NCBI GenBank assembly: GCA_016190895.1
Contig: JACPPR010000071.1
Span: 1 to 43,910, forward strand
From: Chloroflexota bacterium
GTDB lineage: Bacteria > Chloroflexota > Dehalococcoidia > Dehalococcoidales > UBA2162
DNA length: 43,910 nucleotides
Direction of reading: 5' to 3'
Shown: positions 1 to 43,910 of the stretch, piece by piece
How positions within the stretch are numbered: the stretch's first letter is position 1
Layout of the letters: each line of letters starts with the position of its first letter
Translations under genes and position numbers: made by a program
The notes under the pieces: model-generated
What the model was told of the DNA's origin: nothing
Database searches by the model: none
What the model saw: only the letters and a program-made list of their open reading frames with translations

Positions 1-293
1 AGATAATCGTCCAGACCCAGGTCCTGGCTCTCTTCGAGGCGGTCGAGCCTGTAGAGGTCGATGTGATAGAGGGGCAGCCGGCCGTGAAGTTCTCTCATAA
101 TGACGAAGGAAGGGCTTAGGGCGTATTCCTTGATGCCCAGCCCCCAGGCGATGCCCTGGGTCAGGCAGGTCTTGCCCGCCCCCAGCTTGCCGACGAGGAG
201 AAAGACATCACCGGCTTGAGCCAGCTCGCCGAGGCGTACGCCCAGCCTTTGAGTCTGCTCCGGAGTTTTCGTGATTATTTCAAAATTGTCCAT
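1..293 (-). CDS. tsaE: tRNA threonylcarbamoyladenosine biosynthesis ATPase TsaE (3' part missing)
   Basis: TsaE is the P-loop ATPase that supports the TsaB/TsaD step of t6A37 tRNA modification in the cytoplasm. The reading frame runs off the left edge; about 97 N-terminal codons are visible. Seen: Walker A GKLGAGKT near residue 40, then SPSF (SPTF in most members) and HIDLYRLD, the usual order for this family. The start is the ATG at 293; no strong Shine-Dalgarno precedes it. thiL lies upstream on the same strand, 119 bp away, and the gap is filled by a repeat. A thiL-tsaE neighbourhood is common in bacteria. The C-terminus cannot be assessed. Confidence 0.93.
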   Translation of the reverse strand, partial: MDNFEIITKTPEQTQRLGVRLGELAQAGDVFLLVGKLGAGKTCLTQGIAWGLGIKEYALSPSFVIMRELHGRLPLYHIDLYRLDRLEESQDLGLDDY

Positions 294-317
294 AACAAGA
301 ACGTTTAGCAACAGCCC

Positions 318-391
318 TGTCATTCCCCGCTGTGGCGGGGAATCCATAACAGTCACCTTAGTGGATTCTCCGGCCAAGCCGGAGAATGACA
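318..391. repeat. TGTCATTC-ended inverted-repeat module, copy 1
   Basis: A 74-bp unit has ends TGTCATTC and GAATGACA. It holds two internal hairpins, ATTCCCCGC-TGTG-GCGGGGAAT and GATTCTCCGGC-CAA-GCCGGAGAAT. The same modular design recurs at 17362-17436 and 21421-21514. It fills the thiL-tsaE gap and could act as a processing or termination hairpin. Confidence 0.8.
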
Positions 392-412
392 TTGTTAAAC
401 AATCTCCTATGA

Positions 413-1426
413 TTAACTTTGTTTCCCCGCAAAATGGTCCCATCCCATCTTAGTAAGGTCAAACAGCTTGCCTTTCCTATCAACCAGAATTATCTCACCA
501 GCATTCTCACTCGTGACCTCACCGATGACCGTTACCGGGGTGGAGGTAGCCGCTTTCACCTTCGCAATTATGCTGTCACTGGCAGTAAACAGGAGTTCGT
601 AGTCTTCTCCTCCCCCTAGCGCCAGTTCGAGCGCCCGGCTGCCGAAGTTAGCCTTGACCGCCGGGTGAACCGGAACTCGGGCGATTTCTATCCGGGCGCC
701 GACCCTGCTCGACTGGCAGATGTGGCGCAGGTCGGAGAGGAGTCCATCGCTGACGTCTATGCCCATTCTTACACCCTGTTTCACCAGTAGCCTGCCTTCA
801 GCTACGCGCGGCTCCGGTTTCACGCACGCTCTTCCCAGGCTGCCCGTTGCCTCTTTGTCGAATATCAGGTGTCTGCTGAGCATCTCCAGTCCGGCGGCGG
901 CTGCCCCAAGGTAGCCCGTGACGGCTATTTTCTCTCCCGGTCTGGCTGCGGAACGGGTGAGCAGTTGCTTGTCACTTGCGCTGCCCAGGACGGTAACGTG
1001 AACGGTAATTATCGGGGCGCTGCTCATATTGCCGCCGATGATAGCCACTCCGAATCTTCGAGCCAGCTCAATCATTCCCCGGTACAGCGAGGCGACATCA
1101 TCGACCTCAGTCTGGCCTGGCAGGGTCAATGAGACCATCGCATAGCGGGGGATGCCCCCCATTGCCGCAATATCGCTCAAATTCACTGCCAGTGCCTTCC
1201 AGCCCAACTCCTCCCAGGTGGTCGTCTCCAGAGTAAAGTGGACATCCTGCACCAGGGCATCGACGGTGGCCAGCTGGATTGAATTGTCACAGCGCCAGGC
1301 AGCGGCGTCATCCCCGATACCAATGACAAGCTGCTGCCAGGCGGTTTCTCTCTCGTCCTTAGCGGCATTGACCATCCCGGCAACCAGGTCAATTAGTCCA
1401 AATTCCCCTAGCTCGGAAACTTTCAT
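413..1426 (-). CDS. thiL: thiamine-monophosphate kinase
   Basis: ThiL phosphorylates thiamine monophosphate to thiamine diphosphate with ATP, the last step of TPP synthesis. At 337 aa the length is normal for this PurM/AIR-synthase-fold family. Seen: GELGEFGLID near the N-terminus, IGDDAAAW (metal/ATP Asp pair), VDALVQDVHF, NLSDIAAMGG (central Asp loop), GVAIIGGNMSS, GIDVSDGLLSDL and GGGEDYELLFT. These are the characteristic ThiL motifs in order. The ATG at 1426 has no Shine-Dalgarno; instead a TATAAT box sits 7 nt upstream on the minus strand (1434-1439), suggesting a leaderless mRNA. Confidence 0.97.
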   Translation of the reverse strand: MKVSELGEFGLIDLVAGMVNAAKDERETAWQQLVIGIGDDAAAWRCDNSIQLATVDALVQDVHFTLETTTWEELGWKALAVNLSDIAAMGGIPRYAMVSLTLPGQTEVDDVASLYRGMIELARRFGVAIIGGNMSSAPIITVHVTVLGSASDKQLLTRSAARPGEKIAVTGYLGAAAAGLEMLSRHLIFDKEATGSLGRACVKPEPRVAEGRLLVKQGVRMGIDVSDGLLSDLRHICQSSRVGARIEIARVPVHPAVKANFGSRALELALGGGEDYELLFTASDSIIAKVKAATSTPVTVIGEVTSENAGEIILVDRKGKLFDLTKMGWDHFAGKQS

Positions 1427-1433
1427 CGGGCAA

Positions 1434-1439
1434 ATTATA
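1434..1439 (-). promoter_or_regulatory. candidate leaderless -10 box of thiL
   Basis: A perfect TATAAT on the minus strand ends 7 nt before the thiL ATG, so transcription would begin at or next to the start codon. The -35 region is poor (TTAGAC at a 19-nt spacing). No Shine-Dalgarno is present. The inference is a leaderless transcript. Confidence 0.5.
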
Positions 1440-1484
1440 GCACGAAGGCGAGATGGGGGTCTAAGAGAGTGTTTAATAGTAGTT

Positions 1485-1520
1485 TGTCATTGTGAGTCTT
1501 GGGACAGACGAAGCAATCCG
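1485..1520. repeat. TGTCATTG..GAAGCAATCC repeat fragment
   Basis: This short unit, TGTCATTGTGAG followed by GACGAAGCAATCC, is a member of the dispersed family also seen at 12546-12585, 23007-23033 and 35777-35957. Nothing else is recognised in 1440-1573. Confidence 0.6.
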
Positions 1521-1573
1521 TGAACCTGAGGGACGTGGCGGGTACTTCTTTTATACCTGTTAAGCCCATAACA

Positions 1574-1914
1574 TCACCGTGTCCGTCTCATCTTGATAGC
1601 AGCGGGAATGAGCAATATCGCGGCCGGCAGAGAAACCGTTATGCCCCATGTGAACAGGTCACCCCAGGCGGCCATAGTTATGCCCACAATACTGAGCCAA
1701 ATTAGAGTTATAGCCAAACGTGGTTTTCTGGCACGAAGCGTGATGGCTACTACAGATAGAATGCCCATCAGCACAATAGCGATAAGAACTGCGAGAACCC
1801 ACCAGACCCGCTCAAAATGAGTCCACCCTTCAAGAGAAGTAGCATGAGAAAGAGAAACCCGCCCATGATTGCCCAGATTCCACCGACTATTCCGCATCTG
1901 AAAGAGCCGGGCAT
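1574..1914 (-). pseudogene. small membrane protein split by a frameshift
   Basis: Two overlapping frames together make one plausible protein of about 112 aa. The upstream frame starts at the ATG at 1914 with a clear TAAGGAGT Shine-Dalgarno. It reads MPGSFRCGIVGGIWAIMGG followed by a hydrophobic helix, then stops at 1768. The second frame (open 1574-1897) continues with VWWVLAVLIAIVLMGILSVV and two more hydrophobic segments, ending at 1574. The GGIWAIMGG start resembles small multi-pass proteins of the DUF4064 type (inference). The shift is -1 and falls around 1800-1835. No classical slippery heptamer is visible, so a real inactivating mutation or a sequencing/assembly indel is likelier than programmed frameshifting. 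Confidence 0.6.
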
Positions 1915-2110
1915 AAATTATTACTCCTTATCCTTCTCTGCCATTGCCTGATGGTAGAGAAAGGCTCTTGCACCAGTATACTAATAATACCACCAACAAT
2001 ATGGCTCGTAGTGCATAAGTGTTCTGCAGAGTGGAAGCTCCGAACTTTTGTGATTTGGAAATTGTCATTGGGGATTTTGGCATGCGGATATGGGGATGGG
2101 CCGATGCCTC

Positions 2111-2139
2111 TTGTTTTTTGAAAATCGGGGTGGTATACT
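2111..2139 (+). promoter_or_regulatory. candidate promoter of the nuo operon
   Basis: TTGTTT at 2111-2116, a 17-nt spacer, then TATACT at 2134-2139 preceded by TGG (extended -10). This places a start about 28 nt before the nuoA TTG codon, with the AGGAGG ribosome site inside the leader. Nothing else is recognised in 1915-2110. Confidence 0.5.
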
Positions 2140-2174
2140 AATGCCGCTTTATAAGTAAGTCAGGAGGGCGATAG

Positions 2175-2546
2175 TTGCTGACTAACTTCGGTCATATCGG
2201 TCTGTATCTGATTGCAGCCGTTCTCTTTACACTGCTAATGCTCGGTATCCCCATTATCCTCAGGCTTATCAAGGTAGTCCCCCACCACCCCAACCCCATC
2301 AAGAACGCCACTTTCGAGTGCGGGGTAGACACCATCGGCAAGACCTGGGTGCAGTTTAACTTCCGCTACTACTTTTATGCCCTGGTCTTCCTGGCCCTCG
2401 ATGTGCTGGTGGTTTTCCTGTATCCCTGGGCGGCCAGCCTTAAAACACTTGGCTATGGCGGACTCATCGGGGTACTCGTCTTATTGTTCATCGCTATCGT
2501 CGGGTATCTGTATGCCCTGCGAAAGAAGGTTCTGGAATGGCAGTAG
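2175..2546 (+). CDS. nuoA: complex I subunit A (NuoA)
   Basis: NuoA is a small membrane subunit of the proton-pumping complex I, at the junction of membrane and peripheral arms. The product is 123 aa with three hydrophobic helices. Family hallmarks are visible: NATFECGVDTIGKTWVQFNFRY (the FECG motif) and LVFLALDVLVVFLYPW. The TTG start at 2175 is fixed by AGGAGG at 2162-2167, 7 nt upstream. It is the first gene of the operon and overlaps nuoB by 10 nt. Confidence 0.97.
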   Translation: MLTNFGHIGLYLIAAVLFTLLMLGIPIILRLIKVVPHHPNPIKNATFECGVDTIGKTWVQFNFRYYFYALVFLALDVLVVFLYPWAASLKTLGYGGLIGVLVLLFIAIVGYLYALRKKVLEWQ

Positions 2547-3154
2547 ACCGAGGCTCAGAACACACCGATTCCGATTATTCCAACCCCGAGCTTGACCGCG
2601 CTGAGGGTCAGGAAATCGACGCATTAAAAACGAGCAGCCAGGGGATAATTCCCGACCCCGACCAGTGGCTGCTGGAAGGGGAGTTGAAGGAAAATATTCT
2701 GCTCACCACTGTGGATAACATCATCAATTGGAGCCAGCGCTCGGCGCTCTGGACGGCGATTTGCTTTCCGGCCTGCTGCGCCTTCGAGTTTATCGCCGCT
2801 AACGGCCCTCGCTTCGATATGTCCCGCTTCGGCATGGAAATCCTGCGCGCCTCGCCGCGCCAGGCCGACCTGATGATTACCGCCGGAACGCTGACCTGGA
2901 AGATGGCGCCCACGGTCAGGCGGATATACGACCAGATGGCCGAGCCGAAATGGGTGATTGCCATGGGCGCCTGCGGTTGCAGCGGCGGCATTTTCCGTTC
3001 TTCCTACAATGTCGTCCCCGGCTACAACCATATCGTTCCGGTGGATGTCTATATACCCGGCTGTCCGCCCCGCCCGGAGGGGCTTATTTACGGCATTCAG
3101 ATGCTGCAAGAGAAGATAGCCAAGAAACACTTTCACAAGGATATTAAGGAATGA
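2537..3154 (+). CDS. nuoB: complex I subunit B (NuoB), carries cluster N2
   Basis: NuoB holds the terminal 4Fe-4S cluster N2 that passes electrons to quinone. The 205-aa product has a poorly conserved acidic N-terminal extension of about 50 residues. The N2 ligands can be read: the adjacent pair C80-C81 in CFPACCAFEF, C146 in GACGCSGG and C176 in YIPGCPPRPE. The start overlaps the end of nuoA, and the stop overlaps nuoC by 4 nt (ATGA), so translation is probably coupled. With no NuoEFG in the operon, electrons must reach N2 from another donor through NuoI. Confidence 0.97.
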   Translation: MAVDRGSEHTDSDYSNPELDRAEGQEIDALKTSSQGIIPDPDQWLLEGELKENILLTTVDNIINWSQRSALWTAICFPACCAFEFIAANGPRFDMSRFGMEILRASPRQADLMITAGTLTWKMAPTVRRIYDQMAEPKWVIAMGACGCSGGIFRSSYNVVPGYNHIVPVDVYIPGCPPRPEGLIYGIQMLQEKIAKKHFHKDIKE

Positions 3155-3591
3155 CGGTAGCCCTCGCCGGTAAAGAAGCGGCCTCGGTATTATCGGGGCA
3201 ATTCCCGACCAGTATTATCGAATCGGAGCGGGATTACGTTCTGGTCAGGACCGATGCCCTGCCGAAGGTCATCGCCTTTCTCAAGTCATCTCCCCGGTTC
3301 GCTTTCGATTTTCTTAATAGCATCACGGCCGTCGATTATTTCGACTACTTCGAGGTGGTCTATCACCTGACCTCGATGCAGCATAACCACAGCCTGATAG
3401 TCAAGACCCGCTGCTACGGGCGGGAGAATCTGGTCGTCCCCTCGATTATTGGCCTGTATCAGGGAGCCGATTTCCAGGAGCGGGAAATCTACGACCTGCT
3501 GGGCATCAAGTTCGAGGGCCACCCGAATATGAGGCGTATTTTCCTCTGGGATGGTTTCGAAGGGCATCCCTTACGCAAGGACTATTTGTAA
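3151..3591 (+). CDS. nuoC: complex I subunit C (NuoC)
   Basis: NuoC is a 30-kDa-type subunit of the peripheral arm. The product is 146 aa and is separate from NuoD, unlike the NuoCD fusion of Escherichia coli. The C-terminal signature is clear: REIYDLLGIKFEGHPNMRR followed by GHPLRKDYL. The start overlaps the nuoB stop (ATGA), and the stop shares one base with the nuoD start (TAATG). Confidence 0.97.
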   Translation: MTVALAGKEAASVLSGQFPTSIIESERDYVLVRTDALPKVIAFLKSSPRFAFDFLNSITAVDYFDYFEVVYHLTSMQHNHSLIVKTRCYGRENLVVPSIIGLYQGADFQEREIYDLLGIKFEGHPNMRRIFLWDGFEGHPLRKDYL

Positions 3592-4694
3592 TGACACTGA
3601 AGACAGAGCCTTTTGTTCTCAATATGGGACCGGTGCACCCGAGCACTCACGGCGTCTTCAGGATGCGGGTCGTCCTCGATGGCGAGGTAGTGACCGATAT
3701 GGAGCCGGTCTTCGGCTATCTGCACCGCGGCATCGAGAAGCTGGCCGAGGAGCGGACCTACGGCGGGATTATCCCGCTGACCGACCGTCTGGATTACATC
3801 GCCGCGATGAGCAATAACTTCGGCTATGTTCTGAGCGTGGAAAAGCTGGCCGGCATAAAAGTCCCGGAGCGGGCTGAATACATCCGGGTGATTATGGCTG
3901 AATTGCAGCGCATCGCCTCTTACCTGATTATCATCGGCGCCTTTTTGAACGAGTGCGGCGCTTACTTTACTCCCTTTGTCTATATGTTCCGGGAAAGAGA
4001 GAAGATTATCGACCTTTTCGAGATGGTCAGCGGCCAGCGCCTGACTTACAATTATATGAGAGTCGGCGGCGTCAGCCAGGATTTACCTGAAGAATTTTTG
4101 CCGGCTCTGGACAAGTTCCTGGCGCAGATGCCCGTCTGCATCGACGAATATGACCGGCTGCTAAAGGAAAATGAGATACTACTGGCACGCTCCAAGGGCG
4201 TCGGTATCTTGTCAAAAGAAACGGCAATCAACGGTTCCGTCACCGGTCCGGCGCTCCGCGGCAGCGGTGTCAAATGGGACATCCGCCGGGCCGACCCCTA
4301 CTCTATTTACGACCGCTTTGAATTCGATATTCCCACCGGTAGCGCCGGTGATTGTTACGACCGTTACCGGGTGAGGGTCGAGGAAATGCGACAGAGCCTG
4401 CGCATCATCAAACAGGCTAGAGAGCAAATGCCAGCCGGTCCGGTAAGAACCAAAGTACCCCATCTGGTCCGCCCGCCCGTAGGGGAGACCTATGCTCATA
4501 TCGAGACTCCCAAAGGGGAGCTTGGCTTCTACCTGGTATCCGATACCTCTATCTCCCCCTACCGCATCCATATCCGGGCGCCCAGCCTGATAAACCTGAC
4601 CGTGCTCCGGGAGTTGATTATCGGCTGGAAGATTGCCGACCTCTTCGTTATCTTCGGCAGCATCGATTTGACTATGGGCGAGGTCGACAGGTAA
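3591..4694 (+). CDS. nuoD: complex I subunit D (NuoD)
   Basis: NuoD is the 49-kDa-type subunit that forms the quinone pocket with NuoB. The product is 367 aa. Seen: NMGPVHPSTHGVFR (the HPSTHG quinone-site loop) near the N-terminus, GYLHRGIEKLAE, RVGGVSQDLPE and the C-terminal FGSIDLTMGEVDR. The NiFe-hydrogenase-type cysteine pairs are absent, as expected for a Nuo protein rather than a hydrogenase large subunit. Start and stop overlap neighbours by one base each. Confidence 0.97.
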   Translation: MTLKTEPFVLNMGPVHPSTHGVFRMRVVLDGEVVTDMEPVFGYLHRGIEKLAEERTYGGIIPLTDRLDYIAAMSNNFGYVLSVEKLAGIKVPERAEYIRVIMAELQRIASYLIIIGAFLNECGAYFTPFVYMFREREKIIDLFEMVSGQRLTYNYMRVGGVSQDLPEEFLPALDKFLAQMPVCIDEYDRLLKENEILLARSKGVGILSKETAINGSVTGPALRGSGVKWDIRRADPYSIYDRFEFDIPTGSAGDCYDRYRVRVEEMRQSLRIIKQAREQMPAGPVRTKVPHLVRPPVGETYAHIETPKGELGFYLVSDTSISPYRIHIRAPSLINLTVLRELIIGWKIADLFVIFGSIDLTMGEVDR

Positions 4695-5830
4695 TGATAA
4701 TGAGCAACCTTGACCTCAACAACCTGGGCAACCTGCAGAAGGTGTTGCCTCCCGACTGGCCGGGCGGCTTCTGGTGGCACTGGCTGGTCTTCACAACCAT
4801 CATTATTAACGCCGTCCTGATTCTGGTAATGGCTTTCATTTATATCGAACGGAGGGGCATGGGACGGATGCAATCCCGCCTCGGCCCCAACCGCACCGGC
4901 CCCTTCGGCATCTTCCAGCCGGTAGCCGACGCCATTAAGGTCTTACTTAAAGAAGACATCGTCCCCGACACCGCCGATAAGGTCGTGCACTGGCTGGCGC
5001 CTCTGATTGCCTTTGTGCCGACTCTGATGATTTTTGCCGTGGTGCCCTTTGGCGCCGGCTGGTCGCTGGCCGGCGACCTTAATGTCGGCGTCCTGTATGT
5101 GACGGCTATCGGTTCAATATCAACAGTGGGTGTTTTTATGGCCGGGTGGGGCTCGAGCAACAAGTATTCCCTGCTCGGCGCTATGCGCAATGTCGCCGCC
5201 GTAGTCAGCTACGAGATGCCCCTGGTGCTTTCGGTTGCCAGCGTAGTGCTGCTGGCCGGCTCGCTCTCATTGCACGAAATCGTGCAGGCACAGAGTATTC
5301 CTTTCATATTATTGCAGCCGCTGGCTTTTCTCATTTTCTTTATGGCCGGCTGTGCTGAGATTAACCGCAGCCCCTTCGACCTGATGGAAGCCGATTCCGA
5401 GATTGTCGCCGGTTTCCATACCGAGTACTCGGGGATGAAGTTCGCCATGTTCTACCTAGTCGAATATGCCGAGGCCCTGGCTCTTTCCGCACTAATCACA
5501 ACTTTCTTCCTCGGCGGCTGGCAGGGGCCTCTGCTGCCTCCGAACTTCCAATGGCTATGGTTCGTAGCTAAAGTGTTCATCGTCTTTTTCGTAATGGTAT
5601 GGACGCGGACAACGCTGCCCAGGGTCAGAATCGACCAGCTAATGGGCTTCAGCTGGAAGTTCCTGCTGCCTCTTTCCATCATCAACCTGATTGCTACCGC
5701 AATACAGGTTTTAGTCCTGCCCGAGGGTTCATTGTGGGTCATGATACCGGTCAATTTTACGATAGCGGCAGTATTGATACTGATAGGGTCTAATTTCTTC
5801 ACGCCGGGGAGGGGTAGAGTTGAAGTTTGA
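4694..5830 (+). CDS. nuoH: complex I subunit H (NuoH)
   Basis: NuoH is the membrane subunit that connects the quinone chamber to the antiporter-like subunits. The 378-aa product has about eight hydrophobic helices. Diagnostic motifs are IERRGMGRMQSRLGPNRTGP near residue 50 and EINRSPFDLMEADSEIVAGF followed by HTEYSGMKFA, the charged loop at the quinone site. The ATG at 4694 overlaps the nuoD stop; a second ATG two codons on is equally possible. The end overlaps nuoI by 11 nt. Confidence 0.97.
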   Translation: MIMSNLDLNNLGNLQKVLPPDWPGGFWWHWLVFTTIIINAVLILVMAFIYIERRGMGRMQSRLGPNRTGPFGIFQPVADAIKVLLKEDIVPDTADKVVHWLAPLIAFVPTLMIFAVVPFGAGWSLAGDLNVGVLYVTAIGSISTVGVFMAGWGSSNKYSLLGAMRNVAAVVSYEMPLVLSVASVVLLAGSLSLHEIVQAQSIPFILLQPLAFLIFFMAGCAEINRSPFDLMEADSEIVAGFHTEYSGMKFAMFYLVEYAEALALSALITTFFLGGWQGPLLPPNFQWLWFVAKVFIVFFVMVWTRTTLPRVRIDQLMGFSWKFLLPLSIINLIATAIQVLVLPEGSLWVMIPVNFTIAAVLILIGSNFFTPGRGRVEV

Positions 5831-6389
5831 AAATTACGGACGCGGCATCGCCAAAGGCATGTCGGTCACCATCAAGCACCTGCTTCGTCATCCGACGGTC
5901 TCCCAGTATCCCGAGCAGCGGCTGAACACCTCGCGCCGCATCCGGGGTAACGAGCTTATCTGGAGCAAAGAAAAGTGCACCGGCTGCGCCACCTGCGCCA
6001 AGACCTGCCACGAGGGCGCTATTGAAATTGAGACCTCCCCCAATCTGGTAAATAACAAATATGAGGTCGAAAAGTACCAGGTTGACACCGGCTACTGCAT
6101 TATGTGCGGCCTGTGTGTCGAAGCTTGCCCCTTCGAGGCGCTTTTTATGGGCACTACCTACGAGGCGGCTAAATACCGCCGGGACGAACTGGTGCAGGAG
6201 AAAGAGGACATGATGCTGGAAGCGGGCGTGAAGCAACCCAGCGGCTATTTCTACCCTGATTATGCTGCCGCCCTGCCCAGGCAAACCCTGCTGATAGAAA
6301 GAATTACCGAAGAGCAAATGAAGCCGGCCAAGATGGAGCCAAAGACCGAAACAAAGACGGAGAAAACAGCGGAGGCGGAGAAAAAGTAA
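5820..6389 (+). CDS. nuoI: complex I subunit I (NuoI), 2x 4Fe-4S ferredoxin
   Basis: NuoI carries clusters N6a/N6b that feed N2. The product is 189 aa. Two 4Fe-4S sets are readable: C53-x2-C56-x2-C59-x3-C63 and C93-x2-C96-x2-C99-x3-C103. The usual proline after the fourth cysteine is His in the first set (TCHEG) and Pro in the second. The last 30 residues are a highly charged Lys/Glu/Thr tail, absent from typical NuoI. In a complex without NuoEFG this subunit is the natural docking point for an alternative donor; a role for the tail is speculation. Start TTG 5820, inside the end of nuoH, preceded by GGGGAGGGG. Confidence 0.96.
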   Translation: MKFENYGRGIAKGMSVTIKHLLRHPTVSQYPEQRLNTSRRIRGNELIWSKEKCTGCATCAKTCHEGAIEIETSPNLVNNKYEVEKYQVDTGYCIMCGLCVEACPFEALFMGTTYEAAKYRRDELVQEKEDMMLEAGVKQPSGYFYPDYAAALPRQTLLIERITEEQMKPAKMEPKTETKTEKTAEAEKK

Positions 6390-6877
6390 TGGCGCTGAAT
6401 ATTGCCTTCTGGCTACTGGCCGCTACCGGCGTCGCCGCCGCCCTCTCCGTGGTGCTGCTGCGCAACGTTTTCCGGGCCGCCTTGACCCTGGTCTTGTGCT
6501 TCGTCAGTGTTGCCGGAATTTACATCACCCTGAGCGCCGACTTCCTGGCAATTGTGCAAATTCTCATCTATGTCGGGGGCATCTCGGTGCTGGTTATTCT
6601 GGCGGTAATGCTGACCAGAGACGTGACGCAGGGTAGCCCCTCGAACAAATTGAAGGTTCCGGCTCTCCTGGTAGCTGCCCTATTTGCCGGCGTATTGATT
6701 TTTAGCCTGACTCAAACTCCGTGGGCGGTATCTGCCGAGCCGCCTCTGGAGCCGACCACCTCGGCCCTGGCAGGTAAGCTGCTGGGGCAGGGCGGCTTTA
6801 TCCTGGCTGTAGAAATAGCCGCCACCCTTTTACTGGCGGCTATCCTGGGAGCGATTGTCTTGGTGAGGGAAAAGTAA
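6389..6877 (+). CDS. nuoJ: complex I subunit J (NuoJ)
   Basis: NuoJ is a membrane subunit of 162 aa with five predicted helices. The conserved region [20 protein letters not shown] near residues 55-75 is the NuoJ signature (pi-bulge helix TM3). Start and stop overlap nuoI and nuoK by one base each (TAATG), indicating tight coupling. Confidence 0.96.
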
Positions 6878-7191
6878 TGCCATCAGTAGGCCTTGAGCAC
6901 TATCTGGTACTATCCGCAGTCCTATTCTCTATCGGGCTGTACGGAGTGCTGGCCAAACGTAACGCCATCATTATCCTGATGTGCCTTGAAATTATGCTTA
7001 ATGCCGTAAATATCGCCCTGGTGGCTTTCTCGCGCTATGTTGCGCCGACTCTGCTCACCGGGCAGGTCTTCGCCATCTTTGTTATTGTCGTTGCGGCGGC
7101 TGAGACGGCCGTCGGCTTGGCCATAATCATCGCCATCTATCGCCGCCACGATACAATCGAAAGCGACAAAATCGACTTAATGAAATGGTAG
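6877..7191 (+). CDS. nuoK: complex I subunit K (NuoK)
   Basis: NuoK is the small Mrp-like membrane subunit, here 104 aa with three helices. Seen: [20 protein letters not shown], whose Glu is one of the buried carboxylates of the proton path, and [20 protein letters not shown] with the second Glu. It is followed by a 116-bp AT-rich gap before the next gene, the first real break in the otherwise overlapping operon. Confidence 0.97.
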
Positions 7192-7198
7192 TGTGATA

Positions 7199-7307
7199 AG
7201 CTCAAATGGCATAAGTAATTTTGGCATTAAAGCATTTGGATTTGGTTTGACATTTGAAATTTGAGTTTGTTTAGAGTTTAGAAATTCGGATTTAGGATTT
7301 AATAATT
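7199..7307. repeat. AT-rich ATTTG-type dispersed repeat, copy 1
   Basis: This low-complexity stretch is made of runs such as GGCATTAAAGCATTTGGATT, TTTGACATTTGAAATTTGAG and TTTAGAGTTTAGAAATTCGG. Nearly the same series occurs at 13980-14167 and, in the other orientation, at 16024-16168. Here it separates nuoK from the DUF2007-like gene within the operon. Confidence 0.75.
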
Positions 7308-7502
7308 ATGTGGATTGAGATTAAAAAAGCGCCGAACCTGATGGTAGCCGAGATGTGGAAAGAAGTCTTCGAAGGAGAAGGCATACCCACCCGCATCCTG
7401 ACGGCTAACGGAGAGCCGCAGGGGCAGGAGTTGGCTGTCTACCGGGTCCTGGTACCCCAGGACAAAAAACACGTCATCGACGAGATATTGAGGAAACTGT
7501 AA
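7308..7502 (+). CDS. DUF2007-like small protein inside the nuo operon
   Basis: A 64-aa protein starting MWIEIKKAPNLMVAEMWKEV and ending VLVPQDKKHVIDEILRKL. The pattern of an N-terminal beta strand, a helix that detects 'which copy', the GIPTRIL strand and a final V-P-x-(D/E)-x3-A/V-x2-I/L helix matches the DUF2007 family (putative signal-transducing domain), recognised by sight. Function is unknown. It lies 1 nt before nuoL and after an AT-rich repeat, so it is cotranscribed with complex I. Only AGGATTT is seen as a possible ribosome site. Confidence 0.75.
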   Translation: MWIEIKKAPNLMVAEMWKEVFEGEGIPTRILTANGEPQGQELAVYRVLVPQDKKHVIDEILRKL

Positions 7503-7503
7503 G

Positions 7504-9486
7504 ATGTCAAGCCAACTAATCTGGCTCATATTTCTGCTGCCGGTAATCTCTTTTCTCATTATTTCCCTGCTCATTAAGCCTTTCGTTAACAGGGAATCGA
7601 GAATCGCCGGCTATCTCACTATCCTCGCTATCGGCACATCGCTGGCGCTTTCTCTGCTCACCCTCTCGGCAGTGATGTCGGCACCCAATCATAAAATCGA
7701 AGTGCCCGATATTAGCTGGCTGACAATCGGAAACCTGAACGTCCACGTGGGGCTGCTGGTGGATTCGCTAACGGCGGTAATGCTGGTGGTAGTGACTCTG
7801 GTCAGCCTAATGGTGCAGGTCTACTCCCTGGGCTATATGAAGGACAACTGGGACCATGGCAACACAGCCTATCACCGCTACTACGCCTGGATGTCCCTCT
7901 TCACCGCCTCGATGCTGGGCGTCATCCTGGCAGATAGCCTGCTCCTGGTTTTCGTCTTCTGGGAGATGGTCGGCTTATGTTCTTACCTGCTCATCGGCTT
8001 CTGGTTCCACCGCCCCTCGGCAGCCAACGCCGCTAAGAAGGCTTTCATCGTCACTCGTTTCGGCGACTTCGGTTTCCTGGTAGCCCTCCTGCTCATCTTT
8101 GCCAAAACTCAAACATTCGATATCGAAGAGCTATACGGCATTGCCGGCACAGCAGTTCTGGCCGGTTCCGTGCTGACCTGGGCAGCCATCGGCATCTTTG
8201 CCGGCGCTATGGGCAAGTCAGCCCAGTTCCCGCTCCACCTGTGGCTGCCCGACGCTATGGAAGGCCCGACGCCGGTCAGCGCCTTAATCCATGCCGCTAC
8301 GATGGTGGCAGCCGGCGTCTTCCTGGTTGCCCGCACCCTGCCTATCTTCGTCCACTCGATAGAGGCGCTCACCACTGTGGCCATCATCGGGGCGGTGACG
8401 GCAATTTTTGCCGCCTCGATGGGGTTGGTGATGACCGATATCAAGCGGGTGGTGGCTTATTCCACTATCAGCCAGCTTGGCTATATGATGCTGGGGCTGG
8501 GGGCGGCCGGTATCGGCATCGCCCGGGGCGGCGAAACCGGCATCGAGGCTGCCAAGGCTGCGGCGGCGGTAGGCATCTTCCACCTCTTCAACCACGCTTT
8601 CTTCAAGGCTTTGCTCTTCCTCGGGGCCGGCAGCGTCAACCACGCCACCGGCACCTTCGATATGAGGCTGATGGGCGGCTTGCGCAAGGCAATGCCCTGG
8701 ACATTTGCTACTTTCCTGATTGCCTCGTTGAGCCTGGCCGGTATCTGGCCGCTCTCCGGCTTCTGGAGCAAGGACGAGATTCTGGCCGTGGCTCTGGAAA
8801 ACCAGCCTGTGCTTTTTTATCTCGCAATGATAACCGTCTTTATGACCGCTTTTTATATCTTCCGGGTGCTTTTCTTGACTTTCGGCGGCGAATACCGAGG
8901 AACCAGCCATGAAACTCACGTTCCCCGTGGCGCTCACGGTGGACACGGCCCCCACCTCCACGAATCGGCGCCCGTGATGGTAGCCCCGATGGTGGCGCTC
9001 TCGGTCCTGGCAATTGCCTCCGGCTGGTGGAACGCCAGCGGCGGATTCGCCAGATTCATGGGAGAGGAGCACGTGGAGGCAATCGGCTTCTTCGGCGTCC
9101 TGACGCACGGACTACCCTGGCTATCATTGATAGTAGCCGGTTCAGGTATTCTGCTCGCCTACCTTATGTACAGCCGGAAAGTCATTTCTGCGGAACGCAT
9201 CGGCAGCGCCTTCAAGCCTTTATATACGCTCTTCTCCCGAAAGTACTATTTCGATGAACTCTATGAAAATATAATCGTCAGAAAGATTTTGATCGGGGGA
9301 CTGTTCGTCGGCCTGGAGAAAATCGATACCTACGGTGTCGACGGAGTCGTGAACACCGTCGCTAAGGGAGCCTACGCCGACGGCAAAGCTCTCAGGCGGC
9401 TGCAGACCGGGCAGCTCCAGCTCTACGGATTGGTTATCGGCATCGGCATTCTGGCAATTATTTTGGTATTGTATCTTTTTGGATAA
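7504..9486 (+). CDS. nuoL: complex I subunit L (NuoL)
   Basis: NuoL is the distal antiporter-like proton-pumping subunit with the long lateral helix. The product is 660 aa, normal for the family. Seen: FWEMVGLCSYLLIGFW (key Glu), GKSAQFPLHLWLPDAMEGPT (key Lys, then PVSALIHAATMVAAGVFL), FHLFNHAFFKALLFLGAGSV and the C-terminal YYFDELYENIIV plus a final hydrophobic helix. A His/Gly-rich loop lies near residues 475-495. ATG 7504 follows the previous stop by one base. Confidence 0.97.
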   Translation: MSSQLIWLIFLLPVISFLIISLLIKPFVNRESRIAGYLTILAIGTSLALSLLTLSAVMSAPNHKIEVPDISWLTIGNLNVHVGLLVDSLTAVMLVVVTLVSLMVQVYSLGYMKDNWDHGNTAYHRYYAWMSLFTASMLGVILADSLLLVFVFWEMVGLCSYLLIGFWFHRPSAANAAKKAFIVTRFGDFGFLVALLLIFAKTQTFDIEELYGIAGTAVLAGSVLTWAAIGIFAGAMGKSAQFPLHLWLPDAMEGPTPVSALIHAATMVAAGVFLVARTLPIFVHSIEALTTVAIIGAVTAIFAASMGLVMTDIKRVVAYSTISQLGYMMLGLGAAGIGIARGGETGIEAAKAAAAVGIFHLFNHAFFKALLFLGAGSVNHATGTFDMRLMGGLRKAMPWTFATFLIASLSLAGIWPLSGFWSKDEILAVALENQPVLFYLAMITVFMTAFYIFRVLFLTFGGEYRGTSHETHVPRGAHGGHGPHLHESAPVMVAPMVALSVLAIASGWWNASGGFARFMGEEHVEAIGFFGVLTHGLPWLSLIVAGSGILLAYLMYSRKVISAERIGSAFKPLYTLFSRKYYFDELYENIIVRKILIGGLFVGLEKIDTYGVDGVVNTVAKGAYADGKALRRLQTGQLQLYGLVIGIGILAIILVLYLFG

Positions 9487-9544
9487 TAAAGCGAGTGGAA
9501 AAGAACAAGCAAGGCAAATCAGGTTTTGAGCAGAGGAATCAGAA

Positions 9545-11029
9545 TTGAGTTTTAGTTATCTTTCAGCCATAGTCTTCCTGCCGTTGGTCGGGGCAATTCT
9601 GGTCGCCCTCTTCGGCGGAGGCCGGGAGAAGCTGGTTAAATACTTATCGGCCGTTTTCACGGCGGTACCTCTTGTTATAGCCGTCATCGCCTTTTTGAAC
9701 TTCGATAGGTCGGCCGGGGCGTCCATCTACCAGTTCGAGGAGAAGGCGGTCTGGATTCCCGCCCTTAATGCTAACTACCATCTGGGAGTCGACGGTCTGA
9801 GCCTGCCGCTGGTAGCGCTGACGGCCTTCCTGGGCCTGATGGTGGTGCTTATCTCCTGGAAAATTCATACAAGGGTGCGCGAGTATTTTGCCTGGCTTTT
9901 GCTGCTAGAAGCGAGCATCCTGGGCGTCTTCGCCTCGCTCGACCTGCTTCTCTTCTTCATCTTCTGGGAAATCGAGATTATCCCGATGTACTTCCTCATC
10001 TCGGTCTGGGGCTCGGGCAGAAAAGAATACTCATCGATAAAATATGTTATTTTCACGCTGGCCGGCAGCGCCCTGATGCTGGCCGGCATCCTCAGCGTCT
10101 ATTTCACTACAGGCAGTCTGGATATAGTCGACCTGGCCGATAAACAGTTGGCGATGGTGCAATCGATTATGCCGGCTAGCTTAATTTTCTTCCTGCTGAT
10201 AACCGGCTTCGCCGTCAAGCTGCCGGTTGCGCCGCTGCACACCTGGCTGCCGGACGCCCATACCGATGCCCCGACGGCGGGCAGCGTCATGCTGGCCGGG
10301 GCGCTAATTAAAATGGGCGGCTACGGCATTATCCGTGTGGTCAGCTTCTTCCCCCAGGTAGCCCGAGATTACGCTCCCTTGATGCTGACACTGGCCGTAA
10401 TCAGCGTGCTTTACGGAGCCGCGGTAACTTTGAGGCAGACCGACTTGAAGCGGCTTATCGCCTACAGCAGCGTCAGCCATATGGGCTTAGTACTGCTCGG
10501 CGCATTCGCCCTAACCGAGGTAAGCCTGACCGGCGCCGCCTTGCAGATGGTCAGCCACGGTCTGCTCACCGGACTGCTCTTTGCTATGGCCGGTTTTACC
10601 ATACACAATGTCGAGGAGCGCCGTCTCGATAAGCTAGGAGGACTGGCGCGCCAGATGCCGGTGGCTGCTGTTGTTTTCTCAATCGCCAGTCTAGGCTCTC
10701 TGGGCCTGCCGCTGACCAGTGGCTTTGCCGCCGAGTTCATCACGTTAGCCGGCAGCTTTTCCAGCCAGGTAGTCAATGGCGCTCCGGTCTTCACCCTTCT
10801 GGCGGCCATCGGAGTGGTGCTGGCCGCCGGCTACATCCTCTGGCTAATCCAGCGGACATTATACGGCCCTGTGAAGGAGCAATATAACGAGGTCAAGGAC
10901 GCCGACACCCTGGAACGGGTTTATATGTTCACCTTCGTGGCTTTGATTGTGCTGGTCGGCATCTATCCGGCCGTTCTGACTGATATTATTAAGCTGGGTA
11001 TCGCACCCATTGCAGGCTTGTTCGGCTAA
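9545..11029 (+). CDS. nuoM: complex I subunit M (NuoM)
   Basis: NuoM is the second antiporter-like subunit, here 494 aa with about 14 helices. Seen: FWEIEIIPMYFLISVWG (key Glu), KLPVAPLHTWLPDAHTDAPT followed by AGSVMLAGALIKMGGYG, and SVSHMGLVLLGAF. The TTG start at 9545 is chosen because AGAGG lies 8 nt upstream at 9532-9536. Confidence 0.97.
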   Translation: MSFSYLSAIVFLPLVGAILVALFGGGREKLVKYLSAVFTAVPLVIAVIAFLNFDRSAGASIYQFEEKAVWIPALNANYHLGVDGLSLPLVALTAFLGLMVVLISWKIHTRVREYFAWLLLLEASILGVFASLDLLLFFIFWEIEIIPMYFLISVWGSGRKEYSSIKYVIFTLAGSALMLAGILSVYFTTGSLDIVDLADKQLAMVQSIMPASLIFFLLITGFAVKLPVAPLHTWLPDAHTDAPTAGSVMLAGALIKMGGYGIIRVVSFFPQVARDYAPLMLTLAVISVLYGAAVTLRQTDLKRLIAYSSVSHMGLVLLGAFALTEVSLTGAALQMVSHGLLTGLLFAMAGFTIHNVEERRLDKLGGLARQMPVAAVVFSIASLGSLGLPLTSGFAAEFITLAGSFSSQVVNGAPVFTLLAAIGVVLAAGYILWLIQRTLYGPVKEQYNEVKDADTLERVYMFTFVALIVLVGIYPAVLTDIIKLGIAPIAGLFG

Positions 11030-11040
11030 AGGAGTAAATT

Positions 11041-12498
11041 TTGAACCTGGCACTTTTTGGACCGGAACTGACCCTGACGGCGACAGCGCTGGCCGTTATC
11101 CTGCTCGACCTCTTCATCGAGCGTAAGGGACTGCTGGCTTTGCTCAGTATCGCCGGATTAATAGTTTCGGCCGGTTTCACAGTGGCTTTGTGGGGAACTT
11201 CTGAGGGCGCTTTCTTCGATACCTTCGCTGTCGATAGCTTCGCCCTTTTCTTCAAACTGCTCTTCCTGGGCATTGCCGCCCTGGTTATCCTGGCCTCGAC
11301 CGATTACGTCTCCAAGTTCGAGCGCTTCCGCGGTGAATATTACGCCCTGATACTCCTATCGGCACTGGGTATGATTCTGATGTCGGCTACCCGAGAGCTA
11401 ATCTCCATCTATATCTCCCTGGAGCTGACCGGCATTTCGCTCTATGTCCTGTCCGGCTTCCTGAAGGATGCCAAATCGACCGAGTCCTCGCTGAAATACC
11501 TGCTGCTGGGGGCGATGTCCTCGGCCGTGCTGCTTTACGGGATGGCGCTGGTTTTCGGCGTTACCGGCGAGACCCAGCTCGATAAGATAGCTTTCGCTGT
11601 CTACAGCATAACTTTGGGCACAGCCTCAGCTAATCCGGCGCTCATCCTGGGCGTGGTGCTGCTGATAGTCGGCTTCGGATTCAAGATTGCCGCCTTCCCC
11701 TCCCATATGTGGGTGCCCGATGTCTACGAAGGAGCGCCGACGCCGGTGGTGGCCTATCTTTCCGTGGGCAGCAAAGCCGCCGGCTTCGCCGTTATCCTGC
11801 GCGTCTTTTCTACCGCCTTTGCCTTGCCGGACTGGCTGAGCAGTAGCTGGGGAGTCATCTTCGCCGTGCTGGCTGCCATCGGGATGTTCGTCGGCAATCT
11901 GAGCGCCCTCCCCCAGACCAATATCAAGCGCATGCTGGGTTACTCGAGCATCGCCCAGGCCGGCTACCTGATGGTTGGCTTGGCCGCCCTGGGAGCGGCC
12001 CCTTTCGCCGGCGTTTTGGGGCAGAGCGGAGTGCTCTTCTTCCTGGCTGGCTATGCCCTGGCTAACCTGGGCGCCTTTGCCGCTATCATCGCCATCTCGA
12101 ACAAGGTCAATAGCGACCTTATCGATGATTATTCCGGCATGATTAAGCGAGCGCCGGTGCTGACATTAGCCCTGAGCCTCAGCCTGATTTCTCTTATCGG
12201 TATGCCGCCGGCGGCCGGCTTCATCGGCAAGTTCTACATCTTTAGCGGGGCCGTGCACAGCGGCCTGCTCTGGCTGGTCATCCTGGCCGTCATAAATAGC
12301 GTTATCTCCGCCTATTACTACCTGCGGGTGGTCAAGGTAATGTGGTTCAATGAGCCGGCCTCGGACGAAAAAGTGCCTTCCTCCGGCGCCTTACGGCTAG
12401 CTTTGCTCATTTCGAGCCTCGGGGTTCTGCTTCTGGGCATCGCCCCCGGACCTGTCCTGGAACTGGCCCGGAACGCCGCCAATATGCTGGGATTTTAG
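11041..12498 (+). CDS. nuoN: complex I subunit N (NuoN)
   Basis: NuoN is the antiporter-like subunit nearest NuoK, here 485 aa. Seen: YISLELTGISLYVLSGFLKD (key Glu), FKIAAFPSHMWVPDVYEGAP (key Lys, then TPVVAYLSVGSKAAGFAV), SSIAQAGYLMVG and IGMPPAAGFIGKFYIF. The TTG start at 11041 is fixed by AAGGAGT directly upstream. It is the last gene of the operon. Confidence 0.97.
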   Translation: MNLALFGPELTLTATALAVILLDLFIERKGLLALLSIAGLIVSAGFTVALWGTSEGAFFDTFAVDSFALFFKLLFLGIAALVILASTDYVSKFERFRGEYYALILLSALGMILMSATRELISIYISLELTGISLYVLSGFLKDAKSTESSLKYLLLGAMSSAVLLYGMALVFGVTGETQLDKIAFAVYSITLGTASANPALILGVVLLIVGFGFKIAAFPSHMWVPDVYEGAPTPVVAYLSVGSKAAGFAVILRVFSTAFALPDWLSSSWGVIFAVLAAIGMFVGNLSALPQTNIKRMLGYSSIAQAGYLMVGLAALGAAPFAGVLGQSGVLFFLAGYALANLGAFAAIIAISNKVNSDLIDDYSGMIKRAPVLTLALSLSLISLIGMPPAAGFIGKFYIFSGAVHSGLLWLVILAVINSVISAYYYLRVVKVMWFNEPASDEKVPSSGALRLALLISSLGVLLLGIAPGPVLELARNAANMLGF

Positions 12499-12545
12499 GG
12501 CTACCATCTTCTCAAATTCTCTCACTTCAAAAGACATTCTCCCGC

Positions 12546-12585
12546 TGTCATTGCGAGTCCCGATTTCATCGGGACGAAGCAATCC
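12546..12585. repeat. TGTCATTGCGAG repeat with embedded palindrome
   Basis: TGTCATTGCGAG and GACGAAGCAATCC flank the hairpin GTCCCGAT-TTC-ATCGGGAC. It sits between the convergent nuoN and MFS genes and may stop transcription, but there is no T-tract. Beyond this and a CGAAGGG-type fragment near 12610-12635, nothing is seen in 12499-12669. Confidence 0.65.
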
Positions 12586-12669
12586 GTATCCCTATGTCCC
12601 TTCAATGAAGTTTACCCCGAACACAGTCGAAGGGTGGTAATCCCTATGGATTATTATGAACGTGTCTTT

Positions 12670-13875
12670 TCAGGCTGAGCGTCTGATGTCAGGGAAAAGC
12701 CGCCTGGGGAGAAATTTGATAATAAAGATAACCAGCGCCACGCCAAGCCCGGCGCTGAGAGCAAACAGCGGTCTGAATCCCCATATCGAGGCCAACCAGC
12801 CCCCGACCAGCGGACCCAACCCCCAGCCCAGAGCGCCGGCGCTATTCGCCAGTCCGTAAGCCATCCCCTGCTGCCCCTGGGCGACCGCCAGACCGACCAG
12901 AGCATTGGAAGACGCGCCTACTCCCCCGCCGGGTATACTTCCCATGACAAGGAAGATAAATAGCTGGGTCACCGATGTCGCCCATATCGGCGGCAGCCAT
13001 GACAGAAAGCCCGCCAGGCAGGAAAAGATGAGGAGTGTTCTCAGATTGACGCATGTGCTCAGGCGTGCCGCCACCAGACTGGATAGGGTATACACACCGC
13101 CGGTTATGCCGAAAGTCAGCCCTGCGGCGGTGGCCGCCTGACCTGCCGGGTTCAGCTCCTTAATGAAGAGCGGGATTATCGGTCCTGCCAGAGAGCCGGA
13201 AAAACTCAATGCAAAGAGGAAAATCATTATCGGTACCATGTCCCTGGAAACAGCCAGGCGCAGCATACCTTTCAGCGAAGCTTGCTGGCGGGGCGGCGCC
13301 TCGAATTGCTCCCTGGCCAAAAAGAGAACGAGAATGCCGGCAGCAAAAAGCATACCGCCGATAACGAAGAATGGCTTGGTGTAACCGATATGGTCTGCCA
13401 GAAAACCACCGATCATCGGACCCAGACTGCTGCCGCCGGAAACGGCCACCGTGATAAGCCCGGCGGCGTAGGGTATTTTCTCTCTAGGGACAACCGAGGT
13501 CGCCATAGCGGTTACGGCGGCGGCGCTACCGGTCAGAATGCCCTGCGCCCACTTCAGGGCGATGAACCAGTAAATATTCGGCGCGATGCCCTGCAAGGCC
13601 ATAACAACGCCGCCAGCGAACATTACCCGCAGCACCATCGGCTTTCTGCCCCAGCGGTCGGCGGCGATGCCCCATAAGGGGGAGCTTATCAGCATACCCA
13701 GTCCGACTCCGCTCGAGGACATACCCGTCCAGAAAGCGGCCTGTTCCGGGGTGTAACCGCCAAGTTGCTGGATAAAAAGGGGCATATACGGGCCGACAAA
13801 GGCGAAGCCGGTCATCGCCACGAACTCGGCGATGAAGAGGGTAATAAGGTTCTTTCGCCAGGATTCAGGAGCCAA
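12670..13875 (-). CDS. major facilitator superfamily transporter (DHA1-type efflux)
   Basis: A 401-aa, about 12-helix transporter of the cytoplasmic membrane. The MFS loop 2-3 motif reads GIAADRWGRKPMVLR near residues 67-81. A motif-C-like segment GLITVAVSGGSSLGPMIGG follows in helix 5, which points to a drug:H+ antiporter-type exporter. Substrate cannot be told. The start is taken as TTG 13875 (MAPESWRKN...), with a GGAG about 9 nt upstream. It is convergent with nuoN, and no functional link to the neighbours is visible. Confidence 0.85.
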   Translation of the reverse strand: MAPESWRKNLITLFIAEFVAMTGFAFVGPYMPLFIQQLGGYTPEQAAFWTGMSSSGVGLGMLISSPLWGIAADRWGRKPMVLRVMFAGGVVMALQGIAPNIYWFIALKWAQGILTGSAAAVTAMATSVVPREKIPYAAGLITVAVSGGSSLGPMIGGFLADHIGYTKPFFVIGGMLFAAGILVLFLAREQFEAPPRQQASLKGMLRLAVSRDMVPIMIFLFALSFSGSLAGPIIPLFIKELNPAGQAATAAGLTFGITGGVYTLSSLVAARLSTCVNLRTLLIFSCLAGFLSWLPPIWATSVTQLFIFLVMGSIPGGGVGASSNALVGLAVAQGQQGMAYGLANSAGALGWGLGPLVGGWLASIWGFRPLFALSAGLGVALVIFIIKFLPRRLFPDIRRSA

Positions 13876-13979
13876 GTGTAACCGTCTCCGTTTACAAGAT
13901 TAAGACGCCAAAAATCGCTTATTCACTATACTCCTAAAACACCTGGCGGACAATAGGCGCTACGAGAAGCTCATTAAGG

Positions 13980-14167
13980 AGCATGAAACTCTAAATACTC
14001 GACGAAGCTCAAATTTCAAAGCTTCAAATGTCAAACAAAACCTGAAATCCAAATGACAGAAAGAAGCGTTTTGGCATTGAGCATTTGGGCTTGATTTGTC
14101 CCGATGAAATCGGGATGGATTTTGGCATTTGGCTTTGTTTAGAGTTTAGATATTGGGATTTAGGATT
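13980..14167. repeat. AT-rich ATTTG-type dispersed repeat, copy 2
   Basis: Same series as 7199-7307: TTTGGCATTGAGCATTTGGG, then TTTGGCATTTGGCTTTGTTT and AGAGTTTAGATATTGGGATT. The palindrome TCCCGAT-GAA-ATCGGGA is inserted in the middle (about 14099-14115). It fills most of the 304-bp gap between the MFS and GNAT genes; no gene is seen there. Confidence 0.75.
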
Positions 14168-14179
14168 TTTCCAGTGAGG

Positions 14180-14695
14180 TCAGTGAATCATTAGCGGGCT
14201 GGCGTCCCTTTCCATAAAGCAGACGGTAAAAGGCAGACCCGGGAACTTGTGGGTGCTTATCTCTTGAAAACCGAACATTTCGTACCAGTTCTTCAAGACA
14301 GCGCTTTCGATAATCATACCTAAGGCAACCTTCTTGCCCCCGTTTCCCCTGATGTAATCGATGGCAAATCCGACCAGCTTCGCCCCGTAGCCGCCGTGGC
14401 GATGTTCCGGTAGAACGGCGAGCTTCTCGATATAGTAGAGGTCGGCATCGGCTTTCTCGACCGCGATGAAACCGATTTGCCTGCTATCAAGAAAAAGGCC
14501 GAAGAATTTCACCGGTCTATTCTTCAATTGCCTTAGCTGGCGGACGGTCAAGAAGCTCGCATGGGTAGGGGCGCTTTCCCGAGTGAGACCAAACTCCTCG
14601 GCCACCGTCTTGAAAGAGTTGCGGATAACTCTGGCGCTGGCGGCAAATTCCGTCGGGTCGGTTATTTCTCTAATCGTTGTTTCGTTATGTGACAA
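14180..14695 (-). CDS. GNAT-family N-acetyltransferase
   Basis: A 171-aa protein with a GNAT fold: IGFIAVEKAD (beta 4), the acetyl-CoA loop LAVLPEHRHGGYGAKLVGFA (R-x-x-G-x-G/A) and a final strand region LKNWYEMFGFQEISTHKF. It transfers an acetyl group from acetyl-CoA to an unknown amine. The open frame starts at TTG 14695, but no Shine-Dalgarno or -10 box is seen, so the true start is uncertain. The gene is followed downstream by an AT-rich repeat and preceded by a perfect palindrome at 14729-14760. Confidence 0.8.
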   Translation of the reverse strand: MSHNETTIREITDPTEFAASARVIRNSFKTVAEEFGLTRESAPTHASFLTVRQLRQLKNRPVKFFGLFLDSRQIGFIAVEKADADLYYIEKLAVLPEHRHGGYGAKLVGFAIDYIRGNGGKKVALGMIIESAVLKNWYEMFGFQEISTHKFPGLPFTVCFMERDASPLMIH

Positions 14696-14728
14696 CTGTT
14701 CTTACCATCCGAGTCGTACTCTCGTGCC

Positions 14729-14760
14729 AAGTAGGGGCAAGGCATGCCTTGCCCCTACTT
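14729..14760. repeat. 32-bp perfect palindrome (GTAGGGGCA family)
   Basis: AAGTAGGGGCAAGGCA followed directly by its reverse complement gives a perfect 32-bp palindrome. It lies between the SbcD and GNAT genes. A near copy is at 26010-26039. As RNA it would form a 16-bp hairpin; it may act as terminator or be a mobile palindromic repeat. Confidence 0.85.
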
Positions 14761-14769
14761 TTCTCCTGC

Positions 14770-16023
14770 CTATCCCCCTATCAGCCTCTCCCCGTATTCA
14801 AGCAATACCCTGGCTCTCTCGGGTGGGTAGTTGGCTTCCAGATATGTTTTGAGCGCTTCGAGGGGCGGGATTTCCTCAACGGCCGCCTGCTCACCGGTGC
14901 CCGTGACGAGTGCCTGACCCAAACGGGAGCGAGCTTCCCGTTTGAAATCCGTGGCTACTGTCGAGAAGTAAGCCTCTTTCAAGGCTCCCCTGATTTCATT
15001 GTCCCTGAGCTGGCCGGCCGCTTCCTCAGGCGCGCTAATCTGAAGACGCACGATAGCGTTCCTGACTTTGTCCTCCCCATCAGAACCAATCGCCCGCAGC
15101 ACGGTGGCGGTCATGTCGATATCCCCAGGCTCAAGATTAACGCTGATAGTGCGGAAGGAACGGCCGGAGACCGGATGAAAATCAAAAGATACGTGCCGGC
15201 GGCCGGTCTGTTTATCCGTTTCAATATCAACGACATAGAAGCCTTTTTCGTCGGCTTCCTCGCCGAAGTCCACCCGCTCCAGGCTACCGGCATAGACCAC
15301 CGGCGGGTTTTCATTCAAGACCTGCCGCTTGTGGATGTGCCCCAGCGCAATATAGTCAAAAGCGGGATTAGCCAGATTGCCCAGCAGAACCAGAGGCTCC
15401 TGGCCGATGGCCATCAGCCTTTCCGAGCCGACCTTAGCCTGGTCGACCCCGACGTGGGCTGCCAGGATGGCGGGCAGGGTGGGATCGAGCCTACTGGCAA
15501 GGTCGGCGATAGTCTTGGTGAGCACCTCCTGAAGCTGCCGGCTAATCTGCTCCAGGGTCAGATTCTTGGCTTCCTCCCTTTTCAGCAGGGCGCTGCGCCT
15601 GAGCCAGGGTAGAGAGGCAATCTGGATAGTGCCGCTCTTGGTTTCGATGCGATAAACGTCGGGCTTATTGGAAACATAAACATTCTTGACGGACAGGGTC
15701 TGAAAAATCTCAGTGCTGGTCGCCTTGCCGATGGCGTTGGGCAAGTCGTGATTGCCGACGAGCAGGAAGATGGGAATACCGCCCTCAGCCAGCCGGTTGA
15801 TGCGCTTGGCGAACTCCCTCTGCTGGGTCTGCCCCGGCTCACGGCTCTTATAGGCGTCCCCGCAAAAGAGCACCAGGTCGATTTTGCTTTCCAGGGCGTA
15901 TTCGACGAGCTTATCCAGGGCAGCCAGAAAATCATCCAGGCGCGTCGAGACGCCCGTCTCGGGATTTATTTTCCCGTAGGTCTCAACTCCTAAATGCAGG
16001 TCGGCAAAATGGAGGATTTTCAT
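14770..16023 (-). CDS. SbcD/Mre11-like DNA repair exonuclease
   Basis: A 417-aa calcineurin-fold nuclease subunit. The five metal motifs are readable: FADLHLG, FCGDAYKSR, LVGNHDLP, ILAAHVGV and ALGHIHKRQ. Family role: Mn2+-dependent 3'-5' exonuclease and hairpin endonuclease acting with an SbcC/Rad50 ATPase at DNA ends. No sbcC is present in the window. The start is placed at ATG 16023 (MKILHFADLHLG); a TTG seven codons upstream lies inside the AT-rich repeat and is less likely. No strong ribosome site is seen. Confidence 0.9.
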   Translation of the reverse strand: MKILHFADLHLGVETYGKINPETGVSTRLDDFLAALDKLVEYALESKIDLVLFCGDAYKSREPGQTQQREFAKRINRLAEGGIPIFLLVGNHDLPNAIGKATSTEIFQTLSVKNVYVSNKPDVYRIETKSGTIQIASLPWLRRSALLKREEAKNLTLEQISRQLQEVLTKTIADLASRLDPTLPAILAAHVGVDQAKVGSERLMAIGQEPLVLLGNLANPAFDYIALGHIHKRQVLNENPPVVYAGSLERVDFGEEADEKGFYVVDIETDKQTGRRHVSFDFHPVSGRSFRTISVNLEPGDIDMTATVLRAIGSDGEDKVRNAIVRLQISAPEEAAGQLRDNEIRGALKEAYFSTVATDFKREARSRLGQALVTGTGEQAAVEEIPPLEALKTYLEANYPPERARVLLEYGERLIGG

Positions 16024-16168
16024 CGTAACAAATCCAAATGCCAATATCCAAAGTTCAAATCAAGCCCAAATGTTTTAATGTCTAAAGACGCCGATTCTAA
16101 CGTTTTTGAGATTTGTGACTTTGAATTTTGACATTTATTCGACATTTGAGCTTTGGAATTTGAACTTG
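16024..16168. repeat. AT-rich ATTTG-type dispersed repeat, copy 3
   Basis: This inverted version of the series at 7199 and 13980 includes AACAAATCCAAATGCCAATA, TTCAAATCAAGCCCAAATG and later ACATTTGAGCTTTGGAATTT. It occupies the whole gap between hisC and the SbcD-like gene. Confidence 0.75.
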
Positions 16169-16169
16169 T

Positions 16170-17273
16170 TTATTGCGTCTTCTCTATCTGCTTCAAGGCC
16201 TTAATCAGGGCATCGGTGTGCTCTGGCTTCCCGACACTGATGCGGATATAGTCCTTCAAACGAGGCTCCTCGAAGTAGCGCACCAGGATACCTTTCTGCT
16301 GGAGCTTCTGCTTAAGCTCTTTCGCCTCGCCCTTCTCCACCCGGCAGAGGATGAAATTAGCCTGTGAGGGTACAGTCTTCAGCCACTTGATGTTTTTCAG
16401 CTCCTCATAGAGTCTGGCCCGCTCGGCGATTATTTTGTCCACATTGCCCTTGAGGTAAGCGAGGTCCTTGAGTGATTCTTCCACGGCCACCAGCGCCGCC
16501 ACATTCACGTTATAGGGCATCTTGATTTTGAGCAGGTAATCGGCGATTTTCTCCGGGAACAGCCCGTAGCCGATCCTCAGACCGGCCAGTCCCGCCCATT
16601 TGCTGAAGGTGCGCAAGACCATCAGGTTCGGAGACTTGCCCACCATCGGCGTCACTGTCTCCCTACCGAATTCGCAGTAGGCCTCGTCAACCACGAAAGG
16701 CAATCCGGTGTCCAGTATTTCCAGCAACTCCGGGCGGGGTATCATCGTGCCCGTCGGGTTGTTCGGATTGACCAGGAAGATTACCTTTGTCTTGTTAGTG
16801 ATGACGGCTTTAACGGCAGCCGCAGTGATGGCAAAACTGTTATCTCTGTGAACCTCGACGATATTGCCGCCGCAGAGCAAAGTGCTGAAACGAAAAATGC
16901 CGAAGGTGGGCACGCAGTTTATTACCTCGTCGCCCGGCTTGAGAAAGAGGCGCAAGATGAGGTCGATAAGCTGGTTAGAGCCACCCCCCGCCACGATATG
17001 CCGGGCATCGATACCGCAATACCCGGCCAGTAGTTCCCTGATTTTGGCCTGGCCGTCATCGGGATAGATATTAAAATGGGGATAAGCAGCCAGCGCCCGG
17101 TTCACCCCGGGCGAGCAGCCGTAGGGGTTCTCGTTGGCATCGAGCTTGATGATATCCTCGACCGCTACCTCTACCTTCCCCTTGAGCGTCTCCGGTGATG
17201 TGGCCGCGGAGTAGCCGCCGAAGCTGGCTAAATCAGGCCTGATTAACTTTTCTATACCGTCTTTTTCAGTCAT
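16170..17273 (-). CDS. hisC: histidinol-phosphate aminotransferase
   Basis: HisC makes histidinol phosphate from imidazole acetol phosphate using PLP and glutamate. The product is 367 aa from ATG 17273, which has AGAGG 4 nt upstream; an in-frame GTG at 17306 is the alternative. Seen: KLDANENPYGCSP, GGGSNQLIDLI, VNPNNPTGT, FVVDEAYCEF and the PLP lysine loop RTFSKWAGLAGLRIGYG. The gene is the last of the his series but is separated from hisD by over 1.2 kb holding another small gene and repeats, so it may be transcribed on its own. Confidence 0.95.
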   Translation of the reverse strand: MTEKDGIEKLIRPDLASFGGYSAATSPETLKGKVEVAVEDIIKLDANENPYGCSPGVNRALAAYPHFNIYPDDGQAKIRELLAGYCGIDARHIVAGGGSNQLIDLILRLFLKPGDEVINCVPTFGIFRFSTLLCGGNIVEVHRDNSFAITAAAVKAVITNKTKVIFLVNPNNPTGTMIPRPELLEILDTGLPFVVDEAYCEFGRETVTPMVGKSPNLMVLRTFSKWAGLAGLRIGYGLFPEKIADYLLKIKMPYNVNVAALVAVEESLKDLAYLKGNVDKIIAERARLYEELKNIKWLKTVPSQANFILCRVEKGEAKELKQKLQQKGILVRYFEEPRLKDYIRISVGKPEHTDALIKALKQIEKTQ

Positions 17274-17361
17274 GTTCCTCTGATTCCCCTGTGTAACCAA
17301 CGGCACATTTTAACACCGATTCGTAGGGAAGGACAAACCAAGAGCGAAAAGATGACCTAAG

Positions 17362-17436
17362 TGTCATTCTCGGCTTGACCGGAGAATCCATAATCAGTCG
17401 ATGGATATGGATTCCCTGCCTGCGCGGGGAATGTCA
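17362..17436. repeat. TGTCATTC-ended module, copy 2
   Basis: Ends are TGTCATTC and GAATGTCA (one change from a perfect inverted end). Internal pieces TCTCGGCTTGACCGGAGAAT and GATTCCCTGCCTGCGCGGGG match copy 1 in reversed order. Lies between hisC and the small Cys/His gene. Confidence 0.75.
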
Positions 17437-17443
17437 GCGATTT

Positions 17444-17743
17444 TTAAACACTCTCTGATGTGCGTTGGAAAGGTATGGAGACATCAGTCAGTCGGAATGG
17501 GGCTAATCTTCCCCCCCCCCCCCGGACTGCGGTTACGTGCTCAACCAAAGGGGATTTGCCGCGCTGGAAGCGAATCCTGACGTGAACAATACGGCGCTTC
17601 CGAACCTCTGAATGGCCGCAGGGTATGTTATCCGCGAAAGTAACTGGCGAATCAGAAGAAGAGTAGGAGAAGGTATAAGAATCGGGTATGCTTATCTTTT
17701 CTTCCGTGCCGTGCCAGGGGCACAGAATAGTTATCTGAGGCAT
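17444..17743 (-). CDS. small Cys/His protein with a G13 tract near its 3' end
   Basis: As assembled, a 99-aa frame starts at ATG 17743 with a strong AGGAGGGGG ribosome site. The N-terminal part, with CPWH (C8, H11) and CGH (C42, H44), looks like a small metal-binding protein; I do not recognise the family. On the coding strand 13 consecutive G (17511-17523) follow about codon 73. With 12 G the frame would end at the TAG at 17503-17505 after about 79 aa (...VRGGGED). With 13 G it runs on into repeat-derived sequence. The shorter form is probably the original one. The tract may be phase-variable or a sequencing error. An inverted repeat lies upstream at 17807-17849. Confidence 0.55.
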   Translation of the reverse strand: MPQITILCPWHGTEEKISIPDSYTFSYSSSDSPVTFADNIPCGHSEVRKRRIVHVRIRFQRGKSPLVEHVTAVRGGGGRLAPFRLTDVSIPFQRTSESV

Positions 17744-17806
17744 AGTCCCCCTCCTGTCGGAGCGTACTCGAGAATGCTTGTCAAGTCAGTATGGCGGCTC
17801 GCTGTC

Positions 17807-17849
17807 AATACGTATCAATACGTAACTCCACATAGTATTGATACGTATT
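17807..17849. promoter_or_regulatory. 15-bp inverted repeat, operator-like
   Basis: AATACGTATCAATAC (17807-17821) and its exact reverse complement (17835-17849) are separated by 13 nt. The left arm contains AATACGTA twice (17807, 17817). It lies about 65 bp upstream of the small Cys/His gene. TTGACA-like boxes occur between it and the gene on the minus strand. A dimeric repressor site or an mRNA hairpin are both possible. Confidence 0.55.
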
Positions 17850-17945
17850 TTAGAGTAAAGGAATGGAGGGCATTTGTCAATCATGCTCGTCGAAGTCAAA
17901 GGCGCCGTGCGAGGGTATTTGTAAATGCCGTTGCCCGGTTGGACA

Positions 17946-17965
17946 TCCTTCCGGTACCGGAAGGA
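17946..17965. promoter_or_regulatory. 20-bp perfect palindrome
   Basis: TCCTTCCGGTACCGGAAGGA is a perfect 20-bp palindrome without a loop, in a region with no convincing gene. It resembles a binding site for a symmetric dimer, but no partner gene can be named. Confidence 0.5.
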
Positions 17966-18205
17966 CACGACATCTTTTGTATGGAATCTTATTTCCGCAT
18001 ACTTCCATCTTTGAGGCTGGGGTTTCGCGTTGACAGAAAATGAAATCGTGTGCTAACGTGAGCTTGCGGGTTTGCGAGCCCGCCGCGCGCGCCGCCCCCG
18101 GGTCTGCGTGGTGATGCCTGGGTGGTGATATTTAGAGAATGAGCGTGTGAGAGCGAGCAATGGTGAATTCCGCGAGTACACAATGGTGGATAAACTGCCC
18201 GCAAT

Positions 18206-18331
18206 GACATTAGACTCCTCTCCCCTTGCGGGAGAGAGCCTGCCCCGTACTTGATACGGGGATTGAGGTGAGGGGGGCGACGAGAGATGATATATTATCA
18301 CCCTGACCCCTTCGGCAAGCTCAGGGCAGGC
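18206..18331. repeat. mosaic of CTCTCCCC/GGTGAGGGG and CTTCGGCAAGCTCAGG repeats
   Basis: CCTCTCCCCTTGCGGGAGAG and GATTGAGGTGAGGGG enclose the palindrome CCCCGTACTTGATACGGGG. Then CCCCTTCGGCAAGCTCAGGG follows at 18307-18326. The first palindrome recurs as CCCGTGCTTGACACGGG near 40262, and the last unit recurs inside hisZ at 22128-22152. No gene is supported in 17744-18526. Confidence 0.65.
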
Positions 18332-18351
18332 TCTGACCCTCTCTCCTCAAG

Positions 18352-18476
18352 GACGTGTGATGTGAATTAAGCAACCTCGATTTCCCATTGTACGGGCAGT
18401 TTTGTAACCTGTCCGCTGGCGGGCGGGTTCGAAACCCGCCCCTTCGTTTGCCAGATTTGGTTTCGACCCTCGTACG
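18352..18476. mobile_element. 125-bp MITE-like insertion in a hairpin repeat
   Basis: The segment is flanked by CTCAAG direct repeats (18346-18351 and 18477-18482). Its ends are GACGTGTG and CGTACGTC, i.e. inverted GACGT(G/A). Removing the segment and one CTCAAG restores CCCTCTCTCCTCAAGAGAGAGGG-type symmetry, an intact hairpin of the kind seen elsewhere. It contains the hairpin GCGGGTTCGAAACCCGC (18421-18437). No coding capacity. Confidence 0.5.
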
Positions 18477-18526
18477 TCCTCAAGAGAGAGGGAACTGGAA
18501 CGGAAACATAATTTTTGGACAGGTAC

Positions 18527-19798
18527 CTATCTAAGTCGTCTTTCCACCGCCTTGGCGTGGGCTTCTAGCCCTTCGGCTTTAGCCAGGGTCTGGGCTGCAG
18601 GACCTAGCTTTTTCAGCAAAGCGGCATCGACATCTATAACGCTGGTCAGCTTGACGAAATCGGTGACGTTGAGGGGAGAACTGAAGCGCGCTGTCCCGCC
18701 GGTGGGCAGGACGTGGCTCGGCCCGGCGATGTAATCCCCCAGCGCCACCGTCCCTTTTTCACCAAGAACAATGCAGCCGGCGTTGGAGATTTTGTCCACG
18801 TAAGAAGCGGCATCCTTTACCTGCAGCAAGAGGTGCTCCGGAGCGTAAAGATTAGCCAGCTCGATGGCCTGGTTGATGTTAGCCACCACCGCCATCACCC
18901 CCCGCAACCCCAGGGAATCCCGCGTACGCTCCGAATCGGGCAACTCACCGAGTTGCTTCTCGACCTCCTGCATTACCTTGTCCACCATAGATTGCGACGT
19001 GGTCACGAGCACCGCCGAACCCAGGTTATGCTCCGCCTGCGCGAGAAGGTCAGATGCCACGTAAGCCGGATTAGCTGCAGCATCGGCGATAATCAAGACC
19101 TCGGAAGGCCCGAAAAGACCATCAATGCCGACCACCCCGTAGACCAGCTTCTTGGCCAGTGTTACGTATACATTCCCCGGCCCGCAGACTTTGTCCACGG
19201 CAGGCACAGACTCAGTACCGAAGGCTAGAGCGGCGATTGCCTGTGCGCCCCCGACGGAGAATATCCTGTCCACTCCGGCGATATCAGCGGCGACTAAGGT
19301 CAGCGGCGAAACGCTGCCCGATTTGCCTGGCGGCGTCATCAAGATGACGTCTTTGACGCCGGCCACCTTCGCAGGGGTCACCACCATTAGCAGTGAAGAG
19401 GGCAAAGGAGGAAAACCAGGGGTGTAGACGCCGATGCGGTTCAGCGGGCGCATCTTCCACCCCAACCCACCCCTGTCGCCATCGCGGACAAGGTTCCTTT
19501 TCTGTGCAGTATGATACGAGCGAATCCGGCGCGCGGCCAGCTTCATTGCTGAGAGCAGCCTGGCGTCCACCTGGTCATATGCGGCCGCTATTTGCTTCTT
19601 GCTCACCTCCAGCGAGGTCAGCTTCACGCCATCGAACTTGAGGGTATAGTCACGGACAGCGGCATCCCCCCGTTTGCGCACGTCGTCTATCCAGGTGCGC
19701 ACGTCCTTCTCACGCTCATCGGTCTCAAGCGCCGCCGCAGAGGGCCCGCGCCTGGATAAAGCTTCTTTCGCTGCTTCAAAACCTTTAATGATTCTCAA
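18527..19798 (-). CDS. hisD: histidinol dehydrogenase
   Basis: HisD oxidises L-histidinol to L-histidine in two NAD+-dependent steps and is a Zn enzyme. The product is 423 aa. Zn ligands and catalytic residues are readable: LLAQAEHN (Gln and His; the usual following Asp is Asn), NLYAPEHLLL (catalytic Glu-His), LGDYIAGPSHVLPTGGTAR (Asp) and LEAHAKAVE (C-terminal His). GPGNVYVTLAKKLVYG is the NAD-region signature. Start TTG 19798, with only a weak AGGATTC ahead. It is downstream of hisG across a 152-bp repeat. Confidence 0.95.
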   Translation of the reverse strand: MRIIKGFEAAKEALSRRGPSAAALETDEREKDVRTWIDDVRKRGDAAVRDYTLKFDGVKLTSLEVSKKQIAAAYDQVDARLLSAMKLAARRIRSYHTAQKRNLVRDGDRGGLGWKMRPLNRIGVYTPGFPPLPSSLLMVVTPAKVAGVKDVILMTPPGKSGSVSPLTLVAADIAGVDRIFSVGGAQAIAALAFGTESVPAVDKVCGPGNVYVTLAKKLVYGVVGIDGLFGPSEVLIIADAAANPAYVASDLLAQAEHNLGSAVLVTTSQSMVDKVMQEVEKQLGELPDSERTRDSLGLRGVMAVVANINQAIELANLYAPEHLLLQVKDAASYVDKISNAGCIVLGEKGTVALGDYIAGPSHVLPTGGTARFSSPLNVTDFVKLTSVIDVDAALLKKLGPAAQTLAKAEGLEAHAKAVERRLR

Positions 19799-19803
19799 GG
19801 AAT

Positions 19804-19975
19804 CCTAACCCCCTGGCCCCCTTCCCTTTGTAAAAGGGAAGGGGGAATACGCCCCTTTGAGACGAGCTTGGTCTTCTGCAAATCTCCCATTTTACAGGCA
19901 TCTCCCTTTCGTAAAGGGAGACTGAGAGGGATTCAGAATAGAAAATCCCCCTAATCCCCCTTTGCCAAAGGGGGA
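19804..19975. repeat. CCCTTT/AAAGGG repeat cluster between hisG and hisD
   Basis: The cluster holds hairpins TTCCCTTT-GTAAA-AGGGAAGG and ATCTCCCTTTCGTAAAGGGAGA and ends ATCCCCCTTTGCCAAAGGGGG. The block ATCTCCCTTTCGTAAAGGGA followed by GACTGAGAGGGATT is the reverse complement of the block at 41148-41180. The repeat overlaps the last codons of hisG, encoding its terminal PPPLAKGD. Confidence 0.75.
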
Positions 19976-21381
19976 GGTGCTAAGGCTTTCCTCAGAATCT
20001 CCGTAATCTCCCTAATCCTCTTCGCCTTGGCCGGGTTGTCAATACTGTTCTTATTGCCGATGAGGCGTCCGGTGGACTCAAAAATGGTCTCGATAATCTT
20101 AAGATTATGTCTGGCAATGGTGCTGCCTGTCTCGGTATTCTCGATGAGCAGGTCGGCGTCCTCGGGCAAAAATGCTTCGGTGGCGCCCCAGGTGGGAATG
20201 ACCTTGTAAACGCCGAGGTGATTATCCCGGGCGTACTTATCCGAGATATTGGTGTATTCCGAGGCCACTCTGACCGTCAGGCTGCGTTCGGCGTAAAGCT
20301 GTCTCAATTCAGCGATGCTTTCCACCGGCAATTCTTTGCTGACCACGGCCACTATCCGCACCCAGGCAAACTTCAGGTCGAGAAGCTCGGTGGCCGGGCT
20401 GGAAGGGAACTGGTAGAGGTGGTCGGTCAGCCAGTCCTTGCCGGTGATAGCCAAATCGAAATTGCCGTTCGCCACCTGCATCGGCATATCCTGAGGCCGG
20501 ATGACCTTCATACTGACGCCTTCCAGATGTGAAACCGGACGGCGGTTGCCCGTTGTTGAGGGGTAATCATCAATTCGGATACCCGCTTTGCTCATTAGCT
20601 GGCAGGTCGGCGATTGCTGGTGGCCGTCTGGTAAAGCCAGCCTGATTACCTTCCCATCCACATCGGGAACAGGATAGCTGCCTGATGACGGCTCTTTTCT
20701 GGCAGAAGCTGGTAGGGAAGGCGTTTGTGCCGCAGGCAGGTGGACATCCAGAGATGACAGCAGCTGGCTAAGGTCTTCCCTTTCCCAGCTATTTTTGTTG
20801 GCGATAAGACAGGCCTGAAAATCGAGCACATCGCTCACCGGTTTCAGGTTCTGTTCACCGGGTTTGCCGGCGACCAGCGCTAGTTCGGCGCTCTCCGGTG
20901 GGTAGCCCTCGGCCGCCCCCCACAGGGGAAAAACGCTGAACCGCCTCAGCCTGTTTTTCAGGGCAAAAGCCTCAGCCAGATTAGGGTACTCACTGACAAG
21001 CCGGATAATCTCTCTCTTCGCCTGGATTGCCTCAATAGATGGCGCCACTTTTGAACCGGATGCAACCATATATAACGCGCCTTTTCCATAGCCGAGATTC
21101 CTCAGCTTGACCAGCGGCGAAGCGGAGTATTTAGCCATTAGCTCCTCAAGCCAGTCCAGCCCGCAAATGCCCAGATCGTAGTTGCCGACGGCCACCTGGA
21201 TGGGAATATCCCTTTCGTGGAACATCTTGACCAGCAGGTTTGGGAAACGCTGGCTTTTCAGGCGGTAGTTGCGCGCGCCATCCGTGTAGCCGTCCAAACC
21301 CCAGCCAGCTTTCTCAAGGAGACTGGCCGTCTCGGGCAGAAGTTTACCTTTAGGTAATGCTACTTTCAGTTGTTTTGCCAT
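19951..21381 (-). CDS. hisG: ATP phosphoribosyltransferase with two tandem HisG domains
   Basis: HisG condenses ATP and PRPP, the first step of histidine synthesis. Short-form HisG is about 210 aa, but this protein is 476 aa and consists of two HisG-like halves. Half 1 (about 1-212) has ALPKGKL, GNYDLGICGLDW and SEYPNLAEAF, but its PRPP loop is replaced by VAGKPGEQNLK. Half 2 (about 243-466) has GNFDLAITGKDW, SEYTNISDKY and an intact PRPP loop NTETGSTIARHNL, but its N-terminal KGR-type motif is replaced by LPDGHQQ. A Pro/Ser-rich linker (about 213-242) joins them. The gene follows hisZ, as expected for a short-form HisG that needs HisZ. The start at ATG 21381 has a modest AAGG. The product may be a covalent pseudo-dimer (inference). 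Confidence 0.92.
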   Translation of the reverse strand: MAKQLKVALPKGKLLPETASLLEKAGWGLDGYTDGARNYRLKSQRFPNLLVKMFHERDIPIQVAVGNYDLGICGLDWLEELMAKYSASPLVKLRNLGYGKGALYMVASGSKVAPSIEAIQAKREIIRLVSEYPNLAEAFALKNRLRRFSVFPLWGAAEGYPPESAELALVAGKPGEQNLKPVSDVLDFQACLIANKNSWEREDLSQLLSSLDVHLPAAQTPSLPASARKEPSSGSYPVPDVDGKVIRLALPDGHQQSPTCQLMSKAGIRIDDYPSTTGNRRPVSHLEGVSMKVIRPQDMPMQVANGNFDLAITGKDWLTDHLYQFPSSPATELLDLKFAWVRIVAVVSKELPVESIAELRQLYAERSLTVRVASEYTNISDKYARDNHLGVYKVIPTWGATEAFLPEDADLLIENTETGSTIARHNLKIIETIFESTGRLIGNKNSIDNPAKAKRIREITEILRKALAPPPLAKGD

Positions 21382-21420
21382 TCGTATGACCTTGTCCCCT
21401 TAGTTAGGCTGTCCAAAAAA

Positions 21421-21514
21421 TGTCATTCCAGCCCCGTATCGCAGTACGGGGTAAACTCCGGCTGGAATCCAGAAGTGGAGGGCATCCTGGATTCTGGCTT
21501 TCGCCAGAATGACA
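21421..21514. repeat. TGTCATTC-ended module, copy 3
   Basis: Ends are TGTCATTC and GAATGACA over 94 bp. The palindrome CCCCGTATCGCAGTACGGGG is nested inside the left hairpin arm, and CTGGATTCTGGCTTTCGCCA forms part of the right one. It separates hisZ and hisG. Confidence 0.75.
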
Positions 21515-21523
21515 GCCAGGCGC

Positions 21524-22780
21524 CTATCCTAGCAGCTTCAAGACCTCTTTCGCCGTCTGTGCCTCGAACTTTTTGCGCTTAGAGCGGTCGGTCAGAACAA
21601 AATGGGGCGCTTTATCCCGCACATCGAGCAGCCATTTGTAGTTGGCCGGCGGCTGAGCGCCGAGACCTACTTCAGCATTGTGACCGGCTTCGTGCAGGGT
21701 GGCCGCCAGCTTAAAAGCTCCCTTTAGTCCGGCTCCGGACTCAGCCCTAATCAAGATTTTCTGAGCCTGCGGTCCCGCTAAAGTCCCCACTTTGGTCGAC
21801 TTCATCAGGTGGTCCAGATAAAGAGCAAAGCCTGAAGCCGGGGTCTGCTTACCCCCCATCAGAGGAATCAGGTGGTCATATCTGCCCCCGCCCCCAATCT
21901 GCTCGCCATCAATCAGGAGCTTGAACATCAGCCCGGTATAGTACTCGAAACCCCGCCCGGAAGTCAGGTCGATGTGATAATCGACTCCCACCGATTCCAG
22001 AAGCTCCACGGTATCTATAAAGTTACTCAGCGCAGGCTCCAATTCTGAGGATTCCCCATTAAACAGGGCTTTCAGATTTTTCAGAAAACCCGATGATTTC
22101 CCCTTCATCTCTAGCAAAGTGGCTAAAGCCTGCCCTGAGCTTGTCGAATGGGTGCTGCCCAGTTCAGGCCTCTCGGATTTCGTCATCGCCAGGACAGCCT
22201 CGTCACCATCCAGAAGCCGGTCATATATCTTGTGCTGCTCCTCGGGACTCAGGCCGAACTTAGCCAGTAACGCCCTTATCAAGTCGGCATGTGACAGTCT
22301 CAGCTCGACATTTTGAAGCCCCAATTGCTTCAAGACTCCCAGAGCCAACAGTACCAGTTCGACCTCGGCGACGGTCGAGCCAGCGCCGATAAGTTCCACT
22401 CCGCATTGCCACTTTTCCCGGCTCTCTTTTCCAGTCTCCTCAAAACTAAAAACGTTGGTCACGTAAAAGAGCTTGGCCAGCTTTCTGGCGCTCAGAGCCT
22501 CGATGTAAAGCCGGGCGATGGGAATGGTGCCATCGGGTCTGAGCACTACCCGCTCCCCACTCCAGCCATCCCAATCGAGGAAGGAATAGACCTTGCCCAG
22601 GCGGCTAGGGGTAAGCGTGCCGGTCGAGGTAAACAAATGCAGGTACTCGAGGGTAGGCGTCCTGACCTCTTCATAACCCCACTTCAGACAGCAATCCCGA
22701 AAGACTCCCTCGATGAGGCGGAATTTTCTCATATCCTCAGGAGATAGGTCCTGAGTTCCCTTAGCCCTCTGCACTCCCAT
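21524..22780 (-). CDS. hisZ: ATP phosphoribosyltransferase regulatory subunit HisZ
   Basis: HisZ is a class II aminoacyl-tRNA-synthetase paralogue that assembles with short-form HisG and makes it active and histidine-sensitive. The product is 418 aa. HisRS-like motifs: RTPTLEYLHLF, RPDGTIPIAR, QCGVELIGAG (the GVELIG form typical of HisZ) and GGGGRYDHLIPLMGG. The HisRS 'RGLDYYTG' appears as RGFEYYTG. Neighbourhood (hisG follows) favours HisZ over a true HisRS. Residues 211-218 (HSTSSGQA) are encoded by a dispersed intergenic repeat (22128-22152) inserted in frame. ATG 22780 has AGGAG 5 nt upstream. Confidence 0.88.
   Translation of the reverse strand: MGVQRAKGTQDLSPEDMRKFRLIEGVFRDCCLKWGYEEVRTPTLEYLHLFTSTGTLTPSRLGKVYSFLDWDGWSGERVVLRPDGTIPIARLYIEALSARKLAKLFYVTNVFSFEETGKESREKWQCGVELIGAGSTVAEVELVLLALGVLKQLGLQNVELRLSHADLIRALLAKFGLSPEEQHKIYDRLLDGDEAVLAMTKSERPELGSTHSTSSGQALATLLEMKGKSSGFLKNLKALFNGESSELEPALSNFIDTVELLESVGVDYHIDLTSGRGFEYYTGLMFKLLIDGEQIGGGGRYDHLIPLMGGKQTPASGFALYLDHLMKSTKVGTLAGPQAQKILIRAESGAGLKGAFKLAATLHEAGHNAEVGLGAQPPANYKWLLDVRDKAPHFVLTDRSKRKKFEAQTAKEVLKLLG
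22128..22152. repeat. CCTGCCCTGAGCTTGTCGAA repeat inside hisZ
   Basis: GCCTGCCCTGAGCTTGTCGA lies within hisZ. Its other copy in the window (18307-18331, reverse orientation) is intergenic. In hisZ it is read in frame as HSTSSGQA. Confidence 0.8.
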
Positions 22781-22786
22781 AACAAC

Positions 22787-23033
22787 TCCTTCGACAAGCT
22801 CCTTCGGCGGAGTTTACACTGAGCGAAGCGAACGTGCTCAGGACAGGTCAGAGCAAGCCCCTTCTCAAATAGCGGATAAAGTTTACACTACTTTAGTCAG
22901 CCATTCAAGCGGACTTGTATCGAATGTCATACGAGGAGCACATTCCCCTTCACTGCGTTCAGGGTCAGTGTAAACTCCACCCGAAGCAACCCGTCCCCAG
23001 CTTCACGGATTGCTTCGCTATGCTCGCAATGAC
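22787..23033. repeat. mosaic of intergenic repeats upstream of hisZ
   Basis: The 429-bp gap between divergent hisZ and the ATPase gene holds CCTTCGACAAGCTCCTTCGG, a fragment TTCCCCTTCACTGCGTTCAG with GGTCAGTGTAAACTCC (repeated at about 35795-35830), and GGATTGCTTCGCTATGCTCG up to CAATGAC at 23033. No gene is seen. Confidence 0.7.
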
Positions 23034-23104
23034 GGCACTCCCCGCTGTTGCCGCAGTTTAAACACCTTCTAATGTCTGTTACTAAACACTCTCACTTTCT
23101 CTCC

Positions 23105-23133
23105 TTGACAGGTTGAATGGTCTGGTCTAAACT
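23105..23133 (+). promoter_or_regulatory. candidate promoter of the P-type ATPase gene
   Basis: TTGACA at 23105-23110, a 17-nt spacer and TAAACT at 23128-23133. The transcript would have a leader of about 70 nt, in which GATAAT and ATTATC (about 23153-23172) can pair as a small hairpin. Confidence 0.5.
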
Positions 23134-23209
23134 GCTCTAGGCTATGGTCCGTGATAATCTCTCGATATTATCGAACACAACAAATTGATGCTGATGAGGA
23201 TTTTACTTT

Positions 23210-25972
23210 ATGCAAGAAAACAAATGGTACAACTTAAACGTGAGCGAGGTTTTCGATTCCCTGCGCTCGATGCCCGGGGGCTTGACGGCGGAGGAAGCTA
23301 AAAAGCGTCTTGCGGAGCACGGCTTCAACGAATTGGGGGAAGAAAAGAGAATCTCTCCCTGGGTGCTGCTCGCCGGGCAATTCAAAAGCGTTCTGATAAT
23401 CATCCTTTTGGTCGCCGTGGCGCTTTCGGTCATCATCGGACTGATTAATTACAAGCCGGGTGCCGGAATGCCTGAGGAAATCACCGATGCCATCGTCATT
23501 ATGGCTATTGTCGTTGCCGCTGTTTTCCTTGGTTTTATTCAGGAATACCGCTCGGAGAAGGCGATGGCCGCCTTGAAAAAGATGGCCGCCCTTACGGCGA
23601 CTGTGATTAGAAATGGCGAGGATGTCGAAATACCCGCCAGAGAGATAGTCCCCGGGGATGTCGTTATGCTCACCACGGGAGATAGGATTCCGGCTGACTT
23701 GAGGCTCATCGAGGCGCCTAACCTGAGAACCGAGGAGGCATCTCTCACCGGTGAGTCGACCCCTGTCGAGAAAACAACCCAAGCGATTCAAGGCGAGGAC
23801 ATATCTATCGGTGACAGAAAGAACCTGGCTTATAGCGGCACGTCGGTAGCCTATGGCCGGGGTAAAGGCGTTGCCGTTGCCACAGGAATGAAAACCGAAT
23901 TCGGCAAGATTGCTACTATGCTTCAAGAGGTGGAAGAGGAAGAAACCCCGCTTGAGAAGAATCTAGCCCGTGTCGGCAAAATGCTTGGCTACGCCAGTCT
24001 GGGCATTGTCGCCATTGTGGCTATCCTCGGCATCATTCGGGGGCATACGTTAATGGAGATGTTCATCTGGGGTGTGAGCCTGGCGGTGGCCGCCGTACCC
24101 GAAGCCCTGCCGGCGGTGGTGGTCATCTCGCTCTCTATCGGCGTGCAAAAGATGGTAAAGCGCCATGCCCTGGTGCGCCGGCTGGCTGCCGTCGAGACGC
24201 TCGGCTGCACCACTGTAATCTGCTCGGATAAGACGGGCACTCTGACCCAGGATGAAATGACGGTGCGCCAGCTTTACGCCGATGGCAGGTTCGTCTCGGT
24301 CAGCGGGGTTGGCTATGAGCCGGTGGGGCAGTTTTCATCTAATAATACGGCTATCGAAACCTCCCGTGATAGCTCGCTGCAAATGCTGATGAAAATCGGC
24401 ACCTTATGTAATGATACCAAACTGGTTACCTTCGATGGTAACTGGGATATCAAGGGCGACCCCACCGAGGGGGCGTTGGTGGTCGTTGCCCATAAGGCCG
24501 GGCTGCGTCAGGAAGACGCCAATCGAGACTTCCCCCGTATCGATGAAATCCCCTTCTCCTCGGAAAGAAAGAAGATGACCACGATGCATAATACCCCGCA
24601 AGGTATTATGGCTTATTCCAAGGGAGCGCCGGAAATGATTCTGGAATCTTGCTCTCATATTCTCAGTGGCGGTCAGGAGAAGGCGCTCAGTGAAAAGGAC
24701 AAATCGGCTGTTCTTGAATCTGCCCGGCAGATGGCTGACAATGCCCTGCGCGTTCTCGGTATGGCTTACAAGCGCCTGCCCAGCATCCCTGACTGTAAGG
24801 AGGACTCCGAAAAGGGAATGGTCTTTGCCGGTCTGGCCGGTATGATAGACCCGCCCCGCCCGGAAGCTAAAGATGCTATCGCGCTGTGCGGCAAGGCGGG
24901 CATCAAATCGGTGATGATTACCGGCGACCACAAGATTACGGCTATGGCAGTGGCCAGAGAGCTTGGCATTCTGAAAAAGGGAGTAGCTTATACCGGCGCC
25001 GAGCTTGATAAGATGAGCGAACGGGACCTGGAAAACCAAGTCGAGGATATCGAAGTCTACGCCCGTGTCTCGCCATCCCACAAGCTAAGGGTAATCGAAG
25101 CCTTTAGCAAAAGGGGGCACATCGTGGCGATGACCGGTGATGGCGTCAACGATGCCCCGGCCCTCAAGAAGGCCGATATTGGCGTGGCTATGGGAATTAC
25201 GGGGACCGATGTCAGCAAAGAAGCAGCGGCTATGGTCTTAACCGATGATAACTTTGCTTCCATCGTAGCGGCGGTGGAGGAGGGGAGGGGCATCTTCCAG
25301 AACATCTCGAAATACCTGACATTCCTGCTTTCCGCCAATGTCGGCGAGGTGCTCATTATGTTCATCGCCGGCTTGACCGGCATGGCGCTGCCTCTGATAG
25401 CCATCCACATACTGTGGGTGAACCTAACAACAGACGGATTTCCGGCCCTGGCCCTGGCTGTTGACCCGCACGACCCGGATATTATGGAGCGCCCCCCCCG
25501 CGACCCCAAGAAGAGCATCTTTACTCCGCGGATATTGACTACTATCGGCGTCATCGGTGTTGTTATGGCTGTTACCATACTGCCGATGTTCGTCTGGAAG
25601 ATGACCTCGATGGGCGGTGACTGGCGGGACTCACAGAATCCTCTCCTGCCTGAAGCCCAGACTATGGTACTGGGGACGATGGTCTTATTCGAGCTGCTCT
25701 TATCATTCGCCTGCCGCTCCGAACTACATAGTATCTTTAAACTGGGCTTTCTAAGTAACAAGTGGCTGATACTAGCTACTCTCTCGTCCCTCGTTCTCCT
25801 CCTAGTAGTTATGGAACTCCCGGCTCTGGAAGGGCCTTTCCATCTGGTGCCACTGACCTGGGAGGACTGGTCGATTATGCTCCCGTTGGCTTTCGCCGGG
25901 TTCATCTCCGTTGAAATCTTAAAGGTCATCTTCCGCAGGATGGATAAAGCGGCGAAACTAGCGAGCGTTTGA
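23210..25972 (+). CDS. P-type cation ATPase, Ca2+-transporting type
   Basis: A 920-aa P2A-type ATPase of the cytoplasmic membrane. Seen in order: N-terminal cation-ATPase domain (GLTAEEAKKRLAEHGFNEL), LTGESTPVE, helix M4 AVPEALPAVVV, phosphorylation site DKTGTLT (Asp about 340), KGAPEMIL, MITGDHKITA, MTGDGVNDAPALK. Transport-site residues match the SERCA pattern: Glu in PEALP, Asn/Glu in M5 SANVGEVLIMF, Asn/Thr/Asp in M6 NLTTDGFPA and Glu in M8 MVLFELLLSF. This supports Ca2+ export, though Na+ or Mn2+ relatives exist. ATG 23210 has only a weak GAGG, 11 nt upstream. Confidence 0.93.
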   Translation: MQENKWYNLNVSEVFDSLRSMPGGLTAEEAKKRLAEHGFNELGEEKRISPWVLLAGQFKSVLIIILLVAVALSVIIGLINYKPGAGMPEEITDAIVIMAIVVAAVFLGFIQEYRSEKAMAALKKMAALTATVIRNGEDVEIPAREIVPGDVVMLTTGDRIPADLRLIEAPNLRTEEASLTGESTPVEKTTQAIQGEDISIGDRKNLAYSGTSVAYGRGKGVAVATGMKTEFGKIATMLQEVEEEETPLEKNLARVGKMLGYASLGIVAIVAILGIIRGHTLMEMFIWGVSLAVAAVPEALPAVVVISLSIGVQKMVKRHALVRRLAAVETLGCTTVICSDKTGTLTQDEMTVRQLYADGRFVSVSGVGYEPVGQFSSNNTAIETSRDSSLQMLMKIGTLCNDTKLVTFDGNWDIKGDPTEGALVVVAHKAGLRQEDANRDFPRIDEIPFSSERKKMTTMHNTPQGIMAYSKGAPEMILESCSHILSGGQEKALSEKDKSAVLESARQMADNALRVLGMAYKRLPSIPDCKEDSEKGMVFAGLAGMIDPPRPEAKDAIALCGKAGIKSVMITGDHKITAMAVARELGILKKGVAYTGAELDKMSERDLENQVEDIEVYARVSPSHKLRVIEAFSKRGHIVAMTGDGVNDAPALKKADIGVAMGITGTDVSKEAAAMVLTDDNFASIVAAVEEGRGIFQNISKYLTFLLSANVGEVLIMFIAGLTGMALPLIAIHILWVNLTTDGFPALALAVDPHDPDIMERPPRDPKKSIFTPRILTTIGVIGVVMAVTILPMFVWKMTSMGGDWRDSQNPLLPEAQTMVLGTMVLFELLLSFACRSELHSIFKLGFLSNKWLILATLSSLVLLLVVMELPALEGPFHLVPLTWEDWSIMLPLAFAGFISVEILKVIFRRMDKAAKLASV

Positions 25973-26009
25973 GCGCAGATAGAGAACGAATTAATCTCAA
26001 TACCGAAAC

Positions 26010-26039
26010 TGTAGGGGCACGGCATGCCGTGCCCCTACA
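26010..26039. terminator. 30-bp perfect palindrome between convergent genes
   Basis: TGTAGGGGCACGGCA followed by its reverse complement. It is a near copy of the palindrome at 14729-14760 and lies between the convergent ATPase and lipoprotein genes, where it could terminate both transcripts. No T-tract follows, so the terminator role is inference. Confidence 0.55.
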
Positions 26040-26061
26040 TAAGCATAAGCCTGTAGGCCGG

Positions 26062-26946
26062 TTACTTCTTCAGTTGCCTTTCCAGGAACGAGTTGGTGAG
26101 CTGCCAGGCGTCTCTGGCGGATTCCGTATGGTAGCGTGTTCCCGTATCGTTGAAGAAGGCATGAGCCGCCCCGGGGTACACTTTGTGTTCAAAGGATTTG
26201 CCATACTTCTTCATCGTTTCTTCCAGGGCGGGAACGTTTACGGTAATTCTGGTATCTAGAGCGCCGTAAATTCCGAGAACCGGCGCCGCGATATTCGCCA
26301 CGTTTTCTATGTTGGCCGGATTGGGGCCGTAATAGACGACCGCCGCCTCGAGATCCTGGTTATGAGTGGCATAGAGCAGGGAGTTCCCCCCGCCCCAGCA
26401 GTAGCCCAGCACGCCGATGCGGTCCTTGTTCACGTATGAAAGCGACCGCAAGTACTGGAAGGCGGCATCGAGGTCCTGCATTATGCCTTCGCTGGCAAGC
26501 TTTCCGATAGCGGCGACAGCCTCGTCAGTGGTAGCAAACTGGGCGGTGCCGCCGACCCTTGAAAGCAGGTCGGGAGCCAGAACGGCATAACCCTGGTTTG
26601 CGTAGCGCCTAGTTACGTCCTCGATATGCCCGGTTAGCCCACGGTTCTCATGGATGATGATGAGACCGGGCAGGCTCGCCCCGGTCTTCGGTTTGGAAAG
26701 GTAAGCCTTGATGGTGAACCCCTCGCTGGCGAAGGTGACCTGCTGGCTATCCACCGCACTTGCGTCTACGCTCCCCGGAGGAGCTTCGGCTGCCGGGGGT
26801 ACCGGAGGCGTCTGCGCGGGGGCGGACGGGGGCGGTGGGGTAGTGGAAGGTGTCGGAGCCGGTGCCGGAGCACAGGCAGTCAGTCCTATCAGTAAAATTG
26901 CCGCCATAAGAGCTGCGTATCGCTGCAGTACTAGATTCGCTTTCAT
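26062..26946 (-). CDS. dienelactone-hydrolase-family lipoprotein
   Basis: A 294-aa exported alpha/beta hydrolase. The N-terminus is a lipoprotein signal with lipobox LTAC, followed by a Pro/Ala/Thr-rich spacer of about 45 residues. The hydrolase part has the DLH triad: nucleophile Cys in GYCWGGG, Asp in GALDTRIT and His in GAAHAFFND. Substrate unknown; anchored outside the membrane it probably acts on an extracellular ester or lactone. ATG 26946 is chosen because AGGGAGG lies just upstream; an ATG six codons earlier lacks this. Confidence 0.88.
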   Translation of the reverse strand: MKANLVLQRYAALMAAILLIGLTACAPAPAPTPSTTPPPPSAPAQTPPVPPAAEAPPGSVDASAVDSQQVTFASEGFTIKAYLSKPKTGASLPGLIIIHENRGLTGHIEDVTRRYANQGYAVLAPDLLSRVGGTAQFATTDEAVAAIGKLASEGIMQDLDAAFQYLRSLSYVNKDRIGVLGYCWGGGNSLLYATHNQDLEAAVVYYGPNPANIENVANIAAPVLGIYGALDTRITVNVPALEETMKKYGKSFEHKVYPGAAHAFFNDTGTRYHTESARDAWQLTNSFLERQLKK

Positions 26947-27068
26947 AATTGAACCTCCCTTCAAAATGGATGCCTAACTCCCATTATGGCAGCTTCAACC
27001 GGCGAGCATACGCAAAGCTACGTATTCTGTATGGAAAATCCCCCTAGTATCATGTCACTGTCTAGTCT

Positions 27069-27127
27069 TGGTGGCACAGGCATCCCCGCCGTACCACGGC
27101 GTGCAGGCACGGAGGCCTGCACCACCA
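27069..27127. repeat. GGTGGCACAGGC imperfect palindrome
   Basis: TGGTGGCACAGGC and GCCTGCACCACCA are the outer arms (two mismatches). An inner unit GCCGTACCACGGC lies between them. A simpler version occurs at 41241-41272. Confidence 0.7.
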
Positions 27128-27143
27128 GCATATCGGTCAGGAA

Positions 27144-27323
27144 TTAGCCGATATCCGCCACATCGCTGATATTGATTTCCAGCATCTTGACGCTGGCCAG
27201 GATGCGCTCGATGTTGCGGTCGACTGCCTCGATGCCACCGGCAAGCTCCTTCAGTTCCAGAGCCGATTTCTTTATCGAGAGGATCTTGCCAGCCATCTTA
27301 TCTAAGGGATACTCATCTGTCAT
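27144..27323 (-). CDS. 59-aa helical protein coupled to the CoA ligase gene
   Basis: A short frame of 59 codons starts at ATG 27323 with an excellent AAGGAGT ribosome site. It begins only 5 nt after the stop of the PaaK-type gene. The product (MTDEYPLDKMAGKILSIKKS...) is charged and mostly helical with heptad-like leucines/isoleucines, so a coiled coil is likely; there is no signal peptide or cysteine. No family recognised. Position and ribosome site argue that it is real and coexpressed with the ligase. Confidence 0.7.
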   Translation of the reverse strand: MTDEYPLDKMAGKILSIKKSALELKELAGGIEAVDRNIERILASVKMLEINISDVADIG

Positions 27324-27328
27324 AAAAC

Positions 27329-28657
27329 TTACTCCTTGTGCCTCAGGTCTTTGAACCGTCTGGCTTTGACATCGTACCTGGGCAATGCGCCGTAGCTGTG
27401 AAACTCCAGGTTGTAGTTCAGATTGGTCTTCAGCCGGAGCTGGTCGACCAGCCTCGGTTTCACCGAGCCAAGGTTCCCTTCTTGACCGGGCTTCAACTCG
27501 ACTTTGAGGGTAATATCATCGATATCGCCATCTTTGGTCACTACCACTTCATATTCATCGCTGAGTTCCGGAATGTCTCTGACGACCTCCTCGATGGCGG
27601 CTGGCGCCAGCAGCACCCCTTTCACTTTGGTGATGTCGTCTGCCCGCCCCTGCACGCCCCCCCTCAGCAACGAGAATGTCCGCCCGCAATCGCACGGTTC
27701 GGGACTCCACTCGATGATGTCTTTGGAATCGAACCTGATGCAGGGCTGCGCCATCCGGTTCAGATTGGTGATGACCATCTTGCCTTTCCTGCCGGGTTCG
27801 GTAATCAACTCGCCTGTTTCAACGTCTTCGATTTGCACAAGGAAGAGGGCGTCATTGATATGCTGTCCGGACTGATACTCGCACTCAAACCCCCAGGCGC
27901 CGATTTCAGTAGCCCCGGCGTGGTCGTAGACCTTGGCTCCCCAGGCTTCTTCCATTCTCCGGCGAGTCGCCGGGATGCTCCCGCCAGGCTCGCCAGCCAC
28001 GGTTATCCTTTTTATGCCCAGGTCCTTCGGGTTGATACCCAGCTTCGTTTTGGCGGTATCTGCCATGCCCAGAACATAGGTTGGAGTCGCCATAAAAGCG
28101 GTGCACCTCAGCTCCTGCATCTTCAGTATGCGAGCCTCGGTATTGAGCACGCCCCCGGGCACCACCTCACAACCTATCTTTTCAGCGCCATAGTGGGCCG
28201 ACCAGAAGGCAATAAAAACATTGTAGCCGAAGGGGAAAAAGACCCGGTCGGAGGCGCGGTAGCCTTCCGAGTAGAGGATATAAGCCCACTGCTCGGCAAA
28301 CAATTCCCAGTCCTGCCAGCTATCGGCCTGATAGACCGGCTGTCCGGTAGTGCCGCTGGTCTGGTGGTATTCGGTAACTTGTTCCAGGGGCACCGAGAGA
28401 ATATCTCCATACGGATAAGGCTCTTTCCCCTGAATTGCCCGCATCATCGATTTCTCCACTTTCGGCACCCGGGCGATGTCCGCCGTAGTCTTGATATCGC
28501 CAGGTTCGATGCCGGCGTTCCGGTAAAACTGACGATAGAACTTCGAGTTCTCGTAAGCCCACTTGAAAATTTCCCGAAACTTCATCATCTGAAGCTGCTC
28601 CATCTTCTCGCGGGGTAAAGTCTCGATAATGGGATTCCAATATTTTTTGCTTTCCAT
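27329..28657 (-). CDS. phenylacetate-CoA ligase family protein (PaaK-like)
   Basis: A 442-aa AMP-forming acyl-CoA ligase. The adenylate loop reads YHQTSGTTGQPVY near residue 100; later YDHAGATEIGAWGFE and the C-terminal PaaK-type domain from about 340 (RGGVQGRADDITKVKGVLL). The reaction is ATP-dependent CoA thioester formation on an aromatic or other carboxylic acid. No other phenylacetate pathway gene (paaABC, ring-1,2-epoxidase) is nearby, so the true substrate is open. ATG 28657 has GGAGGA upstream. Confidence 0.88.
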   Translation of the reverse strand: MESKKYWNPIIETLPREKMEQLQMMKFREIFKWAYENSKFYRQFYRNAGIEPGDIKTTADIARVPKVEKSMMRAIQGKEPYPYGDILSVPLEQVTEYHQTSGTTGQPVYQADSWQDWELFAEQWAYILYSEGYRASDRVFFPFGYNVFIAFWSAHYGAEKIGCEVVPGGVLNTEARILKMQELRCTAFMATPTYVLGMADTAKTKLGINPKDLGIKRITVAGEPGGSIPATRRRMEEAWGAKVYDHAGATEIGAWGFECEYQSGQHINDALFLVQIEDVETGELITEPGRKGKMVITNLNRMAQPCIRFDSKDIIEWSPEPCDCGRTFSLLRGGVQGRADDITKVKGVLLAPAAIEEVVRDIPELSDEYEVVVTKDGDIDDITLKVELKPGQEGNLGSVKPRLVDQLRLKTNLNYNLEFHSYGALPRYDVKARRFKDLRHKE

Positions 28658-28745
28658 GCTTCCTCCAAACCGGCTTGCTACGATTGTAGACAGGCAGACC
28701 GCCGGTTGTCAAAGATATAAAGCTAAGCGTGACTTTTCGCTAAAT

Positions 28746-28841
28746 ACGTAATCTTAACGCGTCCGTTACGTAGTTCTACTAATAAGATTAAGTAAACATC
28801 CGTAGTAAAATTCATTAGTTTTCCATAGTAGAATTTACTAG
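28746..28841 (+). promoter_or_regulatory. paired inverted repeats upstream of the DUF5666 lipoprotein
   Basis: Two related near-palindromes, TAGTAAAATTCATTAG (28803) and TAGTAGAATTTACTAG (28826), lie 23 bp apart. The second covers a possible -10 (TAGAAT, 28829). Upstream, AATCTTA/TAAGATT and ACGTAA/TTACGT give alternative hairpins. A regulator binding two turns of helix is a reasonable reading. Confidence 0.45.
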
Positions 28842-28864
28842 TGACGGAAAGGGAGGAATGAATT

Positions 28865-30583
28865 GTGAAAGCTAGAAGATTTGTTCTATTGAAATTAATG
28901 GGATTATCCTTGGCTGCCATGATGTTGCTGCTCAGCGCCTGCACCCAGGTGTCTACGGAGGATATACAGGGGTTACTGCAGGCGATGCAGGGCAAAGAAA
29001 TGATTGTCACACTGGACGATGGGAGCACTGTCAGAATTACAGTGCAGGATGCCCAGGCAGCCGCAGCCGCGCAACAACTGGTCGGTAAGCAGGTCGATGT
29101 CCGCGTTCGCGTCAGAGGTCAGGATAGAGAACTGGACGATGTCCGGCGCGTCGGCGAAGACCAGAAATTCACCGGTGTCATAGAGTCTATGGGGAGCGAT
29201 ACCTGGACCATCGGCGGGCGGGTTTTCAAAGTCGATGCCAACACCGAGCTCGATGGGGGCCTGGCCGTGGGCGTAACCGCCAGGGTAGAGTTTGTCTCAC
29301 AAGCGGATGGCACGCTCCTGGCTACCGAGATTGAGACCGATGAAGAGGACGAGAAATTCAAGGGTACGATACAGTCGATAAGCAGTGACGCCTGGGTTAT
29401 CGGCGGGCAGACTTTCAAGATTAACGCGGCTACCCGCATCGATGAAGGATTGGCTGTCGGCGAGCCGGCGCGGGTCGAGTTCGTGATTCAGCCGGATGGT
29501 TCCTTCCTGGCGACCGAGATAGAGAGCGACCAGCCTGAGGACCGCTTCGCCGGCGCTATCGAGTCGATAGGGAGTGAAGCCTGGACTATCGGCGGCCGGA
29601 CTTTCAAGGTTAATGCCGCCACCGAGCTCGATGATGGTCTTGCCGTTGGCGTGAAAGCTCGCGTGGAGTTCATCACCCTGGCAGACGGCACTTTCCTGGC
29701 GACGGAGATTGAAACCGATGAGGCCGAAGACCGCTTCAGCGGCGTTGCCGACAATATCACGGCCAGCGCCTGGATGGTCAGCGGCACGACATTCAAAGTG
29801 ACTGAGTCCACCAGAATTGATTCGGGCATCGTCGTCGGCTCGAAAGTGAGAGTGCGCTTTACTACTCTGGCCGATGGGACGATGCTGGCGACAAGAATCC
29901 AGGAAGATAGAAGCGGGCGCAGAGGCGGAGAGCCTGAGCAACAAAAGCCGGAAGTGCCGCGCAATTTTGAAGCTCACCTATCGGGCGGGGAAGAAGTGCC
30001 ACCGGTAGATACTCAAGCTCAAGGCGAGGCGATTTTCCGCTTCAGCGATGACGGCGCCACGCTCAGCTTCAGACTTATGGTATCCAATGCCGAAAACGTT
30101 TCAATGGCACATATTCATCTGGCAGCTAGGGGGCAGAACGGCCCGGTAGCAGTGTGGTTGTATCCGCTGGCACCGCCGGCAAAACCGATTCCAGGCAGGT
30201 TCGACGGTGAACTGAGTACAGGCAACATTACTGCCGCAAATCTGGTTGGACCTCTCCAGGGGCAACCATTAAGCGCCCTCATAGAGCGAATAAAAGCCGG
30301 CGAAGCCTACGTCAACGTTCACACCGCAAAATTCCCTGGCGGTGAAATTCGGGGGCAAATAGGTACGGGTGGTGGTAGGCCAGGGGCACAGGAAGACCAG
30401 AAGTTTACGGGCAAGATAGAGTCTATGACTGCCGGCTCATGGGTTATCGGCGGCAAAACCTTTAAGGTAGATGCTTCGACCGTACTGGATAGCGGCCTGG
30501 CCGTCGGTGTAAATGTAAAAGTCGAGTTCATAACCCAGCCTGACGGCTCACTGCTGGCGAAAGAAATAGAGACCGCCAAGTAG
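28865..30583 (+). CDS. DUF5666-repeat lipoprotein with a CHRD domain
   Basis: A 572-aa exported protein. A lipoprotein signal ends at lipobox LSAC (Cys 26). About 60-residue repeats of the DUF5666 type, with core W-x-I-G-G-x-x-F-K-V and L-A-V-G-x-x-x-x-V-E-F, occupy about 100-158, 163-221, 226-284, 289-346 and 511-570. Between repeats 4 and 5, residues about 366-500 form a CHRD domain (LSGGEEVPPV, MAHIHLAARGQNGPV, AYVNVHTAKFPGGEIRGQI). DUF5666 units are beta-rich modules of unknown role in surface proteins; CHRD occurs in extracellular proteins. GTG 28865 has GGGAGG upstream. A structural or binding role at the cell surface is inferred. Confidence 0.88.
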   Translation: MKARRFVLLKLMGLSLAAMMLLLSACTQVSTEDIQGLLQAMQGKEMIVTLDDGSTVRITVQDAQAAAAAQQLVGKQVDVRVRVRGQDRELDDVRRVGEDQKFTGVIESMGSDTWTIGGRVFKVDANTELDGGLAVGVTARVEFVSQADGTLLATEIETDEEDEKFKGTIQSISSDAWVIGGQTFKINAATRIDEGLAVGEPARVEFVIQPDGSFLATEIESDQPEDRFAGAIESIGSEAWTIGGRTFKVNAATELDDGLAVGVKARVEFITLADGTFLATEIETDEAEDRFSGVADNITASAWMVSGTTFKVTESTRIDSGIVVGSKVRVRFTTLADGTMLATRIQEDRSGRRGGEPEQQKPEVPRNFEAHLSGGEEVPPVDTQAQGEAIFRFSDDGATLSFRLMVSNAENVSMAHIHLAARGQNGPVAVWLYPLAPPAKPIPGRFDGELSTGNITAANLVGPLQGQPLSALIERIKAGEAYVNVHTAKFPGGEIRGQIGTGGGRPGAQEDQKFTGKIESMTAGSWVIGGKTFKVDASTVLDSGLAVGVNVKVEFITQPDGSLLAKEIETAK

Positions 30584-30606
30584 TCTCGGCCTTGAATCAA
30601 ATATCA

Positions 30607-30638
30607 TTCTGAGTCCCGATTTGTATCGGGACTCAGAA
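30607..30638 (+). terminator. 14-bp hairpin after the lipoprotein gene
   Basis: TTCTGAGTCCCGAT-TTGT-ATCGGGACTCAGAA is a perfect stem-loop 24 nt after the stop codon. No U-tract follows on this strand. The core CCCGAT..ATCGGG is shared with repeat palindromes at 12546-12585 and about 14099-14115. Confidence 0.6.
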
Positions 30639-30671
30639 AAGAGGCAACCCCTTTTCACATTAGGCAACCTT

Positions 30672-30700
30672 ATGGCATGGACTTCATAAAACTGTATAAT
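30672..30700 (+). promoter_or_regulatory. promoter for a leaderless radical SAM mRNA
   Basis: ATGGCA at 30672-30677, a 17-nt spacer and a perfect TATAAT at 30695-30700. The ATG of the next gene begins 6 nt after the box and no Shine-Dalgarno is present, so the transcript should begin at the start codon. Confidence 0.65.
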
Positions 30701-30706
30701 TAGTCT

Positions 30707-32305
30707 ATGAGCCGTAGCAGTATCGAAGACGCCAAACTCCGCCTCTCCCATGAAACCGGCACCATTATCAAGGACTGGGGCGGGCGGCTGCCGATTGCAC
30801 TCATCTACCCGAACTCCTACTACATCGGCATGTCCAGCCTGGGCATCCAGGCCATTTACAGCATAATTAACAGCTACCCGAATGCTGTCTGCGAGCGGGT
30901 CTTCTGGGACAAAACGGACAAGGGTAAGCCCGCCCCTCCCCTGAGCGTTGAATCCCGGCGGCCGCTGACTGATTTTGCCGTTATCGCTTTCTCCATCAGC
31001 TATGAGCTTGACTACTTTAACGTGGTGCAGATTCTCAAAGCCGGCGGCATCCCCCTCTATGCCAAAGACCGCAATGAGACCCACCCCCTCATCATCGCTG
31101 GCGGCCCCTGCATCACGGCTAATCCGATGCCCCTCGCCCCCTTCTTCGATTGCCTCTGTATCGGCGAGGCAGAGCCAATCCTGCCCTCGCTGCTGCCGGT
31201 ACTGAGTGAAGACATTTCAGAAAAACGGGATAACCTGCTAAATGCACTTGCCAAACTGCCCGGTATCTATGTGCCGCAAGTATCGCAGACCTACCCGATT
31301 ACCCGCCAGTACGCCACCAAATTAGATGACTTTCCGGTGCACTCGGTCGTGCTGACCCCGGACACCGAGCTGGGCGACCTCTACCTCATCGAGGTGGAGC
31401 GGGGCTGTAGCTGGGGCTGCCGCTTTTGCATGGTCAGCACTCACTTCAGCCCGATGCGCTACCGCTCCCTGGATAGCCTCATCGCCCAGAGTAGGGAGGG
31501 GCTTAAATTCCGAAAGCGCCTGGGGCTGGTAGGGCCGGCTGTTCCCGACCACCCCAAATTCGAGGAGCTGCTGGCCGGGCTGCAAGGGCTGGGGGCAGAC
31601 CTCTCCATCGCCTCCCTGCGCATCAAACCCCTCCCCACCATCGCCCTGCAGGAAATGGCAAAGGGCGGCGCCCGCACCATCGCTCTCGCCCCCGAGGCTG
31701 GCTGCCAGCGCCTGCGCCAGGTGATTAAAAAGAATATCTCAGAAGACGATATCCTGAAGGCAATGAGTAAAGTGGCCGAGCAGCCGGGTATCGACCAGCT
31801 CAAACTCTACTTTATGATTGGCTTGCCCTCGGAGACCGATGAGGACATCGAGGAGATGGTCAGGCTCACTCTCGAATGCAAGGCGGTTCTCGACCGCAAG
31901 AGAGCCGGCATCCGCATCACCCTGAGCATCGCCCCCTTTGTTCCCAAAGCAGGCACGCCTTTCCAGTGGTTGCCGATGGAGCAACTGACCACCCTGCAGC
32001 GCCGTTTTAATCTCCTCAAGAGAGCGTTAATCCCTAAAGGAATAACGCCCAAAGCGGAAAGCCTGGCCTGGAGCCAGGTGCAGGGGATTCTGGCGCGGGG
32101 CGATTCCCGTCTAGCCGAGGCGCTGGCTGAGACAGAAGAAGTATCTCTCTCCGGCTGGCAAAAGGCACTCGATAAATGCGGCCTGGATGCTGACTCTTAT
32201 CTCTACCGGAAATGGGGTACAGATGAAGAACTGCCCTGGGCGGTGGTGGATTCAGGCATAAAACCGGGGCAGTTGGAGGGGGAGTTGGGACGGGCGGTGG
32301 GGTAA
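30707..32305 (+). CDS. B12-binding-type radical SAM protein
   Basis: A 532-aa protein. The N-terminal part (to about 180) resembles a cobalamin-binding-type domain without an evident DxHxxG motif (PLIIAGGPCITANPMPLAPF resembles the GGP loop). The radical SAM site is ERGCSWGCRFCMV (C-x3-C-x2-C), followed by LAPEAGCQRLRQ and YFMIGLPSETDED. It looks like the N-terminal portion of the family often annotated 'TIGR03960/B12-binding radical SAM', some of which carry a further DUF2344 domain that is absent here. Reaction unknown. Cytoplasmic. Confidence 0.85.
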   Translation: MSRSSIEDAKLRLSHETGTIIKDWGGRLPIALIYPNSYYIGMSSLGIQAIYSIINSYPNAVCERVFWDKTDKGKPAPPLSVESRRPLTDFAVIAFSISYELDYFNVVQILKAGGIPLYAKDRNETHPLIIAGGPCITANPMPLAPFFDCLCIGEAEPILPSLLPVLSEDISEKRDNLLNALAKLPGIYVPQVSQTYPITRQYATKLDDFPVHSVVLTPDTELGDLYLIEVERGCSWGCRFCMVSTHFSPMRYRSLDSLIAQSREGLKFRKRLGLVGPAVPDHPKFEELLAGLQGLGADLSIASLRIKPLPTIALQEMAKGGARTIALAPEAGCQRLRQVIKKNISEDDILKAMSKVAEQPGIDQLKLYFMIGLPSETDEDIEEMVRLTLECKAVLDRKRAGIRITLSIAPFVPKAGTPFQWLPMEQLTTLQRRFNLLKRALIPKGITPKAESLAWSQVQGILARGDSRLAEALAETEEVSLSGWQKALDKCGLDADSYLYRKWGTDEELPWAVVDSGIKPGQLEGELGRAVG

Positions 32306-32407
32306 AATCTCTCTCTTTCTCCCTTTTACAAAGGAAGATGCCTGTGACATTATCTCACGTGTCTCAGGTATCCCCCTTTGAAAAAGGGGGACTAAAGGGG
32401 GATTTTG
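32304..32407. repeat. CCCTTT/AAAGGG 104-bp repeat, copy B
   Basis: It begins AAATCTCTCTCTTTCTCCCT, passes AAAGGAAGATGCCTG and GTCTCAGGTATCCCCCTTTG, and ends GGGGGACTAAAGGGGGATTT. It aligns along its whole length with 42569-42674. It begins in the last codon region of the radical SAM gene. Confidence 0.8.
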
Positions 32408-32471
32408 GAATGAATCCAACGGACTTCAGGTCACAAGGAATTCTAACCTTAAAACATTGGCGATTATATAC

Positions 32472-32500
32472 TTGACACGGATTAGTTTTCATGCTATACT
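32472..32500 (+). promoter_or_regulatory. strong inward promoter in the left end of the IS
   Basis: TTGACA at 32472-32477 (the last bases of the terminal repeat), a 17-nt spacer and TATACT at 32495-32500. It points at the transposase about 160 nt downstream and runs antisense through the 46-codon frame. Confidence 0.75.
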
Positions 32501-32504
32501 ATCC

Positions 32505-32645
32505 TTATGATGGTGAATTCGAGACTGGCTTGTCATCCTTCTCGTGAGCAATTTCCTTTAACTTCTCCAAGATTTTCTTGGGAAATATCTTCTTGGCTAG
32601 TTCCTCAGTGGTCATATCAATCAGCCGTTTCTTACGTTTTGGCAT
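32505..32645 (-). CDS. 46-aa basic small protein divergent from the transposase
   Basis: A short frame reads MPKRKKRLIDMTTEELAKKI, then a Lys-rich helical stretch, ending ...KPVSNSPS. Start ATG 32645 with GGAGG 7 nt upstream, formed by the same palindrome that serves the transposase on the other strand. It is highly basic and helical, with no recognised family. It lies within the element and antisense to the transposase leader. A regulator of transposition or a passenger fragment are both possible. Confidence 0.5.
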   Translation of the reverse strand: MPKRKKRLIDMTTEELAKKIFPKKILEKLKEIAHEKDDKPVSNSPS

Positions 32646-32646
32646 T

Positions 32647-32657
32647 AGGAGGCCTCC
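32647..32657. promoter_or_regulatory. bidirectional Shine-Dalgarno palindrome
   Basis: AGGAGGCCTCC lies between two divergent start codons (32645 minus, 32659 plus, 13 nt apart). Read on plus it gives AGGAGG 6 nt before the transposase ATG; on minus it gives GGAGG 7 nt before the small frame's ATG. Confidence 0.6.
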
Positions 32658-32658
32658 A

Positions 32659-33546
32659 ATGAAAAACATGGACATAATGAAGCTAATGGACGACTTTCAA
32701 AGCGATGATTCATGCCGTGAGGCTCTGGCTCAATTGCGCTGGCCGGATGGTGTGACTTGCCCACGCTGTCAGAGCAAGGATATTCGTAATTCGTATACTC
32801 GTGACCAATACGATTGTGCTTCATGTGGTTATCAGTTCTCCGTTACTTCGGGCACTATTTTCCATGACAGCCACCTGCCATTGAGAAAGTGGTTTGTCGC
32901 TGTATTCTTGATGGTAGAAGCTAAGAAGGGTATCTCGGCTAACCAGCTTAAACGTGTCCTGAACGTGTCTTACAAGACAGCCTGGTATCTTTGCCACAGA
33001 ATCCGGGCTGCGATGTCTAACGGCACGCCAGAACTTCTCAAGGGCATCGTAGAAGTTGACGAGACATGGGTAGGCGGTAAGACTGAGGGCATGGGACACG
33101 GCTACAAGGGCAACAAGGCAATCGTGGTAGGTGCTGCCGAAAGAGACGGCAGGATTTCGCTCAAGTTGATTGACTCGGCTGACCGAGCCACGCTTCACAA
33201 GTTCATCCATGCCAATACCGAGCCGGATACCGAAGCGATTTACACTGACGAATGGCCTGCCTACAAAGGAATTGCTGACGAGGATACGAAACATGAGACA
33301 GTCAACCACAGCATCGAGCAATGGGTAAACGGCGATGTCCATACTAACTCTATTGAGAACGTCTGGAGTCTCCTCAAGCGTTCTATCATCGGCTCTTATC
33401 ATAAAGTCTCCGTTAAACATCTTGACGCCTACCTTGACGAGTTAGAATGGCGGTTCAACAACCGCAATAACGAGTATCTATTCAGGGACACACTCCTAAA
33501 GCTAATCAAGTCTGAGAACCTTTCTTATGAGGAACTGATAGGTTAA
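32659..33546 (+). CDS. IS1595-family (ISXO2-like) transposase
   Basis: A 295-aa transposase. An N-terminal zinc ribbon uses C34/C37 and C53/C56 (CPRCQSK...CASCGYQF). The catalytic DDE-type domain shows VDETWVGGK, YTDEWPAYKG and HTNSIENVWSLLKR, the ISXO2-like signature. No frameshift or stop, so it is probably active or recently active. ATG 32659 is fixed by AGGAGG at 32647-32652. Confidence 0.93.
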   Translation: MKNMDIMKLMDDFQSDDSCREALAQLRWPDGVTCPRCQSKDIRNSYTRDQYDCASCGYQFSVTSGTIFHDSHLPLRKWFVAVFLMVEAKKGISANQLKRVLNVSYKTAWYLCHRIRAAMSNGTPELLKGIVEVDETWVGGKTEGMGHGYKGNKAIVVGAAERDGRISLKLIDSADRATLHKFIHANTEPDTEAIYTDEWPAYKGIADEDTKHETVNHSIEQWVNGDVHTNSIENVWSLLKRSIIGSYHKVSVKHLDAYLDELEWRFNNRNNEYLFRDTLLKLIKSENLSYEELIG

Positions 33547-34178
33547 TCTTCTTGGCCTTGCGACCGGCGCTTAATCACCCCTTCAAAGCGGATTTTTGCT
33601 TCTTGCCTAGATTCACCTATGCGTTTTTCTATATTGCCTAATGTATACGTCTTATTATCCCCGCAATCTAGGCAGTACAAAGGCCTATCTGCTGATACTA
33701 ACCAATCATCATTCAGCTCAATAGTGATGATAGCAGCATGAAATACTAAGGGAGTATAATGTTTAGGGCAAAGAGGCCCTTTGATGTCAAGAGACTCACC
33801 TCCTCCATAATAAACTCTCCTACCTGCTAATTCCCAATAAACACCATCATGTTCTAATAGATTTGACTGTTTGACTTTAGCCACTGCTGAGACTATATTG
33901 CTATCCCCGACAATAGCGTTATTAACAGTTCCAGACTGACTTATGTTTATTATCCTTAATCCCTTTATCCACTGCCTTGCCGCGATGATTATCCACACAA
34001 TAGTGATTAACACTGTCACGATTCCCAGAATAACAAATACTACGCCCCCATAAAATACGTAAGTAATCCACCATGGAGCAGGAACTGGATTAACAGCCAT
34101 TGCCGCTAACCCCAAAACACCTAAAGTGACAGCGGCCCCAAAGAACTTGCCCGCCGTTTTCCACTTGCGGTTTGTCAT
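33543..34178 (-). CDS. passenger gene: two-helix membrane protein with a C-terminal metal motif
   Basis: A 211-aa protein with two membrane helices (about 11-29 and 40-66). After these comes SQSGTVNNAIVGDSNIVSAV and a soluble domain with C137/H140 (CPKH) and C169/C172 (CLDC), probably a zinc site. No family recognised. It is inside the IS1595-type element and converges on the transposase (stops overlap). It starts at ATG 34178, 7 nt after a -10 box, so the mRNA seems leaderless. A cargo function, for example stress or defence, is speculation. Confidence 0.75.
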   Translation of the reverse strand: MTNRKWKTAGKFFGAAVTLGVLGLAAMAVNPVPAPWWITYVFYGGVVFVILGIVTVLITIVWIIIAARQWIKGLRIINISQSGTVNNAIVGDSNIVSAVAKVKQSNLLEHDGVYWELAGRRVYYGGGESLDIKGPLCPKHYTPLVFHAAIITIELNDDWLVSADRPLYCLDCGDNKTYTLGNIEKRIGESRQEAKIRFEGVIKRRSQGQED

Positions 34179-34185
34179 TGTGTAA

Positions 34186-34214
34186 ACTATAATACCAAAT
34201 TAGATTTGCGTCAA
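34186..34214 (-). promoter_or_regulatory. inward promoter in the right end of the IS (leaderless)
   Basis: On the minus strand TTGACG (34209-34214, inside the terminal repeat), a 17-nt spacer and TATAGT (34186-34191). The passenger ATG is 7 nt further. Confidence 0.7.
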
Positions 34215-34233
34215 GTATATAACCCCGAAAACA

Positions 34234-34263
34234 TTGACAAGCCCAGCCCGACCTTGATACAAT
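34234..34263 (+). promoter_or_regulatory. promoter of the pantothenate leader, abutting the IS
   Basis: TTGACA (34234-34239), an 18-nt spacer and TACAAT (34258-34263). The first two T of the -35 box belong to the right copy of the IS target duplication, so the insertion left the box intact. Confidence 0.65.
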
Positions 34264-34269
34264 ACTTAT

Positions 34270-34421
34270 ACTTGATGATAAGCCATCTATCCTGATTTTA
34301 TCGGGACGGTGAGCTTTGCAAGTTCGAAAAGGATATAGCTCGCTTGGATCGGACACGACCGAGACGGCAAAATAGTTCTTATGTTGAGCCTTCTCCGGCT
34401 GTGTGCCCGAGAAGGTTTTTT
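34270..34421 (+). ncRNA. structured leader of the pantothenate operon (pan-motif-type candidate)
   Basis: About 150 nt separate the expected transcription start (about 34270) from an intrinsic terminator just before the first pan gene. Visible helices: CATC with GGTG closing TCCTGAT-TTT-ATCGGGA (about 34284-34313); GGTGAGCT with AGCTCGCT (about 34308-34345); TCGG-ACACGA-CCGA (about 34349-34362). A cis-regulatory 'pan' RNA motif upstream of panB/C/D genes is known from Chloroflexi, Firmicutes and deltaproteobacteria. I cannot confirm a match to its bulged-A consensus by eye. TPP, SAM, T-box and c-di-GMP signatures are absent. Confidence 0.5.
34389..34421 (+). terminator. intrinsic terminator in the pan leader
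   Basis: CCTTCTC and GAGAAGG pair, with an inner GG/CC, around the loop CTGTGTG. Six T (34416-34421) follow directly. It lies 19-31 nt before the first start codon, so attenuation is likely. Confidence 0.85.
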
Positions 34422-34452
34422 GTTGACTAAATTCAGGCGAATGGGAACAGAA

Positions 34453-35346
34453 ATGATTAGAGTAGGATTTATTGGAGCCGGCACGGTGGGTACTGCCCTC
34501 GCAATCGGACTGAACGCCAGGGGCTATCAGGTCGTTGCTGTGTCCAGCCGCACGAAGACCTCGTCAGACAGGCTCGCTAAAGAAATCCCGGGCTGCCAAT
34601 CAATGAGAATGAACCAGGCTGTTGCCGATTCTGCCGACCTCGTCTTCATCACCACGCCGGACGGCGTCATCCCTCTGGTCGCCTCTGAGGTGCGCTGGCG
34701 CGCCGGGCAGTGCGTGGTGCACTGCAGTGGGGCAGATTCGACCGCCACCCTGGAACCGGCCCGAAAGCTGGGCGCCCGGGTGGGCGCTTTCCATCCGTTA
34801 CAGACCTTCGCCAGCGTCAAACAGGCGATTGATAACCTGCCCGGCTCTACCTTCGCCATCGAAGCCGAGGAACCTCTGCTAACAACACTGAAAGAAATGG
34901 CAGAGGCGCTAGGCGGTCATTCGATTGAGCTAAAGGCAGGCGACAAGGTGATTTACCACGCCGCCGCCGTGATTGCCTGCAACTATATGGTAACGCTGGT
35001 CAAGCTGGCCACCGACCTCTGGCAAACCTTTGATATTCCAAGGGAGGAAGCTACGCGTGCTCTGATTCCGTTACTGAAAGGCACCCTGAATAACATCGAG
35101 AACGTCGGCATCCCTCAGTGCCTTACCGGGCCGATTGCCCGGGGTGATACCGGCACCATTCAGAAGCATCTCAAGGCACTGAATGAGGTCGCCCCGGCCG
35201 TGCTCTCCACATATCGGGAGCTGGGCCGCCAGACCATCCCGGTAGCCCTGGCAAAGGGGAAAATAAGCATACAGCAAGCGCAGGAGCTTGAGGAAATCCT
35301 GGGAAAACCTGATTACAGCAAAAACCAATTAAAGGGGAGAGACTAG
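34453..35346 (+). CDS. Rossmann/DUF2520 reductase, PanG-like ketopantoate reductase candidate
   Basis: A 297-aa protein. The N-terminal Rossmann domain has VGFIGAGTVGTALAIGL (dinucleotide loop), and the DUF2520 part includes GAFHPLQTFAS and YHAAAVIACNYMVTL. It is directly followed by panD. No panE is present nearby. PanG-type ketopantoate reductases belong, as I recall, to this family, so NADPH-dependent reduction of ketopantoate to pantoate is the best guess. ATG 34453 has GGGAA 5 nt ahead; ATG 34441 is an alternative. It follows the leader terminator. Confidence 0.78.
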   Translation: MIRVGFIGAGTVGTALAIGLNARGYQVVAVSSRTKTSSDRLAKEIPGCQSMRMNQAVADSADLVFITTPDGVIPLVASEVRWRAGQCVVHCSGADSTATLEPARKLGARVGAFHPLQTFASVKQAIDNLPGSTFAIEAEEPLLTTLKEMAEALGGHSIELKAGDKVIYHAAAVIACNYMVTLVKLATDLWQTFDIPREEATRALIPLLKGTLNNIENVGIPQCLTGPIARGDTGTIQKHLKALNEVAPAVLSTYRELGRQTIPVALAKGKISIQQAQELEEILGKPDYSKNQLKGRD

Positions 35347-35724
35347 ATGAGAGCCATGCTGAAGAGCAAAATCCACCGCGCCCACGTTACCGACGCTAAT
35401 ATTAACTATGAAGGCAGCGTCACCATCGATAAAAAGCTGATGGAAGCCGCCGATATCCTGCAGTATGAGCAGGTGGATGTGCTCAATGTCAACAGCGGCG
35501 CCCGCTTTACCACCTATGCCATCGAGGGCGAAAAGGGCGAAATTTGTCTCAACGGCGCAGCCGCTCGGCTGGTTATCAAGGGAGACATCGTTATCATTCT
35601 CTCCTACGCCCATGTCGATGAGGCTGAAGCCCGCAAATGCCAGCCCAAGCTGGTCTATGTCGATGAGAAGAACGCCATCAAACGAATCGGGCACGAAATT
35701 AGAGCCGGAACAATGACCCATTAA
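35347..35724 (+). CDS. panD: aspartate 1-decarboxylase
   Basis: PanD makes beta-alanine from L-aspartate with a pyruvoyl cofactor formed by self-cleavage. The 125-aa length is normal. The cleavage site YEGS (Gly23-Ser24) and the motifs [18 protein letters not shown] and [10 protein letters not shown] are visible. ATG follows the upstream TAG immediately, with GGGGAGAG in front. Confidence 0.97.
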
Positions 35725-35776
35725 GCAAGGAAAGAATGAAGACTGAGTGTCAGTAGCGAGGGTGCTTAAAAACAAA

Positions 35777-35957
35777 TGTCATTGCGAGGGCACGTTCCCC
35801 TTCACTACGTTCAGGGTCAGTGTAAACTCCGCCCGTGGCAATCTGTCCCCGATTGTCATTCTGAGCGTAGCGAAGAATCTCAGGGAGGCGGGGACGTTAC
35901 CAGCCCCGCCCAGATTGCTTCGCCTTCCGCCTGTGGCGGAATGGTCTCGCAATGACA
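35777..35957. repeat. TGTCATTGCGAG element with nested repeats
   Basis: A 181-bp unit has perfect 12-bp inverted ends TGTCATTGCGAG and CTCGCAATGACA. Inside are TTCCCCTTCACTACGTTCAG, then TGTCATTCTGAGCGTAGCGA and a GATTGCTTCGCC/GGCGGAATGG hairpin. These are members of other families, i.e. nested insertions. It fills most of the 349-bp panD-panC gap. Confidence 0.75.
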
Positions 35958-35991
35958 GTGTTGGTTAATAAACGCTCTCGGAACGCGTAAG

Positions 35992-36010
35992 AGGGGGCAA
36001 AGCCCCTTTT
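35992..36010 (+). terminator. intrinsic terminator upstream of panC
   Basis: AGGGGGC-AAA-GCCCCTTTT: a GC stem of 5-7 bp followed by four T. It would end the panG-panD transcript. Confidence 0.65.
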
Positions 36011-36015
36011 ATATA

Positions 36016-36054
36016 AGTTTCCCCCTTCCTCTGGCCCAGAGGAAGGGGGAAACT
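36016..36054. repeat. 39-nt palindrome directly before panC
   Basis: AGTTTCCCCCTTCCTCTGG, a central C, then the exact reverse complement. The arms are 19 bp. It lies 20 nt before the panC ATG and would form a very stable hairpin in the mRNA leader. Confidence 0.75.
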
Positions 36055-36073
36055 GTGAAAACAGGTACCCAAT

Positions 36074-36907
36074 ATGAAAGTCATTGAAACAATCGCCGAG
36101 ATGAAGAAAGTCCGCCGTGAGCTGCAGGGGGATTTCGGCTTCGTGCCCACCATGGGCTATCTCCACGATGGCCATCTAGACTTAGCCAGACGGGCGAAAG
36201 CGGAAAACCCCATTGTCGTCGCCAGCATCTTCGTTAACCCCACCCAGTTCGGCCCCAAAGAAGACCTGGCTGGCTACCCCCGCGATATTCCCCACGACCT
36301 GAAAATGCTGGAATCGGTAAAGACGGATTTCGTCTTCATCCCTTCGGCAGCCGAGATGTACCCGCCCAGCTACAACACGTGGGTGATTGTAGAAAAGGTA
36401 ACAGAACGTTTGGAAGGAGCCACCCGCCCCGGCCACTTCAAAGGCGTCGCCACGGTGGTCGCCAAGCTGTTCAATATCGTTCAGCCGACGCGGTCCTACT
36501 TCGGACAGAAAGACGCCCAGCAAGTTGTCGTCATTAAAAAAATGGTGGCTGACTTGAATATGAACCTGGAGGTTGTCGTTTGTCCCACGGTGCGTGAAGA
36601 GGATGGACTGGCGATGAGTAGCCGCAATACCTACCTCAAGCCAGATGAGCGCAAGGCGGCCGCCGTCCTTTACCAGTCGCTCAAACTGGCTGAGAGATTA
36701 TACACAGAGGGTGAGAGGAACGCTGAAACGATACGCCGGAAAATGAGGGAACTCATTCAAAAGCAGCCTCTGGCGAACATCGATTACATCAGTATCGCCG
36801 ATAATGAAACTCTCGAAGAACTGAACATAGTTAAACCACCGGCGCTGGTCTCGCTGGTAGTTAAGATAGGGAAACCCAGGCTGCTGGATAATATAGTTCT
36901 AACGTAA
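36074..36907 (+). CDS. panC: pantothenate synthetase
   Basis: PanC joins pantoate and beta-alanine using ATP. The product is 277 aa. Seen: VPTMGYLHDGHLDLARRA (HxGH), SIFVNPTQFGPKEDL, FGQKDAQQVVVIK and AMSSRNTYL (SRN loop). It lies on the same strand as panG-like and panD, but behind a terminator-like hairpin and repeats, so it may be independently expressed. panB is not in the window. Confidence 0.97.
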   Translation: MKVIETIAEMKKVRRELQGDFGFVPTMGYLHDGHLDLARRAKAENPIVVASIFVNPTQFGPKEDLAGYPRDIPHDLKMLESVKTDFVFIPSAAEMYPPSYNTWVIVEKVTERLEGATRPGHFKGVATVVAKLFNIVQPTRSYFGQKDAQQVVVIKKMVADLNMNLEVVVCPTVREEDGLAMSSRNTYLKPDERKAAAVLYQSLKLAERLYTEGERNAETIRRKMRELIQKQPLANIDYISIADNETLEELNIVKPPALVSLVVKIGKPRLLDNIVLT

Positions 36908-36918
36908 CAAGATTTCTC

Positions 36919-36954
36919 AAGGCGTTGCCTTGTATAAATACAAGGCAACGCCTT
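36919..36954. terminator. 17-bp hairpin after panC
   Basis: AAGGCGTTGCCTTGTAT-AA-ATACAAGGCAACGCCTT is perfect over 17 bp, 11 nt after the panC stop. There is no U-tract; it ends 26 nt before the next ATG. Confidence 0.6.
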
Positions 36955-36980
36955 ATGAAGGATTATGAAGGAGGTTCAAA

Positions 36981-38366
36981 ATGGCAACAGTAACCAATAA
37001 CAAGAAGTCCGCTGAAAAGAAAGGGACAAAAGTAGAAATCCCGCCCGTACAGATAGCGCTCGACCTGCTCGACCTGCCCCGCGCTATCCAGATAGCTAGC
37101 GAGGCTGTAGCCGGAATCCTTGCCGAAACGGATGGGGACAAGTCTAAGGCGTGGATAGAGGCCGGCACGCCGCTGATAAAATCCGAGGGTATGAATGCGG
37201 TGCGTGAGCTGCGGGCGCACTTCCCCGGCCACACCATCTGCGCCGATATGAAAGTAATGGATGCTGGTGCGACCGAGGTGGAAATGGCCGCCAAAGCAGG
37301 CGCCAATATCGTCTTCATCCTGGGGGCCGCGCCGGACTCCTGCATCTCTGAGGCGGTGCTGGCCAGCAAGAAATACGGGGTTAAGGTTGCCGCTGACCTG
37401 ATTGGCATTAAAGACCCCCCGGCGCGCGCCGCCGAGCTTGAAAAGCTCGGCGTGGATATCATTAACATCCACGTCGGCCTGGACCAACAGGTGCTGGGTA
37501 TCAAGCCAATCGACCTGGTAAAGCAAATCTCGAAGGTACTCACGAAAGCCCAGATTTCAGCCGCCGGGGGCATCAACAGCGAGACAGCGGTGGAGGCCTG
37601 GGAGGCCGGGGCCGACATTATCATCGTGGGCGGCTCGCTCTACAAAGCTAGAAGCCCCGAAGAATCTGCCCGCAAAATTGTCCAATCCTTGAAGACGGGC
37701 AAGCCAATCGCCACCAAGGAATTCCTGAAGTACGACCAGGAACACATCGCCGAGGCGTTTATGAAGGTGAGCACGGCCAATATCAGTGACGCTATGCACA
37801 GGACGGGCGAACTGAGGGGATTGACGCCGGTATGGGTGGGCGAGCCTGGCAAGATGAAATTTGCCGGCCCCGCCGTCACAGTGAGGACTTACGATGGCGA
37901 CTGGAGCGCCCCCGTCCAGGCCATCGACCACTGCAAGAAGGGAGACGTGCTTGTTATCGATGCCTGCGCCGGGCAGACGGCGGTCTGGGGCGAACTGGCC
38001 ACGAATTCTTGCATCACCGTTGGCATTGTCGGCGTCATCATAGATGGCGCGGTGCGCGACATAGACGATATCCGCAAGCTGCAATTTCCCCTGTTTGCCC
38101 GCCACTTCACGCCCACCGCCGGCGAGCCGAAAGGCTTCGGCGAAATCAACGCCCCCATCGAGGTCTGCAACCGCAAGATTGAGCCGGGCGATTGGATTAT
38201 CGGGGACGAGAGCGGGGTGGTGGTGGTGCCGCGCACGATGGCGATGGAGATGGCCAACCGCGCCATCGATGTCAACGAAAGAGAAAACCGCATCCGTGAG
38301 GAAATCCAGCGCGGTTCGACCCTCGGCAAGACCCAGTACCTGGCTAAGTGGGATGTGAAGAAGTAA
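36981..38366 (+). CDS. 3-hexulose-6-phosphate synthase / RraA-like fusion
   Basis: A 461-aa two-domain protein. Residues about 18-235 form an OMPDC-superfamily barrel of HPS type: D89-x-K91-x2-D94 in ADMKVMDAG, then INIHVGLDQQ and SAAGGINSETA. Residues about 255-455 are RraA/HMG-aldolase-like: GELATNSC, GVIIDGAVRD and GDWIIGDESGVVVVP. Such fusions are best known from archaea, where HPS releases formaldehyde from hexulose-6-phosphate to make ribulose-5-phosphate, or fixes formaldehyde. No separate 6-phospho-3-hexuloisomerase gene is seen here. ATG 36981 has AAGGAGG upstream. Confidence 0.9.
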   Translation: MATVTNNKKSAEKKGTKVEIPPVQIALDLLDLPRAIQIASEAVAGILAETDGDKSKAWIEAGTPLIKSEGMNAVRELRAHFPGHTICADMKVMDAGATEVEMAAKAGANIVFILGAAPDSCISEAVLASKKYGVKVAADLIGIKDPPARAAELEKLGVDIINIHVGLDQQVLGIKPIDLVKQISKVLTKAQISAAGGINSETAVEAWEAGADIIIVGGSLYKARSPEESARKIVQSLKTGKPIATKEFLKYDQEHIAEAFMKVSTANISDAMHRTGELRGLTPVWVGEPGKMKFAGPAVTVRTYDGDWSAPVQAIDHCKKGDVLVIDACAGQTAVWGELATNSCITVGIVGVIIDGAVRDIDDIRKLQFPLFARHFTPTAGEPKGFGEINAPIEVCNRKIEPGDWIIGDESGVVVVPRTMAMEMANRAIDVNERENRIREEIQRGSTLGKTQYLAKWDVKK

Positions 38367-38375
38367 CGAATCGAA

Positions 38376-38594
38376 CTAGGTAAATACCTTCCCACAATGC
38401 TGACATTCAAACCTGTCAGCATATCTTGCAGTCGTGATATTGTCCGAACCACAATTACGGGCACAACATGTTGTAAATACGCCCGGCGGATTGTTTTTGT
38501 AGTTTTTCCGCTTTGAGCGGCCTGGTGGGAAATTTCCCGACACTATCCGGACTGGCATCGGATTGGGAATCTGATGAGCTAAAGAACCTCTCAA
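38376..38594 (-). CDS. small zinc-ribbon protein, start uncertain
   Basis: A frame of 72 codons from TTG 38594 (60 from ATG 38558) ends with CCARNCGSDNITTARYAD followed by RFECQHCGKVFT, a C-x3-C...C-x2-C zinc ribbon. The N-terminal half is basic and low in complexity. No Shine-Dalgarno is found at either start. No family recognised. Confidence 0.45.
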   Translation of the reverse strand: MRGSLAHQIPNPMPVRIVSGNFPPGRSKRKNYKNNPPGVFTTCCARNCGSDNITTARYADRFECQHCGKVFT

Positions 38595-38629
38595 TTAAGT
38601 CTAAAATACGCTTGAGGAAGCCCACCAAC

Positions 38630-38977
38630 CTATACCCCCAGACTCACTCTGATAGCTTCGTCCACTTCAGCCATTTTGGCTTGCGATAGTTCGCCGCATT
38701 TGTTGCCTAGACGCTCTAAGTCTACCGTTTGAATCGCCGATAGGTTCACGGTGCTGTCTCTTTGCAGGCCGCTTTCGATGGAAGTAATCATTACCAAGAA
38801 AGGGTAACGCTTTTCGAGCGCGGTCGAAATCGAGGCGACAATAGTCGTGGGGCTTGACTGATTTCCCAGGTCATTTTGAATAATCAGAGCTGGCCTGACG
38901 CCTCTCTGCTCGCTTCCGCGGCCAGGGTTCCAGTCTGTCCAGTAAATCTCTCCCCTTCTTATCTCTCGTCTAGGCAT
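38630..38977 (-). CDS. MazF/PemK-type toxin endoribonuclease
   Basis: A 115-aa protein from ATG 38977, overlapping the antitoxin gene by 8 nt. Seen: RRGEIYWTDWNPGRGSEQRG followed by VRPALIIQND, and LSAIQTVDLERLG, the MazF/PemK pattern. The family cleaves mRNA at short sequences when freed from its antitoxin. The longer frame to 39037 is ignored because it would run deep into the antitoxin gene. Confidence 0.92.
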   Translation of the reverse strand: MPRREIRRGEIYWTDWNPGRGSEQRGVRPALIIQNDLGNQSSPTTIVASISTALEKRYPFLVMITSIESGLQRDSTVNLSAIQTVDLERLGNKCGELSQAKMAEVDEAIRVSLGV

Positions 38978-39227
38978 CTTCACCCGGTTCCCATTCAGGC
39001 AGAATCTCGCGCTGCGCCTCGAAGACCATCGCGGCAAATTTTCGATTCTCTTCGGCCATTACCTGGTAGCCCTCGACCATCTCCGCTTCGAAACGCCGTC
39101 TGGCGGCTTCTTCCAGTAAGGAGGCGATAGCCTTGCTACGGCTGATTTTCTTTTCCTTCGCGAGTCTATCGGCGAACAAAACCATTTCTTTGGGCAAACT
39201 GATAGTGACTTTCTCTGCTTGCGTCAT
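38970..39227 (-). CDS. ribbon-helix-helix antitoxin (MazE-like)
   Basis: An 85-aa protein with an N-terminal ribbon-helix-helix KVTISLPKEMVLFADRLAKE and an acidic, helical C-terminus suited to wrap the toxin. It is first in the pair and overlaps the toxin by 8 nt. ATG 39227 has TGGAGT upstream. The AT-rich region 39240-39290 has TATTC/GAATA inverted pieces that may be the autoregulatory operator. Confidence 0.88.
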   Translation of the reverse strand: MTQAEKVTISLPKEMVLFADRLAKEKKISRSKAIASLLEEAARRRFEAEMVEGYQVMAEENRKFAAMVFEAQREILPEWEPGEDA

Positions 39228-39296
39228 CTTCTTACTCCATTAAGGTAAGTAATATTATTCATACCGATAAAGAATACCACTTATTACTACCGGCCG

Positions 39297-40211
39297 TCAA
39301 CTCGATATAAATCCAGCCACCACCCCCTCCACCCCAGCCTCCGTCTTCCCATCTTCAATATCGAACCATTTTATCCGCGCATCCGTGAGGCGGAACCAGT
39401 TGTACTGGCGGCGGACGAGGCGGTGGGTCTCCGTCTTGATTTGCTGAACGGCCATTTCAAGAGTAAGCTCACCTTTCAGATGCAGGATGACTTGTTTGTA
39501 GCCGATGCCGGACATCGAGGGCAAGCCCTGCGTATATCCCGTTTCGAGCAACTTTTTCACTTCATCGACTAGCCCCTGCTCAATCATGCTATCCACCCTG
39601 GCGTCGATACGGCGGTAAAGCTCTTTTCTCTCGGCGGTCAGGCCGATGAGCAGAATCTCGTAAGGCGGCGGAACTTTCAGCAGTGGTTGAGCTGCCTTAG
39701 GGTCTTTGGCTATCTCCAGCGCCCTTATCACGCGGCGGATGTTGCGGGGGTCGATTCTCTCGGCGGTTTCCGGGTTGACCTGCGCCAGTTCTGCGTAAAG
39801 CGCGGCAGCCTCCCCCCGCGCCGCCCTACCCTCCAGCCATCGCCTGAACTCTCGGTCCGGCGCAACCTCCGGAATCTGCCACCCCTCCACCACCCCCCAG
39901 ATGTACAGCCCGCTCCCCCCGACCAGCAGCGGCAGCTTGCCCCACTGCTGAATATCATCGATTGCCTGGTAAGCTAATCTCTGATACTGAGCCAAGCTGA
40001 AATCTTCATCTGGATTGATTATGTCAATCAAACGATGGGGGACGAGGAACATTTCAGCCCGCGTTGGCTTGGCAGTGCCAATATCCATATGGCGGTAGAC
40101 CTGGCGGCTATCCGCGCCGACTATCTCGCCGTTAAATTTTTGTGCCAAGCGGAGAGCAAGCTGGCTTTTGCCGGCGGCGGTGGGACCGAGGATGACTACC
40201 AAAGGTTTCAT
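39297..40211 (-). CDS. miaA: tRNA dimethylallyltransferase
   Basis: MiaA adds a dimethylallyl group to A37 of tRNAs reading U-starting codons. The product is 304 aa. Seen: ILGPTAAGKSQLALRLA (P-loop), GADSRQVYRHMDIGTAKP, LVGGSGLYIWGVVEG, DPRNIRRVIRALEI and RRQYNWFR. Start ATG 40211; ribosome site weak. Confidence 0.96.
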   Translation of the reverse strand: MKPLVVILGPTAAGKSQLALRLAQKFNGEIVGADSRQVYRHMDIGTAKPTRAEMFLVPHRLIDIINPDEDFSLAQYQRLAYQAIDDIQQWGKLPLLVGGSGLYIWGVVEGWQIPEVAPDREFRRWLEGRAARGEAAALYAELAQVNPETAERIDPRNIRRVIRALEIAKDPKAAQPLLKVPPPYEILLIGLTAERKELYRRIDARVDSMIEQGLVDEVKKLLETGYTQGLPSMSGIGYKQVILHLKGELTLEMAVQQIKTETHRLVRRQYNWFRLTDARIKWFDIEDGKTEAGVEGVVAGFISS

Positions 40212-40227
40212 TCGAGCCCTGCGACAA

Positions 40228-40345
40228 GAGGGCGCTTCTCCCCCTTTCGCAAAGAGCCTGTCCCGTGCTTGACACGGGAGGGACTAAGGGGGATTTTATG
40301 CCTGGAAATCCCTCTCAATCTCCCTTTTCCGAAGGGAGAAGTTCC
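40228..40345. repeat. CCCTTT/AAAGGG repeat with embedded palindrome
   Basis: Two repeat pieces, CTTCTCCCCCTTTCGCAAAG and AATCTCCCTTTTCCGAAGGG, flank the palindrome TCCCGTGCTTGACACGGGA near 40261-40279, which is related to the one at 18245-18263. It fills the gap between tpiA and miaA. Confidence 0.7.
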
Positions 40346-40365
40346 TCTTGGCTTACAACCGCAGC

Positions 40366-41124
40366 TCACTTCTTGACCTGCGCCGCTTGCCTGACAATGC
40401 TCACGAAATCATTCGCCTTGAGGCTGGCCCCACCCACCAGTGCCCCATCTATCTCGGACTGCTTCATCAAGTCGGTGGCGTTGGCGGCGCTGACGCTGCC
40501 GCCGTAGAGAATGCGCAAGTTCAAGGCGCCCTCTTTGCCATACAGACCCGAGACGGTGCGCCGGATAAGTCCGATGGTATCGTTAGCCTGCTGGCTTGTC
40601 GCCGCCTTGCCCGTGCCGATTGCCCAGACCGGCTCGTAGGCAATAACCAGCTTATCAGTGTAACCTATGCCAGCCAGTGACGATTTTACCTGACCGGTAA
40701 CTACTTCCTCGGTCTTGCCGGACTCGTTTTCCTCCAGCTTTTCCCCGACGCACAGGATAGGCTTTAAGCCGTCCTTGAGGACTGCCTTAATCTTCTTATT
40801 GACAATCTCATCCGTCTCATTGAAGTATTGCCGCCGCTCCGAGTGGCCGATGATGACGTACTCGCATAGCTCAGCTAGCATCAAGGGGGAAACCTCGCCG
40901 GTATAAGCCCCCTTCTCTTCGAAAAAGACGTTCTGCGCCCCCAGTTTGATTGAAGCGCCTTTCAGTAAGTCCTTAACGGCAGCCAGGGAAACAAAGGGCG
41001 GGCAGACCACCTTCTCAACGTTCTTTATCTCATCCAGCCCACCCCGCATCTCTCTGACCAAAGCCACCGCCTCAGTGACGGTGGTGTTCATCTTCCAGTT
41101 GCCGGCGATCATAGGAATGCGCAT
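40366..41124 (-). CDS. tpiA: triosephosphate isomerase
   Basis: TpiA interconverts dihydroxyacetone phosphate and glyceraldehyde-3-phosphate. The product is 252 aa. Seen: AGNWKMN (Lys), IIGHSERRQYF (catalytic His), YEPVWAIGTGK (catalytic Glu, loop 6) and LYGGSVSAANA. ATG 41124 has AGGAG upstream. It is grouped with apgM and pgk as a glycolytic/gluconeogenic set. Confidence 0.97.
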   Translation of the reverse strand: MRIPMIAGNWKMNTTVTEAVALVREMRGGLDEIKNVEKVVCPPFVSLAAVKDLLKGASIKLGAQNVFFEEKGAYTGEVSPLMLAELCEYVIIGHSERRQYFNETDEIVNKKIKAVLKDGLKPILCVGEKLEENESGKTEEVVTGQVKSSLAGIGYTDKLVIAYEPVWAIGTGKAATSQQANDTIGLIRRTVSGLYGKEGALNLRILYGGSVSAANATDLMKQSEIDGALVGGASLKANDFVSIVRQAAQVKK

Positions 41125-41147
41125 TTCTTTCTCCTAATTGGCTTTGA

Positions 41148-41345
41148 AATCTCTCTCAGTCTCCCTTTTTCAAAGGGAGATGCCTGTTCCATTGCTTTTT
41201 ATTCCAATTTGCAATCAAGATGGCAATAAGAAAGTTGAGATGGTGGCACAGGCGTCCCCGCCTGTGCCACCAGTTTACATGCCATCCTGAAAGCTAAAAC
41301 GAATTAGCAAAAGCCTCCCCCCTTATTAAGAGGATTAGGGGGAAT
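41148..41345. repeat. half CCCTTT repeat and GGTGGCACAGGCG palindrome
   Basis: AATCTCTCTCAGTCTCCCTT with AAAGGGAGATGCCTG matches the left half of the 104-bp repeat. TGGTGGCACAGGCG-TCCC-CGCCTGTGCCACCA (41241-41272) is a perfect 14-bp stem. CCCCCTTATTAAGAGGATTA near 41318 resembles the right half. No gene is seen in 41125-41355. Confidence 0.75.
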
Positions 41346-41355
41346 TTCTCGCCCC

Positions 41356-42561
41356 CTACGCACCGAATTTATTCAGTTTGAGCGCATTGGCCATCGCCAA
41401 GGGCATAATCTGGGTGGCGGAGATACGCCCCAACCCCCCGCCCAAACAGGCCGACTCGCCGAACTGGGTGACTTTGTCCGTGCGGCAATATTTCCCCGAT
41501 ATGAGCACCGGCACCGGGTGCCAGCTATGCCCCTTGAGCAAAGCGGGCGTGGAGTGGTCGCCAGTAACCACGATGACGTCTGGCTCCAGCCTGGTCAGTT
41601 GAGGTATGAGGCTATCCAGCTCTTCGATAACCGCCACCTTCCTCTCGAAATCGCCATCTTCGCCGGCTGAATCGGCAGGCTTGATGTGCAGAAAGACGAA
41701 GTCGTACTCGGCGTAGCGCTCGGCAAGCGTGGCAAACTCATCTTTAATCCTGGAGCCTGTCTTGACAACTTCCATACCGACAAGCCGGGCTAGCCCGCGG
41801 TACATAGGATAGGCAGCGATGGCCGCCGGTTTGAGCTTGTATATCTCGCTCATCGAAGGAAAAGTGGGCCGCTCAGAGAAGCCACGAAGGAGCACCATAT
41901 TGGCCGGACGCTGATTTGCCAGAATCGTTTTTGCCCTGGCGATGAATTTATTGGCGACCTCAGCCGCATGCTTGGCTTCCGGGCTTAGGGCATTTACAGT
42001 CAACGGAGGCACGCCCTCATGCTGAGAATCAGTGTCATTCAGGGCTGGAGAGAGGCCATCGCCGCGGAAGACCGCGATGAAACGGTAGTCCTGGACCGGC
42101 TGCACGAAAATCTTGACATTATCAATAACCTGCCCGTCGAGCAGCTTGCACAACTCGGCGCACCTTTCCGTCGGGATGCGCCCCGCCCGCCTGTCGGTCA
42201 CGCGTCCGGCTTCATCCACGGTGCAGAAATTACCCCGCGCCGCCACATCCCCGGGACGCAGGTCGAAATCAATACCCACCGCCTCCAGCGCCCCCCGGCC
42301 GATGTTGCAAGCCACCGGGTCGTAACCGAAGATGCCGAGATGCCCCGGTGCGCTGCCGGGAGTGATGCCGGGGCTGACCAGGTCGCTCAGGCCGCAGATA
42401 CCGCCGGCCGCAAGCTTATCCAGGTTCGGTTTCTTCGCCGTTTCAAGCTCGGTCTTGCCCGTTTCCGGATTCGGCAAGCCGCCCAGCCCGTCGATAACCA
42501 GCAAGACAATCTTGCTGGGGGTTTGAATTGAGAGGGTCTTAATTAAATCCTGATTAGTCAT
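41356..42561 (-). CDS. apgM: 2,3-bisphosphoglycerate-independent phosphoglycerate mutase (ApgM type)
   Basis: ApgM interconverts 3- and 2-phosphoglycerate and is a metal-dependent alkaline-phosphatase-superfamily enzyme found mostly in archaea and some bacteria. The product is 401 aa from ATG 42561; a TTG three codons earlier is possible. Seen: LVIDGLGGLP, PGSAPGHLGIFGYDP (catalytic Ser region), ARGNFCTVDE, KPADSAGEDGD and VVTGDHSTPALLKGHSWHPV. No good ribosome site, because a repeat abuts the start. Confidence 0.93.
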   Translation of the reverse strand: MTNQDLIKTLSIQTPSKIVLLVIDGLGGLPNPETGKTELETAKKPNLDKLAAGGICGLSDLVSPGITPGSAPGHLGIFGYDPVACNIGRGALEAVGIDFDLRPGDVAARGNFCTVDEAGRVTDRRAGRIPTERCAELCKLLDGQVIDNVKIFVQPVQDYRFIAVFRGDGLSPALNDTDSQHEGVPPLTVNALSPEAKHAAEVANKFIARAKTILANQRPANMVLLRGFSERPTFPSMSEIYKLKPAAIAAYPMYRGLARLVGMEVVKTGSRIKDEFATLAERYAEYDFVFLHIKPADSAGEDGDFERKVAVIEELDSLIPQLTRLEPDVIVVTGDHSTPALLKGHSWHPVPVLISGKYCRTDKVTQFGESACLGGGLGRISATQIMPLAMANALKLNKFGA

Positions 42562-42568
42562 TGAGTTC

Positions 42569-42674
42569 AAAAATCTTTCTCTTATCTTCCTTTTTCAAAG
42601 GAAGATGCCTTGAAGCAACCTATTTCTGTTTCAGGTATCCCCTTTTGAAAAAGGGGGATTAAAGGGGGATTTTA
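42569..42674. repeat. CCCTTT/AAAGGG 106-bp repeat, copy C
   Basis: It begins AAAATCTTTCTCTTATCTTC, passes CAAAGGAAGATGCCT and TTTCAGGTATCCCCTTTTGA, and ends GGGGGATTAAAGGGGGATTT. Full-length relative of 32304-32407; it fills the pgk-apgM gap. Confidence 0.8.
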
Positions 42675-42685
42675 GTCGATTACCC

Positions 42686-43876
42686 CTACTTCTTGTCCAT
42701 CAAAGCTTCCACCCCGGGCAGCTTCTGCCCGCCCACCAGCATCAGTGATGCCCCACCCCCCGTGGAGACGAAGGTCATCTTGTCCGCCAGCCCCATGTTG
42801 GTCACGGCTTCGCCTGTGGAACCCCCGCCGATGATAGTCGAGGCTTTAAGGCTGGCTAACAGTTTCGCCAGGGCCAGCGTGCCGGCGGCAAACTGTGGTA
42901 TTTCAGATATGCCCATCGTGCCGTTCCAGAAAATTGTCTTGCAGGTGCGTAATTTTACGGCGAAATTTTCGATAGTCCGCGGGCCGATATCGACAATCCG
43001 CTGGTCGGGCAGTATCTTTTCTACCGGCACGGTCACCGCCTTAGCCTCAGGCTTGATTTCAGTGGCGACCACGACATCGACAGGCAATAGCAGGTCGACT
43101 CCGTTTTTCTTTGCCATTTCCATCAGCCTGGCGGCCGTCTCCAGCCTGTCTTCTTCAACGAGTGACTTCCCCACCTGGTAGCCCTTTACCTTAAGGAAAG
43201 TGGCTGCCATACCACCGCCGATGAAAAGGAAATTCATCTTGTCCATTATATTTTCCAGCAGCCCAACCTTATCGCTCACCTTAGCGCCGCCGAACAGCCC
43301 GCCGAAGGGATGGGCCGGGTTTGTCACGATGCCGCCCAGATGCTGCAGCTCTTGCTCCATCAGCAGACCGGCTACCGAGGGCAAATACTTGGTCACCCCG
43401 ACTATCGAGGCGTGCTTGCGGTGGGCGGTGCCGAAGGCATCATCGACATATATCTCGGCTAGACTGGCCAGAGCCTTGGTGAAATCAGCGCCATTTTCTT
43501 CTTCCTCGGCATGAAAACGCAGGTTCTCAAGGAGCAAAATTTCGCCGTTCTTCAAACCGGCCGCCAGCTTTTCAACTCCAGGGCCGATGCAATCCCGGGC
43601 CACTTTGGCCGGCTTGCCGAGTATTTCAGAAAGGCGCCGGCCGATGACCCCCATACGCAGGCTTTCCACGACCTTCCCGTCAGGCCTGCCCAGATGGGAG
43701 CAAAGAATCACCCGGGCGCCCCGTTCGGTGAGATAATTGATGGTCGGGACGGCCGCCCGGATGCGGCTATCGTCCCCGATAGTCTGGGTCTTTTCATCCA
43801 GAGGGACGTTAAAATCCACTCTGACCAGAACCTTTTTACCCGTGACTTCGATATCCCTGATTGTTAGTTTTTCCAT
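42686..43876 (-). CDS. pgk: phosphoglycerate kinase
   Basis: Pgk interconverts 1,3-bisphosphoglycerate and 3-phosphoglycerate with ADP/ATP. The product is 396 aa, normal for bacteria. Seen: VRVDFNVPLDE, ILCSHLGRPDGK, VYVDDAFGTAHRKHAS-like segment at YVDDAFGTAHRKHAS, GGAKVSDKVGLLENI, TIFWNGTMGISE and GGGSTGEAVTNMG. ATG 43876 has AAGGGAAG upstream. Only 34 nt remain to the right edge, with no assignable gene. Confidence 0.97.
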   Translation of the reverse strand: MEKLTIRDIEVTGKKVLVRVDFNVPLDEKTQTIGDDSRIRAAVPTINYLTERGARVILCSHLGRPDGKVVESLRMGVIGRRLSEILGKPAKVARDCIGPGVEKLAAGLKNGEILLLENLRFHAEEEENGADFTKALASLAEIYVDDAFGTAHRKHASIVGVTKYLPSVAGLLMEQELQHLGGIVTNPAHPFGGLFGGAKVSDKVGLLENIMDKMNFLFIGGGMAATFLKVKGYQVGKSLVEEDRLETAARLMEMAKKNGVDLLLPVDVVVATEIKPEAKAVTVPVEKILPDQRIVDIGPRTIENFAVKLRTCKTIFWNGTMGISEIPQFAAGTLALAKLLASLKASTIIGGGSTGEAVTNMGLADKMTFVSTGGGASLMLVGGQKLPGVEALMDKK

Positions 43877-43910
43877 TTCTTCCCTTCGCGAATCGTTATC
43901 AAGGCAGGCG

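Follow-up and report, generated by a model that had tools for sequence, protein, structure and literature searches.

How can one protein chain carry two copies of HisG, each without a different active-site motif, and which of the two would do the work of the enzyme? The question is raised by a 476-aa open reading frame in a contig of a Chloroflexota bacterium (class Dehalococcoidia, order Dehalococcoidales; GenBank assembly GCA_016190895.1, contig JACPPR010000071.1). The whole stretch of 43,910 nucleotides that was analyzed is hereafter called the window. The original prediction described two HisG halves joined by a Pro/Ser-rich linker, with the N-terminal PKGK motif kept in half 1 and the PRPP loop kept in half 2. 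It proposed either that half 2 is catalytic and half 1 is a built-in regulatory pseudo-subunit, or that the halves complement each other at a shared site.

The double hisG gene and its neighbors

PF01634 (194 bits; cut-off, 25.5) and TIGR00070 (224 bits; cut-off, 75.75) each matched the 476-aa protein in two stretches; TIGR00070 is the HisG equivalog model. The two halves scored 122 and 77 bits when they were taken separately in a genome-wide scan, and no domain besides the two HisG domains was detected in the protein with Pfam and NCBIfam. These results bear out the predicted frame, with its two halves and linker, and the HisG homology of both halves; the frame lies on the minus strand. The double HisG is the sole HisG of the source genome, which is 79% complete. 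The coordinates of the gene, its parts, and its neighbors are summarized in Table 1.

Table 1. Positions in the window of the double hisG gene, its sequence elements, and the adjacent genes.
Feature	Position	Strand	Basis
Double hisG ORF	19951..21381	minus	476 aa, ATG start, no internal stops; two HisG domain stretches
Half 1 (residues 1–218), HisG domain without PRPP loop	20728..21381	minus	Domain bounds; loop absent in 119/119
Linker (residues 219–241), Pro/Ser/Ala-rich	20659..20727	minus	Predicted disordered, pLDDT <50 at 220–237
Half 2 (residues 242–468), HisG domain with intact PRPP loop	19978..20658	minus	Domain search and alignment
Half 1 K11-G12-K13, at the position of PaHisG K30-G31-R32	21343..21351	minus	Alignment; 84/119 half 1s with K or R at both K11 and K13
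Half 1 R37, equivalent of trans-acting PaHisG Arg56	21271..21273	minus	Alignment; role per PMC9734150
Half 1 AGKPGEQ (171–177) at the PRPP-loop position	20851..20871	minus	Alignment
Half 2 D252-G-H-Q-Q256 in place of (P)KGR	20614..20628	minus	D in 99% and H in 100% of 119 half 2s
Half 2 G278 at the Arg56 position	20548..20550	minus	R/K in only 1/119 half 2s
Half 2 PRPP loop E414-NTETGS-T421	20119..20142	minus	[ST]Gx[ST] in 119/119 half 2s
hisZ, regulatory HisRS-like subunit, 418 aa	21524..22780	minus	Best model TIGR00443; just upstream of double hisG
hisD, histidinol dehydrogenase	18527..19798	minus	TIGR00069, 491 bits; just downstream of double hisG

The hisZ gene that had been noted next door lies directly upstream and is distinct from hisS. 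It scored 223 bits against TIGR00443, below the cut-off of 272; judged from its sequence, it is a divergent HisZ, for which the HisZ models score under their cut-offs. A true hisS is located on another contig of the source genome (465 bits, against 206 bits for the HisZ-like gene), so that the gene beside the double hisG does not encode the tRNA synthetase. HisZ was found upstream of all 102 doubles that have enough flanking sequence, and HisD was found downstream of 107 of 112.

Two repeats were observed in this region. At 22135–22190, hisZ contains an 8-residue in-frame insertion (STHSTSSG-like) that is absent from 96% of the 90 aligned rows, and the insertion lies at a perfect copy of a palindrome-like repeat, CTGAGCTTGTCGAA. 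At 19951–19985, the double HisG ends in PPPLAKGD, which is encoded by the palindromic repeat CCCCTTTGCCAAAGGGGGA; with at most 3 mismatches allowed, 10 matches to this repeat occur in the window, where 0.06 would be expected.

Distribution and origin of the double HisG

The conservation census covered 119 distinct double HisG proteins. A scan of the genome contigs placed relatives at 80 loci, nearly all of them whole-length doubles, with 45–71% identity where they were fully aligned. In the order, HisG was present in 135 of 151 genomes, and 131 of these 135 contained two HisG stretches. Two genomes of the order, G090 and G098, have a canonical single HisG, and the sequences of G036 and G039, which are also without two stretches, may be contig-edge fragments. 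A further sequence, from G001, was considered as a truncated HisG and rejected, as an N gap is found at that place. In the class, 67 of 107 genomes had two HisG stretches (one of these, G262, had three) and 40 had a single stretch. Elsewhere in the phylum, 79 genomes with HisG were covered; none of them yielded a double, and one (G286) contains two HisGs on separate contigs. Two records named Deltaproteobacteria (L037 and L052) contain a double HisG with the same neighbors and are probably mislabeled MAGs.

The source genome is fragmented into 96 contigs, as would suit an assembly or annotation artefact in which two tandem hisG genes were wrongly joined. However, the same in-frame fusion occurs in more than 100 genomes, including three closed chromosomes (CP070810, CP070842, and CP070693; loci L025, L027, and L048) and five single-contig genomes (G019, G055, G073, G083, and G091). 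An assembly join, which the original prediction had named as a refutation, is therefore discarded, and we regard any such artefact as having a negligible probability. Chance is likewise excluded, because the fusion is conserved in more than 100 independent genomes. In the single-contig genome G091, probably that of Dehalococcoides mccartyi 195, the double HisG is 472 aa long and matches HisG in two stretches; a PRA-CH gene is present there, and no HisG_C was found.

The 119 doubles were split into halves, and the alignment of these halves also included 60 single HisGs and two HisGs of solved structure. In a tree of a 102-row subset of this alignment, the half 1s, the half 2s, and the single HisGs each occupied one side of a branch, with SH-aLRT values of 100, 98, and 99, respectively, which indicates a single duplication. 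Moreover, in comparison with most single HisGs, the two halves have an insertion and a deletion of one residue in common. The fusion of two unrelated HisGs is ruled out by the tree and the shared indels; the halves arose as paralogues in a single tandem duplication, with all single HisGs outside, as is characteristic of gene elongation. The simplest reading of these sequences would be a single duplication and fusion that predates the split between the two deep clades of the class, followed by vertical descent. The ancestral gene would have encoded a homodimeric HisG, and the two copies, after tandem duplication and fusion, would have split the roles that the subunits of a homodimer play for each other.

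Both halves appear to have remained under constraint. The identity between half 1 and half 2 within a protein is 29%, and the mean identities between proteins are 47.6% for half 1 and 56.3% for half 2. Half 1 could in principle be a drifting, non-functional relic that is kept only through the in-frame fusion. This explanation would fit the loss of its PRPP loop and R73 (see below) and its somewhat faster evolution, since half 2 is more alike than half 1 in 97% of protein pairs. However, the dN/dS values of close pairs are 0.02–0.22 for half 1 and 0.03–0.27 for half 2, and this similarity indicates that half 1 is under purifying selection and is not drifting. Furthermore, half 1 is kept in 119 of 119 doubles over two deep clades of the class, contains residues that are invariant across the order, and is predicted with confidence to pack on half 2. 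We consider the relic explanation very improbable.

Division of the active-site residues between the halves

Residue numbers were anchored on Psychrobacter arcticus HisG (PaHisG) by comparing the wild-type and R56A chains in the PDB output. This comparison places Arg56 at the R of SRK and not at the R of RxxDVP, and E163 falls at its literature position under this numbering. Arg56 crosses the HisG dimer to the pyrophosphate of the PRPP bound by the other subunit, and its replacement (R56A) costs 42-fold; it is the only residue reported to cross the interface, and E163 forms a hydrogen bond to the 3′-OH of PRPP (PMC9734150).

The window protein has PKGK and AGKPGEQN in half 1, at the PKG(R/K) and PRPP-loop positions, respectively, and PDGHQQ and NTETGST in half 2. 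Across the class, the PRPP loop, (D/E)xxx(S/T)Gx(S/T), was found in all 119 half 2s and in none of the 119 half 1s. E163 is present in 100% of half 2s and 84% of half 1s. R73, where all single HisGs have R or K, is retained as such in 99% of half 2s and 15% of half 1s. These frequencies agree with the earlier proposal that half 2 is likely to be the catalytic half. The Arg56 position is occupied by R or K in 110 of 119 half 1s and in a single half 2; R is present there in 49 of 60 single HisGs. Within individual proteins, 109 of the 119 doubles have R/K at this position in half 1 and not in half 2. Nine doubles have it in neither half, and 11 of the 60 single HisGs are without Arg at position 56, so the residue, although conserved in HisGS, is not universal. 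Half 2 also has conserved arginines two and three residues past this position (R280 and R281), which could substitute for Arg56, and the alignment of the loop could be off by one or two residues. The residues with which a HisG subunit binds PRPP are thus kept in half 2, and the residue that a subunit contributes to the site of its neighbor is kept in half 1. This is the pattern expected if the halves pair and only the half 2 site works.

The PKG(R/K) motif gave a less clear picture. K or R occupies both the K30 and R32 positions in 84 of 119 half 1s, and D and H occupy them in essentially all half 2s, which read P/A-(D/N)-G-H at this place in 119 of 119. PKG is invariant in the half 1s of the order, and the deep lineages have TGD, AGD, or RGD. 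In several class-mates, whose only HisG is a single one, this position reads KGS, KGE, or DGE, and (P/S)KGR is missing from many single HisGs of the phylum, so the motif does not define the family. The loss of PKGR from half 2 is therefore less telling and is no evidence of an impaired half 2 or of its repair by half 1.

The original prediction consequently stands in part. Throughout the class, half 1 has lost the PRPP loop and half 2 has lost PKG(R/K), and the pattern of complementary loss is real; the PKGK of half 1 is present in the window and is not a class-wide constant, and it is not the key to the complementarity. Complementarity is better supported for the trans-acting Arg56, which half 1 has retained and half 2 has not; the original prediction did not name this residue. 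True complementation, in which the PKGK of half 1 and the PRPP loop of half 2 form one shared site, would suit the invariance of PKG in the half 1s of the order and the DGH found in all half 2s. However, only Arg56, and not Arg32, is reported to cross the interface (PMC9734150), the half 1s of the deep lineages have TGD or AGD, and the sole single HisGs of the class are also without the motif. We therefore judge a site completed by PKGK to be improbable.

The structure of the window protein was predicted with AlphaFold2 from an alignment with 73 relatives (mean pLDDT, 89; pTM, 0.86). The linker was disordered at residues 220–237 in this model, and a relative of about 45% identity gave a pTM of 0.83. 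Values of 0.83–0.86 imply an inter-half error of about 3–4 Å (roughly 3 Å for 0.86), and a pTM near 0.5 was calculated for two folded halves without mutual orientation. The prediction is thus one of halves with a definite mutual packing, which would presumably be the arrangement of the HisG dimer. The best Foldseek matches were short-form HisG subunits (target TM, 0.83–0.89); these matches are single-chain HisGs, each covering half of the query.

Taken together, the double HisG is probably a covalent pseudo-heterodimer with one active site, in which half 2 binds PRPP and half 1 is a degenerate partner, operating with HisZ. PRPP would be bound by the intact loop of half 2, and the reaction would be carried out there. 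Half 1, having lost the binding of the PRPP phosphate, would pack on half 2 as in a normal dimer as a pseudo-catalytic partner, and its R37, the equivalent of Arg56, would probably be offered to the pyrophosphate in the half 2 site. Each chain would thus have one working site, against two per dimer, under the control of HisZ. We infer the dimer-like geometry, the donation of the arginine in trans, and the inactivity of the half 1 site from the evidence above.

A regulatory pseudo-subunit and a complementing partner are compatible roles, and the evidence favors a half 1 that supports a single site structurally and supplies a residue to it in trans. The residues invariant in the half 1s of the order are PKG, Y32, E56-x-D58, N67-Y68-D69, E80, Y132, R144, G155, and Y160-P161. 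The invariance of PKG argues against a purely structural partner, which would seem not to need it, and together with the other conserved cleft residues it leaves room for a possible effector-binding role. Half 1 might accordingly be a built-in allosteric subunit, whose old site binds a nucleotide or another effector and controls half 2 besides or instead of HisZ. Many of its invariant residues are found at motif positions of the former cleft and not just on a surface, and half 1 is nearly as conserved as half 2, with a similar dN/dS. However, HisZ, already the regulator in known short-form enzymes, accompanies every double with enough flank, and the cleft residues may just serve the fold and the interface. 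We consider the allosteric explanation unlikely. A stricter form of the preferred pseudo-heterodimer is a one-way trans site, in which half 1 serves only as the donor of the trans-arginine (possibly with an effector site derived from the dead active site) and half 2 only as the PRPP-binding acceptor, with the invariant His254 replacing Arg32 or acting as a general base. This form, suggested by the conserved residues, is conceivable and is proposed tentatively.

Comparison with known systems

The double HisG is best explained, on present sequence evidence, as the catalytic subunit of the short-form, HisZ-dependent ATP phosphoribosyltransferase (EC 2.4.2.17) of Dehalococcoidia. The open-access literature that was searched yielded no account of a HisG fused or arranged in tandem; the architecture with two HisG domains is visible in public databases and has apparently gone unremarked. 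If the proposed model is correct, the committed step of histidine synthesis was redesigned across a lineage of Dehalococcoidia, to which the organohalide-respiring Dehalococcoides apparently belongs. The enzyme would have a single active site in each chain and two degenerate partners, a pseudo-HisG and a pseudo-HisRS. As the PRPP binder and the donor of the trans-arginine would be located in separate halves, each could be mutated alone, which is impossible in a homodimer, and the double offers a direct test of the cooperation of HisG subunits.

The pseudo-heterodimer resembles the short-form HisGS–HisZ enzymes of Psychrobacter arcticus and Acinetobacter baumannii (PMC9734150, PMC10795190) in the HisG fold, the PRPP loop (in half 2), the absence of a C-terminal regulatory domain, and the adjacent hisZ, and a dimeric catalytic unit with a trans arginine is expected in both. 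The short-form complex, however, has one HisG domain per chain and is a homodimer that forms a hetero-octamer with HisZ4, whereas the double has two HisG domains per chain, one of them without the PRPP loop. Its trans Arg and PRPP loop are located in different halves, and in half 2 PKGR is replaced by DGH and Cys115 by Val. We call the double a variant and not a plain short-form member because of its two domains per chain.

The long-form HisG, which is the sole HisG in other families of the class (for example, L204, L207, and L210), has the same catalytic domain. It consists of one catalytic domain and HisG_C (PF08029), and the scanned single HisGs of the class are of this form. In contrast, PF08029 was absent from the double proteins and from the six double-only genomes checked, all of which contain PRA-CH, a later step of the pathway. 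At L207 and L216, a long-form HisG gene of the class is immediately adjacent to a HisS/HisZ-like gene that encodes about 505 aa and has its HisS match split in two.

Ordinary HisGs can also take the place of the double. In G090 (L222:2464–4044), a canonical HisG is fused behind HisZ in one 527-aa ORF and lies ahead of hisD in the place of the double. In family f71, G262 has both a double and a long-form HisG (L202 and L211), and its relatives G208 and G252 have only the single type; a replacement in progress is possible in G262, as relatives of its family have only one type or the other. The natural replacement of the double by an ordinary HisG indicates that the double does the ordinary job. 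In G098 (L095), which belongs to the genus of G090, HisZ and a canonical HisG are encoded by adjacent genes.

HisZ itself, a pseudo-histidyl-tRNA synthetase, is similar to half 1 in that a degenerate paralogue was recruited as a partner of HisG in the same complex. HisZ, however, has an unrelated fold and is encoded by a separate gene, whereas half 1 would be a second degenerate partner, derived from HisG. The double also resembles the products of gene elongation, hisA and hisF (and, as proposed, hisB and hisD), in tandem duplication, fusion, and divergence of the modules; hisG is missing from the his genes that were reviewed as elongated or fused (PMC7284861). With the double, hisG would join the his genes shaped by gene elongation. 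The elongation events of those genes are ancient and universal, whereas that of the double hisG is lineage-specific and left one module without substrate binding.
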